From Marinobacter koreensis (GTDB lineage: Bacteria > Pseudomonadota > Gammaproteobacteria > Pseudomonadales > Oleiphilaceae), in contig NZ_JAKZAJ010000006.1 in the NCBI RefSeq assembly GCF_023156285.1, positions 124,001 to 188,000 of the forward strand: a stretch of 64,000 bases of DNA, written 5' to 3'. Under the pieces are notes generated by a model. The model had not been told where the DNA came from. It did not search any database and worked only from the letters and a program-made list of their open reading frames with translations. The translations under genes and the position numbers were made by a program. This document shows positions 1 through 64,000 of this stretch, piece after piece (within the stretch, counting starts at the first letter, position 1; every line of letters starts with the position of its first letter).

Positions 1-1489
1 CCTTCAGACCAGACATACGGTCAGCCGCAACTATCCGATCTCCGCACACATCCGGTATCTCGCCGAGTCCATTGGCCCGGAGATCCGCCAGTACTTCATT
101 CAGGACGACACGGAAGAGCGCCCCTTCTCGAGGGAGCAGCGTGCGATTGTCTACCAGCGGGCCAAAAACGTTCTGGACAAACGCCCCTTTGGCACCCTGC
201 TGCACACCTATGAGGAAGGCTTCGAATGGATGAGTCACTCACTGACACCCACCCGGATTCCGGACTCCGATTTCCGCATTGTCATTGGCAAAAATCGCCC
301 AAAGCCTTATAGCGCCAGCGTTTTCAACATTTCGGCAATGAGCTTCGGTTCGCTATCGGCAAACGCGATCCTCAGCCTGAATACCGGCGCCAGAATGGGC
401 AACTTCTACCACGACACCGGTGAGGGCTCGATTTCACGCTATCACCGGCAACCCGGTGGTGATCTGGTGTGGGAGATTGGGTCCGGCTATTTCGGATGTC
501 GCAACAAGGACGGCACATTCAACGAGGAGATGTTCCGCAAGAATGCCGTGCTCGACCAGGTAAAAATGATAGAGGTCAAACTATCTCAAGGGGCCAAGCC
601 CGGACACGGAGGTATACTGCCCGGCGCCAAGGTGACCGAAGAAATCGCGGAAGCCCGCGGCGTGTCAGTGGGCGAGGATTGCGTTTCTCCTGCCAGCCAT
701 TCGGCGTTCTCAACCCCGATCGAGCTCCTGGAATTTCTTGATCATCTGCGCGAACTCTCGGGCGGCAAGCCGGTCGGCTTCAAATTGGCCGTTGGTCACG
801 CGTGGGAATGGTTCGCCATCGTGAAGGCAATGCTCAAGACCGGTCGCCGGCCCGATTTTATCGTGGTTGATGGCGGCGAAGGCGGAACCGGCGCCGCACC
901 TCTGGAGTTTATCAACCGGCTCGGCATGCCCATGACCGAGGCCCTGCTGCTGGTACACAACACTCTGGTCGCCACCAATCTGCGGGACGAAATAGCCATC
1001 GGCGCTGCCGGCAAGATCACCTCCGCGTTCAACGTGGCCCGCACTCTGGCGCTCGGTGCCGACTGGTGCAACGCCGCCAGGGGCTATATGTTCGCCCTGG
1101 GCTGCATCCAGTCACTGAGCTGCCACACGGGGAAATGTCCGACCGGCGTCGCCACGCAGGACCCTCGCCGGAGCGAGAAACTGGACGTGGAGGACAAGAG
1201 TGTCCGGGTATACAACTTCCACAAGAACACCCTGGATGCATTGCAGAACCTTCTGCAGGCGTCGGGGCTGAACCACCCTTCTGAACTCGGCCCGGAGCAT
1301 ATCGTTCGCCGGATGTCGAGCACCGAGATCCGTTCCTATCTCGACCTCTACCACTTCCTTGAACCAGGCGCCCTGCTTGAGGGTGAAACCGGGCATTCAG
1401 TGTTCGACAAGTTCTGGGAACATGCCGACGCGGAGAGCTTCGCTCCGCCGAGCTTTATAAAGGAGCTGAGGGAAACCAAACTGCGCTGA
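1..1489 (+). CDS. FMN-binding glutamate synthase family protein (5' partial)
   Basis: The reading frame is open from base 2, so the gene enters the window from the left; the ATG at 230 is internal. Upstream in-frame residues include RHTVSRNYPISAHIRYL and the block DKRPFGT, both typical of this family. The visible part is the (beta/alpha)8 FMN and glutamate synthase domain, with the glycine-rich phosphate-binding segment VVDGGEGGTGAAP and the cysteine-containing stretch CHTGKCPTG, which resembles the iron-sulfur region of GltB. Members are stand-alone relatives of the GltB synthase domain and lack the glutaminase domain; their physiological substrate is usually not known. The gene ends about 120 bases before tRNA-Pro. 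Confidence 0.88.
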   Translation, partial: LQTRHTVSRNYPISAHIRYLAESIGPEIRQYFIQDDTEERPFSREQRAIVYQRAKNVLDKRPFGTLLHTYEEGFEWMSHSLTPTRIPDSDFRIVIGKNRPKPYSASVFNISAMSFGSLSANAILSLNTGARMGNFYHDTGEGSISRYHRQPGGDLVWEIGSGYFGCRNKDGTFNEEMFRKNAVLDQVKMIEVKLSQGAKPGHGGILPGAKVTEEIAEARGVSVGEDCVSPASHSAFSTPIELLEFLDHLRELSGGKPVGFKLAVGHAWEWFAIVKAMLKTGRRPDFIVVDGGEGGTGAAPLEFINRLGMPMTEALLLVHNTLVATNLRDEIAIGAAGKITSAFNVARTLALGADWCNAARGYMFALGCIQSLSCHTGKCPTGVATQDPRRSEKLDVEDKSVRVYNFHKNTLDALQNLLQASGLNHPSELGPEHIVRRMSSTEIRSYLDLYHFLEPGALLEGETGHSVFDKFWEHADAESFAPPSFIKELRETKLR

Positions 1490-1606
1490 GTCGGATGACC
1501 GGATTTAGAAAAAAGGATGTTTATTTTTCCAAAGCTCTCGTGTAGACTTCGCTCCCGCTAAGCCACTGAGGGATCCGACACAAGTCGCTCATTGGCCAGC
1601 AGTTTT

Positions 1607-1683
1607 CGGGGCGTAGCGCAGCTTGGTAGCGCATCTGCATGGGGTGCAGAGGGTCGCAGGTTCAAATCCTGCCGTCCCGACCA
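1607..1683 (+). tRNA. tRNA-Pro (anticodon GGG)
   Basis: This 77-nt cloverleaf has the acceptor stem CGGGGCG closed by CGTCCCG, an encoded 3' CCA, a D-arm with GCGCAGCTTGGTAGCGC, the anticodon loop ATGGGGT between TCTGC and GCAGA, and the T-loop GGTTCAAATCC. The anticodon GGG reads CCC codons. It closely resembles the bacterial proL type. A terminator follows directly. Confidence 0.97.
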
Positions 1684-1699
1684 GATTGATCAACGACTT

Positions 1700-1727
1700 A
1701 GGCCAATCCTTCGGGGTTGGCCTTTTT
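1700..1727 (+). terminator. Intrinsic terminator of tRNA-Pro
   Basis: A 10-bp stem (AGGCCAATCC / GGGTTGGCCT, with one G-U pair) is capped by a TTCG tetraloop and followed by TTTTT. It lies 17 bases after the tRNA CCA end. Confidence 0.9.
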
Positions 1728-1887
1728 CGTTTTTGAATCTCCTCAATAGTAGCGCCACGATTTGCAAAATGTAGCTTGAACTCTACAGTGAATACAAAGG
1801 CTCCAATTGAAGGGGCAGAAGCTTTTCTGGTATGCAGTCGTGAAACGCGTCCTGCGAATATTTGCTAACGGTGGGAAAGTGAAAAGG

Positions 1888-2814
1888 ATGTTTATTGTCC
1901 GGTCCAAAGCCGCAATAGTTCGTCCACGGAGCTTCTACACCCGTTGGCTCATTGTGTGCCTGTACGCTGGCATCATCTCCTTTACAACGGTAACGCTGGC
2001 TGATCCAGGAAGTGAGTCAGCAGGACAAGACGAGTATTTAGCGTCAACTCATCCCCCCTCCATCGAGGACATCGAAGAGCTTACCCTTGACAGCTCAACG
2101 GAGCGATTTGGTCAACCAATATCAGCGAGCATTCCAACACGGCCCACGATTAATTTGGCAGCTCCTGGAAAAGCCTTTGTTCAAGACATCTCAATCAGAG
2201 TACTACAAGAAGCTTACGATAAATTGGGTTATAAGCTTTTAGTCCATAAATTACCGAACCTTCGCTCCTTGATGTCTGCGAACAACGGCAAATACGATGG
2301 AGAAGTTTCACGCGTTGCTGATCTCAACGCAATCTACCCTAATTTGCATCTCGTACCGACACCAGTAAACGTCGTCAATATCGTCGCACTAGGACGGCCG
2401 GATAGCGCTAATATCCACAAAATTGAGAATATTCGAGAAAATCCACTCTGTGTAAGAGGGAATGTCATAGTCGAGATCTTGGCCAGTGAAAACCACATTC
2501 AGTGCGTATTCGTTGTCAACATAGATCAAGTGCTGGCGATGGTAAGTCTGGGGAGAGCTAAATACGCTCTCGTTCCTGAAACCAATGCAAGAATCTCCCT
2601 ATTACACTCACCAGTTTCGAATGTTCAGATAATCAGCCCTGTGCTTCATTCAGAAGCTCTTTACCATTATCTAAATGAAAAAAATCTCCACCTTGTTGAA
2701 CCACTCAACAAGGTATTAAAGGAGATGCGGTCGAGCGGAGAAATCGAACAAATACGTTCGGACTATTTTGCCAGCATACCAAGTCAGTCTGCTGGCAAGT
2801 CCGCTATGCATTAG
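1888..2814 (+). CDS. Exported solute-binding-like protein (transporter substrate-binding domain)
   Basis: A protein of about 308 aa. The frame can be extended to a TTG at 1807, but the ATG at 1888 (or GTG at 1879) puts a basic N-region right before a hydrophobic segment (WLIVCLYAGIISF) and a plausible signal peptidase site after TLA, so the later start is preferred. The rest reads as a family 3 periplasmic binding fold: AYDKLGYKLLVHKLPN near the start of the domain, then GKYDGEVSRV, and a C-terminal helix of the type LNKVLKEMRSSGEIEQIRSDYF. No permease or ATPase lies next to it, so it may be an orphan binding protein or a sensor. Its base composition is visibly AT-richer than its neighbours, which may mean acquisition. 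The family assignment is moderately sure and the ligand is unknown. Confidence 0.7.
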   Translation: MFIVRSKAAIVRPRSFYTRWLIVCLYAGIISFTTVTLADPGSESAGQDEYLASTHPPSIEDIEELTLDSSTERFGQPISASIPTRPTINLAAPGKAFVQDISIRVLQEAYDKLGYKLLVHKLPNLRSLMSANNGKYDGEVSRVADLNAIYPNLHLVPTPVNVVNIVALGRPDSANIHKIENIRENPLCVRGNVIVEILASENHIQCVFVVNIDQVLAMVSLGRAKYALVPETNARISLLHSPVSNVQIISPVLHSEALYHYLNEKNLHLVEPLNKVLKEMRSSGEIEQIRSDYFASIPSQSAGKSAMH

Positions 2815-2884
2815 ACTGCCAGCAGCGAGTAGAGTAAAGGGAACAAATGCGACCTTAAGTGCAGGTATCCAGGTGGTAGTGACT

Positions 2885-3082
2885 TCACTCGTGAGTGACG
2901 CCGTGTCGGTCAAAGATTTCGTAGACCTCTCTGGCCTCTTCTTGCGGCAGCATTACCCGGATAACCTGCGCCTCTTCGTCAATGTAGATACGATCCTGTG
3001 GGATCTCGCTACCTATCAGATCGTCTCGCGTGTTGCGTGCCTGATCCATGTTTTCGAATTTGCCATTAATAGCTTTACTCAT
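2885..3082 (-). CDS. Small conserved-type hypothetical protein (65 aa)
   Basis: A short soluble protein beginning MSKAINGKFENMDQARN. It is preceded by a good ribosome binding site (AGGAG, 8 bases before the ATG), which supports it as a real gene. The pattern of a beta strand, a helix with alternating charged residues and a second strand (DRIYIDEEAQVIRVML) resembles small alpha/beta stress-type proteins. No catalytic motif is visible and no function is proposed. It converges with the solute-binding-like gene, with 70 bases between the stop codons. Confidence 0.65.
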   Translation of the reverse strand: MSKAINGKFENMDQARNTRDDLIGSEIPQDRIYIDEEAQVIRVMLPQEEAREVYEIFDRHGVTHE

Positions 3083-3307
3083 TGCCTATCTCCTGACTGA
3101 TTAGCTTCCATCTTAATCATAGATCTCACAACGATTTCTGCAAATTTACGAACGATCATCACCAGAGCGACACCGATCTCATCCGGGCACCCCAGCTCAC
3201 CCACAATATTGAATAGCTCCCGGGCTTCACTGGCTTTTCCTGAATCCGAGGTTCTTTCCTGGAAGTGTGGTTAAAATACCTTACAGACACTAACTGCAGG
3301 GCTCGCT

Positions 3308-3339
3308 CCCGCCCCGGCATGACGCCATTTCGGGGCGGG
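3308..3339. repeat. GC-rich inverted repeat
   Basis: CCCGCCCCG at 3308-3316 and its exact complement CGGGGCGGG at 3331-3339 are separated by 14 bases. No T-run follows on either strand, so an operator or a structured leader is as likely as a terminator. Confidence 0.55.
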
Positions 3340-3373
3340 TAGACCGGCCAATCACCCAATTCAAATCGCCTCC

Positions 3374-3387
3374 TTGACCTAAATCAA
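3374..3387 (+). promoter_or_regulatory. Anr/Fnr-type binding site upstream of cyoA
   Basis: TTGACCTAAATCAA differs from the consensus TTGAT-N4-ATCAA at one position. It lies about 200 bases before the cyoA start. In Pseudomonas, Anr represses cyo when oxygen is low, so a site here fits oxygen control of this operon. Function here is inferred. Confidence 0.55.
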
Positions 3388-3585
3388 CTCATCGGTGGAA
3401 ACGAGCGCTGACTTCCCCCAATATTGGCGCCGATTTCTGCAGGAGGATCAATTTTCGTCGGCTATCACTGAGCCGCCCGGTTCGCGCTGCCTGAAAAACG
3501 GTCCTGAAACATCCATTCCAAATAGCTAACTACATGTGAGCGTGCTGTTCAGGCCCTGCCTGTGCTGCTCAAATGAGGTTGAGAA

Positions 3586-4518
3586 ATGAGAGAGAAGAGC
3601 TACTTACGCGCCCTGGGCGCTGTACTGTTAGCCGCCTTGCCACTCCTGCTATCAGGGTGCAGCTCGGCGCTAATGGATCCCAAGGGACAGGTCGGTGAAG
3701 AACAACGTGTCCTGATTATTACAGCATTCGTGCTGATGCTGATTGTCGTGATTCCCGTCATCGTCATGACCCTGCTCTTTGCCTACCGCTATCGCGAGAG
3801 CAACAAGGACGCAACCTACAAGCCCAACTGGGCCCATTCCACCGCCATCGAGGTTGTGGTCTGGTTCATCCCCTGCGTGATCATTGCGGTACTGGCTGTC
3901 CTGACCTGGATCACCTCCCACAGTCTTGACCCGTTCAAGCCACTGGAAACCGACAGCGATAAACCACCGGTCGTGATTCAGGCCGTGTCGCTGGACTGGA
4001 AATGGGTCTTCATTTATCCGGAACAGAACATTGCGACGGTTAATGAAATCACTTTCCCGGCAAATCGTCCCGTCGAGTTCCAGATTACGTCCGGCACTGT
4101 CATGAACGCTTTCTGGATTCCGACCCTGGGCTCGCAGATCTACGCGATGGCAGGAATGGATAGCAGACTCAACCTGATTGCCGATGAGCAGGGCACGTTC
4201 GAAGGCCGCTCCAGCAACTACAGTGGCGCCGGCTTCTCTGAAATGACCTTCAAGGCACACGCCGTTTCAGAAGACGATTACCAGAACTGGATTACCAAAG
4301 TGAAGGCGTCTGACAAGACCCTTTCCTACAAGGGCAATTACCAGGAACTGGCCGAGCCGAGCGAAGAAAACCCGGTTCAGTATTTCTCAAGCGTTTCACC
4401 AAACCTCTACAACAATATCCTCGACGGCTTCCGCAAGGGCGTGGAAGACAAAGGCGAGCATGGTGAAGTCAGTAACTCAGAGCATGGCGAGCGCGTGAGC
4501 GCAGAGGCAGTGGAGTAA
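3586..4518 (+). CDS. cyoA: Cytochrome bo3 ubiquinol oxidase subunit II
   Basis: A 310-aa membrane-anchored lipoprotein subunit of the bo3 quinol oxidase, which passes electrons from ubiquinol to oxygen and pumps protons. The N-terminus is a lipoprotein signal with lipobox LLSGC. Two transmembrane helices follow (about residues 43-70 and 88-112), then a periplasmic cupredoxin-like domain ([39 protein letters not shown]). The cysteines and histidines of a CuA centre are absent, which separates quinol oxidases from cytochrome c oxidases. A Cyo-specific C-terminal tail ([15 protein letters not shown]) is present. It is the first gene of cyoABCDE and ends 4 bases before cyoB. Confidence 0.97.
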
Positions 4519-4522
4519 AACT

Positions 4523-6514
4523 ATGTTCGGAAAATTAACCCTGGACGCAATTCCCTTCCACGAGCCGATCATCATGGTCACGGTTGCCATAATCGCGATC
4601 GTTGGTGCCGGTGTCGTTGGCTGGATTACCCTGAACAAGAAGTGGGGCTACCTCTGGCGAGAGTGGATCACTTCCATCGACCACAAGCGACTGGGCATCA
4701 TGTACTTCCTGGTGGCTCTGGTGATGCTTATTCGCGGCTTTGCGGATGCCATCATGATGCGTACCCAGCAGGCCATGGCCGCCGGTGGCGCAGAAGGTTA
4801 CCTGCCACCTGAGCACTACGACCAGATCTTCACCGCCCACGGCGTGATCATGATCTTCTTCGTTGCCATGCCGATGGTTATCGGCCTGATGAACCTGCTG
4901 GTTCCGCTCCAGATTGGCGCGCGCGACGTAGCCTTCCCGTTCATGAACAACCTGAGTTTCTGGCTGTTCGCAGCGGGCGTTGTACTGGTCAACGTTTCAC
5001 TGTTCGTCGGTGAGTTCGCCAAGACAGGCTGGCTGGCCTATGCGCCTCTATCCGGGGCCAAATACAGTCCGGGCGTCGGGGTCGATTACTGGATCTGGGC
5101 ATTGCAGATATCCGGTATCGGTACCACCCTGACCGGCATCAACTTCTTTGTGACCATCATGAAGATGCGCACCAAGGGCATGACCCTCTTCCGCATGCCG
5201 ATCTTCACCTGGACCTGCCTGGTCACCAACGTGCTGATCATCGCGGCCTTCCCGATCCTGACCGCGACCATTGCCCTGCTGACCCTCGATCGTTACCTCG
5301 ACTTCCATTTCTTCACCAACGATATGGGCGGTAACCTGATGATGTACGTCAACCTCATCTGGGCCTGGGGCCATCCTGAGGTGTACATCCTGATCCTGCC
5401 GGCATTCGGTGTCTTCTCGGAAGTGATCTCCACGTTCTCCAAGAAGCCGCTGTTCGGCTACAACACCATGGTGTGGGCCACCATGGCCATCGGTGTTCTG
5501 TCGTTCATTGTCTGGCTGCACCACTTCTTCACCATGGGTGCGGGCGCCAACGTGAATGCCTTCTTCGGCATCATGACGATGATCATCGCAATACCGACGG
5601 GCGTGAAGATCTTCAACTGGCTGTTCACCATGTACCGCGGGCGCATCGAGTTCGCCTCTCCGGTACTCTGGACCCTGGGCTTCATCATCACCTTTACCCT
5701 TGGCGGTATGACCGGTGTGATGCTGGCCGTGCCTGGCGCCGATTTCGTGCTGCACAACAGCCTGTTCGTCATTGCACACTTCCACAACGTCATCATCGGC
5801 GGCGTGGTGTTCGGCATGATGGCCGGTTACTCCTTCTACTTCCCGAAAGCGTTCGGTTTCAAACTGAACGAGAAGTGGGGTAAACGCTCCTTCTGGTTCT
5901 GGCTGGTTGGCTTCTACGTCGCCTTCATGCCGCTGTACATCCTGAGCTTCGACGGTGCTGTTCGCCGCATGCAGAGCTACGCCAACACCGATTGGCAGCC
6001 TCTGATGATTGTTGCCTGGTTCGGTGCGGTCCTGATCCTCTGCGGCATTCTGTGCACCGCGATCCAGCTATATGTCAGCATTCGCGATCGTAATCAGAAC
6101 CGTGACGTCACCGGCGATGCCTGGAACGGACGTACTCTGGAGTGGGCTGTCGCTTCACCGCCCCCGTACTACAACTTCTCGCACCTGCCTGAGATCCATT
6201 CGATCGACAACTACTGGGCAGACAAGCAGAAGACTCAGGGCAAAGCTCAACTCGCAGATCCCGAGTCCGTCGAATACAACGACATCCATATGCCGCATAA
6301 CACCAATGCGGGTCCAATCATGGGCCTCTTCAGCATCGTGTTCGGTTTCGCCCTGGTGTGGCATATCTGGTGGATGGTTGGTGTTGGTGCCATTGGCATG
6401 TTCGCTGCCTTCATGGCGCGGATCTTCAGTGAGAACACCGACTATCACATCCCGGCCGAGGAAGTGAAGCGGATGGAAACCGAGCACTACAACCGCGTCA
6501 AGATGCAGGCTTAA
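4523..6514 (+). CDS. cyoB: Cytochrome bo3 ubiquinol oxidase subunit I
   Basis: The catalytic subunit, 663 aa, the same length as E. coli CyoB. It binds heme b, heme o3 and CuB and forms the proton channels. Visible ligand regions include [11 protein letters not shown] (low-spin heme histidine), [17 protein letters not shown] (CuB histidine and the cross-linked tyrosine), WLHHFFTMG (two CuB histidines) and [13 protein letters not shown] (heme ligands). There are about 15 hydrophobic helices. It is tightly packed between cyoA (4-base gap) and cyoC (2-base gap). Confidence 0.98.
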
Positions 6515-6516
6515 AC

Positions 6517-7137
6517 ATGGCAACAGATACGATGACTAATCAACACGTGGCCGCCCATGGCGGCCACGAAGAACACCACGATATGACTGGTCTGAAGATG
6601 TACGGGTTCTGGATCTACCTGATGAGTGACCTGATCATCTTCGGTTCCCTGTTTGCGACCTACGCGGTGCTGCATAACGGCACCGCCGGTGGCCCGAGCT
6701 CCAAGGACCTGTTCGAGCTGGACTTCGTCCTGATCGAGACGTTCCTGCTGCTGTTCAGTAGTTTCACCTACGGCATGGCCGTTCTCGCCATGAACAAGGA
6801 TCGTCTCGCGCAGGTCAAGCTCTGGCTCGCCGTGACCTTCATGTTTGGCGCCGGCTTCGTCGGCATGGAAATCTATGAGTTCCATCACCTGATCCTGGAA
6901 GGCTTTGGCCCGGATCGCAGCGGCTTCCTGTCGTCCTTCTTCGCGCTGGTTGGCACACACGGCCTGCACGTAAGCTTTGGTCTGCTCTGGATGCTCATCA
7001 TGTTCATCCAGCTGTTTACCAAGGGGCTGACTGACAAGACCCGTCCACGGATTCTGTGCCTGAGCCTGTTCTGGCACTTCCTGGACATCGTCTGGATCTG
7101 CGTGTTTACCTTTGTCTACCTCATGGGAGTTCTGTGA
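6517..7137 (+). CDS. cyoC: Cytochrome bo3 ubiquinol oxidase subunit III
   Basis: A 206-aa integral membrane subunit with five predicted helices and no cofactor. It supports assembly and stability of the bo3 complex. The family pattern includes [20 protein letters not shown] near the N-terminus and [14 protein letters not shown] in the fourth helix. The N-terminus is histidine-rich ([13 protein letters not shown]). Its stop overlaps the cyoD start (TGATG), which suggests translational coupling. Confidence 0.97.
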
Positions 7138-7463
7138 TGAGTACCTCTACATCCCACGACGGCGGAAGCCACGGCAGCGTCAAGTCCTATGTGATGGGGC
7201 TGATCCTGTCGATCGTACTGACAGTCATTCCGTTTGGCATGGTCATGAAGGGTGGTTTTGATGAAACCACGGTGATCGTGACGATTGTCATCATGGCGGT
7301 GCTGCAGGTTCTCCTGCAGCTGATCCTGTTCATGCACATGAACCTGAAGACACAGGAAGGTCGGGACTCCGGCTCGTTCGTGTTCTTTACCGCCGTCATT
7401 CTCACCCTGATCATTGGTGGCACAGTGTGGATTATGTATCACCTCAACATCAACTTGATGTAA
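7137..7463 (+). CDS. cyoD: Cytochrome bo3 ubiquinol oxidase subunit IV
   Basis: A 108-aa subunit with three transmembrane helices, needed for CuB assembly in the E. coli enzyme. The start at 7137 ([13 protein letters not shown]) overlaps the cyoC stop by one base; the open frame continues upstream, but the usual CyoD length supports this start. Family features are SVKSYVMGLILSIVLTVIPF and LQLILFMHMNLK. Its stop overlaps the cyoE start (TAATG). Confidence 0.95.
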   Translation: MSTSTSHDGGSHGSVKSYVMGLILSIVLTVIPFGMVMKGGFDETTVIVTIVIMAVLQVLLQLILFMHMNLKTQEGRDSGSFVFFTAVILTLIIGGTVWIMYHLNINLM

Positions 7464-8353
7464 TGGCCGGCACGTCTGTAAAGGACGTGCTGCGGCAGTT
7501 CATCGCACTCACCAAGCCGGGGATTATCTTCGGAAATTCCATCTCGGTCATGGGCGGCTATTTCCTGGCCGCCCAGGGTGAGTTCAATCCCGGCCTGTTT
7601 GTGGCGGTGCTGATTGGCCTCGGCCTGGTCATTGCGTCCGGCTGCGCGTTCAATAACCTGATTGACCGTGACATCGACGCCGTGATGGAGCGCACCCAGG
7701 ACCGCCCCCTGGTCCGGGGCACCATCACACCGGCGACAACCTTCGGATTCGCCACGGCACTGGGGCTGGCAGGCTTTACCCTGTTGCTGGGCATTAATCT
7801 CCTGACGGTCGGCCTGGCCGTCTTCGGGTTTGCCATCTATGTGGGCGTATACAGCCTGTATGCGAAACGGCAGTCGGTTCACGGAACGCTGATTGGAAGC
7901 CTTTCCGGTGCAGTCCCTCCGGTTGTTGGTTATTGTGCGGTCAAGGGCCAGTTCGACACAGGCGCCCTGATCCTGCTGGTCACCTTCTGTCTCTGGCAGA
8001 TGCCGCACTCCTACGCCATTGCGATTTTCCGGTTCAGCGATTACCAGCGGGTCCGCATTCCGGTTCTTCCGGTGGCCAAAGGCGTGCAGACAGCCAAGTA
8101 CCACATCGTGGCCTACACCGTCGCCTTTACAGCATCGGCGCTGTGCCTGACCGTTGCTGGCTACACGGGCATCGCCTACTTCGTGGTCGTCCTGCTGATG
8201 GGACTGTACTGGCTCAAACTGGGCCTGGCGGGTTTTCGCACCCGGGAAGACATTAAATGGGCCAAAGGCAACTTTGGTTTCTCGATCCTGACCGTGTGCG
8301 TGTTGAGCCTGATGATGGGCATCAACGCCTACCTGCCCTCATTCCTCGGCTGA
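7463..8353 (+). CDS. cyoE: Heme O synthase (protoheme IX farnesyltransferase)
   Basis: A 296-aa polytopic prenyltransferase that attaches a farnesyl group to heme b to make heme O for the bo3 oxidase. The signature NNLIDRDIDAVMERTQDRP carries the Asp residues that bind the Mg-diphosphate; a second conserved loop is YAKRQSVHGTLIGSLSGAVP. The ATG at 7463 is chosen because it overlaps the cyoD stop and matches the family N-terminus (LRQFIALTKPGIIFGN). Last gene of the operon, followed by a strong terminator. Confidence 0.97.
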   Translation: MAGTSVKDVLRQFIALTKPGIIFGNSISVMGGYFLAAQGEFNPGLFVAVLIGLGLVIASGCAFNNLIDRDIDAVMERTQDRPLVRGTITPATTFGFATALGLAGFTLLLGINLLTVGLAVFGFAIYVGVYSLYAKRQSVHGTLIGSLSGAVPPVVGYCAVKGQFDTGALILLVTFCLWQMPHSYAIAIFRFSDYQRVRIPVLPVAKGVQTAKYHIVAYTVAFTASALCLTVAGYTGIAYFVVVLLMGLYWLKLGLAGFRTREDIKWAKGNFGFSILTVCVLSLMMGINAYLPSFLG

Positions 8354-8360
8354 TAAACCA

Positions 8361-8390
8361 AAGCGGGTGCCTCAGGGCACCCGCTTTTTT
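8361..8390 (+). terminator. Intrinsic terminator of the cyo operon
   Basis: A 10-bp perfect stem (AGCGGGTGCC / GGCACCCGCT) with a 4-base loop is followed by TTTTTT. It starts 8 bases after the cyoE stop. Confidence 0.93.
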
Positions 8391-8521
8391 ACTCGTCTCC
8401 TCTACCCTACCTCGACCGTCCTTTCCTTTCCCAGTTTCCTTGATTCATGTGAACTCCCGCTCGTAATTCCGTTAGGCAATGTCGCTGATATTCAGCTATA
8501 CCTTAGTAGTGAGACCAGACA

Positions 8522-8537
8522 GGAAGGGCGCCCTTCC
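8522..8537. repeat. 16-bp perfect palindrome upstream of the Yip1-type gene
   Basis: GGAAGGGCGCCCTTCC reads the same on both strands with no spacer. It lies about 60 bases before the start of the next gene, a position that suits an operator. No regulator is assigned. Confidence 0.45.
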
Positions 8538-8595
8538 GGGCCGCCCGATGCGACAGGATGTCGACAACCGCCGACAAGAAGACGAGGGTGAAACT

Positions 8596-9207
8596 ATGCT
8601 GACGCATGTATGGGGCCTGTTGACCCATCCCAAGGTTGAGTGGAAAGAGATCGACAGAGAACACGAGTCTGTTCGTCATCTCTACGCACACCATGTGCTG
8701 ATCCTGGCGGCCATACCGGTCGTCTGTGCCTTCATAGGCACAACCCAGGTAGGCTGGGGGTTTGGTGGCGACCATCCTTTCATCAAGCTGGACCTGTTTA
8801 GCGCGCTGCTCGCCGGTATCGCCTTCTATATCGCTATCCTGGCGGCTGTCGTCGCAGTCGGCCACGTCATCCGGGGCATGGCAAAACGGTTCAGAAAGCC
8901 CCCCAGTTCCCGTCGCTGCGTGATTTTCGCAGGCTACATCGCCACCCCGATGTTTCTCAGCGGTATCGCCGCTGTTTACCCACTGGTCTGGCTCTGCCTG
9001 CTTGCGGGCATTGTTGGTCTTTGCCTCAGCGCCTATCTTCTTTACCTGGGTATCCCCTACTTTCTGGGTATCAGTTCTGAAGAGGGCTTTATCGTTTCCA
9101 GTACGACACTGGCGGTAGGCGTTCTGATCCTTGAGGCATTGCTCTCGGTAACCGTCATTCTCTGGGGTTACGGTGAGGTCCTCCTGCCCTGGCTATTCCG
9201 CTTCTGA
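8596..9207 (+). CDS. Yip1 family membrane protein
   Basis: A 203-aa protein starting MLTHVWGLLTHPKVEWKEI, the typical Yip1/DUF1282-type N-terminus. Five hydrophobic helices follow (for example LILAAIPVVCAFIG, AGIAFYIAILAAVVAVGHV, IATPMFLSGIAAVYPLVWL). The frame is open further upstream, but the ATG at 8596 has a GAGGG ribosome site and the conserved first residues. Bacterial members are inner-membrane proteins of unknown role. It stands alone between the cyo terminator and a small membrane-protein gene. Confidence 0.85.
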   Translation: MLTHVWGLLTHPKVEWKEIDREHESVRHLYAHHVLILAAIPVVCAFIGTTQVGWGFGGDHPFIKLDLFSALLAGIAFYIAILAAVVAVGHVIRGMAKRFRKPPSSRRCVIFAGYIATPMFLSGIAAVYPLVWLCLLAGIVGLCLSAYLLYLGIPYFLGISSEEGFIVSSTTLAVGVLILEALLSVTVILWGYGEVLLPWLFRF

Positions 9208-9366
9208 TGTAACCCGACGACGGGCAGAGCGCCTTGCAATGGTTTCTCTGCCCCTCACCCCTTTCCTGTTGAACCGTTTATTGATGCGGCTCAAACAATA
9301 CCAACCCCGGCCCGCCTACTATAATAAGGACAGAACATTCCGTTATTACTGGCTGGAGGCTAAGGT

Positions 9367-9555
9367 ATGTCAATCAATATGGGTGGAGTTGATCGAGTCC
9401 TTCGAACATTGATAGGCGTCGTGCTGTTGGCGCTGGTATTTGTCGGCCCGCAGACTCCATGGGGCTGGATAGGCGTGGTACCACTAATTACGGGTTTGGT
9501 AGGCATTTGCCCGCTTTACACCCTGCTGGGCATAAAAACCTGTAAGAAATCCTGA
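9367..9555 (+). CDS. DUF2892 family small inner-membrane protein
   Basis: A 62-aa protein beginning MSINMGGVDRVLRTLIGV, the hallmark of the DUF2892/YgaP C-terminal domain, with two transmembrane helices ending in GICPLYTLLGIKTC. A ribosome binding site (GGAGG) lies about 8 bases before the ATG. Stand-alone members are common in marine gammaproteobacteria. Their role is unclear, although the same domain anchors some rhodaneses. Confidence 0.85.
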   Translation: MSINMGGVDRVLRTLIGVVLLALVFVGPQTPWGWIGVVPLITGLVGICPLYTLLGIKTCKKS

Positions 9556-9570
9556 GGGTAAACAAGCGAA

Positions 9571-9596
9571 ATGAGACCACCGGAAAGTGGTCTCAT
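9571..9596. terminator. Hairpin between convergent genes
   Basis: ATGAGACCAC and GTGGTCTCAT form a 10-bp stem with a 6-base loop, between the DUF2892 stop and the merR-type gene stop. There is no clear T-run, so it may act as a weak bidirectional terminator or a 3'-end stabiliser. Confidence 0.5.
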
Positions 9597-9627
9597 AGGT
9601 GAGATGGAGGGGGAGACGTCCCTCCTC

Positions 9628-9993
9628 CTATTTTACCGGCGTATTCAAGACCTCAAGCACCTCCTCGAGTTCAGTGATCATCTGTCGAATCAGTTGCTTG
9701 TACTGGGATGTATCGTCCTTGACCTCGTGACTGCTCAATTTCTGTTTGGCGCCACCGATGGTGTATCCCTGATCGTAGAGCAGGCTGCGGATCTGCCTGA
9801 TGGTGATCACATCCGCCCGCTGGTAATAGCGACGATTGCCCCGGCGCTTGACCGGTGACAACTGAGGAAATTCCTGCTCCCAATACCGCAGTACGTGCGC
9901 CTTTACGTTGCACAGCTCCGCGACTTCCCCGATGGTGAAGTAACGCTTTCCCGGGATTGCAGGTAGTTCGTTGTTATGACTGGGTTCCAGCAT
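9628..9993 (-). CDS. MerR family transcriptional regulator
   Basis: A 121-aa one-domain regulator. Residues 17-60 form the MerR winged helix-turn-helix ([26 protein letters not shown], then [13 protein letters not shown]). A helix and a short C-terminal coiled coil ([17 protein letters not shown]) serve for dimerisation. No metal-binding cysteines are visible. Its start overlaps the last 20 bases of ihfA, an arrangement seen after ihfA in many gammaproteobacteria, so it belongs to the pheST-ihfA transcript. Targets are unknown. Confidence 0.9.
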
Positions 9994-10276
9994 ACGCTTC
10001 CACTTTTTGCTTTAGTTTTTGTCCTGGTCGAAACGTTACAACACGCCGTGCACTGATCGGGATTTCCTCACCGGTCTTGGGGTTTCTTCCCGGCCGCTGT
10101 TTCTTGTCCCGAAGGTCGAAATTGCCGAAGCCCGACAATTTCACCTGTTCGTTATGGCTGAGTGCGCCTCTGATCTCATCGAAAAAAGCTTCCACCATTT
10201 CCTTGGCCTCGCGCTTGTTCAACCCGAGCTCCTCGTACAAGCGCTCTGCCATTTCCGCTTTCGTCAAAGCCGCCAT
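9974..10276 (-). CDS. ihfA: Integration host factor subunit alpha
   Basis: A 100-aa DNA-bending protein that pairs with IHF-beta. It has the HU/IHF fold: [26 protein letters not shown] at the N-terminus, [30 protein letters not shown] through the arm, and [12 protein letters not shown] at the end. It starts 3 bases after the pheT stop, the classic pheST-ihfA arrangement. Confidence 0.97.
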
Positions 10277-10279
10277 CTC

Positions 10280-12652
10280 TCAACTCCTCAGTGTTGCCCC
10301 CAGCTCTTCTTTCAATGCGTCAATCACACCGGTGAAGAGCGAATGCACTTCGTCCTCGTTCAAGGTGCGCTCAGGATGCTGCCAGAAAAGGCTCAACGCG
10401 AGGCTCCGGTTACCCTCACCGAGACTCTCGCCCTCGTATACATCGAACGCACGCAACGCTGTCAGGCGGTCGCCGGCATGCTTTCTTGCCACACGCTCAA
10501 CATCGGAGAACGCCACATCGGCACCGATTATGATAGCCAAATCCCGGCGGACCTCCGGGAATTTTGAAATTTCTTTGAAATTAGGCACATAACCCGTAAC
10601 GATTGAATTCAAGAATAGCTCAAACATCAGGATCGTGCCATTAAGTTCAAGATTTTTCTGAACTTGCGGATGCAACGTGCCCAGCCACCCTACATGTTCG
10701 CCGTCACGCATCAGTTCGGCCGTCTGCCCCGGATGCAGCGCCGGATGCTGACTGGCGACAAACTGGATCTCGATCCCCAGCAGGCGGAACAATCCTTCCA
10801 GCTCCCCTTTTACATCAAAAAAATCGGCTGTTCTGCGACCGTTGACCCAGTTTTCCGGATACTGGTTACCTACCACAACACCGGCCAGCATTGGCTGTTG
10901 ATCAATACGCTGATCGTTCTGCTCGAACCGGAGCCCGGTTTCGAACAACCGGATCCTCGGTTGTTGGCGATTCTGATTGTACGCGACGGTTTTCAGGAGC
11001 CCACTCCAGAGCGTGGTTCGCATGACCGAAAGATCCGCGGAAATCGGATTGGCCAGCGCAATGCCATTACGTTCCGGATCAACCAGCTTCTGTACGGCCG
11101 GATCCACAAAGCTGTAGGTCACCGCTTCCTGGTACCCCTGGTCGACGAAATAGTTTCGGATGGCAGACACGGGACGTTTCGCCTCTTCCCGGGCTCGCAA
11201 CCCAAGCGACCCGGTCGGCTCGGTAACCGGCAGGTTGTTGTAGCCGAAAATCCGTCCCACTTCCTCGATAAGGTCTTCTTCAATCGTGATATCCGGACGG
11301 AAACTGGGCACAGAAATCCGCCAGCCGTCCTTGAGTAACTTCTCGACAGGCATGCCGAGACGGGTCAGGATTTCTTCCACCGTCGTGCGGTCAATAGCCA
11401 GCCCAAGCACATCCGCCAGACGCTGTTCACGAAGATCGACCACGCGATCGGAGGGCAGGTTCTCCTTACTGGCAACTTCCACGATTTCGCCCGGCTCACC
11501 GCCGACGATGTCCATCAACAACTGCGTGGCACGCTCCATGGCCTCCCGTGCGAGCTTGTAGTCGACACCACGCTCAAAACGATGGGAAGCATCGGTATGA
11601 AGCCCGTAATGGCGAGCCTTTCCGGCCAGCGTAATCGGATCGAAATAGGCTGCTTCAAGAACAAGGTCCCGGGTTTTAGCACTGACTCCGGAATGTTCGC
11701 CACCCATCACTCCGGCAATTGCGACCGGCTTTTCGTGGTCGGCGATAACGAGGGTATCTTCTGTCAGTTCAACCTCTTGTCCGTCGAGAAGGACCAGTTT
11801 TTCCTGAGGCTTCGCCATGCGCACCACGATGCCACCCTGGATTTCCTCCCGGTCGAAGGCATGCAGGGGCTGACCCAGTTCGAGCATTACATAGTTGGTG
11901 ACATCCACCGCAGCATCAATTGATCGGATACCGGAGCGGCGCAGCCTTTCCTGCATCCACAGGGGCGAGGCTGCCTGCAGGTCTACGTTGCGCAGAATAC
12001 GCCCCAGATATCGCGGACAGCCTTCAGGTGCTTCCACCCGGATCTCCGGCACCTCGGAGTGTGCCGCGGGCACCGGCTGAATATCCGGCTCCGAGACCTG
12101 AATACTGTTGAGTACACCAACCTCCCGCGCGATGCCCTTGATCGAGAGGCAATCACTGCGGTTCGGCGTCAGATCGACATCAATGGTGATGTCGTTGAGC
12201 TTCAGGTAGTCGGCCATGTCCTGACCGACCGGAGCATCGCCCGGAAGCTCCATCAGTCCGTCGTGGTTGTCCGATAACGCCAGCTCTGACTCGGAACAAA
12301 GCATGCCCTGCGAGGGCTGGCCACGAAGCTTGGCCTTTTTGATCTTGAAGTTACCAGGCAGAACCGCTCCGACAACCGCGAAGGGCACTTTCAGCCCCTG
12401 CCGGACGTTGGGTGCACCACAAACCACCTGGACCGTCTCGCGGCCATCGTGGACCTGGCAAACCCGTAACTTGTCTGCGTCGGGATGAGGTTCAACAGAC
12501 TGGACTTCCCCGACCACAACGCCGGTAAATTCGCCGGCGACCGGCTCGAAGCCGTCCACTTCCAGCCCGGCCATCGTGATCTGGTCCATCAATTCCTGGG
12601 AGCCAATGTTCGGGTTAACCCACTCGCGCAGCCATTGTTCACTGAATTTCAT
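10280..12652 (-). CDS. pheT: Phenylalanyl-tRNA synthetase beta subunit
   Basis: A 790-aa subunit of the (alpha-beta)2 enzyme that charges tRNA-Phe. Domains in order: the N-terminal tRNA-binding OB fold (VVVGEVQSVEPHPDADKLRV), the B3/B4 editing domain (residues about 210-390, with DAAVDVTNYVMLELGQPLHAFD), B5, the synthetase-like core (EEVGRIFGYNNLP onward), and the C-terminal ferredoxin-fold anticodon-binding domain (FPEVRRDLAIIIGADVAFSDV). Length and order are normal. It lies between pheS and ihfA in one minus-strand operon. Confidence 0.97.
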   Translation of the reverse strand: MKFSEQWLREWVNPNIGSQELMDQITMAGLEVDGFEPVAGEFTGVVVGEVQSVEPHPDADKLRVCQVHDGRETVQVVCGAPNVRQGLKVPFAVVGAVLPGNFKIKKAKLRGQPSQGMLCSESELALSDNHDGLMELPGDAPVGQDMADYLKLNDITIDVDLTPNRSDCLSIKGIAREVGVLNSIQVSEPDIQPVPAAHSEVPEIRVEAPEGCPRYLGRILRNVDLQAASPLWMQERLRRSGIRSIDAAVDVTNYVMLELGQPLHAFDREEIQGGIVVRMAKPQEKLVLLDGQEVELTEDTLVIADHEKPVAIAGVMGGEHSGVSAKTRDLVLEAAYFDPITLAGKARHYGLHTDASHRFERGVDYKLAREAMERATQLLMDIVGGEPGEIVEVASKENLPSDRVVDLREQRLADVLGLAIDRTTVEEILTRLGMPVEKLLKDGWRISVPSFRPDITIEEDLIEEVGRIFGYNNLPVTEPTGSLGLRAREEAKRPVSAIRNYFVDQGYQEAVTYSFVDPAVQKLVDPERNGIALANPISADLSVMRTTLWSGLLKTVAYNQNRQQPRIRLFETGLRFEQNDQRIDQQPMLAGVVVGNQYPENWVNGRRTADFFDVKGELEGLFRLLGIEIQFVASQHPALHPGQTAELMRDGEHVGWLGTLHPQVQKNLELNGTILMFELFLNSIVTGYVPNFKEISKFPEVRRDLAIIIGADVAFSDVERVARKHAGDRLTALRAFDVYEGESLGEGNRSLALSLFWQHPERTLNEDEVHSLFTGVIDALKEELGATLRS

Positions 12653-12724
12653 GGTTTATGCCTTGTCCTGATGCGGTTTCGCCTGTTGAATTGGTTGCCG
12701 GTTTGCGCCTTGAAACTGCCCGGA

Positions 12725-13793
<1,069 letters not shown>

Positions 13794-13860
13794 CAGGAGG
13801 CGCCTTCACGTTTCCATGAGACGCCCGATCGATCTGCAATCGATGAGAGATCTTAAGCGA

Positions 13861-14214
13861 TCACAGGGACGCTTTGGCTTTCTCAACTACAGCAGCAAAA
13901 GCCTGCTGCTCATTCATGGCCAGGTCGGCCAGAACCTTACGATCGATTTCGACATTCGCCTTCTTCAGGCCAGCGATCAGACGGCTGTAGGACAGACCGT
14001 TGGCGCGGGCACCCGCATTGATACGGGAAATCCACAGGGCGCGGAATGCGCGCTTGCGGTTACGACGGTCGCGGTACGCATACTGACCGGCCTTGATAAC
14101 CGCCTGTTTGGCAACCCGGAAAACACGGCTACGGGCACCGTAGTAACCCTTGGCCTGATTCATGATCTTCTTGTGACGACGACGTGCTACCACGCCACGC
14201 TTTACACGAGCCAT
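13861..14214 (-). CDS. rplT: 50S ribosomal protein L20
   Basis: A 117-aa 23S rRNA-binding protein, also the autoregulator of its own operon in E. coli. The basic N-terminus ([20 protein letters not shown]) and the conserved [20 protein letters not shown] segment identify it. It follows rpmI with a 29-base gap. Confidence 0.98.
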
Positions 14215-14243
14215 ACTTTAATCCTTCTTAACCAGTGAGACGC

Positions 14244-14435
14244 TTATTTGGCGATCATACGCTTGATGGAAGCCACATCGGACTTGGCGATCAGCTTGGT
14301 ACCACGGAGCTGACGCTTACGCTTGGGGCTCTTCTTGGTCAAGATATGACTGGTGAAGGACTGCTTGTGCTTGAAGCCTGTCGCGGTCTTCTTGAACCGC
14401 TTGGTGGCTCCACTTTTACTTTTCATCTTCGGCAT
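14244..14435 (-). CDS. rpmI: 50S ribosomal protein L35
   Basis: A 63-aa very basic protein with the family start [20 protein letters not shown] and the [19 protein letters not shown] end. It lies between infC and rplT as in most bacteria. Confidence 0.98.
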
Positions 14436-14489
14436 TTTTAAAACTCCGCATTCTATTATTTAAAAACAAATATGACCCTGAACGACAAA

Positions 14490-14509
14490 TCCCCCGCCGA
14501 TGCGGGGGA
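14490..14509 (-). repeat. GC-rich hairpin between infC and rpmI
   Basis: TCCCCCGC and GCGGGGGA form an 8-bp stem with a 4-base loop, about 20 bases after the infC stop. No long U-run follows on the minus strand. It could be a partial terminator or part of an L20 operator structure. Confidence 0.55.
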
Positions 14510-14527
14510 CCGGTCATCGATTCAGAC

Positions 14528-15070
14528 TCACTTCTTCTTGCGGGGCGCCACGACCATGGTCATCTGGCGGCCTTCCATTTTCGGCCGCTGTTCTACCTGG
14601 CCCAGCTCTTCAATATCTGCCTCAATGCGGTTCATGAGCTTCATACCAATTTCCTGGTGTGCCATCTCACGCCCACGGAAGCGGATAGTGATTTTGCCGC
14701 GGTCCCCGTTTTCAAGGAAACGTACCAGGTTGCGTAGTTTGACCTGATAATCCCCTTCTTCAGTTCCTGGACGGAACTTGACCTCTTTGACCTGCGTCTG
14801 CTTCTGCTTTTTCTTGGCAGCCGCCTTGGCCTTCTTCTCTTCGAAGATCTTCTTGCCGTAGTCCATTATCTTACAGACGATCGGATCGGAATCCGTAACC
14901 TGAACCAGGTCAAGAGACGCTTCTTCTGCCTGCTTGAGAGCATCCTCAATCGGAACAATACCGACCTGATTGCCTTCGGCGTCAATCAGACGGACTTCAG
15001 TTGCGTCAATATTCTCATTGATAGGCGCTTTAGGAGTACGCCCACCCCGATTCGCTCGCTGTTTAATAAT
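14528..15070 (-). CDS. infC: Translation initiation factor IF-3 (ATT start codon)
   Basis: A 180-aa factor that binds the 30S subunit and checks start codons. The frame is open well beyond the first ATG at 14866 and gives the full N-domain ([20 protein letters not shown], then [20 protein letters not shown]). No ATG, GTG or TTG lies at the expected start; two ATT codons do (15070 and 15067), with GGAG 5 or 8 bases upstream. The 180-aa product from 15070 matches the E. coli length. A rare ATT/AUU start is known for infC and allows IF3 to repress its own translation. The first ATT overlaps the thrS stop (TGATT). Confidence 0.95.
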
Positions 15071-16995
15071 CAGATCTCCGTTTTGGTTCTACCTTTACGT
15101 TCGACGTCCGCAGCCAGTAGCTTCTCGAACTCGTCGACCGACATGGTTCCCAGGTCCTCACCTTTTCGTGTTCTTACGGCAACGGCGTTGTTCTCGATTT
15201 CTTTATCGCCAACAACGACCAGATAGGGAACCTTGTTAAGAGTATGCTCGCGGATTTTAAAGCCGATCTTCTCGTTTCTCAAGTCAGCATTAACCCGATA
15301 TCCCAAAGAATCCCACTTTTTCGCCAGATTCTGACAATAATCACGCTGATTGTCGGTAATATTCAGTACCGCAACCTGGGTTGGTGCCAACCAGACCGGA
15401 AACGCACCTTCATATTCTTCAATCAGGATCCCGATAAAGCGCTCAAAGGAACCCAATACAGCGCGATGCAGCATAACCGGCGTTTTGCGCTCGGAATTGT
15501 CGGCCACATACTGGGCGCCCAGACGACCCGGCATTGAGAAATCCACCTGAATGGTTCCGCACTGCCACACCCGGCCAATGCAGTCCTTCAGGGAGAATTC
15601 GATTTTCGGGCCATAGAAAGCCCCCTCTCCCGGCAGCAGTTCCCAGTCCACACCTTCGCGGTTCAGGGCTTCCTCCAGAGCGGCTTCCGATTTGTCCCAG
15701 ACCTCGTCTGAACCCACACGTTTTTCAGGACGGGTGGACAGCTTATAGAGAATGTCGGTAAACCCGAAATCTTTGTACACCTCGTGAAGGAGCTTGATGA
15801 ACGAGGAGACTTCCGCCTGGATCGCATCCTCCTCACAGAAAATGTGAGCGTCGTCCTGGGTGAAACCGCGAACCCGCATCAATCCATGCAGTGCACCGGA
15901 CGCCTCGTTCCGGTGACAGGAGCCGAACTCGGCCAGTCGCAGGGGCAGGTCCTTGTAGCTCTTCAGGCCCTGGTTGAACACCTGGACGTGACACGGGCAG
16001 TTCATCGGCTTGATTGCGTAGTCGTGCTTCTCCGACTCGGTGGTGAACATGTCATCCTTGAACTTGTCCCAATGGCCGGACTTCTCCCAGAGGGTGCGTG
16101 ACACCACCTGAGGAGTCTTGATCTCCTGATAGCCGTGCCTGTGGAGCTTGCGGCGCATGTACTGCTCGATTTCCTGGTACAGGGACCAGCCGTCGGGATG
16201 CCAGAAAACCATACCCGGCGCTTCTTCCTGCATATGGAACAGGTCGAGCTTCTTACCAATCTTGCGGTGATCCCGCTTCTCTGCCTCTTCCAGGCGGTGC
16301 AGGTAAGCCTTGAGATCCTTTTTGTTGCCCCAGGCGGTGCCATAAACCCGCTGCAACTGCTCGTTGCCAGTGTCACCACGCCAGTAGGCACCTGCCACCT
16401 TGGTCAGCTTGAATGCCTTGAGCTTGCCGGTGCTGGGCACATGAGGCCCGCGGCACAGATCGATGAAATCACCCTGACGGTAGAAGGAAAGATCCTCCTC
16501 CCCCGGGATGTCCTCGATAATCCGGACCTTGTACTCTTCTCCCATCTCATCAAACAGATTCACCGCCTGATCCCGGGACATGATCGACCGGGAAACCGGA
16601 ATATCCTGCTTCGCGAGTTCTTCCATGCGCTTTTCGATCCGCGCAAGATCTTCATTCGTGAACGGGCGATCGTATTTGAAATCGTAGTAGAAGCCGTTAT
16701 CGATCACCGGCCCGATGGTTACCTGCGCTTCCGGGAACAGCTCCTTGACCGCCATGGCAAGCAAATGCGCCGTGGAATGACGGATAATATCAACGCCCTC
16801 TTCATCCCGATCGGTCACGATGGCCAATTCGGCATCCCGATCGATGAGATGACTGGTGTCCACCAGTTTGCCGTCCACCTTACCGGCCAGAGCGGCTTTT
16901 GCCAGCCCCGCACCAATGTCTGCGGCGACGTCGTGAACGGTTACGGATTCAGAAAAACTGCGGTGACTGCCATCCGGCAGGGTAATGACGGGCAT
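15070..16995 (-). CDS. thrS: Threonyl-tRNA synthetase
   Basis: A 641-aa class II synthetase of normal length. Domains: N-terminal TGS ([20 protein letters not shown]), the editing domain with the metal-binding HSTAH ([18 protein letters not shown]) and the later SAD motif region (YWRGD), the catalytic core with the Zn-binding [10 protein letters not shown] and [20 protein letters not shown], and the anticodon-binding domain ([20 protein letters not shown]). It is the first gene of the thrS-infC-rpmI-rplT-pheST-ihfA-merR run, with an AGGAG site before its ATG. Confidence 0.98.
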
Positions 16996-17099
16996 GGAAT
17001 ACTCCTCGTGAATGACTCAGCGGTGATCTATACCAAAGATCACATGTCGCCAGCTCACCGCGACACAAACCGCGGGCTGGCCGGGAGGCAGTCTAACAG

Positions 17100-17129
17100 A
17101 AAAAAACCCGGCGGGTTAACGCCGGGTTT
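17100..17129 (-). terminator. Intrinsic terminator of the TRAP transporter operon
   Basis: On the minus strand a 10-bp stem (AAACCCGGCG / CGCCGGGTTT) with a 6-base loop runs into seven Ts. It begins about 30 bases after the permease stop. Confidence 0.92.
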
Positions 17130-17156
17130 CACAGACAAAGATCGGTTATCACCGAA

Positions 17157-19757
17157 TCATGCCGGTTCCGGTTCGGCTTCTTCCCGAGCCTTTCGCCGGA
17201 GCTGGCCGAAGGCCAGCAGACCAAGCAGCAAGAACGCCGGAATGAACATCAACTCCTTGGGCGGACGATCATTCGGAATTTCCAGTTCGTCGATTGTCCA
17301 GCCGTAACTGATGCCGGCTTTCTCCGCGACACTGCCAAAGTTTACGAAGTCGACGGCCATCACGTCGCCCTGACGGGACAATTCAAGACCCGCCTGGGCC
17401 AGGCGCTGTTCCGGGCTTTCAGCCTTCGGCAGGTTCAGACTGATCACCTTGGTGACCTCTTCACCCGAAATCGCCGTTCCCGATGCCCGCAGGTAGATCG
17501 GCTCGCCCGCCGGCACTTCATCGATCCGCTGGAAGATCTCCGTTGCCGGACGTTGATCCATGGCCGGGTATACCTGATCCCACCAGAAACCGGGGCGGAA
17601 CAGAGTAAAGGTCACCAACAGAAGCAACACGACTTCCCACCAGCGGGTTCGGGTAAACCAGTACCCCTGGGTTGCGGCAGCAAAGACCAGCATCGCCGTG
17701 ATGGCACTGAACACCGTCACAAGCAGGTCAAACCAACCGGTCAGACCCAGCAACAATAGCTGGTTATTGAAAATAAACATGAACGGCAGAATCGCGGTCC
17801 GGATGTCATAGATGAATCCCTGAACACCGGTCCGGATCGGATCGGCCCCCGATATCGCCGCCGCGGCATAGGCGGCAAGCCCGACCGGTGGCGTGTCGTC
17901 AGCCAATATACCGAAATAGAAAACGAACATGTGGACCGCAATCAGCGGCACCAGGAAGCCGTTTTCTGCACCGAGCGTCACGATAACCGGCGCCATCAGG
18001 GTGGACACAACGATGTAGTTTGCCGTGGTGGGCAGGCCCATACCGAGAATCAGGCTGATGATCGCGGTAAAGATCAGGATCAGCAGCAGGTTTCCGCCGG
18101 AAATGTACTCCACGAACTGAGTCATCACCAGGCCAATACCGGTGAGTGTCACGGTACCGACCACAATGCCCGCGGTCGCCGTGGCAACACCAATGCCGAC
18201 CATGTTTCTTGCACCGGTCACCAGTGCGTCACCAAGTTCGACCACCCCACCGCGCAACAACTCGCCGACGTTACCGCTCTTTCTGAAGTAGGCCTTCAGC
18301 GGCTTCTGGGTCACCAGGATGAACATCATGAACACCGTTGACCAGAAGGCGGACAACTGCGGCGAGAAGCGTTCAACGGTCAGACACCAGACCAGAACCA
18401 CCACCGGCAACAGATAGTACAACCCGGCCTTGAAGGTCTCGGCCAACGGCGGGAGTTCATTGATATCCGCATCGGGACCGTCTTCATCCAGGTCGGGGAA
18501 CTTGCAGGAGTAGGCAACCAGTGCCAGGTAGATAACGCCGAGCAGCACCGTCAGGATCCAGGGTGCGGATTCTCCCAGCGCGCCTTTCAGCCAACCGACA
18601 CCGTAGTAGACCACAAGCGTCAGGATGCTGAAGCCCAGAATAATGGTAACCCAGCTCAAAAGCCGCTGCGCCATGGTCGGCTTCACCTTTCGCTCGATTC
18701 CCTTCATGTTGAGCTTGCAGGCCTCAAGGTGGACCATGTAAAGCAGTGCAATATAAGAGATCAACGCAGGGAGGATGGCCGCCTTTACGACCTCCAGGTA
18801 AGGAATACCCACGTACTCGACCATCAGGAAAGCCGCGGCCCCCATGATGGGCGGTGTCAGCTGGCCATTCACAGAAGCAGCCACTTCCACGGCGCCGGCT
18901 TTGGTCGCCGGAAAACCCACGCGCTTCATCAGCGGGATGGTGAACGTACCCGTGGTCACCACGTTGGCAATGGACGAACCGGACACCACACCACTGAGAC
19001 CACTGGACACCACCGCCGCTTTGGCCGGCCCGCCCCGCATGTGCCCCAGCATGGCATAGGCAATCTTGATGAAATAGCTGCCAGCGCCGGCTTTCTCCAG
19101 CATGGCGCCAAACAGAACAAACAGGAATACAAAACTGGTCGAAACGCCCAGGGCCACGCCAAATACGCCTTCGGTACCCAACCATTGATGTGAGGCCAGT
19201 TTACTGAGACTGACGCCGCCATGGGATATCACATCCGGCATGTAAGGGCCGGCCAGGGAGTAAAAGATGAACACAGCGGCCACGATGGTCAGTGCCAGTC
19301 CCAGGGCACGACGGGTCGCCTCAAGCAGCAACACCAGGCCCAACATGGCGACCACCATATCCGTCGTGGTCGGGGCGCCCGGACGCTGCGCCAGGTCACG
19401 ATAGAAAATAAAAATATAGGAGGCCGCAAAGGCGGCTGCCAGCGCCAGCACCCAATCATAGATCGGGACATGATTGGCGTGCTTCCCCTTGAACATTGGG
19501 AAGGCGGCAAAGGCCAGGAAAATGGCAAAGGCCAAATGAATCGAACGTGCTTCCGTAGAATTGAACACGCCGATGTTGAAAATATAAGGAAGCGGTGACG
19601 CTATCCAAAGCTGAAAAAGAGACCAGAGCAAAGGAACGATAAAGAGAATGATGGCGGCCGGCCCAGTTGCGGCCCGTCCACCCGACTCGGTCTGGAGGAA
19701 TTCCTCTAGTTTCTGCTTATCGACGGCATCCCCGGCTCTCGGGTCGCTATTTGTCAT
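17157..19757 (-). CDS. TRAP transporter fused permease (4TM/12TM) with C-terminal DUF3394
   Basis: An 866-aa inner-membrane protein that fuses the small (DctQ-like) and large (DctM-like) TRAP subunits and takes up a solute delivered by the binding protein using an ion gradient. The DctM core is recognised by GSSIANVVTTGTFTIPLMKR, GQLTPPIMGAAAFLMVEYVG and MGLPTTANYIVVSTLMAPV. After about residue 700 there is a DUF3394-type region with a PDZ-like segment (FGSVAEKAGISYGWTIDELE) and a last helix. The gene follows its TAXI binding protein, with a hairpin between them. Confidence 0.95.
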   Translation of the reverse strand: MTNSDPRAGDAVDKQKLEEFLQTESGGRAATGPAAIILFIVPLLWSLFQLWIASPLPYIFNIGVFNSTEARSIHLAFAIFLAFAAFPMFKGKHANHVPIYDWVLALAAAFAASYIFIFYRDLAQRPGAPTTTDMVVAMLGLVLLLEATRRALGLALTIVAAVFIFYSLAGPYMPDVISHGGVSLSKLASHQWLGTEGVFGVALGVSTSFVFLFVLFGAMLEKAGAGSYFIKIAYAMLGHMRGGPAKAAVVSSGLSGVVSGSSIANVVTTGTFTIPLMKRVGFPATKAGAVEVAASVNGQLTPPIMGAAAFLMVEYVGIPYLEVVKAAILPALISYIALLYMVHLEACKLNMKGIERKVKPTMAQRLLSWVTIILGFSILTLVVYYGVGWLKGALGESAPWILTVLLGVIYLALVAYSCKFPDLDEDGPDADINELPPLAETFKAGLYYLLPVVVLVWCLTVERFSPQLSAFWSTVFMMFILVTQKPLKAYFRKSGNVGELLRGGVVELGDALVTGARNMVGIGVATATAGIVVGTVTLTGIGLVMTQFVEYISGGNLLLILIFTAIISLILGMGLPTTANYIVVSTLMAPVIVTLGAENGFLVPLIAVHMFVFYFGILADDTPPVGLAAYAAAAISGADPIRTGVQGFIYDIRTAILPFMFIFNNQLLLLGLTGWFDLLVTVFSAITAMLVFAAATQGYWFTRTRWWEVVLLLLVTFTLFRPGFWWDQVYPAMDQRPATEIFQRIDEVPAGEPIYLRASGTAISGEEVTKVISLNLPKAESPEQRLAQAGLELSRQGDVMAVDFVNFGSVAEKAGISYGWTIDELEIPNDRPPKELMFIPAFLLLGLLAFGQLRRKAREEAEPEPA

Positions 19758-19797
19758 AGCCGGATCCTGTCAGAGGGAAATCGAAAAGGTCGGAAAA

Positions 19798-19823
19798 GGC
19801 CACAGGCGAGGTTGCCTGTGGCC
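19798..19823 (-). terminator. Intercistronic hairpin of the TRAP operon
   Basis: A perfect 10-bp stem (GGCCACAGGC / GCCTGTGGCC) with a 6-base loop is followed on the minus strand by TTTTCC. It sits between the binding-protein gene and the permease gene. Partial termination or 3'-end protection here would give more binding protein than permease. Confidence 0.75.
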
Positions 19824-19844
19824 ACGTCATTTAGCTCAGCCGGA

Positions 19845-20825
19845 TCACTTGATCAGGCCAACTTCCGTGTAGTACTTCAGGGCACCCGGGTGCAGAGGCG
19901 CACTCAGGCCATCGTGAACCATCTCTTCCTTCTTCAGGTTGGCAAACGCCGGATGCAGGCGCTTGAAGCTGTCGAAGTTCTCGAAGACGGCCTTGACCAC
20001 TTCGTAGACCACGTCATCCGGGACGTCGGTGGAAGACACGAGAGTTGCACCCACACCAAAGGTAGTCACGTCCTCGTCAGTACCCCGGTACATGCCACCG
20101 GGGATGACGGCTTTCCGATAGTACGGGTTATCTTTGATCAGCTTCTTGGTTGCATCGTTGTCGACTTCAACGATAACGCTGTCGCATGAAGTAGTGGCTT
20201 CCTTGATGGCACCGGACGGGTGACCCACGGTGTAGAAGAAGGCATCAATGTTGCCGTCACACAGGGCCTGGGACTGCTCGGAGGCTTTCAGCTCAGCTGC
20301 CAGGGAGAACTTGTCCATGGTCCAGCCCATTTCATCCATCAGCACTTCGGCAGTGGCACGCTGGCCGGAGCCCGGGTTACCAACCGATACGCGCTTTCCG
20401 GCGAGATCTTCGAACTTCTTGACGCCGGAGGCCTTGCTGGCAACAACGGTGAACGGCTCCGGGTGAAGGGAGAACACTGCGCGCAGCTTCTTGTTGGGGC
20501 CGTCATCCTTGAACTGGCTGGTGCCGTTGTAGGCATGATACTGCCAGTCAGACTGGGCCACAGCCAGGTCGAGCTCGCCCTGACGGATGGCGTTCAGGTT
20601 ATAGACAGAGCCACCGGTACTTTCAACAGAGCAACGGATACCATGCTCTTTCCGATCCATATTAACCAACCGGCAGATGGCACCACCGGCCGGATAGTAA
20701 ACCCCGGTCACACCACCGGTACCAATGGTAATGAACTGCTGTTCCTGAGCCGAAACAGACGTGGAAGCACCAAGACTGACGGCCGCGGCCATCGCAAGAG
20801 CGGATACTTTGAGTTTCAGAGTCAT
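19845..20825 (-). CDS. TAXI family TRAP transporter solute-binding protein
   Basis: A 326-aa periplasmic protein with a clear signal peptide ([23 protein letters not shown]). The mature part has the TAXI hallmark [20 protein letters not shown], then [17 protein letters not shown] and [13 protein letters not shown]-like segments (here [18 protein letters not shown]). The TAXI group often handles dicarboxylates or amino acids, but the ligand cannot be read from sequence. It is upstream of the fused permease. Confidence 0.95.
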
Positions 20826-20970
20826 GTAGCTTCTTCCTTTTTGTCAGGTATTTATAGTTAATATGACTGCCCGAATCGGGACGGGCGTCGATCGCGTCCT
20901 CTTTGAACATAGACCAGTTTATTGCATAAATAAAGCTGGCCCCTGTTCGCTAAACATTTGAACAAGCAAT

Positions 20971-20995
20971 AAAAAAGCCCGCAAAGCGGGCTTTT
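20971..20995 (-). terminator. Intrinsic terminator of the DUF1329/RND operon
   Basis: On the minus strand, AAAAGCCCGC and GCGGGCTTTT form a 10-bp stem with a 3-base loop that runs into TTTTTT. It lies about 20 bases after the RND gene stop. Confidence 0.93.
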
Positions 20996-21016
20996 CTACT
21001 GAATCGGGACGCAAGC

Positions 21017-23401
21017 TTATTTCGCTGCTCTCGCCTTCGCGACCATCCGGTCTGGCCGGAGAAGGAAGCGTGCCAGCGCAGGCAGCAGCCAGATTGCGCC
21101 GACCATGTTCCAGAGGAACATGAAGAAGAGCAGGAAACCCATGTCAGCCTGGAACTTGATCGGAGAGAAGATCCAGGTGACAACCCCGATACCCAGGGTC
21201 ACACCGGTAAAGACAACCGCCTTACCTGTAGACCGCAAGGTTTCAAAATAAGCCTCCTGCAAAGTCTTACCTTCAATCAGGTATTTCTCAAGCTTGCTGT
21301 ATATGTAAATACCGTAATCCACACCGATGCCGACCCCCAGTGCAATGACCGGAAGAGTCGCCACTTTGATGCCGATTCCGGACACCGCCATGATCGCCTC
21401 ACACAGCACAGACGTGAGCCCCAGCGGAATAACGATACACAACACGGCGCGAATCGACCGGAACGTGACAAAGCACAGCAAACTCACCACGCCATAGACG
21501 AACATCAACATCCGGTCCTTGGCCTTCGAGATCACTTCGTTCGTGGCGGCTTCAACCCCCGCGTTACCCGCGGCGAGCAGGAAGGTATGCTCGTCGTTGT
21601 TATTCTCCTGGGCAAATGCCTCAACCTGCTTGACCACCGTTTTCAGGGTTTCCGCCTTGTGGTCTTCCAGGAACACCAGAAGCGGCGTCAGGCTGCAGTC
21701 GGTGTTGATCAGGCCGGAGGGTGCACTCCGTATCGATGCGTTGATGATGGTCTGGTTCCGTGAGATCGCATACCAGTTCCAGTTACCCTCGTTCAGCGCC
21801 TTGGTCACGATTTTCGAGACATCCGCCAGCGACGCCGTCGACTGGACGCCAGGCGTGTTCTGAAGCTCCCACTCCAGAGCATCCATGGCGCGCAACACCG
21901 AGTACTGGGTGCACTGCTCTGTGGGGGTCTTGACCATGACCACCATGACATCGGCACTGGTGGAATAGTTGTCAATGATGAACGCGTTGTCCTGATTGTA
22001 CTGGGAGTCCTTGCGAAGCTCCGGAGCCCCCTTATCGAGGTCACCGACCTTGAGGTCCTGCTTGTAGTAGACACCCAGACCCAGACCAATGACCGCGATC
22101 AGCAGGGAAATGGGCGCCACACCCGGATGCGAGAAATACGAAAGCACCCGCCATTTCCTGTCCTTGTTGCTGTTTCGGTTCTGTACGTGATTGACACCAC
22201 GCTTGGTGATACCGATGTACGACATGATCAGCACGTGCAGCACAAGGTTGGTGATGATGACGAACGCCACACCGATACCTGCCGCAACCGCCAGATCACG
22301 AATGACGTCGATCTGAATGAAGAACAGGGTCAGGAAACCGAAAGCGTCGGAAATCAGGGCCAGCATGCCCGGGATATACAGGGAGCGGAAGGCCAGCCGG
22401 GCGGACGTCACCGCATCGAATCCCTTGGAGGACTCAACCGCCATGGCGTTGACGATCTGGACACCGTGACTGATACCGATCGCAAAGACGAGGAACGGCA
22501 CCAGGACGGAATAGGGATCCAGGCCGTAACCAAGGAGCCGGAGTGTTCCAAGCTGCCAGAATACCGCGATAATGGAAGTCACGACCGGTACCAGGGTGCC
22601 CGCAATACAACGGGAGTACCAGAACAGCAACAGGGTTGTGAGCACAATGGTGATGCCCGCAAACCAGGCGATCGAGCCAATGCCCTCGATCAGGTCACCG
22701 ACTTTCTTGGCGAAGCCAACAATGTGGATTTCAACGTTCGGATTCTGCGCCTCGTATTTCTGACGCACTTTTTCTTCAAGCTGACGGGAGAACTCGGCAT
22801 AGTCGAGGGGTTCGCCCGTTTCCGGATTCTTTTCGTACAGCGGTGCGTAAACAATGGTGGACTTGAAGTTATCCGACACCAGACGGCCGACTTCGCTGGA
22901 ACGCAACACGTTCTGGCGCAGCTGCTCCAGACTCTGGTGGGAGCCGTCGTAGTTGTCCGGAATGACAGTACCACCCTGGAACCCCTGCTCTGTGACCTCC
23001 ACCCAGCGAACGTTGGACGTCCAGAGGGATTTCAGGCCCGAGCGATCCACCCCGTTGAGGTAAAACACCTCGTCGGTGATCTGTTTCAGGGTTTCCATGT
23101 ACTCCTTGTTGAAGATATCCCCCTGCTTCGCCTCGACGGCAATCCGGACAAAGTTCCCCAGATTCTCCAGGTCTTTCCGGTTATCCATCATGTTGACGAT
23201 GTAGGGATGCTCCAGCGGGATCATCCGCTCGAAGCTCGCATCCGGCTGGATCTTGACGGCGTTGTACCCCAGGAACAGGGTCAGCAGAGCCAGCAAACCG
23301 AGGATGATCGCCCGGTTATTGAAGATGACGCGCTCGAGAAACGGCTCGGCCTTCGGCGTTGTGAGGTAGTGCTCGCCCTTATCGTGCTTAGGGTTGGACA
23401 T
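21017..23401 (-). CDS. RND superfamily (MMPL-type) exporter
   Basis: A 794-aa inner-membrane protein with about 12 helices in two halves, each with a large periplasmic loop. The second helix clusters carry RND/MMPL patterns: YSVLVPFLVFAIGISHGVQI in the first half and LPVIALGVGIGVDYGIYIYS in the second, where acidic and small residues in the fourth helix take part in proton coupling. It lacks the long loops and the partner adaptor of multidrug RND pumps, and resembles exporters of hydrophobic or lipid cargo. It follows the YCF48-like and DUF1329 genes, so the three probably act together. The cargo is unknown. Confidence 0.9.
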   Translation of the reverse strand: MSNPKHDKGEHYLTTPKAEPFLERVIFNNRAIILGLLALLTLFLGYNAVKIQPDASFERMIPLEHPYIVNMMDNRKDLENLGNFVRIAVEAKQGDIFNKEYMETLKQITDEVFYLNGVDRSGLKSLWTSNVRWVEVTEQGFQGGTVIPDNYDGSHQSLEQLRQNVLRSSEVGRLVSDNFKSTIVYAPLYEKNPETGEPLDYAEFSRQLEEKVRQKYEAQNPNVEIHIVGFAKKVGDLIEGIGSIAWFAGITIVLTTLLLFWYSRCIAGTLVPVVTSIIAVFWQLGTLRLLGYGLDPYSVLVPFLVFAIGISHGVQIVNAMAVESSKGFDAVTSARLAFRSLYIPGMLALISDAFGFLTLFFIQIDVIRDLAVAAGIGVAFVIITNLVLHVLIMSYIGITKRGVNHVQNRNSNKDRKWRVLSYFSHPGVAPISLLIAVIGLGLGVYYKQDLKVGDLDKGAPELRKDSQYNQDNAFIIDNYSTSADVMVVMVKTPTEQCTQYSVLRAMDALEWELQNTPGVQSTASLADVSKIVTKALNEGNWNWYAISRNQTIINASIRSAPSGLINTDCSLTPLLVFLEDHKAETLKTVVKQVEAFAQENNNDEHTFLLAAGNAGVEAATNEVISKAKDRMLMFVYGVVSLLCFVTFRSIRAVLCIVIPLGLTSVLCEAIMAVSGIGIKVATLPVIALGVGIGVDYGIYIYSKLEKYLIEGKTLQEAYFETLRSTGKAVVFTGVTLGIGVVTWIFSPIKFQADMGFLLFFMFLWNMVGAIWLLPALARFLLRPDRMVAKARAAK

Positions 23402-23447
23402 TCAAAAGCCCCTCTATATTGAATTCTGTTATTGCCACATCAGGGCG

Positions 23448-24593
23448 TTATTGAAGTTTCTTGCCGTCAGCGTCGGTCCGCTTGGCACCATGTTCGCCCA
23501 CGAGAAGCAGGTTGGTATCTGCCAGGGGAACAACTCCCATCAGCCCTTCGCGGTCTTCCAGAAGGCTTTCACGGAAGGTATCGCCGCTGTTTCCACTGGT
23601 GAGGACCGTACCCTCGTTACCTACGAGAACAATCCGGTCACCATCGGCGGCGCCGTCGTTCAGTGTTGCGGACGAACCGGTATTAACAATCGACCAGGAC
23701 TTGCCGAGGTCCGAGGAAAACATCAGTGTGCCACGCAGACCGAACGCCAGGATCTCGTTCACCCGGCCAGTGCCCATCACACCAAAAAGTGAACCGGGAT
23801 AGGGACTCTCCCGCTTCTCCCAGCTCTCGCCATTATCGACAGACACGAAAATCTGACCCGCCTCACCGACAATCACGAGCGCACCGCCCGCCACACTGGA
23901 GATGGCATTGAGGTGATAGCCCTGCGGGTTTTCCAGCTTTGGCGCCCAATCCTGCCAGGACTTACCGCCATCCACCGTGCGGTAAATCATGCCGTAGGCC
24001 CCAACCACAAAGCCGTGATTGGCGTTCTCGAACCAGACATCAAGAAACGGGTTGACGGGGCCGATGTCCAGATCGCTCTGCATGTTTTCCAACCGGAAGT
24101 TGAGGTCATCCAGCGCCCATTCGAGATCGGCCTTGTCGGCCTCGGGCGCCTCCTCGATCCGCTGTTCCATCTGGGCGATTTCATCTTCCTGGCTGGCAAT
24201 GGCCAGCTTTGCCGCGCGAATACCGTCCAGCTGAAGCTCCCAGGTCGCACCGGAATCCCCGGAATGCAGCACGGCGCCGCTGTGGCCCACGGCCCAGAGA
24301 TCCGTCTTGGCTCCAAAATCAACGCCCGTCAGGGTTACCGAGACCGGAACCTTCGCCTGGTTCCATGTCCGCCCCTGGTCGTCCGAGTAGATGATGTGCC
24401 CGCGTTCCCCCGCCGCCACGATACGGTCGCCAGAGCTGGCGACATCGTTCAACAGGCTCTCGGGAGCCAGGTCCGAGGGACGCGCCGGAGTCTCGAGCAG
24501 ATCTCCCAGCGCCATAGCCATCGGGGATGCGCAGACCATGGAGAGCCCCAGGCACGCTGCACCGAGAGTTTTACGCACAAAGCTTGTAGCCAT
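23448..24593 (-). CDS. YCF48-like / BNR-repeat exported beta-propeller protein
   Basis: A 381-aa exported protein (signal peptide ending about ASPMAMA). Repeats of the type GERGHIIYSDDQGRTWNQA, GHSGAVLHSGDSGATWE, GAYGMIYRTVDGGKSWQ, GEAGQIFVSVDNGESWE and GNEGTVLTSGNSGDTF are BNR/Asp-box blades of a YCF48 (photosystem stability HCF136) type propeller. A helical, charged insert (about residues 127-170, rich in E, Q and L) interrupts two blades. In proteobacteria these genes occur beside DUF1329 and RND genes; a role as a periplasmic partner of the exporter is inferred. Confidence 0.88.
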   Translation of the reverse strand: MATSFVRKTLGAACLGLSMVCASPMAMALGDLLETPARPSDLAPESLLNDVASSGDRIVAAGERGHIIYSDDQGRTWNQAKVPVSVTLTGVDFGAKTDLWAVGHSGAVLHSGDSGATWELQLDGIRAAKLAIASQEDEIAQMEQRIEEAPEADKADLEWALDDLNFRLENMQSDLDIGPVNPFLDVWFENANHGFVVGAYGMIYRTVDGGKSWQDWAPKLENPQGYHLNAISSVAGGALVIVGEAGQIFVSVDNGESWEKRESPYPGSLFGVMGTGRVNEILAFGLRGTLMFSSDLGKSWSIVNTGSSATLNDGAADGDRIVLVGNEGTVLTSGNSGDTFRESLLEDREGLMGVVPLADTNLLLVGEHGAKRTDADGKKLQ

Positions 24594-24651
24594 TCAGATT
24601 GCCTATTGGTTGTTATTACACGGTGTCTCTGACCGGCATTGCCGGCTTAAA

Positions 24652-24695
24652 CAACACGCATGCCAGCAATCCCCCGATTGCCGGCATGCGTGTTG
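24652..24695 (-). repeat. 20-bp intercistronic stem-loop
   Basis: The arms at 24652-24671 and 24676-24695 are complementary over 20 bases with one mismatch on the plus strand. In minus-strand RNA the mismatch becomes a G-U pair, so the stem is fully paired, with a GGGG loop. No U-run follows. It lies between the DUF1329 gene and the YCF48-like gene and may stabilise the upstream message. Confidence 0.85.
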
Positions 24696-24738
24696 CCGCT
24701 GCCCCGAGGGGCCGTCTCACATCGAGCGACTTGACGTG

Positions 24739-26127
24739 TTAACGAACACTCCTGCGACGCAGGGAAGCCGGTGAGAAGTAACGCTTGTTCGGAATCTTGT
24801 CCGAGAAGACCCGGGTAGTCGGTTCTTCGGTATCCAGTCCCAGAACGTGATAACGACGTGCCTGTAGATCATGATAGACGTCCAGAACGGTCCAGACACC
24901 CGGCAGTTCGTAATAGTTCTTCGGCAGGCCCATGGTAACGCGCCAGAGGTTGCCCCGACTGTCGTACTGATCCACCAGGACCGCATTCCAGCTGTCTTCA
25001 TCCACGTAGAAACGACGCTTGGAATAGATGTGACGCTCACCTTTCTTCAGGGTCGCTTCAACCACATGGACCCGATGCAGTTCCCAGCGCGTCAGGTCCG
25101 GGTTGATGTGGGAAATCCCGAGAATCTTGGAATAAGGCACCCCGGCCTCACCAATCCGGTAACAGTTGTACGGGATGTATATCTCGCGCTTGCCCAGGTA
25201 CTTCCAGTTGTACTTGTCCAGAGCCCCGTTGAAGATGTCGGTGTCGTCAGCGGTACGCAGGTTGTCGGATGCCGCGATCGGGGAATCGTAGTTCAGGTTG
25301 GGCGCCCGGCGAACGCGCCGCTGGCCTGCGTTGTAGCCCCAGCCGTTACGCGGCTCGATAATCTGGTTCAGGGTTTCCTGGATCAGGATGGCACCACCGG
25401 CCAGACGGGGCGGTGACAGAGTGAACGACAGATAATAGAAGATGATGTTATCCAGGGTGCTTTCATCACCCTTCGGATTATAGAAGTTGAAGAACACTTC
25501 CTGCTGAGAGGTCACCAGCGAGTAGTCGCCGTCCTGCTGGACAGCCACTTCACTCGAACGACGGGTGACGTAAATCCCGCGCCAGCGGGTCAGGTGGTTC
25601 CACATGACCTGCCAGGCTTTTTCTTCATCATTCCCGCTCAGAATCGGGAACGGATAGCCACCATAGGCGCCCTTGATGCCGGCGCCCTCGCCCACCATTT
25701 CCGCAGACGTTGCGTTGTCCTTCACGTTCTTGGCAACCCAATCCGGGATCGCATGGCTACGGCGAGTCTTGTACACCGGCACCTTGAACGTGGTGGGATA
25801 GGTCTCGAACATGGCCTTCACGCCTTCGCTCAAATGATCACTGTACTGATCCATATTGGCGGCGGTGATGGTGAAGAGCACCTGATCGTCCGGGAACGGG
25901 TTGATGTGATGCTGCCCGCTCCCCTCGTAGCCAGGAGGCGGTTCGGTGAGTCCGCCATCCCAATCGGGAATGGTGCCTGATTTGTTACCGGCTTTCGGGG
26001 AGCCGAAAGGCGTCAGATCCTTTCCCAGGCGATCAGCCTGGCTTTGCGATACGGCGGCACTGGCGGGTGCAGCTGCCACGGACAGAGCCAGGAGGCTGCC
26101 GAACAACACATTTTTGTTATATCTCAT
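24739..26127 (-). CDS. DUF1329 domain exported protein
   Basis: A 462-aa exported protein (signal peptide ending AAAPASA, followed by AVSQSQADRLGKDLTPFG, the standard DUF1329 start). Other family blocks are AGNKSGTIPDWDGGL, GGYPFPILSG, YNCYRIGE and KRRFYVDEDSW. DUF1329 has a LolA/LolB-like beta fold and is expected to act in the periplasm or outer membrane on lipids. It is the first gene of a three-gene operon with a beta-propeller protein and an RND exporter. A DUF1302 gene, a common partner, is not seen in this window. Confidence 0.9.
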   Translation of the reverse strand: MRYNKNVLFGSLLALSVAAAPASAAVSQSQADRLGKDLTPFGSPKAGNKSGTIPDWDGGLTEPPPGYEGSGQHHINPFPDDQVLFTITAANMDQYSDHLSEGVKAMFETYPTTFKVPVYKTRRSHAIPDWVAKNVKDNATSAEMVGEGAGIKGAYGGYPFPILSGNDEEKAWQVMWNHLTRWRGIYVTRRSSEVAVQQDGDYSLVTSQQEVFFNFYNPKGDESTLDNIIFYYLSFTLSPPRLAGGAILIQETLNQIIEPRNGWGYNAGQRRVRRAPNLNYDSPIAASDNLRTADDTDIFNGALDKYNWKYLGKREIYIPYNCYRIGEAGVPYSKILGISHINPDLTRWELHRVHVVEATLKKGERHIYSKRRFYVDEDSWNAVLVDQYDSRGNLWRVTMGLPKNYYELPGVWTVLDVYHDLQARRYHVLGLDTEEPTTRVFSDKIPNKRYFSPASLRRRSVR

Positions 26128-26251
26128 GGTCTACCTAAATCCGTCTGGAAGCCTCTTAGGGGCTTTTTTATTGTGGTCTGATGGATACTATGACGTTCTT
26201 TTAGGTTAGCGGATCCGGCAACGAAGTCTATCGACCGAAAGTGCGATTTTG

Positions 26252-26291
26252 TATCAGGCTGTGACGGGGTCATCACCGCCACAGCCTGATA
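26252..26291 (-). terminator. Inverted repeat after pepN
   Basis: TATCAGGCTGTG and CACAGCCTGATA (12 bp, spacer 16) lie just downstream of the pepN stop on the minus strand. Only CAAAAT follows, not a T-run, so termination is likely but not certain. Confidence 0.6.
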
Positions 26292-26312
26292 TCGGAGGGA
26301 GGGAACAGCAGG

Positions 26313-28955
26313 TCAGTCTGCCAGGCTCTTGTGCACCACCTCGTACACGTCCCGGGACAGCCCTTCCTTGTCGCGGATGCGCTCCAGGGCGGCCCTCATG
26401 CTGGCACTGTAGGCAGGTGCAAATTTGCGCCAGCGAGTCAGTGGTGTCACCAGCCTGGCCGCAATCTGAGGGTTGCTGTCATCGAGACGGCAGACCTGTT
26501 CTGCCAGGAACTCATAGCCAGAACCGTCGGAGTGATGGAAGGCCGCCAGATTCTGCCCGGCGAACGCCCCCACAACGGAACGAACCTTGTTGGGATTTTT
26601 CCAGTCGAAGGCCGGGTGTGCCATCAACCGCCGGATGTGCGGCAACTGCCCCGCCCGATCGCTGGAAGCCTGCACCGAGAACCAGAGTTCGACCACCTGG
26701 GGGTCGTCCTGGAACTGCTCGTAGAACGTCTCCAGAGCTTCGGTCCGGTCGTCCTCGTAATCGGAATTGACCAGGGCCCGAAGCGCTCCCATTCGATCGG
26801 TCATGTTGTCGGCGTTACGGAACTGGCGAACCGCCAACTCACGGGCTTCTTCGTCGTTAATGGCCAACAACCAGGCCAAGGCCGTGTTGCGCAAACTGCG
26901 CCGGGCGACGGCCTCCGGGGTAACCTCGTAGGCGTCCGAGTCACCGTTCCTTCGGTAACAGGCCACCAGTTCGTCGCGAAGGGCAATCGCCAGATGCTTG
27001 AGTACACGCTCCCGCGCCTCATGGATAGCGGGCACGTCGGCGCTCTCGGACAGTTCGATCAGATAGGCCTCCGAGGGCAACTGCAGCATCTTGGCAACCA
27101 GCGCCTGATCCAGTTCGGAATCGGAGATCAGGTGCCTGTAGGCCGTCACCAGCCGCGGCTCCACGGGGGTGTCCTTGGGCTTGCCGACCAGAGACCGGAT
27201 GACATCCACCGTCAGCCGCTGGCCCGCATCCCAGCGGTTGAACCCGTCGGGATCGTGGCTCATCAGGAACAGGAGCTGCTCCCGGGTCCACGGATATTGC
27301 ACACGCACCGGCGCGGAGAAATGCCGCAGCAAGGAGGGTACCGGCCGCTCGTCCAGCCCATGGAACTCAAAGGTGTGTTCGGAGTCGGTCAGTTCCAGCA
27401 CACGTTCATCCGGGGCATCCTGTTCATCCGGCGCCAGCCGCAGAGGCAAGGACTCGCCATGGCTACCGAGCAGACCCAGCGCGAACGGTATATGCTGGGG
27501 TTTCTTGTCGGTCTGACCCGGCGTATCGGGAATGTCCTGCCGGATGGTCAGCCGATAAATCCCCGCATCTTCATCAAACTCATCAGACACGCTCAGTACG
27601 GGCGTGCCGGCCTGCTCGTACCAGAGGCGGAACTGCCCCAGATCCCGACCGGACGCATCCTCCATCGCCCTGACAAAATCATCGGTGGTCACTGCCTGAC
27701 CATCGTGACGCTCAAAATACAGATCGCTGCCCTTTCGGAACATCTCCGACCCGAGCAGGTTGTGGATCATACGAACTACTTCCGCGCCCTTCTCATAGAT
27801 GGTCAGGGTGTAGAAGTTGGAAATTTCCATGTACGACGCGGGGCGCACCGGATGGGCCATGGGGCCGGCATCCTCGGCAAACTGCGCCGTCCTGAGCAGG
27901 GTCACATCCTCGATCCGCTTCACGGTGGGAGAGCCCATATCAGCTGAAAACTGGGAATCCCGGAAGACGGTAAAGCCTTCTTTAAGGCTCAGCTGGAACC
28001 AATCCCTGCAGGTGACCCGGTTTCCGGACCAGTTGTGGAAATACTCGTGGGCGACAATCGCCTCTATGCGCTGGAACGCCGCATCGGTGGCGGTCTCCTG
28101 GCTGGCCAGAACACAGGACGAGTTGAAGATGTTGAGGCCCTTGTTCTCCATGGCTCCCATATTGAAATCGTCCACGGCCACGATCATGAAAATGTCCAGA
28201 TCGTATTCACGGCCATAGACCTCTTCATCCCAGCGCATGGAACGCTTGAGGGAATCCATGGCGTGTTCGCACTTTTCGGCATTCCGGGGTTCCACGTACA
28301 TCCGCAGATCAATGTCACGGCCGGAACAGGTCCGGAAGGTATCCCGTTTCTCCACCAGGTCCCCGGCCACCAGGGCAAACAGATAACAGGGTTTGGGGAA
28401 CGGGTCCTCCCAGGTGACAAAGTGCCGGTCACCCTCCAGGTCACCACGGTCCACATCGTTACCGTTGGACAGCAACACAGGGTATGCCGATCGATCCGCT
28501 TCGATGCGGGTACGGAACCGGGACATCACATCCGGACGGTCCGGGAAAAAGGTGATGCAGCGAAATCCCTCGGCTTCGCACTGGGTACAGAACATCCCCG
28601 AGGACTTGTACAGCCCCTCCAGCCGGGTGTTGTTCTGAGGTTCGATCCAGGTAACAACATCGAGCTTGAAGGCATCGGGCACACCGGCGATCACAAGCTG
28701 TTCGTCAGACAGTTCGTATTCCGACTCCTGCAATTCACGCCCATCGAGACTCACCGCCTGAAGCGAGAGGCTGTCGCCATCCAGTGCCAGTGCCGCATCG
28801 CTCCGTCCGGATTCCGGATTGCGACGGATGGACAGGGTACTGTGAACCCGGGCGCCGTCCTCGAACAGCTCGAATCTGAGGTCCACGTGATCAACCAGAT
28901 ACGCAGGAACCGTGTAGTCACTCAGGTAAATGGTTTGGGGCTGGTTACTACGCAT
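26313..28955 (-). CDS. pepN: Aminopeptidase N (M1 family)
   Basis: An 880-aa zinc aminopeptidase that removes N-terminal residues from peptides in the cytoplasm. The exopeptidase motif GAMEN (FNMGAMENKGLNIF) and the zinc site HEYFH (VAHEYFHNWSGNRVTC) are intact, with the distal glutamate in LKEGFTVFRD. The C-terminal half is the helical DUF3458 domain of E. coli-type PepN. The frame opens at a TTG at 28967, but the ATG at 28955 has GGAG 7 bases upstream and gives MRSNQPQTIYLSDY, so it is preferred. Confidence 0.97.
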   Translation of the reverse strand: MRSNQPQTIYLSDYTVPAYLVDHVDLRFELFEDGARVHSTLSIRRNPESGRSDAALALDGDSLSLQAVSLDGRELQESEYELSDEQLVIAGVPDAFKLDVVTWIEPQNNTRLEGLYKSSGMFCTQCEAEGFRCITFFPDRPDVMSRFRTRIEADRSAYPVLLSNGNDVDRGDLEGDRHFVTWEDPFPKPCYLFALVAGDLVEKRDTFRTCSGRDIDLRMYVEPRNAEKCEHAMDSLKRSMRWDEEVYGREYDLDIFMIVAVDDFNMGAMENKGLNIFNSSCVLASQETATDAAFQRIEAIVAHEYFHNWSGNRVTCRDWFQLSLKEGFTVFRDSQFSADMGSPTVKRIEDVTLLRTAQFAEDAGPMAHPVRPASYMEISNFYTLTIYEKGAEVVRMIHNLLGSEMFRKGSDLYFERHDGQAVTTDDFVRAMEDASGRDLGQFRLWYEQAGTPVLSVSDEFDEDAGIYRLTIRQDIPDTPGQTDKKPQHIPFALGLLGSHGESLPLRLAPDEQDAPDERVLELTDSEHTFEFHGLDERPVPSLLRHFSAPVRVQYPWTREQLLFLMSHDPDGFNRWDAGQRLTVDVIRSLVGKPKDTPVEPRLVTAYRHLISDSELDQALVAKMLQLPSEAYLIELSESADVPAIHEARERVLKHLAIALRDELVACYRRNGDSDAYEVTPEAVARRSLRNTALAWLLAINDEEARELAVRQFRNADNMTDRMGALRALVNSDYEDDRTEALETFYEQFQDDPQVVELWFSVQASSDRAGQLPHIRRLMAHPAFDWKNPNKVRSVVGAFAGQNLAAFHHSDGSGYEFLAEQVCRLDDSNPQIAARLVTPLTRWRKFAPAYSASMRAALERIRDKEGLSRDVYEVVHKSLAD

Positions 28956-28976
28956 GACAATCTCCAAAAATTCGGT

Positions 28977-29816
28977 TCATCGGGCATCCACGCGGAAGCG
29001 AACCTCATACCCGGTGAACTTCCGGATATTGATCACTCCGGTATCAAGAATCAGGTACTGACCCTTGATGCCCTCCAACACGCCGTCCACGTGTGGTTCT
29101 TTGTCCAGATTATGGGTTTTGACCTTTTCGGGCCAGACGCTGACAGGATAGCTGAGACCCAGTCCATCCTCGTCCACCTGCCAGACTGCATCGGCACCGT
29201 GGCTTTCACGGATGGCCTCAATGTCCGGCGCGATAACCTCAAGCATCCTCTGCTTTTCGGCGACCAGATCCAGTTCCGGGACATCGCCCTTGAGCATGGC
29301 CCGCCAATTGGTACGATCCGCCACATGCTGCTTGCAGGCCACCTCAACCAGGCCGGCGATGTAGCGCGTTTTCACTCTCAGCAGCGGAATGGCCTCAACC
29401 GCGCCCTGATCGATCCAGCGTGTCGGGATCTGGGTTGCACGGGTGATGCCGACCTTGAGACCGGAGGAATTCGCGAGATACACCACATGCTCCACCATGC
29501 AGTGGGTTTCGCCCCACTCCGGCTCGCGACAGGTACCCAGGTGATAGTGGCACTTTTCAGGACTCATGATGCAACTGTCACAGGCCGCCAGCTTCCGGAA
29601 ACAGGGGTAACAATACCCCTGATTAAAGCTCTTTTTGGTTTTCCGGTCACAGTGTATGCAACGGATCACACCCTCAAAGTCGATCTGAAGCGGACGCCCA
29701 ATCAGTTCATTGAGAAGAATGCGATCATCACCGACAGCGATCGTATAGGTGACCGGATCCCCTGCTTCTGCCGGCATCTTGCGCAGACGACCGGTGACAT
29801 CGACGCCGCCCGTCAA
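28977..29816 (-). CDS. DUF2797 domain protein with zinc-ribbon cysteines
   Basis: A 279-aa cytoplasmic protein. Residues about 54-95 hold paired cysteines (IRCIHCDRKT, YCYPCFRKLAACDSC) that look like zinc ribbons. The following segment VYLANSSGLKVGITR resembles the first strands of a GIY-YIG-type fold, as is known for DUF2797. No biochemical role is established for the family. It overlaps the DUF1315 gene by 4 bases (ATGA), so the two are co-translated. Confidence 0.88.
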   Translation of the reverse strand: MTGGVDVTGRLRKMPAEAGDPVTYTIAVGDDRILLNELIGRPLQIDFEGVIRCIHCDRKTKKSFNQGYCYPCFRKLAACDSCIMSPEKCHYHLGTCREPEWGETHCMVEHVVYLANSSGLKVGITRATQIPTRWIDQGAVEAIPLLRVKTRYIAGLVEVACKQHVADRTNWRAMLKGDVPELDLVAEKQRMLEVIAPDIEAIRESHGADAVWQVDEDGLGLSYPVSVWPEKVKTHNLDKEPHVDGVLEGIKGQYLILDTGVINIRKFTGYEVRFRVDAR

Positions 29817-30106
29817 GACTTGACCTCGACAAACTGATCGGGATCCACATCCGGCCGATCACCCTGACGGAATTGCACCGACGGATCGCAAGCCGTACCG
29901 GCTTTGGCTCCCCGGTCCAGGTAGCCGACACGCTCTTCCTCGGGGATGTTATGCCGGTTTTCGTAGTAGATGACCGCCTCAAGGCTGATTTCACGCTGTT
30001 CAGCGGTCATTTTTCGGCCATCCGGCCATTTGCCAAGCTCAATCGCCTGACGGAGATTCCGGTAGACGGTCGGATCCAACCGCTCGATAAGCTGCTCGTA
30101 AGTCAT
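29813..30106 (-). CDS. DUF1315 family protein (YeaC-like)
   Basis: A 97-aa soluble protein starting MTYEQLIERLDPTVYRNLRQAIELGKWPDG, the clear signature of DUF1315. The middle block VIYYENRHNIPEEERVGYLDRG is also conserved. Function unknown. It starts about 58 bases from the Fur-type box at 30164-30182, so its own divergent promoter could also feel that regulator. Confidence 0.88.
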   Translation of the reverse strand: MTYEQLIERLDPTVYRNLRQAIELGKWPDGRKMTAEQREISLEAVIYYENRHNIPEEERVGYLDRGAKAGTACDPSVQFRQGDRPDVDPDQFVEVKS

Positions 30107-30143
30107 TCCGCTCTCCTGAACTCACTCAAAGAAAATTAACGGA

Positions 30144-30166
30144 ATCGTTTGACACCCTCAAACGAT
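30144..30166. repeat. 9-bp inverted repeat overlapping the -35 region
   Basis: ATCGTTTGA and TCAAACGAT flank CACCC. The left arm contains the first bases of the TTGACA -35 and the right arm runs into the Fur box. It may be an additional operator or part of a divergent leader. Confidence 0.5.
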
Positions 30167-30182
30167 AATGATTATCATTAAC
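30149..30182 (+). promoter_or_regulatory. Promoter with Fur box (iron-repressed)
   Basis: A perfect -35 TTGACA is at 30149-30154. A Fur box at 30164-30182 matches the 19-bp consensus at 17 positions and contains the exact 7-1-7 palindrome TAATGAT-T-ATCATTA. The best -10, GATTAT at 30170-30175 (spacer 15), lies inside the box, so bound Fur would block RNA polymerase. The only plus-strand product is a short transcript that ends at 30273. Confidence 0.72.
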
Positions 30183-30273
30183 CCACCAAATGACGACGGT
30201 CGTATCATTTGGTCTCTCTCATCAGGAGCTAAATGCTCTCTTCAACCCCCGCCCCTGGCGGGGGTCTTTTTTT
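30183..30273 (+). ncRNA. Candidate Fur-regulated small RNA
   Basis: A segment of about 91 nt without a credible reading frame. It starts just after a Fur-controlled promoter. It folds into a 5' stem-loop (9-bp outer stem 30185-30193 / 30205-30213, plus a CGA/TCG inner stem and a TA bulge), then a pyrimidine-rich single-stranded linker (30214-30244), then an intrinsic terminator with seven Ts. This layout is that of an Hfq-dependent, iron-repressed sRNA like RyhB or PrrF, but I do not recognise it as a member of either family. The end points are inferred from the promoter and terminator. Confidence 0.62.
30245..30273 (+). terminator. Intrinsic terminator of the candidate sRNA
   Basis: ACCCCCGCC and GGCGGGGGT form a perfect 9-bp stem with a CCT loop, followed by C and seven Ts on the plus strand. 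On the minus strand there is no T-run, so it mainly serves plus-strand transcription. It abuts the rhomboid stop codon. Confidence 0.9.
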
Positions 30274-31129
30274 ACTGTTTCGTTCTTGCAGGCAACACCA
30301 GCGCGCAGAGCAAACCGGCGACAAAGCCCCCCAGGTGAGCCTCGTTGGCCATCCGCCCCAATCCCAGCATTTCCGTCAAAGGTGTAAACCCGAGCACCAT
30401 CCAGACGACGGCAAAAGTCACCAGTGCCGGAGGAAACTGAAATCGGGGTGCCCTCTGCTGTGCGAGCCAGCAATAGCCCAGCATCCCGTAAACCACGCCG
30501 GAAAGACCACCAAAAAGCGGTCCCGACACGAAAAACTGCAACCCATTCGACAACAGACTGGTCACCACAAACAGAATGGCAAGCCGGCCACGTCCATCGA
30601 ACCATTCAATCTGGCTACCGAGAAACCACAGCATCACCGAGTTGAACACAATATGCGTCCAGCTGAAATGCAGGAAATCCGGGGTGATCACTCGCCAGAC
30701 CTGACCGCTTGCCAGGGTTTGCAGCAATGCCTGGAGCCGGCCATCAAAACTGCTCCAGTCATACATGCGGGGATCAATGATCAACAGGGAGGCCGACAAC
30801 GGGTTGGACCCCATGTCGGTCAATAACACCATCAACACGGCAAAAACGATCACCCCCAGAATCATGGGAGCATGCCGGGGAGAGGGCTGCCAGCGACCGG
30901 CCACGAAAACCGGCGAACGGTTCCGCTCTTCGACGGCCTTCCTCACGTCCGGCTCCGCCAGGAATCGCTCCAGTGCAGCGAGCACCGGTTGCGCATGATC
31001 CGGATTTTCCAGCCAGAGTACCTGCTGACCGCCCTCTTCGGTAATTCGATGACTGACCCCCTGATCTTTCAGCCAGCGGCTAAACTCGGCCAGGTTCACG
31101 GAGGTATCCAACTGCTTTATCCGATACAA
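30272..31129 (-). CDS. Rhomboid family intramembrane serine protease
   Basis: A 285-aa membrane protease of the GlpG type. The N-terminal cytoplasmic domain (residues 1-95) begins MYRIKQLDTSVNLAEFSRWL. Six helices follow. The oxyanion helix has FLHFSWTHIVFN, the catalytic serine lies in GGLSGVVYGMLGY, and the catalytic histidine in MANEAHLGGFVAGLL. Both catalytic residues are present, so it should be active. Substrates are unknown. It is followed by the metallophosphoesterase gene upstream on the same strand, with a 45-base gap. Confidence 0.95.
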   Translation of the reverse strand: MYRIKQLDTSVNLAEFSRWLKDQGVSHRITEEGGQQVLWLENPDHAQPVLAALERFLAEPDVRKAVEERNRSPVFVAGRWQPSPRHAPMILGVIVFAVLMVLLTDMGSNPLSASLLIIDPRMYDWSSFDGRLQALLQTLASGQVWRVITPDFLHFSWTHIVFNSVMLWFLGSQIEWFDGRGRLAILFVVTSLLSNGLQFFVSGPLFGGLSGVVYGMLGYCWLAQQRAPRFQFPPALVTFAVVWMVLGFTPLTEMLGLGRMANEAHLGGFVAGLLCALVLPARTKQ

Positions 31130-31174
31130 GTGTTAACCTCACTGATAGGGCGTGGACCAACCGGAGGCGTCCGG

Positions 31175-32188
31175 TTAGCGTGCGACACTGTCTTCGCTGT
31201 TGGGATAGTCCGGCGCCTCCGGGCGCTCCACCTCTACCCAGACAAATTTGTCCGGGGAAAGTGCCTTTTCGCCGTCGAATCTGTAGGCCACCAGGCGTCC
31301 GTATTTGACGGCACTGAAATCGATGCAGGCAACGTTGGGTTTCAGCGGCGCAGGCTCACCGTCCATCCAGTAGTGTCCGACAAACACCGGCGGGGCATCG
31401 ATCGGATAGCTGATCAGCTGCGCCCGTTCCCGATCGGTCAGAACCTGGCTGGCCACTTCCGGCGGCAGCGGATCGGGCTGGAACACCACATCGGCATAAG
31501 TACGCGGATTATCGGCCCAGAATTTGGTCCGGAAAAACTCCCGCACATAGCCGTCACGACCGGTAATGGACATTCCTTCGGGTAGCCGGAGATCCGTTCC
31601 ACGCAACAGGGTATCCATTACCTGCCCGGCAAACGATTCGATCGCGGCCGATGCATGGAGAAAATCATCATCAATGTACGGTCCGCCCTGCAACGCCTTG
31701 AACTTCTCGATCAGGTCACCGTCCCAACAGGCGTGAACCACCCGGAAATCCTCTTCATCAATGAACAGGGGGATGGTGTAGAACCACTCCAGAAACTCAT
31801 TCCACTCATGAGGGTACGCATCAAACTGTTCAAGGGTTTCCTTGATCAGACGATTGTGCCGCGGAGTGTGCTCCCGCAACCAGGTCTTACCGCTGCCAGC
31901 CCGCGCCCGGGTGCAGTAGCCCAGTGCGTTGTACTCGTGGTTGCCCATCACAATTCGCGCGGAGCCATGCTCGACCATATCGCGCACAAGATGAAGCGCT
32001 TCCCGGATCCGTGGCCCTCGGTCAATGATGTCGCCAATAAAGATGGCCTGTCTGGATGGGTGTCGGTAGACGCCGTTAACCTTGCGGTAACCCATTTGGT
32101 CGAGCAACCGCTCCAGGGTATGGGCACAGCCGTGAATATCCCCGATGATGTCGAAGCCGCGTGGTGCGGCGGATCGTTGTCCTGCCAT
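31175..32188 (-). CDS. Metallophosphoesterase (Ser/Thr phosphatase-like)
   Basis: A 337-aa cytoplasmic phosphoesterase. The three metal-binding motifs of the calcineurin-like fold are intact: GDIHGC (residues about 17-22), GDIIDRGP and GNHEYNALGY. Later histidines (VVHACWD, VGHYWMDGEP) complete the site. This places it near diadenosine tetraphosphatases and protein phosphatases; the true substrate cannot be told. It starts 2 bases before the nadK stop, so the two are probably co-transcribed. Confidence 0.9.
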   Translation of the reverse strand: MAGQRSAAPRGFDIIGDIHGCAHTLERLLDQMGYRKVNGVYRHPSRQAIFIGDIIDRGPRIREALHLVRDMVEHGSARIVMGNHEYNALGYCTRARAGSGKTWLREHTPRHNRLIKETLEQFDAYPHEWNEFLEWFYTIPLFIDEEDFRVVHACWDGDLIEKFKALQGGPYIDDDFLHASAAIESFAGQVMDTLLRGTDLRLPEGMSITGRDGYVREFFRTKFWADNPRTYADVVFQPDPLPPEVASQVLTDRERAQLISYPIDAPPVFVGHYWMDGEPAPLKPNVACIDFSAVKYGRLVAYRFDGEKALSPDKFVWVEVERPEAPDYPNSEDSVAR

Positions 32189-32190
32189 GG

Positions 32191-33075
32191 TTAACTCGCT
32201 GCGATTTCACTTGCCCAGCCAAGCTTGTCGCGGCAGGTGGCATAGAAATTGTGGTCCGTTGGGTGAATGAGCCGGATCTTGAAGGGCTTTTTGATGATGC
32301 GAATGATGTCCCCTGGCGCACAGGAGATGTTCATCTGCCCGTCAAAACTGATCTGGGGATAGGTTTCGTTGGTTTCGCCAATCACCAGTTTGATCTCGCT
32401 TTTCCCGTCCACCACGATCGGCCGACTGCTGAGCGTGTGCGGAAACATGGGAACGAGCACAATGGCATCCAGCTTCGGATGCATGATCGGGCCGCCGGCA
32501 GACAACGAATAGGCCGTCGAACCGGTCGGTGTCGACACAATCAGACCGTCAGAGCGCTGGCTGTATACAAAATGGCCGTCAATAAAGAGATCGAAGCCGA
32601 TCATCCGGGTGGACTTGCCCGGGTGCAGCACCACGTCATTGAGGGCACTGCCAAACCCGAGCGGCTGACCATTACGTTCGACGTGACCATCCAGCAAAAA
32701 GCGGGTTTCCTCAATGTACTCACCTTCCAGAACCTTTCCGAGGCGCTCCTCCAGGTCCGACGGCGAGATATCGGTGAGAAAGCCCAGACGGCCCCGATTG
32801 ACACCCAACAACGGGATCTTGGACTTGGCTAACTCGCGGGCAGCGCCCAAAAGGCTGCCATCGCCGCCAACCACAATGACGAGGTCGCAGATTTCTCCCA
32901 GCAGTTTCTTGCTGGCCACCTGCAAACCGTGGCCCGGGATCATGCCCGCCGTGTCCTCTTCGAGAATGACCTGGTAGTTTTGGGCAAGCAGATATTGCTT
33001 GAGCTGGCGCAGGGTCTCCACCACCTTGACGCTGCCCATACGCCCAATGACGCCGATATTCCTGAATTGATCCAT
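32191..33075 (-). CDS. nadK: NAD kinase
   Basis: A 294-aa enzyme that phosphorylates NAD to NADP. The ATP-grasping motif GGDGSLLGAAREL and the downstream NRGRLGFLTD are intact, as is the substrate loop TPTGSTAYSLSAGGPI. The frame is open to 33216, but the ATG at 33075 (MDQFRNIGVIGRMG) matches the family N-terminus and has AGGAAA upstream. It heads a nadK, metallophosphoesterase, rhomboid run on the minus strand. Confidence 0.96.
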   Translation of the reverse strand: MDQFRNIGVIGRMGSVKVVETLRQLKQYLLAQNYQVILEEDTAGMIPGHGLQVASKKLLGEICDLVIVVGGDGSLLGAARELAKSKIPLLGVNRGRLGFLTDISPSDLEERLGKVLEGEYIEETRFLLDGHVERNGQPLGFGSALNDVVLHPGKSTRMIGFDLFIDGHFVYSQRSDGLIVSTPTGSTAYSLSAGGPIMHPKLDAIVLVPMFPHTLSSRPIVVDGKSEIKLVIGETNETYPQISFDGQMNISCAPGDIIRIIKKPFKIRLIHPTDHNFYATCRDKLGWASEIAAS

Positions 33076-33187
33076 GAGGTTTCCTGTATTCACGGGATGC
33101 AACAGAGGCAGGCAAGGTCTGACCCCCTGTAACGATGGCGTACAGTGTAACGAAACTCGGCGGGATTCTGAAAAAAGCTTGGCGGGA

Positions 33188-34441
33188 TCAGGCTTGATGC
33201 TTTTCGCATCGGTCATCTGTACCGGGTCTGAATTCCGACGGCTGACTGACCCTCATGATCGGCTCTTCGCAGACATTGCCATCGCTGTCCTGGTGACGGC
33301 ACACCGGATTCTCGTAATGGTCCAGCCATTCCCGATAGGCCGGCTCATTGACACCGCAACGCTCTGCGGCATACGCCACCGGGTTCTCGAAGTAGGTTTC
33401 GATGTCATCGTACGGCAGCGTGACATGGCCAAGCCCTGGATGATACGCCACCAGGAAGACCGATTGTTTCTGCAGGTGGTCCAGAATGGAGTTCTCGGTT
33501 GGTTCGACATGCCGGAGTTCGTGGTTCTCCTGCTCCAGGGCAACAATCCGCTCGTCCCGCAGTTCCAGCTCACGCTGACGCCGATCGAGCTGGTCTCTTA
33601 GAAGCACCAGTTCCGCGTCGGCATTGGCGTCGTTTCTGGCCCGCTCGCCATCGACCCCTTCCAGACGCTCCTGCATCGACAGGTATTGTTCATTCCGTTC
33701 AGCAAGGCGCTTCTTCAGTTGTTCATTACTCAGCCGCTGGCGCTCGTATTTCTGTTCGAGCTCATTCAGTTCGCTGCGAAGGGCCTGCATTTCCAGCCGG
33801 TGTTCCCGCTGGATGTCTGACATGGAATCCCGGTGGACACTCTGCAGTGTCTTGATGCGCAGACGCTGTTCACGGATCAACTGGGCCAGGCGGGCACGGT
33901 CCCGCCCCTCTCCGTCCGATGCACCATCGGGTGCCCGGGACTCGGGGGCCGGAGCGGCATTCAGAACCGGTATATCCTCGTCAACCGGCTCGACTTTCCT
34001 GAACTTGAGGGAATTGGCTTCAACGGCTTTACGGATGGCCTGGAAGTGATTGTTGCCCGGCGTCATGTCGGGATCCCACAGTTCCTGGGCGAACTTTGGG
34101 TCGGGGCATTGGCTCCGGCAGACCAGACGAATGGGGCCAGCTCCCATATCCGGCCCCTTTGCGCCGCGCTTCGCCAGCTCTTCTATGGGAATGTTCCAGT
34201 TGGTATCCGCCCGCCCCTCTTCATCGAACCAGATGCGGAAAAACACCAGCGAACGGACCACCAGGTCGGTCCCGAGGTCTACGAGAACGGCCCGGACGTC
34301 CGTCTCCGCCAGATCAGACAGTCCCACGTACCCATCCAGGAAAGCCCCAAACTCCGAAGCCCGCATCTGTCGGGCAACGGTTCCTCCTTCCATAAAAAAT
34401 ACGGCTGAGTAGCCGTCGGATGCCGGTGCGGCAGATGCCAT
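33188..34441 (-). CDS. Coiled-coil protein of unknown function with C-terminal Cys/His cluster
   Basis: A 417-aa soluble protein that I cannot assign to a characterised family. The N-terminal 130 residues form a compact domain (YSAVFFMEGGTVARQMRAS, then LVVRSLVFFRIWFDEEGRAD). Residues about 185-310 are a long coiled coil rich in E, R, L and Q. The C-terminal 95 residues (YHPGLGHVTLPYDDIETYFE onward) end with CRHQ, CEEP and CEKH, a possible zinc site. The plan suggests a scaffold or nucleoid-associated role, but this is inference. A 14-bp inverted repeat lies just upstream. Confidence 0.8.
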   Translation of the reverse strand: MASAAPASDGYSAVFFMEGGTVARQMRASEFGAFLDGYVGLSDLAETDVRAVLVDLGTDLVVRSLVFFRIWFDEEGRADTNWNIPIEELAKRGAKGPDMGAGPIRLVCRSQCPDPKFAQELWDPDMTPGNNHFQAIRKAVEANSLKFRKVEPVDEDIPVLNAAPAPESRAPDGASDGEGRDRARLAQLIREQRLRIKTLQSVHRDSMSDIQREHRLEMQALRSELNELEQKYERQRLSNEQLKKRLAERNEQYLSMQERLEGVDGERARNDANADAELVLLRDQLDRRQRELELRDERIVALEQENHELRHVEPTENSILDHLQKQSVFLVAYHPGLGHVTLPYDDIETYFENPVAYAAERCGVNEPAYREWLDHYENPVCRHQDSDGNVCEEPIMRVSQPSEFRPGTDDRCEKHQA

Positions 34442-34460
34442 TCTTAAAACTCCGGGGTCA

Positions 34461-34500
34461 GGGATTGTCTGGCTTTACAATAGTCTAGCCAGACAATCCC
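34461..34500. repeat. 14-bp inverted repeat between fadH and the coiled-coil gene
   Basis: GGGATTGTCTGGCT and AGCCAGACAATCCC are exact complements with a 12-base spacer. The repeat lies 20 bases upstream of the coiled-coil gene and 34 bases after the fadH stop. No T-run follows, so an operator is as likely as a terminator. Confidence 0.75.
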
Positions 34501-34533
34501 CGATGGACAGCGAAAAACTGCAAAGTTTTGTGA

Positions 34534-36675
<2,142 letters not shown>

Positions 36676-36737
36676 TCAATATCCAAACACAACTTTCTGT
36701 TATCCTAGGACAACACTGCCCATGAGATGGAAACAGG

Positions 36738-37841
36738 ATGCCACGAAATCAGGACTCCAATAAGCGGAATGCCCTTGGCGACATCAGCATGCTCTACGTA
36801 TCCGTGCTGTTGCGTGCGGCCGCGGCGGAAGGCGCCGATACCCCGGGACTGGCAACGCAGTTCGGTCTGGACGAAACCGGGCTCGCCTCACCGGAAGCGC
36901 GCATAAGTATTCCCCGGTTCATGCGCATGGGACACGCCGCCATCATGGATTGCGGAAATCCCGCCCTGGGTTTACGCATGGGCGCACTCAGCCGACCAGT
37001 GGACGCGGGCCTTGCAGGCATCGCAGCCGAAACCGCACCGACGGTGAGCCAGGCCCTGGCAACACTGACCCGCTATTCTCTGCTGACCAGCCAGAACAGC
37101 CGCGGACGCCCGTCCATCGAGCCGGAACGGCGCACCGTCCGGTTTTACTCCATACGGCCTTACAACCCATACAATTACTTCGTCGTGGATTCGGTGTTGG
37201 CCGCATGGACCCAAATGGCGCGAACGCTGACCGGCCGGTATGACCTTCTGGAAAAGGTTTGCATCGAATACCGTTCCAACGGACTGGATGATCTGTTTGA
37301 AAGCTGGTTCCGCTGCCCGGTCGAGTTCGGAGCAGACGAAAATAGCCTGACCTTCAAGGAGAGTGCCTGGCGCCAGCCAAGCATCCAGGCCCATCCAGCC
37401 ATGCATGCACAGTTAGGCAGACTGTGTGAACAGGAACTCGAAAAAATCCGCAGGGGCTGGCAGATGTCGGATCGGGTACGCCACCTGATGACGCCCATGT
37501 TTCGGGGGGAAACACCATCGCTTGAAAGGGTCGCAGCGCACCTGGGCATGACGCCCTGGACCCTGCAGCGCCATCTGGCGACAGAGGGCACCGGTTTCCG
37601 TCAATTACTGGACAAGACCCGCCAGCAACTGGCCGAGGACTATCTCCGGGAAACCGAGAGTTCTTTGTCAGAAATCGCCTGGCTGCTCGGGTTTGCCAAC
37701 CCTCCGGCCTTTCACAAGGCGTACCAGCGCTGGTTTGGAATCAGCCCCGGCGAAAGGCGCAAAGAACTCAGACAGAAAGGAAATGCCAACCTGCAATCCG
37801 AACAGACTCAAAGCTCGGTGGCGTCGTCAACAAAGTCCTGA
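36738..37841 (+). CDS. AraC family transcriptional regulator (fadH-divergent)
   Basis: A 367-aa regulator of the OruR/ArgR-like type. An N-terminal Arabinose_bd-type domain (residues about 30-210) precedes the AraC helix-turn-helix pair (SLERVAAHLGMTPWTLQRHL and SLSEIAWLLGFANPPAFHKAYQ). The ATG at 36738 has only a weak ribosome site; a second ATG at 36789 is possible. It is divergent from fadH across about 140 bases, so regulation of fadH or related lipid genes is likely but unproven. Confidence 0.92.
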   Translation: MPRNQDSNKRNALGDISMLYVSVLLRAAAAEGADTPGLATQFGLDETGLASPEARISIPRFMRMGHAAIMDCGNPALGLRMGALSRPVDAGLAGIAAETAPTVSQALATLTRYSLLTSQNSRGRPSIEPERRTVRFYSIRPYNPYNYFVVDSVLAAWTQMARTLTGRYDLLEKVCIEYRSNGLDDLFESWFRCPVEFGADENSLTFKESAWRQPSIQAHPAMHAQLGRLCEQELEKIRRGWQMSDRVRHLMTPMFRGETPSLERVAAHLGMTPWTLQRHLATEGTGFRQLLDKTRQQLAEDYLRETESSLSEIAWLLGFANPPAFHKAYQRWFGISPGERRKELRQKGNANLQSEQTQSSVASSTKS

Positions 37842-37897
37842 TCGTCGGCAAGGTCGTCAAAATAGGTTTCAAGCAGCTCTTCTTCGTATTCAGACAT
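37808..37897 (-). CDS. Possible 29-aa acidic micropeptide
   Basis: A short frame starting MSEYEEELLETYFDD and ending DDATEL is made mostly of Asp, Glu, Leu and Tyr. It lies about 100 bases after tRNA-Asp on the same strand and could share its transcript. GAGAGAGAG stands just before the ATG, a poor but usable ribosome site. Its last 34 bases overlap the end of the AraC gene on the other strand. It could be a chance frame. Confidence 0.35.
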   Translation of the reverse strand: MSEYEEELLETYFDDLADDQDFVDDATEL

Positions 37898-38000
37898 CGA
37901 CTCTCTCTCGAACGGTACGTATGAGAGACAAAATAGAAGGTCTTTATGACAGTTTGGAGTCAGAATCGAACGGAACAGAGTGAAAACAAGGGGAGGAAAA

Positions 38001-38077
38001 TGGCGGAGCGGACGGGACTCGAACCCGCGACCCCCGGCGTGACAGGCCGGTATTCTAACCAGCTGAACTACCGCTCC
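38001..38077 (-). tRNA. tRNA-Asp (anticodon GTC)
   Basis: A minus-strand 77-nt cloverleaf: acceptor stem GGAGCGG / CCGCTCC, D-arm GTTCAGCTGGTTAGAAT, anticodon loop CTGTCAC, T-arm CGGGTTCGAGTCCCG and encoded CCA. The anticodon GTC reads Asp codons. It is nearly identical in form to the E. coli tRNA-Asp. Confidence 0.97.
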
Positions 38078-38175
38078 GCGTGGGTCACCACCGTGCGCTT
38101 CAACCTCGATCAAAAGCCTGATCTGTTAAAGGCTTAGCAGTCAGGGGTGTGACTGCTCGGTGACAACGAGGGCGC

Positions 38176-38203
38176 ATTATATAGACGCCCTGAAACATGT
38201 CAA
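38176..38203 (-). promoter_or_regulatory. Sigma-70 promoter of tRNA-Asp
   Basis: On the minus strand a perfect TTGACA (38203-38198) and a perfect TATAAT (38181-38176) are 16 bases apart, followed by the GC-rich discriminator GCGCCC typical of stringently controlled tRNA and rRNA promoters. The tRNA starts about 100 bases downstream. Confidence 0.85.
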
Positions 38204-38231
38204 CGGTTTTCCGAAAAAAACGGAAAACTTT

Positions 38232-39263
38232 TTACATGGCATCTACCATGGCGTCTTTGCCCTGGGCGGTCCGACGATATTCGATCGGCGTCATTCCGGA
38301 CCAGCGTTTGAAAGCACGGTAGAAGGTACTCGGTTCCGAAAAGCCGGTCAGATAGACAATTTCATCAATCGACTCGTCCGTTGTCGCCAGAAGTTGCCGG
38401 GCCAGACGGTACCGGAATTCGGCAAGCACCTGATTGAAACTGGTTTCGGCCTCGGTCAATCGGGTCCGGAGGGTTCTGGGCTTGATACCGAGTCTTCCGG
38501 CAACCGCGTCCAGGGTCACTTCACCGCTATCCAGAAGCTCGGCAACGATACGTTCCACCTGCCCGACGATGTCCTTTTTCTCCAACCGGGCCACCTGCTC
38601 ACTGGCAAACCGCTCATGGAGATCGAGCAACTCCGGTTCGGCGTGCGGAGAGGTATGCTGCAACAGGCTCACGGGGAAATAGAGGCGATTCTCCTCCGCA
38701 TCAAAGACAACCTCGCAGCCGAACACTTCGGCGACGTGCTCCTGCCCCTGTTCCCGACTATGCTCGAACTCTACGCGCGACGGGTAGAACTGATCGTCGG
38801 TAATGGACCGGAAAAACGTGATCAGCCCAAGGGCAAAACACTCGTTGAAATGTTTGAGGCGACGGACATCGTCGCAGGCCGCATCCAGGACCATGCAGGC
38901 GTTGTCGCCCTCAATGAAGAAATCGGTATTGGCTGCATCGCTGAGCAGCCGCTGGTAATTCTGGGCTCGCCGCAACCCCTCTCCAAAGGTCGGACTGCTC
39001 AGAAACAGGTATTCGAGGACCTGCCCCTTGTAGGCGGGCAGGAGCTGCCCGAGATGAAGGCCTATATCCGGGTCACCGGACACATCCTCCAACGCCTGCC
39101 AGAAGTAAAGCTGCGCGCTATGCGGCGTTCGCAGCTGATCGGTGTATACATAGCTCTCATCCACGCCCAGGCGACTGAAGACGGCATCGGTATCAACACC
39201 CTTTTTCTTCATCGCCTCATAAATCAGGCGCAACATTACTCCCGCGTCACGAAGTTCCTGCAT
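38232..39263 (-). CDS. AraC family transcriptional regulator
   Basis: A 343-aa regulator, again with an N-terminal Arabinose_bd-type domain (SAQLYFWQALEDVSGDPDIGLHLGQLL) and a C-terminal HTH_18 pair (LDAVAGRLGIKPRTLRTRL and SIDEIVYLTGFSEPSTFYRAFKRWSGMTP). It is divergent from the MaoC-like gene across about 208 bases, so that gene is a candidate target. The effector is unknown. Confidence 0.93.
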   Translation of the reverse strand: MQELRDAGVMLRLIYEAMKKKGVDTDAVFSRLGVDESYVYTDQLRTPHSAQLYFWQALEDVSGDPDIGLHLGQLLPAYKGQVLEYLFLSSPTFGEGLRRAQNYQRLLSDAANTDFFIEGDNACMVLDAACDDVRRLKHFNECFALGLITFFRSITDDQFYPSRVEFEHSREQGQEHVAEVFGCEVVFDAEENRLYFPVSLLQHTSPHAEPELLDLHERFASEQVARLEKKDIVGQVERIVAELLDSGEVTLDAVAGRLGIKPRTLRTRLTEAETSFNQVLAEFRYRLARQLLATTDESIDEIVYLTGFSEPSTFYRAFKRWSGMTPIEYRRTAQGKDAMVDAM

Positions 39264-39471
39264 AAGATCCCGCTTTTTTTATTTATGGGTACTACTTTGA
39301 CCCGCCGGACAACCAGCGGGGCGTGCCAAGCCAATGATCGAGCCAGTCGGGTTTGCCAGACTCAACCAGAGTGTAAAAAGCCGGAAAATCCCGGGCATAG
39401 CCTCTCTTTCCGGGGCCAGAGGCGATCTGTGTTAATAATAGAGCATATCAGGCGACAAGGAGACCTGCACC

Positions 39472-40347
39472 ATGCCGACGCCGTTGATTTATCGCAACCG
39501 ACCACCGGCCCTGCTGCCACTGTTCAGCAAGGCCCTGATTCCCAAGCGAATGAACCCGGGTGCGCAACCGACGATCCCCGAACTTGAGGCACACCTGCTC
39601 GGAGTGGCCACGGTTAACGAACGATTGGCCGAATACTCGTCGGTCTGCGGGTTCAGTCAGCACACCAGTGTCCCGGTAACCTGGCCGCACATACTCGCGT
39701 TTCCCCTGCATCTGAAATTGCTGACCGAACCGGATTTCCCCCTGCCGTTGCTGGGACTGGTGCATCTGCGAAACACCATCACCCAGCATCGTCCAATCGG
39801 TGCAGGCGAAACCCTGGATCTGACCGTGCGGCTGGGGAACCAGCAGGAAACCGCCCGTGGCATCGAGTTCGACCTCACCACAGAGGCCCGTTCGGCTGGC
39901 ACTCTCGCCTGGCAGGAAACCAGCACCAACCTGTTTCGCAAGCCAACCTCCAAAGACACGACGTCCGGGCAGAAACAGGCTTCAGAGCTGCAGCGCTTTG
40001 CGCAAACCCTGTCGATCAGGGCCCCGGAATCCATTGGACGTCAGTACGGAGCGGTCTCCGGCGACCGCAATCCGATTCACTTGCATGCACTCACAGCCCG
40101 GGCGTTCGGATTTCCGAGGGCCATTGCCCATGGCATGTGGAGCCAGGCAAAAATCCTGGCGGAGCTGGAACAGCAGGAAGGTTGGAAAGGAGAGTCCTTC
40201 ACCGTGAGCTGCCAGTTCAAGAAACCGCTCTTCCTTCCGGGAGTGGCGACCCTTGAGTGGCAGGCTGATCAAAGTGGCTGGGACTATCAGCTTCTTAACA
40301 GCAAAGGGGATGCGCCCCACCTGATCGGGCGCGTTGACTGGCTCTAA
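39472..40347 (+). CDS. MaoC-like (R)-specific enoyl-CoA hydratase / acyl dehydratase
   Basis: A 291-aa protein of double hot-dog layout. The C-terminal half holds the hydratase-2 motif YGAVSGDRNPIHLHALTARA followed by FPRAIAHGMWSQAK, which includes the catalytic Asp and His. The N-terminal half is degenerate, as in eukaryotic-type and fungal double hot-dog hydratases. Expected substrates are acyl-CoA or acyl-ACP intermediates. Its end overlaps the sensor kinase stop by 4 bases on the opposite strand. Confidence 0.9.
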   Translation: MPTPLIYRNRPPALLPLFSKALIPKRMNPGAQPTIPELEAHLLGVATVNERLAEYSSVCGFSQHTSVPVTWPHILAFPLHLKLLTEPDFPLPLLGLVHLRNTITQHRPIGAGETLDLTVRLGNQQETARGIEFDLTTEARSAGTLAWQETSTNLFRKPTSKDTTSGQKQASELQRFAQTLSIRAPESIGRQYGAVSGDRNPIHLHALTARAFGFPRAIAHGMWSQAKILAELEQQEGWKGESFTVSCQFKKPLFLPGVATLEWQADQSGWDYQLLNSKGDAPHLIGRVDWL

Positions 40348-41918
40348 TCAGTGCCGGAGGGCTGGCACGGCTCACCCTCCGCACCCGATACCGGGAGCGT
40401 GAAGAAGAATCGGGCACCGCCGTCTTCAGGGCGCTCAAAACCGATTTCACCGCCCTGCGCCTGAATCAGCGAACGACAGGTGGCCAGCCCGATCCCCATG
40501 CCTTCGTCCTTGGTGGTGTAGAAGGGGTGAAAAAGCTTCTCTTCGGCGTCATCCGGCAGGCCAACTCCGTGATCGCGAACCTCGATCCGCACACACGCAT
40601 CGCCTTTCAGGTAGGCCCGTACCTCTACCGGTTCCGATGCCCCTGCCGAACGGGTGGACTCGAGGGCATTGCGGATCAGGTTCAGGGCCACCTGCTGCAC
40701 CTGCACCGGGTCCGCCAGGACATCGGGCAAGGCGTCGTCGAGCAGCACTTCTATCCCACCCTCGTTGTTGCGCATATCCACTTCGGCAAACTGGCGGGTA
40801 TCTTCCAGCAGCGCCTCCACCGAAAGGATTTCCTTTCCGGTGGCAGGCTTCTTCATGAAACGACGGATACGGCGAATAATTTCGCTGGCACGATGGGATT
40901 GCGCCTCAATCTTGTCCAGTGTTTCCTGTAACAGGGAGAGATCCGGGGACTCCTTACCCATCATGCGCTTGGCCACACGGGCGTAGTTGGTGATGGCCGT
41001 TAATGGCTGATTCACTTCATGGGCGAAACCGGCAGCCATTTCCCCCATCGTGGTCAGACGGGACGTGTGTGCCAGCTGATCGCGCTGTTCCTGAACCAGC
41101 TCCCGCGCCTCCTGCAGCTCCTTCTCGCTTTCCAGCTCCGCTGTAATGTCCCTGAAAACCACCACGGCGCCGTGCAACTCATCATTATCCAGTTTGGGCG
41201 TGGAACGATACTCGGCCGGAAATCCGGTCCCATCCAGCCGCTGAAGCCGGATATCCCGCTGATTTTCGGCAACGCCCTGTCGACAGGTGGCCTTTACCGG
41301 CAGGCCATCAGGATCGTCCGAGCAGGTTGCAAAATGCAGTTCGAAAAAGTTCTGGCCAATCAATTCCTCAGCGGGCGCGCCCATGATCAGCGCAGCGGCA
41401 GGGTTGGCAAACTCGATGATTCCGTTCTCGTCGAGGCCGTAGATACCTTCGCTGATGGAGTTGAGGATCCGGGCCTGGTCCCCCTGCAATTCCCGGTTGC
41501 GCGCCTGCAACTCGCGTTCGAGCCGGATAACCCGGGCGTGCGTCTTTACCCGCGCAATCACTTCCTGGGACTGAAATGGTTTGGAGATGTAATCAGCGCC
41601 GCCGAGGTTAAAACCTTTCACTTTTGCCTGAAGATCGTCCAGGGCGGACAGGAACACAACGGCGCAATCGGCCGTCTGCGGATCGTCTTTGAGCCGCTGA
41701 CACACTTCGTAGCCGTCCATTTCCGGCATCATGATGTCCAGCAGAATAACTTCGGGCTGGTGCCGATGGGCTAGGTCCAGAGCCTTTTCGCCCTCATTGG
41801 CAATCAAAAGGCGATAGCCTTTGTCTTTCAGGGTTTCATAGAGGACTTTGAGGTTCTGAGGGTTGTCATCAACCAACAGAACCGTCACCTCGGAATTCTC
41901 GCTGACGGTTTCAGTCAT
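40344..41918 (-). CDS. Hybrid sensor histidine kinase (REC-PAS-HisKA-HATPase)
   Basis: A 524-aa soluble kinase with no membrane helix. An N-terminal receiver (VTVLLVDDNPQNLKVLYETL, phospho-Asp in VILLDIMMPEMDGYEV) is followed by a coiled linker, a PAS domain (residues about 150-265, DENGIIEFANPAAALIMG), HisKA with the phospho-His in GFAHEVNQPLTAITNYARVA, and an HATPase_c (NLIRNALESTRSAG, DHGVGLPDDA, GMGIGLATCRSLI). The FixL/DctB-like HisKA fits the FixJ-type regulator just upstream. The N-terminal receiver suggests input from another phosphorelay. Confidence 0.93.
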   Translation of the reverse strand: MTETVSENSEVTVLLVDDNPQNLKVLYETLKDKGYRLLIANEGEKALDLAHRHQPEVILLDIMMPEMDGYEVCQRLKDDPQTADCAVVFLSALDDLQAKVKGFNLGGADYISKPFQSQEVIARVKTHARVIRLERELQARNRELQGDQARILNSISEGIYGLDENGIIEFANPAAALIMGAPAEELIGQNFFELHFATCSDDPDGLPVKATCRQGVAENQRDIRLQRLDGTGFPAEYRSTPKLDNDELHGAVVVFRDITAELESEKELQEARELVQEQRDQLAHTSRLTTMGEMAAGFAHEVNQPLTAITNYARVAKRMMGKESPDLSLLQETLDKIEAQSHRASEIIRRIRRFMKKPATGKEILSVEALLEDTRQFAEVDMRNNEGGIEVLLDDALPDVLADPVQVQQVALNLIRNALESTRSAGASEPVEVRAYLKGDACVRIEVRDHGVGLPDDAEEKLFHPFYTTKDEGMGIGLATCRSLIQAQGGEIGFERPEDGGARFFFTLPVSGAEGEPCQPSGTD

Positions 41919-41968
41919 AGAGTCGGGCCGGTAAAAAACATCTCGCCATCATGCCGGCGCGGGCACGC

Positions 41969-42589
41969 TTAGTCGATAAGGTCCTTTACGGACAAGACCA
42001 TACGAACGAGATGTGCCAGAGAGTGGGTTCCCATCTTGTGCATAACCCGGGAACGATGGATCTCGACCGTACGCTGGCTGATCTCGAGCTCGATCGCAAT
42101 AACCTTGTTCGCCTGGCCTGCAATCATCCGGTCCATGATTTCATGCTCCCGGGGCGTCAGGCTCTTGATGCGCCGGATGATTTCCTGCTTCTCATCCAGA
42201 GTCTTGCGCTGCTCCAGGTCCTGCTCCAGCGCCGCTTCGATCTTTTCGAGAAGCGCCTCTTCACGGTAGGGCTTCTGGATAAAATCCACCGCCCCTTCCT
42301 TCATGGCATCAACCGCCATGGGCACATCGCCATGCCCGGTCACAAAGATGATGGGCAGAATGGAGTGCTTGTCGTTCAGCTTTTTCTGCAGCTCCATCCC
42401 GTCCATGCCGGGCATCCGGATATCCAGCACGATGCAGCCGGCCATCTTGTCGGAATAATCCCGCAAAAACGCATTTGCGCTCTCGTAGGTCTGCACCGGC
42501 TTGCCATCGGATTTCAACAGCAGCTCGAGGGAATCGCGCACCGCCTCATCATCCTCAACTACGTACACAGTCTGCTGGATATCTGTCAT
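41969..42589 (-). CDS. FixJ/NarL-type response regulator
   Basis: A 206-aa regulator. The receiver (VYVVEDDEAVRDSLELLL) has its phospho-Asp in GCIVLDIRMPGMDGMELQ and the switch lysine in FIQKPYREEALL. The LuxR/GerE helix-turn-helix is LTPREHEIMDRMIAGQANKV to VEIHRSRVMHKMG. It is transcribed just ahead of the hybrid kinase (gap about 50 bases). The target genes are not obvious in this window. Confidence 0.94.
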   Translation of the reverse strand: MTDIQQTVYVVEDDEAVRDSLELLLKSDGKPVQTYESANAFLRDYSDKMAGCIVLDIRMPGMDGMELQKKLNDKHSILPIIFVTGHGDVPMAVDAMKEGAVDFIQKPYREEALLEKIEAALEQDLEQRKTLDEKQEIIRRIKSLTPREHEIMDRMIAGQANKVIAIELEISQRTVEIHRSRVMHKMGTHSLAHLVRMVLSVKDLID

Positions 42590-42628
42590 GGGTGTATTCT
42601 CTCCTGTCCGTTTTCTTATCGTTTCCGG

Positions 42629-45055
42629 TCAGTGAATTGACGGGTCCTTGTGATCGGCCTTGGCGTGTTCCTGGCGCTCGTGCTCCCGCATTTGTTCAAG
42701 CCGTTGCTGGATAATGCCAAAAACGCTCTGCTTCGGATACCTGCCCCGCTTGTCGGGCTTGCCCGCTGGCAACCCCAATAACAGGCTGATCGCCTCTTCA
42801 ACGTGGGCAACCGCATAGACTGAAAACTGTCTGGCCCTGACCGCGCTGACCACTTCCGCATCCAACATCAGGTTCTGGACATTGGTCACGGGTACAATCA
42901 CGCCCTGCTCACCTGTCAGCCCGCCCTTCAACTGACAGGTGGCGAAGAACCCTTCCACTTTTTCGTTCACGCCGCCAATCGGCTGGACCTCACCGAACTG
43001 GTTGACCGACCCCGTAATCGCCAGATCCTGACGAACCGGCACACCGGACAACGACGATACCAGGGCACAAAGTTCCGCCAGCGAAGCACTGTCTCCCTCG
43101 ACTTCACCGTAGTTCTGCTCAAACGTGAGGCTGGCAGAGAGATGCATGGGGTCGTCGACGGCGAACTTCGATGACAGCCAGGAGGTCAGGATCATCACTC
43201 CCTTGGAATGAATGTTCCCCCCCAGCTTGGCATCCCGCTCAATGTCCATGACACCACCATCGCCATAATAGCAGGTTGCCGTCACCCGATTGGAAAGGCC
43301 AAATTCATATCCACCGGTCGATAGTACGGACAGGGCGTTAACCTGGCCCACACAGGTGCCGGTGGTCGAGACAAGCGTCGACCCATCCCGGATGGAATCG
43401 TAGAACTGATCCCGTATACGACTGCTTCGGTACCGGGCACTTTCCAGTGCCCTTTCGACATGCACGTCGGTAATCAGACGGGCCCCAGCCTGCCGGGCCC
43501 AGAAATCGGACTCCCGAAGCAGATTGGCAATGTCCGCTGCATGCAGCGACAGACGGTCCTGATGCTCGGCCATGCGCGCGCTGTGCTCGATGATGCGCGC
43601 CACCGCTTTGTTGGTGCAGTGGAGCAGTTTCTTCTCACTGACCAGACTGGCAATAAACTTGGCATACAGCAGCTGGCTGTCGTCGGTCCGGTACATTTCG
43701 TTTTCAAAGTCCGCCGTCACCCGGAACAACTCGGAAAACTCGGAATCGTATTCCTGCAACAGCAGCCAGGTTTCCCGATCTCCGAACAGGACAATCTTGA
43801 CGTCGAGGGGGACGCCCTCCGGTTCGATGGAGATGGTTCCGGACAGCGTCATCTCACGCTCCAACGAGTTGATCTGCAGCGACCGGGAACGCAGGGCCCG
43901 TTTGAGGCCATCCCATACAAACGGCTGCTCCAGAACCTTGATCGCATCCATCAGGAGGTACCCACCGTTGGCCTTGTGCAGACTCCCCGGACGAATCAGG
44001 GAAAAGTCGGTGAACACGGTACCCTTGTAGGTCACGTTCTCCACATACCCGAACAGGTTGTGGTAAGTCGGATTTTCCTCAACGATCACCGGCACTTCAT
44101 TGCTTTTCTGGTGTACGAGCAGGTTAATCAGATACCGGCGGGGCATCTTTTTGTCGAGAGACGCATAGGCGATGGCCACCTGCTCTTCACTGTCGTCCAG
44201 GAAAATGTCGAGGTTTTCCACCAGATCCGCCCGGACGGCATTGATATATTCGACAACATCCGGCAGCTCCCGGTACTTTTCAACAAGCTCGTCCAGCTGA
44301 TGACCGGAAATCCCCTCCAGAGTTTCCTGATTCAGGGCATGCTGCTTCTCGGCATACTCCTGCTCCCAGTCGGCAATCTTACGCAAGGCCTGCCGCAGAC
44401 GTTTCTCCAGTCTGTTGATGGCGTCCTCAAAACGATCGCGCTCCTTCTCGCTGAGCGCTTCGAAAGTTTCCGCAGTGTGCGGCTCGTCTCCGTTCATGGC
44501 CACCAGACGGTACCCGCCCGGTGTCGTGACAGTCAGACTGATTTTCTTGCGTTTGGCCTGGACCGCGACCTTCTCGAGTTCATCTTCCTGCTTCTTGCCA
44601 TATTCATTCTTGAGCTGCTCGGATCGCTCCAGAAAACTGTCACTGTCGAACGTCTGGGGAATCACCTTGACCAGCCGTGACATCAGTCTGTCCATATCCT
44701 GCTTGAGCTGAGACCCGAGACCCGCGGGGAGCTTCAACAGCTTGGGAATCCGCGGCTCCTCGAAATTGGCCACATAGCACCAGTCATGGCTCTGTTGCTC
44801 GGTATCTACATGGTGTTCCAGATAGCGGAGCATCATGGTGCGCTTGCCCAGACCATTCCGTCCCACTGCATAGACGTTGTAGCCTCCGTGCGGCATCGCC
44901 AGCGCAAAACGCACCGCTTCCTGGGCACGGTTCTGACCGACAATTTCAGCCAACGGCTCCAGTTGCTTCGTGGTCTTGAAGAGAAGGTCTTTCAGAACGC
45001 AGGCTTTGTAGAGCTGATGCAGAGGCAATGGCTTCAAGGTATGTTCCTGTAACAA
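42629..45055 (-). CDS. Lon-like ATP-dependent protease (LonB-type, AAA_32 family)
   Basis: An 808-aa AAA+ protease. The N-terminal ATPase has an atypical P-loop (VGRNGLGKRTMMLRYL, with Arg after the Lys) and a long helical insert (residues about 130-270). A Walker B-like segment is GGYLLMDAIKVL. The C-terminal Lon proteolytic domain has the catalytic Ser in EGDSASLAELCALVSSLSG and the Lys in GGVNEKVEGFFATC. No Lon N-domain is present. Members of this family in bacteria are poorly studied quality-control proteases. Confidence 0.93.
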   Translation of the reverse strand: MLQEHTLKPLPLHQLYKACVLKDLLFKTTKQLEPLAEIVGQNRAQEAVRFALAMPHGGYNVYAVGRNGLGKRTMMLRYLEHHVDTEQQSHDWCYVANFEEPRIPKLLKLPAGLGSQLKQDMDRLMSRLVKVIPQTFDSDSFLERSEQLKNEYGKKQEDELEKVAVQAKRKKISLTVTTPGGYRLVAMNGDEPHTAETFEALSEKERDRFEDAINRLEKRLRQALRKIADWEQEYAEKQHALNQETLEGISGHQLDELVEKYRELPDVVEYINAVRADLVENLDIFLDDSEEQVAIAYASLDKKMPRRYLINLLVHQKSNEVPVIVEENPTYHNLFGYVENVTYKGTVFTDFSLIRPGSLHKANGGYLLMDAIKVLEQPFVWDGLKRALRSRSLQINSLEREMTLSGTISIEPEGVPLDVKIVLFGDRETWLLLQEYDSEFSELFRVTADFENEMYRTDDSQLLYAKFIASLVSEKKLLHCTNKAVARIIEHSARMAEHQDRLSLHAADIANLLRESDFWARQAGARLITDVHVERALESARYRSSRIRDQFYDSIRDGSTLVSTTGTCVGQVNALSVLSTGGYEFGLSNRVTATCYYGDGGVMDIERDAKLGGNIHSKGVMILTSWLSSKFAVDDPMHLSASLTFEQNYGEVEGDSASLAELCALVSSLSGVPVRQDLAITGSVNQFGEVQPIGGVNEKVEGFFATCQLKGGLTGEQGVIVPVTNVQNLMLDAEVVSAVRARQFSVYAVAHVEEAISLLLGLPAGKPDKRGRYPKQSVFGIIQQRLEQMREHERQEHAKADHKDPSIH

Positions 45056-45148
45056 TCCGGATAACTGATTGATTGAAGAGTCTTTGGCCGCTCATTGTAG
45101 ATTCTGCAAGCCGCCCTGTCGCGTTTTGGCAAAAGTTTTACTTACCAG

Positions 45149-45610
45149 CTAGATCAGCCCGGCGTCGAGACTCGCCGCCACGTAAAGTCCCAGTTCGCGA
45201 CAGTCATTTTCGAAGTGGTCCCGGTACTCGCCACGACAGACAAGCGGTTCGTGAATGCGCCGCCAGCGCAGACCGGTAGTGATAGAGTCAATCGCCCGGC
45301 AGGTGCCTGTGCCATCATGGCCTGCTCGAACGTAATAGGTGAAGGGTAATCCCTGGGTCTTTTCCAGACAGGGGTAATAAGTACGGTCAAAAAAGTCCTT
45401 CAGGGCACCACTCATGTACCCCAGGTTCTCGGTTGTGCCAAGGATAATGGCATCACACTCAAGAACGTCTTCCGGACCAGCCTCCAGCGGTGGTTTGACC
45501 ACCACCTCAACGGCCTCGATGTCCTCATGCCGGGCGCCAGCACAGACAGTGTCCCGTAATCGAAGGGTATTCGGGGAAGGCGCGTGAGCGAAAATCAGCA
45601 ACCGTTTCAT
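45149..45610 (-). CDS. Flavodoxin-like NAD(P)H-dependent oxidoreductase
   Basis: A 153-aa flavodoxin-fold protein starting MKRLLIFAHAPSPNTLRLRD. The FMN phosphate loop is replaced by HAPSPNT, and the second flavin-binding loop is GTTENLGYMSGALKDFFDRT. The ATG at 45610 is chosen over an upstream ATG because GGGAGG stands 5 bases before it. It lies directly after recA on the same strand, where recX is often found. Confidence 0.85.
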   Translation of the reverse strand: MKRLLIFAHAPSPNTLRLRDTVCAGARHEDIEAVEVVVKPPLEAGPEDVLECDAIILGTTENLGYMSGALKDFFDRTYYPCLEKTQGLPFTYYVRAGHDGTGTCRAIDSITTGLRWRRIHEPLVCRGEYRDHFENDCRELGLYVAASLDAGLI

Positions 45611-45642
45611 CGCACCTCCCCTCTTCACAGCCCGGAATACTC

Positions 45643-46686
45643 TTAGAGCAACTCTCCATTGGCCTCGGCCGGCTCTGCCGCCGCATCTTTCTTGACCGGC
45701 TTGGGCATCAGCTTGTCGCGGACCTTGGCTTCAATCTCGGTGGCAATGTCCATGTTTTCTTCCAGGAACTTGCAGGCGTTGGCCTTGCCCTGGCCAATCT
45801 TGTCACCATTGTATGCGTACCAGGCGCCGGATTTGTCCACGAAGCCTTCCTTCACACCCATGTCCAGAACCTCGGCCATGTGGTAGATGCCCTTGCCATA
45901 CATGATCTGGAACTCAGCCTGCTTGAACGGCGGAGAAACCTTGTTCTTGACGACCTTGACGCGGGTTTCGTTACCCACCACTTCATCGCCGTCCTTGACG
46001 GAACCGATGCGACGGATGTCCAGGCGGACGGAAGAGTAAAATTTCAGCGCGTTACCGCCGGTGGTCGTCTCTGGCGAACCAAACATCACACCAATCTTCA
46101 TACGAATCTGGTTGATGAACACCATCAGACAGTTTGCATGCTTGACGTTACCGGTCAGCTTGCGCAGCGCCTGGGACATCAGTCGTGCCTGAAGGCCAAC
46201 GTGGCTGTCGCCCATCTCGCCTTCGATCTCCGCTTTCGGCGTCAACGCCGCCACGGAGTCGACAATAATCACATCCACGGCGTTGGAGCGAACCAGCATG
46301 TCGGCAATTTCAAGCGCCTGTTCGCCAGTGTCCGGCTGGGAGACCAGAAGATCATCAACGTTAACCCCCAGTTTCTCGGCGTACACCGGATCCAGCGCAT
46401 GCTCGGCGTCCACGAATGCACAGGTCTTGCCCTGCTTCTGGGCTTCGGCGATCACCTGCAGAGTCAGCGTGGTTTTACCGGAACTTTCCGGGCCGTAGAT
46501 TTCAACGATCCGGCCGTAAGGCAGACCACCAATACCCAGGGCAACGTCCAGCCCCAGGGAACCGGTAGAGACCGCAGGAATGGCTTCGCGGGGCTGATCC
46601 CCCATCTTCATGACGGCACCCTTGCCGAACTGGCGCTCGATCTGGCTCAGCGCTGCGCTCAATGCTTTCTTGCGGTTGTCTTCCAT
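45643..46686 (-). CDS. recA: Recombinase A
   Basis: A 347-aa ATPase that promotes strand exchange and activates LexA cleavage. The P-loop is [17 protein letters not shown], followed by [19 protein letters not shown], and the L2 loop region [20 protein letters not shown]. The frame continues upstream, but the ATG at 46686 ([13 protein letters not shown]) is the standard start. A LexA box lies about 95 bases upstream. No recX follows. Confidence 0.98.
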
Positions 46687-46781
46687 TGCTACAAACCCTC
46701 GTCGCCGGGGCTGCCAGCCCTTTTCCAGGAGACCGACAGCGAAATCTGGAAGGAAACCACCGGAGCCATCCAGTGCATTTC

Positions 46782-46797
46782 CTGTATATTTGAACAG
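46782..46797 (-). promoter_or_regulatory. LexA (SOS) box of recA
   Basis: CTGTATATTTGAACAG matches the CTGT-N8-ACAG operator consensus exactly. It lies upstream of recA in the gap to pncC, so SOS control of recA is expected. Confidence 0.88.
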
Positions 46798-46847
46798 TAT
46801 TAAAACATAAGCGGATGAGGAGACCAACCCCTCCCGCGTGAAGCGAT

Positions 46848-47360
46848 TCAAGAAACCGACGAAGTTCGCTCGATGTACTCCGTCACTGCCTCCAGCACAA
46901 ACAGAACCGACTGGCGGCGCACCTGATCCCGATCGCCCTGAAAATGCCGAACAGCCGCCTCTGTACTGGCTCCGCCGGCGCCCCAGGCAAACCAGACAGT
47001 CCCGACCGGCTTTCCCTCACTCCCCCCGCCGGGGCCGGCGACACCACTGATCGCTACTGCGACATCAACGCCCGCCGCCCTGACAGCTCCGGACACCATC
47101 TCCCGGACCACCGGCTCACTGACCGCACCGTGAGCGTCCAGGGTCTCTTCTTTGACCCCCAGTAACGCCTGCTTTGCACCGTTACTGTAGGTCACCAGCC
47201 CGGCCATGACATAGGCCGAAGAGCCAGGGCGATCCGTCAGCACCTTGGCAACCCAGCCGCCGGTGCAGCTTTCGGCGGTGGCAATGGTACGTCGCTGGCT
47301 GTCCAGGAGTTTGCCGAGCCGCAAACCCGCATGCTCAAGGTCGTGGTCAGTCACTGACAT
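46848..47360 (-). CDS. pncC: Nicotinamide-nucleotide amidohydrolase (CinA C-terminal type)
   Basis: A 170-aa enzyme that deamidates NMN to NaMN in NAD recycling. It contains only the CinA C-terminal domain, with [28 protein letters not shown]-type [17 protein letters not shown], and [20 protein letters not shown]. It lies directly upstream of recA, as in Pseudomonas, and is divergent from mutS. Confidence 0.95.
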
Positions 47361-47465
47361 GTCGCTCTCCTCGGGAAAGGGTTTATCGAAACGCTTCGTT
47401 TCATCGCCGGCGTTATTTTCTTACAATTCACGCCTCCATCCAATCCAACGCAGACCGGACCACTC

Positions 47466-50099
47466 ATGTCAGCAGCGCAGACCGATCTCTCAAAGCACAC
47501 CCCCATGATGCAGCAGTACCTGAAGATCAAGGGGCAGCATCCGAACGAGCTGGTCTTCTACCGCATGGGTGATTTTTACGAACTGTTTTACGAAGACGCC
47601 AAAAAGGCGGCCGAATTTCTGGATATCACCCTGACCGCCCGCGGGCAATCCGGCGGAAATCCGATTCCCATGGCAGGCGTCCCTTACCATTCGGCCGAAA
47701 GTTACATTGCCCGGCTGGTCCGCGCGGGTCAATCCATCGCCATCTGCGAGCAGATCGGGGACCCCGCGGCCAGCAAGGGCCCCGTGGAGCGGCAGGTCGT
47801 CCGGATTGTCACACCCGGCACGCTCAGTGACGAAGCCTTCCTCGAGGACCGGCGCGACAATCTGCTGGCGGCCATCTTCAACCAGAAGGAGCGGTTCGGG
47901 TTCGCCTCCCTGGACATTTCCAGCGGCCGTTTCTCTGTCTCCGAACTTGAGGACCTGGATGCCCTTCAGGGCGAATTGCAGCGTCTCAGGCCCGCCGAGA
48001 TACTCATCAGCGAAGATTTCCCGTACGCCGATATCCTGGAGGGCTTCACCGGCATCCGTCGGCAGGGTCCCTGGCTGTTCGAATCCGACACCGCCCACAG
48101 GGTGCTTACCCAGCAGCTTCAGGTGCGGGACCTCACCGGGTTCGGCTGCGAGGACCTGCCACTGGCCATCTGTGCCGCGGGTTGTCTGTTGCAGTACGCC
48201 AGGGAAACCCAGCGCACCGCCCTGCCACACATACGAAAGCTGACCCGGGAACGTCGTGAGGAGGCCGTCATCCTGGATGCGACCAGCCGTCGCAACCTGG
48301 AGATCGACACCAACCTCATGGGCGGACATCAGCACACCCTGGCCTGGGTCATGGATCGCACGGCGACCGCCATGGGCGGCCGGGAACTCCGGCGTTGGCT
48401 GAACCGACCGCTCCGGGATGTGGAGGTGGTCCGCCAGCGTCAACAGGCCGTTTCTGCCCTGCTGGACGGATTTCATTACGAACCGGTCCATGACCTGCTC
48501 AAACAGGTGGGCGACATCGAACGCATTCTTGCCCGGGTGGCACTCCGCTCCGCCCGCCCCCGGGATCTGGCCAGACTCCGCGACGCCTTTCAGACCCTTC
48601 CGGACCTGCAGGGCGCGCTCAAGCCGGTTAATTCACACCACGTTGTGAAACTGGCCACCACCATCGGCGAATACCCGCAGCTGGCGGATCTGCTCGAACG
48701 ATCAGTCATTGAAAATCCCCCCGTGGTCATCCGGGATGGCGGCGTGATCCGTGAGGGGTTCGACGAGGAACTCGACGAGCTGCGCAACATCAGCGAGAAC
48801 GCCGGCCAGTACCTTCTGGACGTGGAAACGCGGGAGCGGGAAAGGACCGGCATCAGTACCCTCAAGGTCGGCTACAACCGGGTCCATGGTTATTACATCG
48901 AAATCAGCCGTGCCCAGTCTGACCAGGCGCCGGTGGATTACATTCGTCGCCAGACCCTGAAGAACGCCGAGCGCTTTATCACACCGGAACTCAAGGAATT
49001 CGAAGACAAGGCCCTGAGTGCCAAGAGCCGAGCCCTCGCCCGGGAAAAAGCCCTGTATGACGAAGTGCTCGAATCCGTAGCGGAGCAGCTGGCACCCTTG
49101 CAGGATGCCGCCCAGGCGCTGGCCGAACTGGACGTGCTGAGCAATTTTGCCGAGCGCGCCACGTCCCTGCGTTTTGCTGCCCCGGAGTTCACCGATACCC
49201 CGGGCTTCGATATCGAGGAAGGCCGGCATCCGGTGGTGGAACAGCTCCTGGACGAACCCTACGTCCCGAACGATCTGCTGATGGACACCAGGCGCCGGAT
49301 GCTGGTCATTACCGGTCCGAACATGGGTGGTAAATCGACCTACATGCGCCAGGCCGCACTGATTGCACTGCTTGCCTACACCGGCAGCTTTGTACCCGCC
49401 AACCGGGCCGTGCTCGGGCCGGTGGACCGGATTTTCACCCGTATGGGGTCCTCGGACGATATCGCCGGTGGTCGCTCCACGTTCATGGTGGAAATGACCG
49501 AAACCGCCAATATCCTGCACAACGCCACCGAGCACAGCCTGGTCCTGATGGATGAAGTCGGCCGGGGCACCAGCACCTTCGACGGACTTTCGCTGGCCTG
49601 GGCAACCGCCGAGCACCTGGCACGGGACATCCGCTGCTACACCCTGTTCGCCACGCACTATTTCGAACTGACCCAGCTGGCAGAGGACCTGGAGCACGCC
49701 GTCAACGTGCACCTGACCGCAACCGAACATGACGACAGCATCGTGTTCCTCCACAACGTCCATGACGGCCCCGCCAGTCAGAGCTATGGCCTGCAGGTTG
49801 CCCAGCTTGCCGGTGTTCCCCAGGATGTGATCCGTAACGCCAAAGCCCAGCTGACGCACCTGGAAGGCAGCGCCTCACCAGCTGCACCGGCGACAGGCCC
49901 CGAGCCGACACCGGCCGCAAGGAAGGCAGGCTCTTCGGACACCCGGCGCGTCAGTGAGCCGGTTCTTCAGGCCGATATGTTTGCGTCACTGGAACCGAGC
50001 GTGGTGGAAGAGGCGCTGAGGGAACTGGATCTGGACGGATTGACGCCACGGGAAGCGCTGAACCAACTCTACGAACTGAAAGGCCTGATGAAAAAGTAG
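47466..50099 (+). CDS. mutS: DNA mismatch repair protein MutS
   Basis: An 877-aa mismatch-recognition ATPase. The N-terminal domain carries the mismatch-wedge motif [14 protein letters not shown] (Phe and Glu). The core and clamp domains follow ([27 protein letters not shown]). The ATPase has [14 protein letters not shown] (Walker A), [16 protein letters not shown] (Walker B and signature) and [11 protein letters not shown]-terminal helical tail for tetramer formation is present. Length is normal. It is divergent from pncC-recA and followed by fdxA. Confidence 0.98.
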
Positions 50100-50263
50100 C
50101 CTGGGGCTGGCCTGATTCTGGCCTGCGTAATAACCTTATAGCAGGCGAATGCTTGCCCCTTCGAAGGGCGCTCCCTACAATATCGCGCACCGAATTATAA
50201 GCAGGAGGCTTGCAATCTGGGGCTCCTGATGAGAATGAACACTCAAAGACCAGGGATCTGACT

Positions 50264-50587
50264 ATGGCTTTTATCGTTACTGATAACTGCATTAAGTGCA
50301 AATACACGGACTGCGTGGAGGTCTGCCCCGTAGACTGCTTTTACGAGGGTCCGAACTTTCTGGTGATCGACCCCGACGAGTGCATCGACTGTGCCCTGTG
50401 CGAGCCCGAGTGCCCTGCGGAAGCCATCTTCTCGGAAGACGAGCTCCCGGCGGATCAGGTCCAGTTCGTGGAGATCAACGCCGATCTGGCCGGCAAGTGG
50501 CCCAACATCACCGAGAAGAAAGATCCCCTTCCGGATGCGGAAGAGTGGGACGGCAAGCCAAACAAGCTCCAGTACCTCGAGCGCTGA
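50264..50587 (+). CDS. fdxA: Ferredoxin FdxA (7Fe type)
   Basis: A 107-aa electron carrier with one 3Fe-4S and one 4Fe-4S cluster. The cysteine motifs are [17 protein letters not shown] and [15 protein letters not shown]. The ATG at 50264 ([12 protein letters not shown]) is the standard start and gives the usual 107 residues; an upstream in-frame ATG at 50210 is ignored. It follows mutS, as in Pseudomonas, and has its own terminator. Confidence 0.97.
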
Positions 50588-50614
50588 GAGGCCGACTGCG
50601 CCCTCCCAGGACAC

Positions 50615-50644
50615 AAAAGGGAAGCCCGAGGGCTTCCCTTTTTT
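50615..50644 (+). terminator. Intrinsic terminator between fdxA and the LysE-type gene
   Basis: AAAAGGGAAGCC and GGCTTCCCTTTT form a 12-bp stem with a CGAG loop and a T-run on the plus strand. A-runs on the other side make it bidirectional, which suits the two convergent genes. Confidence 0.93.
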
Positions 50645-50661
50645 CATTCTTCGGTACCCGC

Positions 50662-51291
50662 TCAACTTACCGCCAGCTTCGCCCCTATTGCGACAAAAAA
50701 GCCACCGGTCAGGCCATGCAGGGCTCGACGGAGCTTCTGGCTGGCGCTGAGACCACGGAACCGGACCACCACCCAGGCCAGCCCGCATTGCCAGACCATG
50801 GCCAGCACAAAGTGCACGGACGCCAGAACCAGTGACTGCTGGAAGGCGTTGCCCGCCGGATCAATGAACTGGGGCAGAAGTGCCATGTAGAACAGCGCCG
50901 TCTTGGGATTCAGAACGTTCGACAGCAACCCCTCACGAAACGCGCCGGAGAGCGAACTCTGGGGCACCGCCGGTGCCTGTGCAAGGTCAGCACCGGATGT
51001 CCGGCGGCTCAATGCCTGGCGCAGGGAGGCAATGCCCAGCCAGACCAGATAACAGGCGCCAAGGGCCTTGAGCAAGAGAAATGCCCAGGCTGTCTCCACC
51101 AGCAACACCGAGATTCCCAATGCCGACAGCGTGGCATGGATAAACAGCCCACTGCAGATCCCGACACTGGTCACGCAACCGTCTTTGAGGCCACCACGAC
51201 CGGTATTGCGCATCACCAGCAGCGTATCGACGCCCGGCGTAATGGTCAGCAATGTGATGGCCAGGAGATAGGCCCAGAACAGGTCACTCAA
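50662..51291 (-). CDS. LysE/RhtB family amino-acid exporter (TTG start)
   Basis: A 209-aa membrane protein with five to six helices. The family start is SDLFWAYLLAITLLTITPGVD with the conserved TPGVDTLLV, then GRGGLKDGCVTSVGICSG, and VLNPKTALFYMALLPQFID. The frame reaches an ATG at 51333, but GGAGG lies 8 bases before a TTG at 51291, which gives the normal N-terminus; this start is preferred. Substrates of the family are amino acids or homoserine lactones. Confidence 0.9.
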   Translation of the reverse strand: MSDLFWAYLLAITLLTITPGVDTLLVMRNTGRGGLKDGCVTSVGICSGLFIHATLSALGISVLLVETAWAFLLLKALGACYLVWLGIASLRQALSRRTSGADLAQAPAVPQSSLSGAFREGLLSNVLNPKTALFYMALLPQFIDPAGNAFQQSLVLASVHFVLAMVWQCGLAWVVVRFRGLSASQKLRRALHGLTGGFFVAIGAKLAVS

Positions 51292-51329
51292 GACAACAGC
51301 CTCCGGAAAACACTCCGGAGGCGGCGTTC

Positions 51330-52364
51330 TCACGCCTCCGGTTCAAGGAGTTTTCGGGCGGCGGCCGATTTATAGAAAGCCGATAGCCGGCGCCGCAACA
51401 GGGCCTCAACATAACCCTCTTCGCGCAGCACGTCCATCACCGGAAGTGCGTATGCATCGACCTCTGCAAGGATCACTTCGCGGGTGACACCAACATCCCT
51501 CAGCAGATCCATAATGGGCCGGTCGCCATATTTGGCAAAAAGGTGTTCCACCACGGCCCTGGCGCAGCCTTCAAAATAGCCGGTCTTGCGGAATTCAAGC
51601 CAGAATTCATAACCGAGTACGACAAACTCCTGGAGCTGGACATCACCAAGCCCCTCCCTGAGTTCCGAGACGGTCTGATCCTCCACGGCCACCCAGGCGG
51701 CCATCACGCTGTCTCGCAGCTCATCGTCACTGAGGGCCCGGTTCAGGAACTGCTCGCTACGGGCGATCAGACCGGGCAGACTGTCGGCCAGCCAGGTCTT
51801 GATCCGGCGTTCAAAGGTCTCATCCAGCCCCGGAACCGCCCGATTGGCCATCTTCTTGCCAAATTTCATCATGGATCCGACACCCGGTACCGAGCGGGTA
51901 ATCAGATTATCCTCGTACAGATAATTCACCAGGCCGTGATACACCACATTGGATACCAGTTCCTGGTATACCGGATGCGCCATGATCTCGCTGATCACCC
52001 GCTCCCGCTGCTGCCGGAGCTCCAGTGCCTGCTCAAGGAAATCAGAGGCCTGTTCACGGGTGAGGATGTCCCCAAGGCGGGTTTCGGACTGGACTGGCGC
52101 GTTGAGCACCTCGGTGGCCATTTCGGCGGCCAGCTCCGGGATCCCGGCATCCAGCTCCATTTCAACCACGATCCGCTGGATGACGCCCATAACGCGTTCA
52201 ACGCCGGACACCCGATTCAGGGTAATGCGGCCGGCATGATCCAGAAGCCCGTCGACCTCCTTTTCAAGAAACCGTTTCAGCTTGGCGCCCTTCAGGGCCG
52301 CCAATTCGTGTTTGACATGCGCTTCGAACAACTCGTCGGCCAGAGCGCCTGTGGATTTGGTCAT
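51330..52364 (-). CDS. Conserved-type hypothetical protein, mostly helical
   Basis: A 344-aa protein of unknown function. It is almost entirely amphipathic helices and lacks a signal peptide and clear membrane spans. A short hydrophobic segment around SNVVYHGLVNYLYEDNLITR and the basic patch GSMMKFGKKMANRAVPG are the most distinctive parts. Codon use and composition match the surroundings, and it has a good coding frame, so it is a real gene. It may share a transcript with the LysE-type gene downstream. Confidence 0.75.
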   Translation of the reverse strand: MTKSTGALADELFEAHVKHELAALKGAKLKRFLEKEVDGLLDHAGRITLNRVSGVERVMGVIQRIVVEMELDAGIPELAAEMATEVLNAPVQSETRLGDILTREQASDFLEQALELRQQRERVISEIMAHPVYQELVSNVVYHGLVNYLYEDNLITRSVPGVGSMMKFGKKMANRAVPGLDETFERRIKTWLADSLPGLIARSEQFLNRALSDDELRDSVMAAWVAVEDQTVSELREGLGDVQLQEFVVLGYEFWLEFRKTGYFEGCARAVVEHLFAKYGDRPIMDLLRDVGVTREVILAEVDAYALPVMDVLREEGYVEALLRRRLSAFYKSAAARKLLEPEA

Positions 52365-52509
52365 ATCGTTTCCGTCCTCAAGCCCGGGAAGGGCAGTCCG
52401 TGGAATTCTGAATCGAGGCTAACACGAAGTCGGCGTGGCGGGATTTGCTCAAACTACTGAAGCCTGCGCGCATGGCAGCCAAGCCAGCGCGTGCAGGAGG
52501 GGCCGTCGA

Positions 52510-53460
52510 TTACTGGAAATCGTTGAAGGTATGAGGCTCTGCCGCCAAAGCCAGGCACAGGCTTCCCGGTCCGACATAGATACTGGAGGTAATCCCCATC
52601 TGGGAAAGCAGCAGTTCAACGCCGTTGCGCTCGCAGGCATCCCGGAGCCGGTTCAGGCCGGGCAGATCCTCGATTTCGGTCCAGGTCAGACCGCAGGAGA
52701 GGCTCACGTAGGGCGTCAACAGCCCGGCTTCAACGCGAGCGGCCGCATAGTTCATGACCTTTTCCACCGCAGCGTCGAAATTCCGGGTTTTGGCCGCCGG
52801 CTGCCCTTCCGCGCCCTTCCCGAAAATCACCGGGGTAATATTCAGCGCCTTGCCAAGAAACGCCACGAGGGCAGAGACACTCTTGTCACCACGGCGACGG
52901 GCGCGCTCCCGAATGTAGTGCAGGTCCCGCGGAATCACGCAGGTGTAGATCTTGTCGGTAAAGGTTTCGACTTCATGCCTCAGGGCATTTTTCGAGAGCT
53001 TCTGGTCGATCAGTTTCAGGGTATGGGCGGCAAGCAGCCCCTGCCCCGCAAAGATCTGTCGGCTGTCGATGACCCGCATAGAGAACTTCCCTTCGCGGCC
53101 AGCCGCAGAACGGGCGCGCTCGTAATTGGAGAGCACGCTGTTCATGGCTTCCGTGGCATTCTGATAAATCAGGCTTCGGCTGCGGGTAACCGTCTCACAG
53201 ATCGCCACATCGAACTGGGTAACGATCTTTTCCATGAACAGATCATGGATCTGCGCGGCTGAAAAGGCTTCCGTTTCCGCCTGGTGGCCCTTCTGCAGGA
53301 GACCGCTCTGATAGAATTCCTGGGTCCTTACCGGATCGTGCTCGTCGATGTAGGTCTGACCATCAATCCTGGCCGTGACGGGAAGGATGAAAAGATCATG
53401 CTTGCGGCTGAACTCATAGGGTAGATCACAAGCGGAATCGACGATCAAACCTACTCGCAT
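52510..53460 (-). CDS. DegV family fatty-acid-binding protein
   Basis: A 316-aa protein with the DegV start MRVGLIVDSACDLPYEFSRKHDLFILPVTARIDGQTYIDE. The later segment SLSCGLTWTEIEDLPGLNRL and the C-terminal GITSSIYVGPGSLCLAL complete the two-domain fold. Known members bind a fatty acid and, in firmicutes, hand it to fatty acid kinase. No kinase gene is seen here, so the partner is unknown. Confidence 0.92.
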   Translation of the reverse strand: MRVGLIVDSACDLPYEFSRKHDLFILPVTARIDGQTYIDEHDPVRTQEFYQSGLLQKGHQAETEAFSAAQIHDLFMEKIVTQFDVAICETVTRSRSLIYQNATEAMNSVLSNYERARSAAGREGKFSMRVIDSRQIFAGQGLLAAHTLKLIDQKLSKNALRHEVETFTDKIYTCVIPRDLHYIRERARRRGDKSVSALVAFLGKALNITPVIFGKGAEGQPAAKTRNFDAAVEKVMNYAAARVEAGLLTPYVSLSCGLTWTEIEDLPGLNRLRDACERNGVELLLSQMGITSSIYVGPGSLCLALAAEPHTFNDFQ

Positions 53461-53569
53461 AAGGGCTGCCTCCGGCTACGGGTCATTCCTCGATCGGGAA
53501 TACCCTTTATTGTCATTGTTCTGGGGAAGCCCAGTTTTACACAAGCCGACGGGAATTTCAGTATCCGTA

Positions 53570-54403
53570 TCAATTGGCGGCGTACCCCGACTCCAGCTGC
53601 TTCAGGTTTTCCCGCAACAACGCGCGATTGTCCTGCTGCCAGGGGTGGAAATCCCGGCGCATATAGGCCAGAAAGTCCGGCAGGCACCGACGGATGACGC
53701 CCGGTTTACCCCACAGGAAATTCAGGCCGCCCAGCCACGTGCGCAGACTCCAGAGCTTGCCATCCTTTCGAAGCAGGCTGCAGGTATTGAGAAAGGTATA
53801 TTTGAAGAAATTCCAGGTCACGAACAGGAAGACAATACGGCGCAAACGGTCATCACCGACACAGTTGCGGTAAACATCAAACGCCACCGACTTGTGTTCG
53901 GTTTCCTCGATGGCGTGCCAGCGCCACAGCTGTTGCATGGTCGGCGTCGCGCCTTCCATCCACTCGGGATTTTTCAGGATCGCATTCGCCAGAACCGCCG
54001 TGTAATGCTCCGCGCCGCAGGTACCGGCCAGTTGCCGGCTGGGCGGTAATTTCCGGACCCATTTCATGTGGCGGTCGAAGCGCCGGTCGATCGCCTCGAT
54101 ATCGTAGCCCCGGGCCTTAAGCGCCTCGTTGTAACCCTTGTGCTCACGGCTGTGCAGCGCCTCCTGCCCGATGAATCCACGTATTTCACCGGCCAGCTTG
54201 GGATCGTCGATCCGATCACGATAGTGGCGCACAGCGCTGATGAACTGCTGCTCGCCCTCGGGGAACTGGAGGGACAGAGCATTGAAAAACGCCGTTCGAA
54301 AGGCATCGTTGCCATGCCAGAGTTTCTTGAGATCTTCGCTGACATCAAAACGGATGTGCCGTGGCAAAACGGACACGTCCTCCGGGGTGGAACTGATCGT
54401 CAT
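53570..54403 (-). CDS. Metal-dependent hydrolase (PF10118-type)
   Basis: A 277-aa mostly helical protein. Conserved metal ligand motifs are GQEALHSREHKGYNEALKAR (Glu, His, His) and AIEETEHKSVAFDVYR (Glu, Glu, His), which together look like a di-iron or related four-helix centre. It carries hydrophobic stretches but no signal peptide. The substrate is unknown. It lies next to an acyl-CoA synthetase gene on the same strand, which hints at lipid metabolism. Confidence 0.88.
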   Translation of the reverse strand: MTISSTPEDVSVLPRHIRFDVSEDLKKLWHGNDAFRTAFFNALSLQFPEGEQQFISAVRHYRDRIDDPKLAGEIRGFIGQEALHSREHKGYNEALKARGYDIEAIDRRFDRHMKWVRKLPPSRQLAGTCGAEHYTAVLANAILKNPEWMEGATPTMQQLWRWHAIEETEHKSVAFDVYRNCVGDDRLRRIVFLFVTWNFFKYTFLNTCSLLRKDGKLWSLRTWLGGLNFLWGKPGVIRRCLPDFLAYMRRDFHPWQQDNRALLRENLKQLESGYAAN

Positions 54404-54634
54404 GTGAGCCTCCTGCCACTGATAATTTTATTGTTGTGGCGTTAATAATGGCCAAAAACCGAACAACTTGTCGAGTTTACTCCCGCGACACGTGAACAAA
54501 AAGGTAGAGATGGCGAAAACAGAACAGGTTGTCATCAAATGACAAAGGCAGGAGAGCCGGTACAACAGGAGAAAGCAAAAAAAGGGAGGCGGGGCCAGCG
54601 CCGCCAGACCTCCCAAGGACACACAGAGGGGTAC

Positions 54635-54652
54635 GCCTCCCGATCGGGAGGC
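54635..54652. repeat. 18-bp palindrome after the acyl-CoA synthetase gene
   Basis: GCCTCCC-GATC-GGGAGGC is perfectly self-complementary. It lies a few bases after the synthetase stop codon and forms a 7-bp hairpin. No T-run follows, so it may be a weak terminator. Confidence 0.55.
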
Positions 54653-54658
54653 CTGTGA

Positions 54659-56287
54659 TTACGACAACTCTTTCGCTTGTCCGCGAAGGACGAATTTCTG
54701 GATCTTGCCGGTGGAGGTTTTCGGCAAATCCGTGAACACGACGGTCTTGGGCACCTTGAAGCGGGCGAGGTGCTCGCGGCAGAAGGCAATAATATCGTCT
54801 TCCGTTACCTCACCGGCCTCCGGCTTCAGCGTGATAAACGCGCAGGGCGTCTCGCCCCATTTCTCGTCGGGGCGAGCCACCACCGCTGCCTCCAGCACCG
54901 CTGGGTGACGATACAGGGCGTCTTCCACTTCGATCGTGGAAATATTCTCACCGCCGGAAATGATGATGTCTTTGAGGCGGTCCTTGATTTCCATGTAGCC
55001 GTCTTCATGCCATACCGCCAGGTCTCCAGTGTGGAACCAGCCGCCCCGGAAAGCCTCCTCGGTGGCGGTCGGGTTCTTCAGATAACCCTTCATCACCGTG
55101 TTGCCACGCAGGAAAATCTCGCCAATGGTCTTGCCGTCACGGGGTACCGGCTCCATCGTGTTGGGATCACCGACCATGGTGCCGGCCAGGGTGTGATAAC
55201 GAACCCCCTGCCGAGCCTTGATGCGGGCCCTTTGATCCAGCGGGAGCTCATCCCACTCCGATTTCCACGCACAGACCGTGACCGGACCATACACTTCGGT
55301 CAGACCGTATACGTGAGTAACCTGGATTCCCATTTCTTCAACGGCACCAATCACCTGGGCAGGCGGCGCGGCCCCGGCGGTCATGGATTTGACCTCATGA
55401 TCGATGCCCGCCTTGGCGGCCGCAGGCGCATTGAGCAATGCGTTCAGCACGATCGGTGCGCCGCACATGTGGGTCACCTGGTGATCCCGGATCAGCTGCA
55501 GGATCTTTTCCGGATCCACGCGACGCAGACAGATGTGGGTGCCCGCCATGGCCGTTACGGTCCAGGGGAAACACCAGCCATTGCAGTGGAACATCGGCAG
55601 CGTCCAGAGATAGACCGGATGCATACCCATGGACCACACTGTCTGGTTGCCGAGCGCATTCAGGTAGGCACCCCGATGGTGATAGACCACACCCTTGGGA
55701 TTGCCGGTGGTGCCGGAGGTATAGTTCAGGGAAATCGCATTCCACTCGTTGTCCGGGAACTGCCACTGGAACTGCGGATCCCCTTCCTGCAGGAACGCTT
55801 CGTAATCCAGATCGCTGACCTGAACGCCCTCGCCGTATTCCGGATCATTAACGTCGATCACCAGGGGTTTGTGCTCGAGGTGCCGGATCGCGTCCCGGAT
55901 CACTTCGCCAAATTCGCGATCGGCAATGACAGCCTTCGCCTCGCCATGCTCCAGCATGAACGCAATAGCCTCGGCATCAAGCCGGACGTTCAGCGTGTTG
56001 AGCACAGCGCCGATCATCGGCACCCCGAAATGACTCTCCACCATGGCCGGAATATTGGGCAACATGACGGCAACCGTGTCGCCTTTGCCAATTCCCCGAC
56101 CTGCCAGGGCCGATGCCAGACGGCGGCAACGCTCGTAGGTTTCCGCCCAGGTGTAACGGATCGCACCGTGAATCACCGATGGAAACTCAGGATAGACGCT
56201 TGCGGTACGCTCAATGAAGTCAATCGGGGACTGAACGGCATAGTTGGCATCGACAGGGGCCAGGCCCTGTTCAAAGATCGAGGTCAT
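54659..56287 (-). CDS. Acyl-CoA synthetase (AMP-binding, medium/long-chain type)
   Basis: A 542-aa ligase that activates a fatty acid with ATP and CoA. Motifs: YTSGTTGNPKGVVYHHRGAY (P-loop), HVYGLTEVYGP, FHTGDLAVWHEDGYMEI, and GGENISTIEVEDALYRHPAV with the C-terminal catalytic lysine in STGKIQKFVLRGQA. It resembles AlkK-type and other medium-chain fatty acid ligases. It is divergent from a sensor kinase/FixJ regulator pair, which may control it. Confidence 0.93.
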   Translation of the reverse strand: MTSIFEQGLAPVDANYAVQSPIDFIERTASVYPEFPSVIHGAIRYTWAETYERCRRLASALAGRGIGKGDTVAVMLPNIPAMVESHFGVPMIGAVLNTLNVRLDAEAIAFMLEHGEAKAVIADREFGEVIRDAIRHLEHKPLVIDVNDPEYGEGVQVSDLDYEAFLQEGDPQFQWQFPDNEWNAISLNYTSGTTGNPKGVVYHHRGAYLNALGNQTVWSMGMHPVYLWTLPMFHCNGWCFPWTVTAMAGTHICLRRVDPEKILQLIRDHQVTHMCGAPIVLNALLNAPAAAKAGIDHEVKSMTAGAAPPAQVIGAVEEMGIQVTHVYGLTEVYGPVTVCAWKSEWDELPLDQRARIKARQGVRYHTLAGTMVGDPNTMEPVPRDGKTIGEIFLRGNTVMKGYLKNPTATEEAFRGGWFHTGDLAVWHEDGYMEIKDRLKDIIISGGENISTIEVEDALYRHPAVLEAAVVARPDEKWGETPCAFITLKPEAGEVTEDDIIAFCREHLARFKVPKTVVFTDLPKTSTGKIQKFVLRGQAKELS

Positions 56288-56439
56288 GATGGGGTCCTCT
56301 CGGTTTACTGTTGTTGTTGTGATCTCTTCAGGAAAATCGCTAACATGGCTGAACTTTACGCTGGCAAAGATAGTATTCGATAGTAGATATACTAGAAACT
56401 AAACCAACGTATTATAGAACAACCACTATATTAAACCCG

Positions 56440-57945
56440 ATGCCGGACGAAGCCTCCCACCCCGTGTTCAACCTGCATGATGCCGACCCCCAACCGGGCC
56501 TCGTTCTGGACCGCGCCGGCACCGTGCGCCAGGCCAACCAAAGCGCACTGACGCTCACTCGTAACGCCGGACTGGACAACAGCCAGGACCTCCTGCCGAT
56601 CAACACCGCTTCGCTGATTCAGGCCTGCCTTCAGCAGAATCGGGCCATCGAGGATGTCGAATCCCGGATTCCAGGCCACACCCTTGTCTGGACCCTGATC
56701 CCCGACAGCCAACAGGGCCTGGTGCTGTTACGCGGTCGTGATGCAACCCGTGAGATGCAGGTGCGGGACGAAGCCATTCAGTCCAGCCGGCTCTATCGCC
56801 TGATCACCGAGAACACCACCGATCTCATTTCACGGCATGCACCTGATGGCCGTTTCATCGACGCAACGCCCGCCTCCTGGCGCCTGCTGGGCTACTGGCC
56901 GGAAGAGCTGCGAAACAGGACCCTTGAGGAAATCTTCCCCGATGACCGAATCAGCGAGCGCCTCGCAGAGGCCCGGAATCGCCTGAGGGACGACGGCTAC
57001 GCCACCATGACACTGGACATCCGCCATCGGGATGGCAGTCATCGTTGGTTCGAGATTGCCAGCCGGGCCATTCGTGAAACCTACACCGGCGCAGTGGTTG
57101 AAGTCGTCAGCGTCTCGAGGGACATCACCGCCCGGGTGGAATCGGAAGAGAACAACCGGCGACTGGCGGACGAACTGGCACGGGCCGCACGCCTGGCAAC
57201 GCTGGGTGAGCTGGCCTCGAGCATTGCACATGAAATGAACCAGCCCCTGGCCACCATCGTCAATTTTGCCAGCGCCAGCCAGCGCTACCTGAAACAGGCC
57301 GGAAATAGCCCGGAAGCACTCGAACGGGTCGACGACGGCCTCGGGAAGATTATTCACCACGCCAACCGGGCCTCGGAAGTGATCAAACGACTTCGGGCTT
57401 TCCTCAGCAAAGGCCGCAAGCGAACCGCACCGGTTGCCCTGAACGATGTGATCAGTGAAGTGGCCCGCCTGTGTCACTGGGAGGCAGACAAAGCGGGCAT
57501 CCGGCTCCGGGAGCGGCTCAGCCCGGCCAATCCGGTCGTCACCGCAGATCCGGTCCTGCTGGAACAGGTGTTGATCAACCTTATCCGCAATGGCATCGAG
57601 GCAACGCTGGATGCCCGGGAAACGCCTGATAGGGCCAGCGACACCCCCGCAACGATTACTCTCGCATCCAGCATCAACAGCCAGGGTGAACCCCTGATTG
57701 AAGTCACCGATGAAGGCTCCGGCCTTGATGAGCAGGCCATTCGCCAGATGTTCCAACCCTTCTACACCAGCAAGCCCCAGGGGCTGGGCATAGGCCTGTC
57801 CATGAGCCGCTCGATCATTGAGGGCTTTGGCGGGTTCCTGGACGCCCGCCCGGCCGAGACCGGCGGGCTGACACTGACCTGCCGGTTCCCGGCCTCCGCG
57901 TTCAGGCCTGACACCTCACCCAAGGAGACACACCCAGATGACTGA
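56440..57945 (+). CDS. PAS sensor histidine kinase (FixL-like)
   Basis: A 501-aa soluble kinase. An N-terminal PAS-like region (residues 1-95, LHDADPQPGLVLDRAGTVRQ) is followed by a PAS/PAC (LITENTTDLISRHAPDGRFI to VVEVVSVSRDITARV), HisKA with the phospho-His in SSIAHEMNQPLATIVNFASA, and an HATPase (NLIRNGIEATLDA, DEGSGLDEQAI, GLGIGLSMSRSIIEGF). No membrane helix is present, so the signal is cytoplasmic. The start lacks a clear ribosome site. It overlaps the response regulator gene by 8 bases. Confidence 0.92.
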   Translation: MPDEASHPVFNLHDADPQPGLVLDRAGTVRQANQSALTLTRNAGLDNSQDLLPINTASLIQACLQQNRAIEDVESRIPGHTLVWTLIPDSQQGLVLLRGRDATREMQVRDEAIQSSRLYRLITENTTDLISRHAPDGRFIDATPASWRLLGYWPEELRNRTLEEIFPDDRISERLAEARNRLRDDGYATMTLDIRHRDGSHRWFEIASRAIRETYTGAVVEVVSVSRDITARVESEENNRRLADELARAARLATLGELASSIAHEMNQPLATIVNFASASQRYLKQAGNSPEALERVDDGLGKIIHHANRASEVIKRLRAFLSKGRKRTAPVALNDVISEVARLCHWEADKAGIRLRERLSPANPVVTADPVLLEQVLINLIRNGIEATLDARETPDRASDTPATITLASSINSQGEPLIEVTDEGSGLDEQAIRQMFQPFYTSKPQGLGIGLSMSRSIIEGFGGFLDARPAETGGLTLTCRFPASAFRPDTSPKETHPDD

Positions 57946-58612
57946 ATCCGCTACCCCGACGCCACCAACCGTCTACGTTGTTGACGATGACGCGGGCATG
58001 CTGGAGTCCACCCAATGGCTGTTGGAGTCAGTCGGGCTGCGCGTTGAAGCCTACAGCGACGGCCGGCAGTTCCTCGACGCACTGGGGAATGCCACGGCGG
58101 GTTGCGTTGTGCTCGATGTGCGGATGCCGGGGCTCGGTGGCCTGAACGTGCAGGAAGAACTGCAGAAGCGAGGTCAGGTAGTACCGATCATTTTCGTGTC
58201 CGGCCATGCCGATGTGCCCATCGTGGTCCGCGCGTTCAAATCCGGCGCCTTCGACTTCATCGAAAAGCCCTTCAACGAGCAGCTGCTTCTGGACAGCGTC
58301 CAGCAGGCCCTGCAGGAACACCAGGCGGCCATCCAACCGGGCGGAGCGACCATTGATACCGCCGAACTGATTGACAGCCTTACCCGCCGCGAGCGGGACG
58401 TCTTTCTCCCGCTCGCCAAGGGTTACACCAGCCGGGAAATCGCTAACCAGCTGGGCGTCAGCGTTAAAACCATCGACCTGTACCGGGCCCGCGTCATGAA
58501 GCGACTGGGGGCGGACCGGCTACCGGACGTCACCGGCATCGCCATTGCTGCGGGACTGCTCGATCCGCTCGATCTTCGCCGGCACGATCAGTCGCCAACG
58601 ACCGCCTCATGA
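57938..58612 (+). CDS. FixJ-type response regulator
   Basis: A 224-aa regulator. The receiver starts VYVVDDDAGMLESTQWLLES, with phospho-Asp in GCVVLDVRMPGLGGLNVQ and the switch Lys in FIEKPFNEQLLL. The LuxR-type helix-turn-helix is LTRRERDVFLPLAKGYTSRE to IDLYRARVMKRLGA. It is translated with the kinase just upstream and converges with the MocR gene, overlapping its end by 25 bases. Confidence 0.94.
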   Translation: MTESATPTPPTVYVVDDDAGMLESTQWLLESVGLRVEAYSDGRQFLDALGNATAGCVVLDVRMPGLGGLNVQEELQKRGQVVPIIFVSGHADVPIVVRAFKSGAFDFIEKPFNEQLLLDSVQQALQEHQAAIQPGGATIDTAELIDSLTRRERDVFLPLAKGYTSREIANQLGVSVKTIDLYRARVMKRLGADRLPDVTGIAIAAGLLDPLDLRRHDQSPTTAS

Positions 58613-60000
58613 GCCAGTGCGCCGAGTCTGAACACGGCAGCTTCCAGTCGTTCAGTCCAGGGATTACCGCCGTTCAGACGAAGGCAGTTCTCGAACTTCC
58701 GGGTCGTCGAGAACATCAGCCCCGGCGCCACGTTGATGTTCTCCGCCCTCGCCCGCTGGTACAGCGCCGTCCCTGAAACCCCATCCGGCAACTCGACCCA
58801 TAACACAAAGCCACCCTGGGGCCGGCTCACCGCCGTTCCCTCGGGAAACGAACGCGCCACGGCGGAACGCATGCGCTCGGTCCCCTCCCGGTAGTGCTGA
58901 CGGGCCGCGCGCAGATAACGGTCATAACCGCCCTGCTCCAGAAAATGCGCCACGGCCAGTTGAGGAATGGAAGAGGTAGCCAGGTTCACGAAATACTTGT
59001 GCTGCCGGGCACTGGCCATGTGCCGGCCCGGGATCATCCAGCCAAGCCTCAGCCCGGGCGATACCGTCTTGGAAAACGAGCTGCAGTAGATCACGTTGTC
59101 CGCGCGGTCGAAGGCCTTGGCGGGGCGAGGCCGCTGTCCGTTGTGTGAGAGATCACCGTAGATATCGTCCTCGATCAGGGGCACGCCGGCGGCGGCCAGC
59201 ATGGAAACCAGCTGTTTTTTGCGCTCGTCGGACATCCTGGCCCCCATGGGATTGCTGTGATTGGGTACCGCCACACAAGCCTTCAGGGGCCATTGTTCCA
59301 GCGCCAGCTGCAATCCCTCGAGACTGATCCCTTCGGAGGGGTGGGTGGGAATCTCGATCACCCGCAGGCCCACCACCTCCAGGGCCTGCAGAATGCCGGG
59401 GAAAGACGGAGACTCCACAGCCACGATATCGCCCGGTTCGGTCACCGCCCGCAGGGCAAGGATGATGGCCTCCTGGGCCCCGTTGGTCGCCAGAATGTCA
59501 TCGGGAGTAACCGGCACACCAATAGCCGCCATGCGCTGGGCAATCTGGCGGCGGAACGACTCCTTTCCGGGAAAGGCATAATCCAGCGTTTCCAGGCCGC
59601 GCCGTGCCGCCCAGAGGGTGCTTTGCTGGATCTGCCGCAGCGGCAGGTAATCGGGATGGGGGATCGCGGTGGCCAGGGGCACCATCTGCTTTTGCTCATC
59701 GGCACACAGGTCCAGGGTCATTTCCCGGGCGGTGACCGGAACCGGACGGCTGCGATGCCTTGGCATCCGGGGTTCGGGGATGTCCCTGGCCGGCAGTCGG
59801 ACAAAATAGCCGCTGCGCTCCCGGGCTTCGAGGTAGCCTCGGGCCTCCAACGTCTGATGCGCCTGGAGCACCGTTGAAATGGAGACGCCAAATTGCCGGC
59901 CTAGGATCCGGACCCCGGGCAGCCGGTCTCCGTCCCGATACACCCCTTCGAGGATCAGGGCCTGCAGCTGATCAGCAATCTGATTGTAAAGAACCCCCAT
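58588..60000 (-). CDS. MocR-type regulator (GntR HTH fused to PLP aminotransferase fold)
   Basis: A 470-aa protein. Residues 1-75 are a GntR winged helix (MGVLYNQIADQLQALILEGV, LPGVRILGRQFGVSISTVLQ). The rest is an aminotransferase class I fold with the PLP lysine in VIYCSSFSKTVSPGLRLGWM and ATNGAQEAIILALRAVTEPG at the cofactor phosphate site. MocR proteins sense PLP or amino compounds and usually act on a divergent gene. The ATG at 60000 is chosen for its AGGGGAG site. It faces the small ORF/PhzF pair across a region with an inverted repeat. Confidence 0.95.
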   Translation of the reverse strand: MGVLYNQIADQLQALILEGVYRDGDRLPGVRILGRQFGVSISTVLQAHQTLEARGYLEARERSGYFVRLPARDIPEPRMPRHRSRPVPVTAREMTLDLCADEQKQMVPLATAIPHPDYLPLRQIQQSTLWAARRGLETLDYAFPGKESFRRQIAQRMAAIGVPVTPDDILATNGAQEAIILALRAVTEPGDIVAVESPSFPGILQALEVVGLRVIEIPTHPSEGISLEGLQLALEQWPLKACVAVPNHSNPMGARMSDERKKQLVSMLAAAGVPLIEDDIYGDLSHNGQRPRPAKAFDRADNVIYCSSFSKTVSPGLRLGWMIPGRHMASARQHKYFVNLATSSIPQLAVAHFLEQGGYDRYLRAARQHYREGTERMRSAVARSFPEGTAVSRPQGGFVLWVELPDGVSGTALYQRARAENINVAPGLMFSTTRKFENCLRLNGGNPWTERLEAAVFRLGALAHEAVVGD

Positions 60001-60060
60001 CACGCTCCCCTTTCGAATGGACACTCCCTGCCATTGCACCAGATCGCTGCAACGCCCGGG

Positions 60061-60121
60061 CAGTACAGTTCGGGCACAAACAAACCGGTACAGTCCCCTC
60101 AAAACGAAAACTGTACCGGTT
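60061..60121. promoter_or_regulatory. MocR operator candidate
   Basis: AACCGGTACAGT (60083-60094) and ACTGTACCGGTT (60110-60121) are a perfect 12-bp inverted repeat with a 15-base spacer. A third partial copy, CAGTACAGT, begins at 60061. They lie in the divergent gap between the MocR gene and the small ORF/PhzF pair, where such regulators bind. Confidence 0.75.
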
Positions 60122-60203
60122 CAATACAAGATTATCTGAATCTGTTATGCCCGTCATCGGAGGACGACAATGGAATCCGGTTCAACGAAGAAGGAGTTTC
60201 ACC

Positions 60204-60518
60204 ATGAAAGCGGCAAACATCCCGGCGGAGTCAGCACGGCCACTTCAAACGCCGTGCAACACGCGGTTCGGTAATCGCAAGGACGCGCTGGCTCTCTCTG
60301 AACCGGCAGGCCCTGCGGGCCTTCTCGGTCCGGAGGCCACCCGGAATCAACTGGCGGCGCTTGGGCTTGAAGTAAACCAGCGGGAACCCGGCCACTGGGT
60401 ACTGACCACCGGAGCCCCCCTGCCGGAAATCCACCTCTATGGCACCGCCGAGCTGGAACGGTTTGCTTCCTGCGGGGCGCGTCATTACGCTGATCAATCA
60501 CTCAGGGAGAAACGCTGA
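60204..60518 (+). CDS. Hypothetical protein upstream of phzF
   Basis: A 104-aa protein that I do not recognise. The ATG at 60204 has AAGGAG 7 bases before it. The C-terminal part (LGLEVNQREPGHWVLTTGAP, PLPEIHLYGTAELERF) looks like a compact alpha/beta domain and the first 45 residues look less ordered. Its stop overlaps the phzF start (TGATG), so the two are translationally coupled and both probably respond to the MocR regulator. The open frame also extends upstream to 59760, but only from 60204 is there a good ribosome site. Confidence 0.65.
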   Translation: MKAANIPAESARPLQTPCNTRFGNRKDALALSEPAGPAGLLGPEATRNQLAALGLEVNQREPGHWVLTTGAPLPEIHLYGTAELERFASCGARHYADQSLREKR

Positions 60519-61321
60519 TGAAGACACCTATCTATCAGATCGACGCCTTCACGGACCGGGTATTTGGTGGCAATCCAGCCGCGGTGATGCCGCTGGAAAG
60601 CTGGCCTGAAGACCAGACACTCCAGGCGATGGCCCTGGAGAACAATCTCTCCGAAACCGCCTTTCTGGTGCCGCTGGCCGGCGATGAAAGCGCCGACTTT
60701 CACATCCGCTGGTTCACTCCGGCGGTGGAGGTGCCACTGTGCGGCCATGCCACCCTCGCCAGTGCCTGGGTCGTCTTCAACCGCCTCGACTGGAATCGCG
60801 ATGAAGTAAGCTTCCAATCCCGGAGCGGCATGCTGGGGGTCCGTAAAGAGGGAGACTGGCTGGTGTTGGACTTCCCCAACTTGGCCTTTGAGGAGCAGCC
60901 GACACCGGGTCTGATCCATCAAGCCCTGGAGGGCGCACCAGACAGGGCCTTCCACGTGCCCAGCGACACCAATTACATGGTGGTATTGAGCAATGAAGCA
61001 GCTGTGCGCAACGCCCGGCCCGATCTCGGTGCCCTCCGGGAACTGGGTAATCAGGGCCTGATCATCACCGCACCGGGCGATGACTGCGACTTCGTCAGCC
61101 GCTACTTTGCGCCCGGCGCCGGCATCGATGAAGACCCGGTCACCGGCTCGATTCACAGTGTCCTGGTTCCCTACTGGGCCGAGGTACTTGGCAAACCGGT
61201 ACTGGAAGCGCGACAGCTGTCTGCCCGTGGCGGCCTGCTGCGGTGCGAACTGAAGCGTGAGCGCGTTGACATCGCCGGACAGGCCGCGTTCTATATGGAA
61301 GGTTCCGTCCACCTGCCCTGA
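60518..61321 (+). CDS. PhzF family isomerase/epimerase
   Basis: A 267-aa protein of the diaminopimelate epimerase-like fold. The family patterns are IYQIDAFTDRVFGGNPAAVM, VPLCGHATLASAWVVFN, and GAGIDEDPVTGSIHSVLVPY with a catalytic Glu early (NNLSETAFLV). PhzF itself acts in phenazine synthesis, but no phenazine genes are present, so this is probably a general small-molecule isomerase. It is coupled to the 104-aa ORF. Confidence 0.93.
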   Translation: MKTPIYQIDAFTDRVFGGNPAAVMPLESWPEDQTLQAMALENNLSETAFLVPLAGDESADFHIRWFTPAVEVPLCGHATLASAWVVFNRLDWNRDEVSFQSRSGMLGVRKEGDWLVLDFPNLAFEEQPTPGLIHQALEGAPDRAFHVPSDTNYMVVLSNEAAVRNARPDLGALRELGNQGLIITAPGDDCDFVSRYFAPGAGIDEDPVTGSIHSVLVPYWAEVLGKPVLEARQLSARGGLLRCELKRERVDIAGQAAFYMEGSVHLP

Positions 61322-61363
61322 GACTGGTATACTCCCGCCGTTCATTCACAGCGACGGGCAGTC

Positions 61364-62557
61364 ATGACGGCATCCCCAGAATCCCACTACGACGTAATCA
61401 TCATCGGTGCCGGCGCAGCCGGTCTCATGTGTGCGGCCACCGCCGGTTACCGGGGCCGCCGGGTGCTGGTACTCGATCACACCAACAAGCCGGGCAAGAA
61501 AATCCTGATGTCCGGCGGCGGGCGCTGCAACTTCACCAACCTGAACAGCACGCCAGCCAATTTCCTGTCCGATAACCCCCACTACTGCATCTCCGCGTTG
61601 AAACGGTACACGCCACAGGACTTCGTCGAACTGGTGGATCGCCACGGGGTGGAACACGAGGAAAAGGCACCGGGACAACTGTTCTGCAAAGACAGCGCCA
61701 AGGACATCCTGAACCTGCTGCTGACAGAGTGCGACTGGGCTGGCGCGGAAATCCGGATGAAGACACAGGTCAGAGGAATCGTGGAATCCGGGGATGGATA
61801 TGTCGTCGCAACCGGCTCCGGCAAACTCCGCTGCCAGTCCCTGGTCATTGCCACCGGCGGGCTTTCGATCCCGACGATGGGCGCCACCGGTTTCGGCTAT
61901 GACGTGGCCCGGCAGTTCGGTCTCGCCGTGCTGCCTACCCGAGCCGGATTGGTGCCCTTCACCCTGCAGCCGGAGCTCAGGGAGCAGTTGGCACCACTGG
62001 CGGGAATCAGTTGCCCGGTAAAGGTGAGTTGCGAAGGACAGCACTTCCGGGAGCCGATGCTGGTCACCCACCGGGGGCTGAGTGGCCCGGCCATGCTCCA
62101 GATTTCCAGCTACTGGCACCCCGGCGACAGCCTCGACATCAACCTGCTACCGGCCTGCCAGATACAGGACGACCTGATGGCCCTTCGCCGGGACAAACCA
62201 CAGTCCACTGTCGTACATTACCTGAATCAGCACCTTCCGAAACGGTTTGCGCAGGCATTCAATGAGCTATCCGGCTGGGCCGGCCCCCTGCAATCCTTCA
62301 AGAACGCAGACATCGAACAGGTCGCCCGCACGCTGGGAGACTGGGTCATCAAGCCGTCAGGGACGGAGGGCTACCGAACCGCGGAGGTTACGCTGGGAGG
62401 CGTGGACACACGCCAGCTGTCGTCGAAAACCATGGCCGTCCTGAACCGGCCCGATCTCTACTTCATCGGCGAAGTGGTGGATGTCACCGGGCATCTGGGC
62501 GGCCACAACTTCCAGTGGGCCTGGGCTTCGGCTGTGGCGGCCGGGAACGACGCCTGA
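61364..62557 (+). CDS. NAD(P)/FAD-dependent oxidoreductase (HI0933/YhiN family)
   Basis: A 397-aa flavoprotein. The N-terminal dinucleotide fold is YDVIIIGAGAAGLMCAATAG; then GKKILMSGGGRCNFTNLN, the HI0933 signature, and ATGGLSIPTMGATGFGYDVA. The C-terminal FAD loop is GEVVDVTGHLGGHNFQWAWA. Function of the family is not established. It starts 42 bases after phzF and may be co-transcribed. Confidence 0.94.
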   Translation: MTASPESHYDVIIIGAGAAGLMCAATAGYRGRRVLVLDHTNKPGKKILMSGGGRCNFTNLNSTPANFLSDNPHYCISALKRYTPQDFVELVDRHGVEHEEKAPGQLFCKDSAKDILNLLLTECDWAGAEIRMKTQVRGIVESGDGYVVATGSGKLRCQSLVIATGGLSIPTMGATGFGYDVARQFGLAVLPTRAGLVPFTLQPELREQLAPLAGISCPVKVSCEGQHFREPMLVTHRGLSGPAMLQISSYWHPGDSLDINLLPACQIQDDLMALRRDKPQSTVVHYLNQHLPKRFAQAFNELSGWAGPLQSFKNADIEQVARTLGDWVIKPSGTEGYRTAEVTLGGVDTRQLSSKTMAVLNRPDLYFIGEVVDVTGHLGGHNFQWAWASAVAAGNDA

Positions 62558-62577
62558 GTCAGCGGCAATGGCCCAAC

Positions 62578-63741
62578 TCAGCTGACCCGGCGATACCCAC
62601 CCTCAAGGCCATTCCGGGACAGCACCCATTGCCATAGCTGGAGATCGCGGGCCCGGAACGCGCCGGCGCAGGACAGCAGGTAATAGCGCCACATCCGGTA
62701 GAAGCGCTCACCAAGCTGCTCCCGGAAGCGGGGCCAGGCGCTGTTGAAGTTGTCGTACCATGCCATGAGTGTCCGGTCGTAATCCGCACCGAAGTTATGG
62801 AGATCTTCCACGACGAAACGGCCATCCACCGCTTCGCCGACCTGAGCCAATGACGGAATCTCGCCGTTCGGGAAGATGTACTTATCGATCCACGGGTCCG
62901 ATCCCGGAGAGCGTTCGTGGCTGCCAATCGTGTGCAACAGGAACAGGCCATCCTCTTTCAGGCAGCGGTGCGCCACATCCATGAATGTCCGGTAGTTCTT
63001 GTGCCCCACATGCTCGAACATGCCGACACTGACCACCCGGTCGAAGGGCTCGTCCACTTCCCGGTAATCCTGCAACCGGAACTCCAGCGGAATGCCCCGA
63101 TAACGCTCGCGGGCCCAGGCGGTCTGCGCTTCTGAAATGGTGACACCCACGCACTCAACGCCGTAGTGTTCCGCCGCGTAACTCATGAAACTGCCCCAGC
63201 CGCATCCGATATCGAGCACCCGCATCCCGGGCTCTAGCCGCAGCTTGCGGCAAATCAGGTCCAGCTTGGCCTCCTGCGCCTCCGCCAGGTTATCCGCCTC
63301 ACGCCAGTAGCCACAGGTATAGGTCATGCGAGGGTCCAGCATGGCGCCATAGAATTCATTGCCCAAATCATAATGCTGCTCGCCAACCTGCCAGGCACGG
63401 CGATCGGTCTGGCGATTGAACAGTCGGGCTTTCAGCATGTGCAAAATCAGTCGGGCGGGACGGACTTTGTGTTGCAGTCCCGCCCGAAGAAGACGGTGGA
63501 AGAATTCATCAAGGCGGTCGCAGTCCCAGGCGCCTTCCATGTAGGTCTCGCCAAGGCCCAGATTGCCCCGGCCGAAAACGCGTTCAGCCACGCCCGGCTT
63601 GTTGAGCCGGATGTCCCAGGGACGGTGCCCACCCAGACGGATACCGGCTTCTGTGAGCAATTCTGCCATGTACCTTTCAGACGCCGGCATGCGGGTGTCG
63701 CCGCTGCGCGCGGTTCGGTGATTGGAAGCGATGTCAGTCAA
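62578..63741 (-). CDS. cfa: Cyclopropane-fatty-acyl-phospholipid synthase
   Basis: A 387-aa SAM-dependent enzyme that adds a methylene bridge to unsaturated acyl chains of membrane lipids. An N-terminal helical domain (residues 1-125) precedes the methyltransferase core. The SAM site is RVLDIGCGWGSFMSYAAEHY; other family blocks are DPRMTYTCGYW, GVTISEAQ and SVGMFEHVGHKNYRTFM. The conserved active-site Cys is in the TYTCGYW stretch. It converges with the YhiN-type gene, with about 20 bases between. Confidence 0.95.
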   Translation of the reverse strand: MTDIASNHRTARSGDTRMPASERYMAELLTEAGIRLGGHRPWDIRLNKPGVAERVFGRGNLGLGETYMEGAWDCDRLDEFFHRLLRAGLQHKVRPARLILHMLKARLFNRQTDRRAWQVGEQHYDLGNEFYGAMLDPRMTYTCGYWREADNLAEAQEAKLDLICRKLRLEPGMRVLDIGCGWGSFMSYAAEHYGVECVGVTISEAQTAWARERYRGIPLEFRLQDYREVDEPFDRVVSVGMFEHVGHKNYRTFMDVAHRCLKEDGLFLLHTIGSHERSPGSDPWIDKYIFPNGEIPSLAQVGEAVDGRFVVEDLHNFGADYDRTLMAWYDNFNSAWPRFREQLGERFYRMWRYYLLSCAGAFRARDLQLWQWVLSRNGLEGGYRRVS

Positions 63742-63893
63742 ATCGGCCCCTCCCCTTCGAAATCAAGGAAAGCGATACAGGCGTCAAAACAGACGGCCTT
63801 CATCCTAAACATAGACGATTGTGACGGCAGGCGGGGTTGAAACTGTCAATCGAATCAATAGCCGGAGCATTAGGCCCCGGCTACCGGAAAGTA

Positions 63894-64000
63894 TCAGCGG
63901 AGGATGACCAGAGGCTTATGGGCGGTCTTGAGCATGGTCGTTGTGGTGCTGCCCACCAGGAACTGACGGATGCGGGAATGGCCATAGGCCCCCATCACCA
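63894..64000 (-). CDS. Universal stress protein (C-terminal end, partial)
   Basis: The frame enters from the right edge and ends at 63894. The last 35 residues include MGAYGHSRIRQFLVGSTTTT, the G-2x-G-9x-G(S/T) ATP-binding pattern of UspA-like proteins, and TAHKPLVILR at the end. The start lies outside the window. Confidence 0.88.
   Translation of the reverse strand, partial: VMGAYGHSRIRQFLVGSTTTTMLKTAHKPLVILR

Follow-up and report, generated by a model that had tools for sequence, protein, structure and literature searches.

A candidate Fur-repressed, iron-sparing small RNA conserved across Marinobacter and probably related to PrrF

The RyhB RNA of Escherichia coli is an iron-repressed, iron-sparing small RNA (sRNA). 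The described systems relevant here further include PrrF1 and PrrF2 of Pseudomonas, with targets such as sdhC and sodB (PMC8534726, PMC13104616), ArrF of Azotobacter, which has been named a PrrF homologue (PMC2851614), and NrrF of Neisseria, which represses petABC and sdhCDAB through base pairing in the leader (PMC5586341). Here we analyze a stretch of 64,000 nucleotides (hereafter, the window) from a Marinobacter-type genome (3.78 Mb, 9 contigs), in which positions 30185..30273 of the plus strand are predicted to encode a small RNA of about 89 nt that acts in trans, is repressed by Fur and would serve iron sparing. We put the probability of this reading, which relies on comparative sequence analysis, at roughly 0.87; that the locus is an unannotated member of the known functional class of Fur-regulated iron-sparing sRNAs is well supported. 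Searches of the open-access literature yielded no report of such an RNA in Marinobacter, and at the gathering threshold Rfam detects only tRNAs in the whole window. A whole marine genus of iron-poor water thus gains a candidate post-transcriptional regulator of iron use, with named targets that are directly testable.

The predicted RNA is flanked by two genes on the minus strand, namely, the divergent upstream neighbour yeaC (DUF1315, Pfam PF07023; 29813..30106) and the convergent downstream gene for a rhomboid protease (Pfam PF01694; 30272..31129), the stop codon of which abuts the T tract of the sRNA terminator. A pattern scan identified the -35 box TTGACA at 30149..30154 and the -10 box TATCAT at 30173..30178, both on the plus strand; the pair scores 11 of 12 consensus positions with an 18-base spacer, and transcription would start near 30184-30187. 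The first-pass annotation of this DNA correctly reported the perfect -35 box; the weakness it saw in a -10 spacing of 15 bases disappears because it had taken another hexamer, the best -10 box being TATCAT with its 18-base spacer. The Fur box GATAATGATTATCATTAAC (30164..30182, no strand assigned) overlaps the spacer and the -10 box, covering the downstream half of the promoter. On the plus strand, 17 of its positions agree with the 19-bp consensus, the value originally given, and on the minus strand even 18; it encloses the exact 7-1-7 palindrome TAATGAT-T-ATCATTA (30166-30180) that had likewise been noted, and is the top-scoring box in the window. With up to three mismatches allowed, the 16-mer GATAATGATTATCATT is matched at the sRNA locus only, compared to a chance mean of 0.25 in the window. 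The genome encodes Fur (E 2e-44), and an hfq gene is present as well.

A DNA search of the genus detected the element in 121 of the 124 Marinobacter genomes (108 of 110 among good assemblies), the closest copy, from genome G058, being 91% identical. The combination of yeaC and rhomboid flanks is common to 69 of the 70 genus loci and recurs in two further genera of the family. In the alignment of 70 distinct copies, the -35 box is conserved and the Fur box is near invariant; together with the seed of the RNA, these elements hardly vary while the surrounding bases do. One locus (L047, from G120) carries a tandem pair of sRNA copies, at 1001-1134 and 1234-1349, resembling the PrrF1/PrrF2 arrangement of P. 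aeruginosa; by analogy, a longer read-through RNA similar to PrrH could possibly be produced from this pair.

The predicted fold of 30180-30273 has an energy of -36.6 kcal/mol, compared to -21.2 +/- 3.0 for shuffled sequences (z -5.1), in agreement with the earlier description of about 91 non-coding bases with a 5' stem-loop and a 9-bp terminator followed by seven Ts. The 5' hairpin (30185..30213) is the counterpart of the second PrrF hairpin, and the intrinsic terminator (30245..30273) consists of a 9-bp stem (30245-30265) with a 3-base loop and the seven Ts. Between them lies a short middle hairpin, GGAGC-UAAAU-GCUCU (30225..30239), which the first-pass annotation had left off its list of parts. 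All 67 distinct transcripts fold with the three hairpins, the 5' and the middle ones included. What had been described as a pyrimidine-rich linker is indeed present and is the most conserved part of the sRNA: it is the seed UCUCUCAUCAG (30215..30225), which is identical in nearly all copies and is predicted to be single-stranded between the 5' and middle hairpins, with a mean unpaired probability of 0.85 across the 67 transcripts.

Both helices that were analyzed carry compensatory changes. In an alignment made from 40 of the copies (A1), 6 of 14 pairs show changes on both sides and 97.1% of the cells pair; the covariation value of 0.213 was equalled by none of 500 shuffles, which do not correct for relatedness, and all slid registers, which do, gave lower values, none of them near. 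In the terminator, 5 of the 8 modelled pairs show compensatory changes. The alignment of Marinobacter genomes that had been proposed as a check thus recovers a conserved Fur box and hairpins with structure-preserving changes. Oleiphilus-type copies, found by pattern scan, keep the Fur box, the seed, the T tract and both neighbours, and their 5' hairpins are quite different; hence the seed is the part that is retained, whereas the hairpin can be replaced.

Among the described RNAs, PrrF resembles the Marinobacter sRNA most clearly, and each of the two finds the other in covariance model searches. The Rfam PrrF model (RF00444) scores 32.9 bits at the sRNA locus, under the gathering threshold of 90, and 20.6 bits once the Fur box is left out; its best match in the genus reaches 43.3 bits, and in five further Marinobacter genomes it picks up this locus with E values of 7e-6 to 2e-4. 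In the opposite direction, a model built from Marinobacter transcripts only and hence blind to the Fur box (R1) finds the 17 loci that pass the Rfam PrrF cut-off, with scores up to 43.6 bits, and in a genome-wide search finds PrrF at the Rfam positions with an E value of 9e-7, which indicates homology of the transcripts independently of the Fur box. The part order of Fur box over the promoter, hairpin, core and terminator is shared. The core agrees in part, as UCUC(C/U)UCAUCAG followed by a GCUAA-like sequence: of the PrrF core UCUC-C-UCAUCAGGCUAAUCACGG, the Marinobacter RNA keeps UCUC-UCAUCAG and GCUAA and lacks the AAUCACGG part, and the intermediates hold both: the loci L114, L115 and L120 carry UCUCUCAUCAA(A)GCUAAUCACGGUU, which joins the Marinobacter sequence UCUCUCAUCA to the PrrF sequence GCUAAUCACGG. 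PrrF differs in being longer (about 115 nt compared to about 89 nt), in occurring as two copies where Marinobacter usually has one, in its neighbour genes and in an extra first hairpin, which in the alignment of the Rfam model to the Marinobacter sRNA is deleted, so that two hairpins before the core are not found. Several matches were set aside: L111 and L116, matched by R1 in the absence of a Fur box, look like chance terminator matches, and several non-Marinobacter matches of the collection scan, such as L330 and L378, look like chance as well.

Given that both model directions match, that intermediates exist and that the parts occur in the same order, the sRNA probably is a distant homologue of PrrF by descent, without the first PrrF hairpin. 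It would nevertheless not be filed in RF00444, because the gathering score and the first hairpin, two defining tests, fail. An independent analogue, that is, a Fur-controlled iron-sparing RNA of separate origin that resembles PrrF solely through its Fur box, pyrimidine-rich seed and terminator, would account for the low Rfam scores, with and without the Fur box, and for the fact that none of the PrrF loci fetched has a yeaC or rhomboid neighbour; moreover, L111 attains an E value of 1.6e-6 with R1 without having a Fur box, so a single E value of this kind is no proof. However, such a separate origin appears unlikely in view of the reciprocal retrieval of loci, the intermediates and the common order of parts. 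The first-pass annotation recognized neither family in the sequence and called for a search with both Rfam models: for RyhB its judgement holds, the RyhB model being unmatched up to E 10, whereas with respect to PrrF the RNA is probably a distant homologue and not merely an analogue. What RyhB has in common with it is the iron repression and iron sparing predicted here; it differs in the lack of any match to its model. The remaining low-scoring Rfam hits, among them anti-hemB and the rnk leader, owe their scores chiefly to the terminator region and were disregarded.

Two further explanations dispense with a regulatory RNA altogether. The Fur box is palindromic and precedes yeaC by about 58 bases, so that it might serve this divergent gene, with the hairpins being merely an intergenic terminator region; but from the box to yeaC the minus strand shows nothing that resembles a promoter, in contrast to the score of 11/12 on the plus strand, and the conservation of the seed and hairpin exceeds the needs of a terminator, all of which makes this reading quite improbable, even if dual control of the sRNA and yeaC by the box is conceivable. 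A short coding gene could be read from the open frame that begins at the ATG in CCAAATGACG, yet AAATG is lost in 9 of the 67 copies, the frame of the seed relative to it varies in the rest (39/17/2), and the base changes keep the stems; with frames that differ between copies, we rejected the peptide reading, to which hardly any probability attaches. The functional analogy to RyhB and PrrF that was originally proposed is, by contrast, supported by the conservation in the genus, the compensatory changes, the Fur and Hfq genes and the conserved sites at iron-protein genes described below.

For an unbiased ranking of targets, 362 gene starts were called with a crude gene caller in the window and in about 385 kb of sampled stretches, together about 10% of the genome, and the open stretch UGGUCUCUCUCAUCAGGAGCUAA was scored against positions -40 to +15 of each. 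The gene for the Rieske protein, petA, ranks first of the 362, with -28.5 kcal/mol compared to a background of -13.7 +/- 3.6, and sufB ranks third in seed pairing. When both genes were fetched from 26 genomes, petA was found to keep CCUGAUGGGAGA, which forms 12 pairs with the seed region, one of them G-U, in each of the 25 leaders read, against a background of varying upstream bases; in sufB, GAUGAGAGA or a close variant is retained, at a distance from the start codon that changes by several bases. For neither petA nor sufB did any of 400 shuffled seeds reach the mean pairing of the true seed (z -6.5 and -4.8, respectively), although purine-rich ribosome-binding sites naturally match pyrimidine-rich seeds and shuffling accounts for base content alone. 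The inferred PrrF regulon of P. aeruginosa could be relevant in this context: PA4430, which we take to be the cytochrome b gene of the bc1 operon, would fit the targeting of petA. Along with sdhC, it belongs to that regulon (PMC8534726). Fur control and a petA site, both predicted here from the DNA, are also shared with NrrF, the sequence relation to which is covered by the Rfam comparison; the NrrF site in petA spans -43 to -30, whereas the Marinobacter site lies at the Shine-Dalgarno region.

Being targets of PrrF and RyhB, sodB and sdhC were tried first. Their leaders contain GAGAGA-type purine tracts in all 26 genomes; the pairing energies are ordinary, no better than that of the median gene, and just the exact runs are suggestive, with 5 and 10 of 400 shuffles, respectively, giving runs as long. 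Accordingly, we discarded the two genes as strong targets, and their pairing with the sRNA is weakly supported. A NiFe hydrogenase-like large subunit gene (L229, position 14884, plus strand) ranks 17th of the 362 by pairing energy and is a possible further target.

A genus-wide pattern search for the 10-base complement of the seed, placed 2 to 16 bases before an ATG, gave mostly two to four matches per genome, one of which is the opposite strand of the sRNA itself; the backward control mostly gave none. The 20 matches chosen and fetched comprise 11 gltD genes, which carry a 4Fe-4S domain, one nirS (cytochrome cd1), one radical-SAM gene and one gene for PhoX, and in the remaining 6 no gene start was found behind the match. 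The complement is found right in front of gltD across many species; in the host genome, CTGATGAGAG-CACC-ATG precedes the gene. Complementarity of the seed to iron-protein mRNAs that is conserved and exceeds chance was thereby found for petA, sufB and gltD. An exact 10-base complement in the host genome (L121) was left uncounted, as it is antisense inside a long open frame. In genome G020, nirS and, some 4 kb from it, a radical-SAM gene that fits nirJ both have the 10-base complement before the start codon (L216, L217), and matches with similar spacing occur in G044 and G045, pointing to denitrification as an iron-controlled process in some species. The PhoX family of alkaline phosphatases consists of iron enzymes, and the seed complement CTGATGAGAGAGGCACC-ATG at the phoX gene in L225 is a possible link between the use of iron and of phosphorus. 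Two genomes that are 100% complete, G021 and G066, contain neither a match to the sRNA nor a site with the seed complement plus ATG; the RNA and its target sites may have been lost jointly.

Taken together, the promoter architecture and its conservation suggest that, when iron is available, Fur-Fe(II) would occupy the box over the promoter and block it, and that the RNA of about 89 nt would be made when iron is lacking. The U-rich terminator, together with the presence of hfq, points to pairing assisted by Hfq, in which the open seed UCUCUCAUCAG would contact iron-protein mRNAs at or just upstream of their ribosome-binding sites. Of the putative targets, petA (for the Rieske subunit of the bc1 complex), sufB and gltD have the best support, and some species would add nirS, nirJ and phoX. 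The petA and gltD sites overlap the Shine-Dalgarno region, where pairing would block translation. For sufB, the site is located upstream of the Shine-Dalgarno sequence, and the effect could have either sign; repression would be unexpected, as low iron often increases SUF rather than decreasing it. Less iron would then be spent in respiration, in nitrogen assimilation and, in some species, in denitrification.

Beyond the locus itself, we are slightly inclined to see in PrrF a single branch of an ancient sRNA family that spans the order, with a UCUC(C/U)UCAUCA core and a freely replaced 5' hairpin, in which copies multiply into tandem arrays, the bc1 complex, SUF and glutamate synthase are among the main targets in Marinobacter, and the Rfam cut-off sees little outside the Pseudomonas branch. 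Such a family, with its replaceable hairpins and arrays, would be a more interesting prospect than the locus alone. Outside Pseudomonas-type genomes, most relatives escape the Rfam PrrF model, and the intermediates reported here now supply material for rebuilding it. Tandem arrays of matches to the PrrF model were observed in other families of the order, with five matches in G374:C3:1547549-1548839 and three each in G224:C8:352239-352926 and G476:C9:177648-178496. Finally, a record titled Halomonas sp. SAT58 (PAKW01000046.1; L334) contains a Marinobacter-type copy of the sRNA along with its neighbours, and the name of this record is probably wrong.
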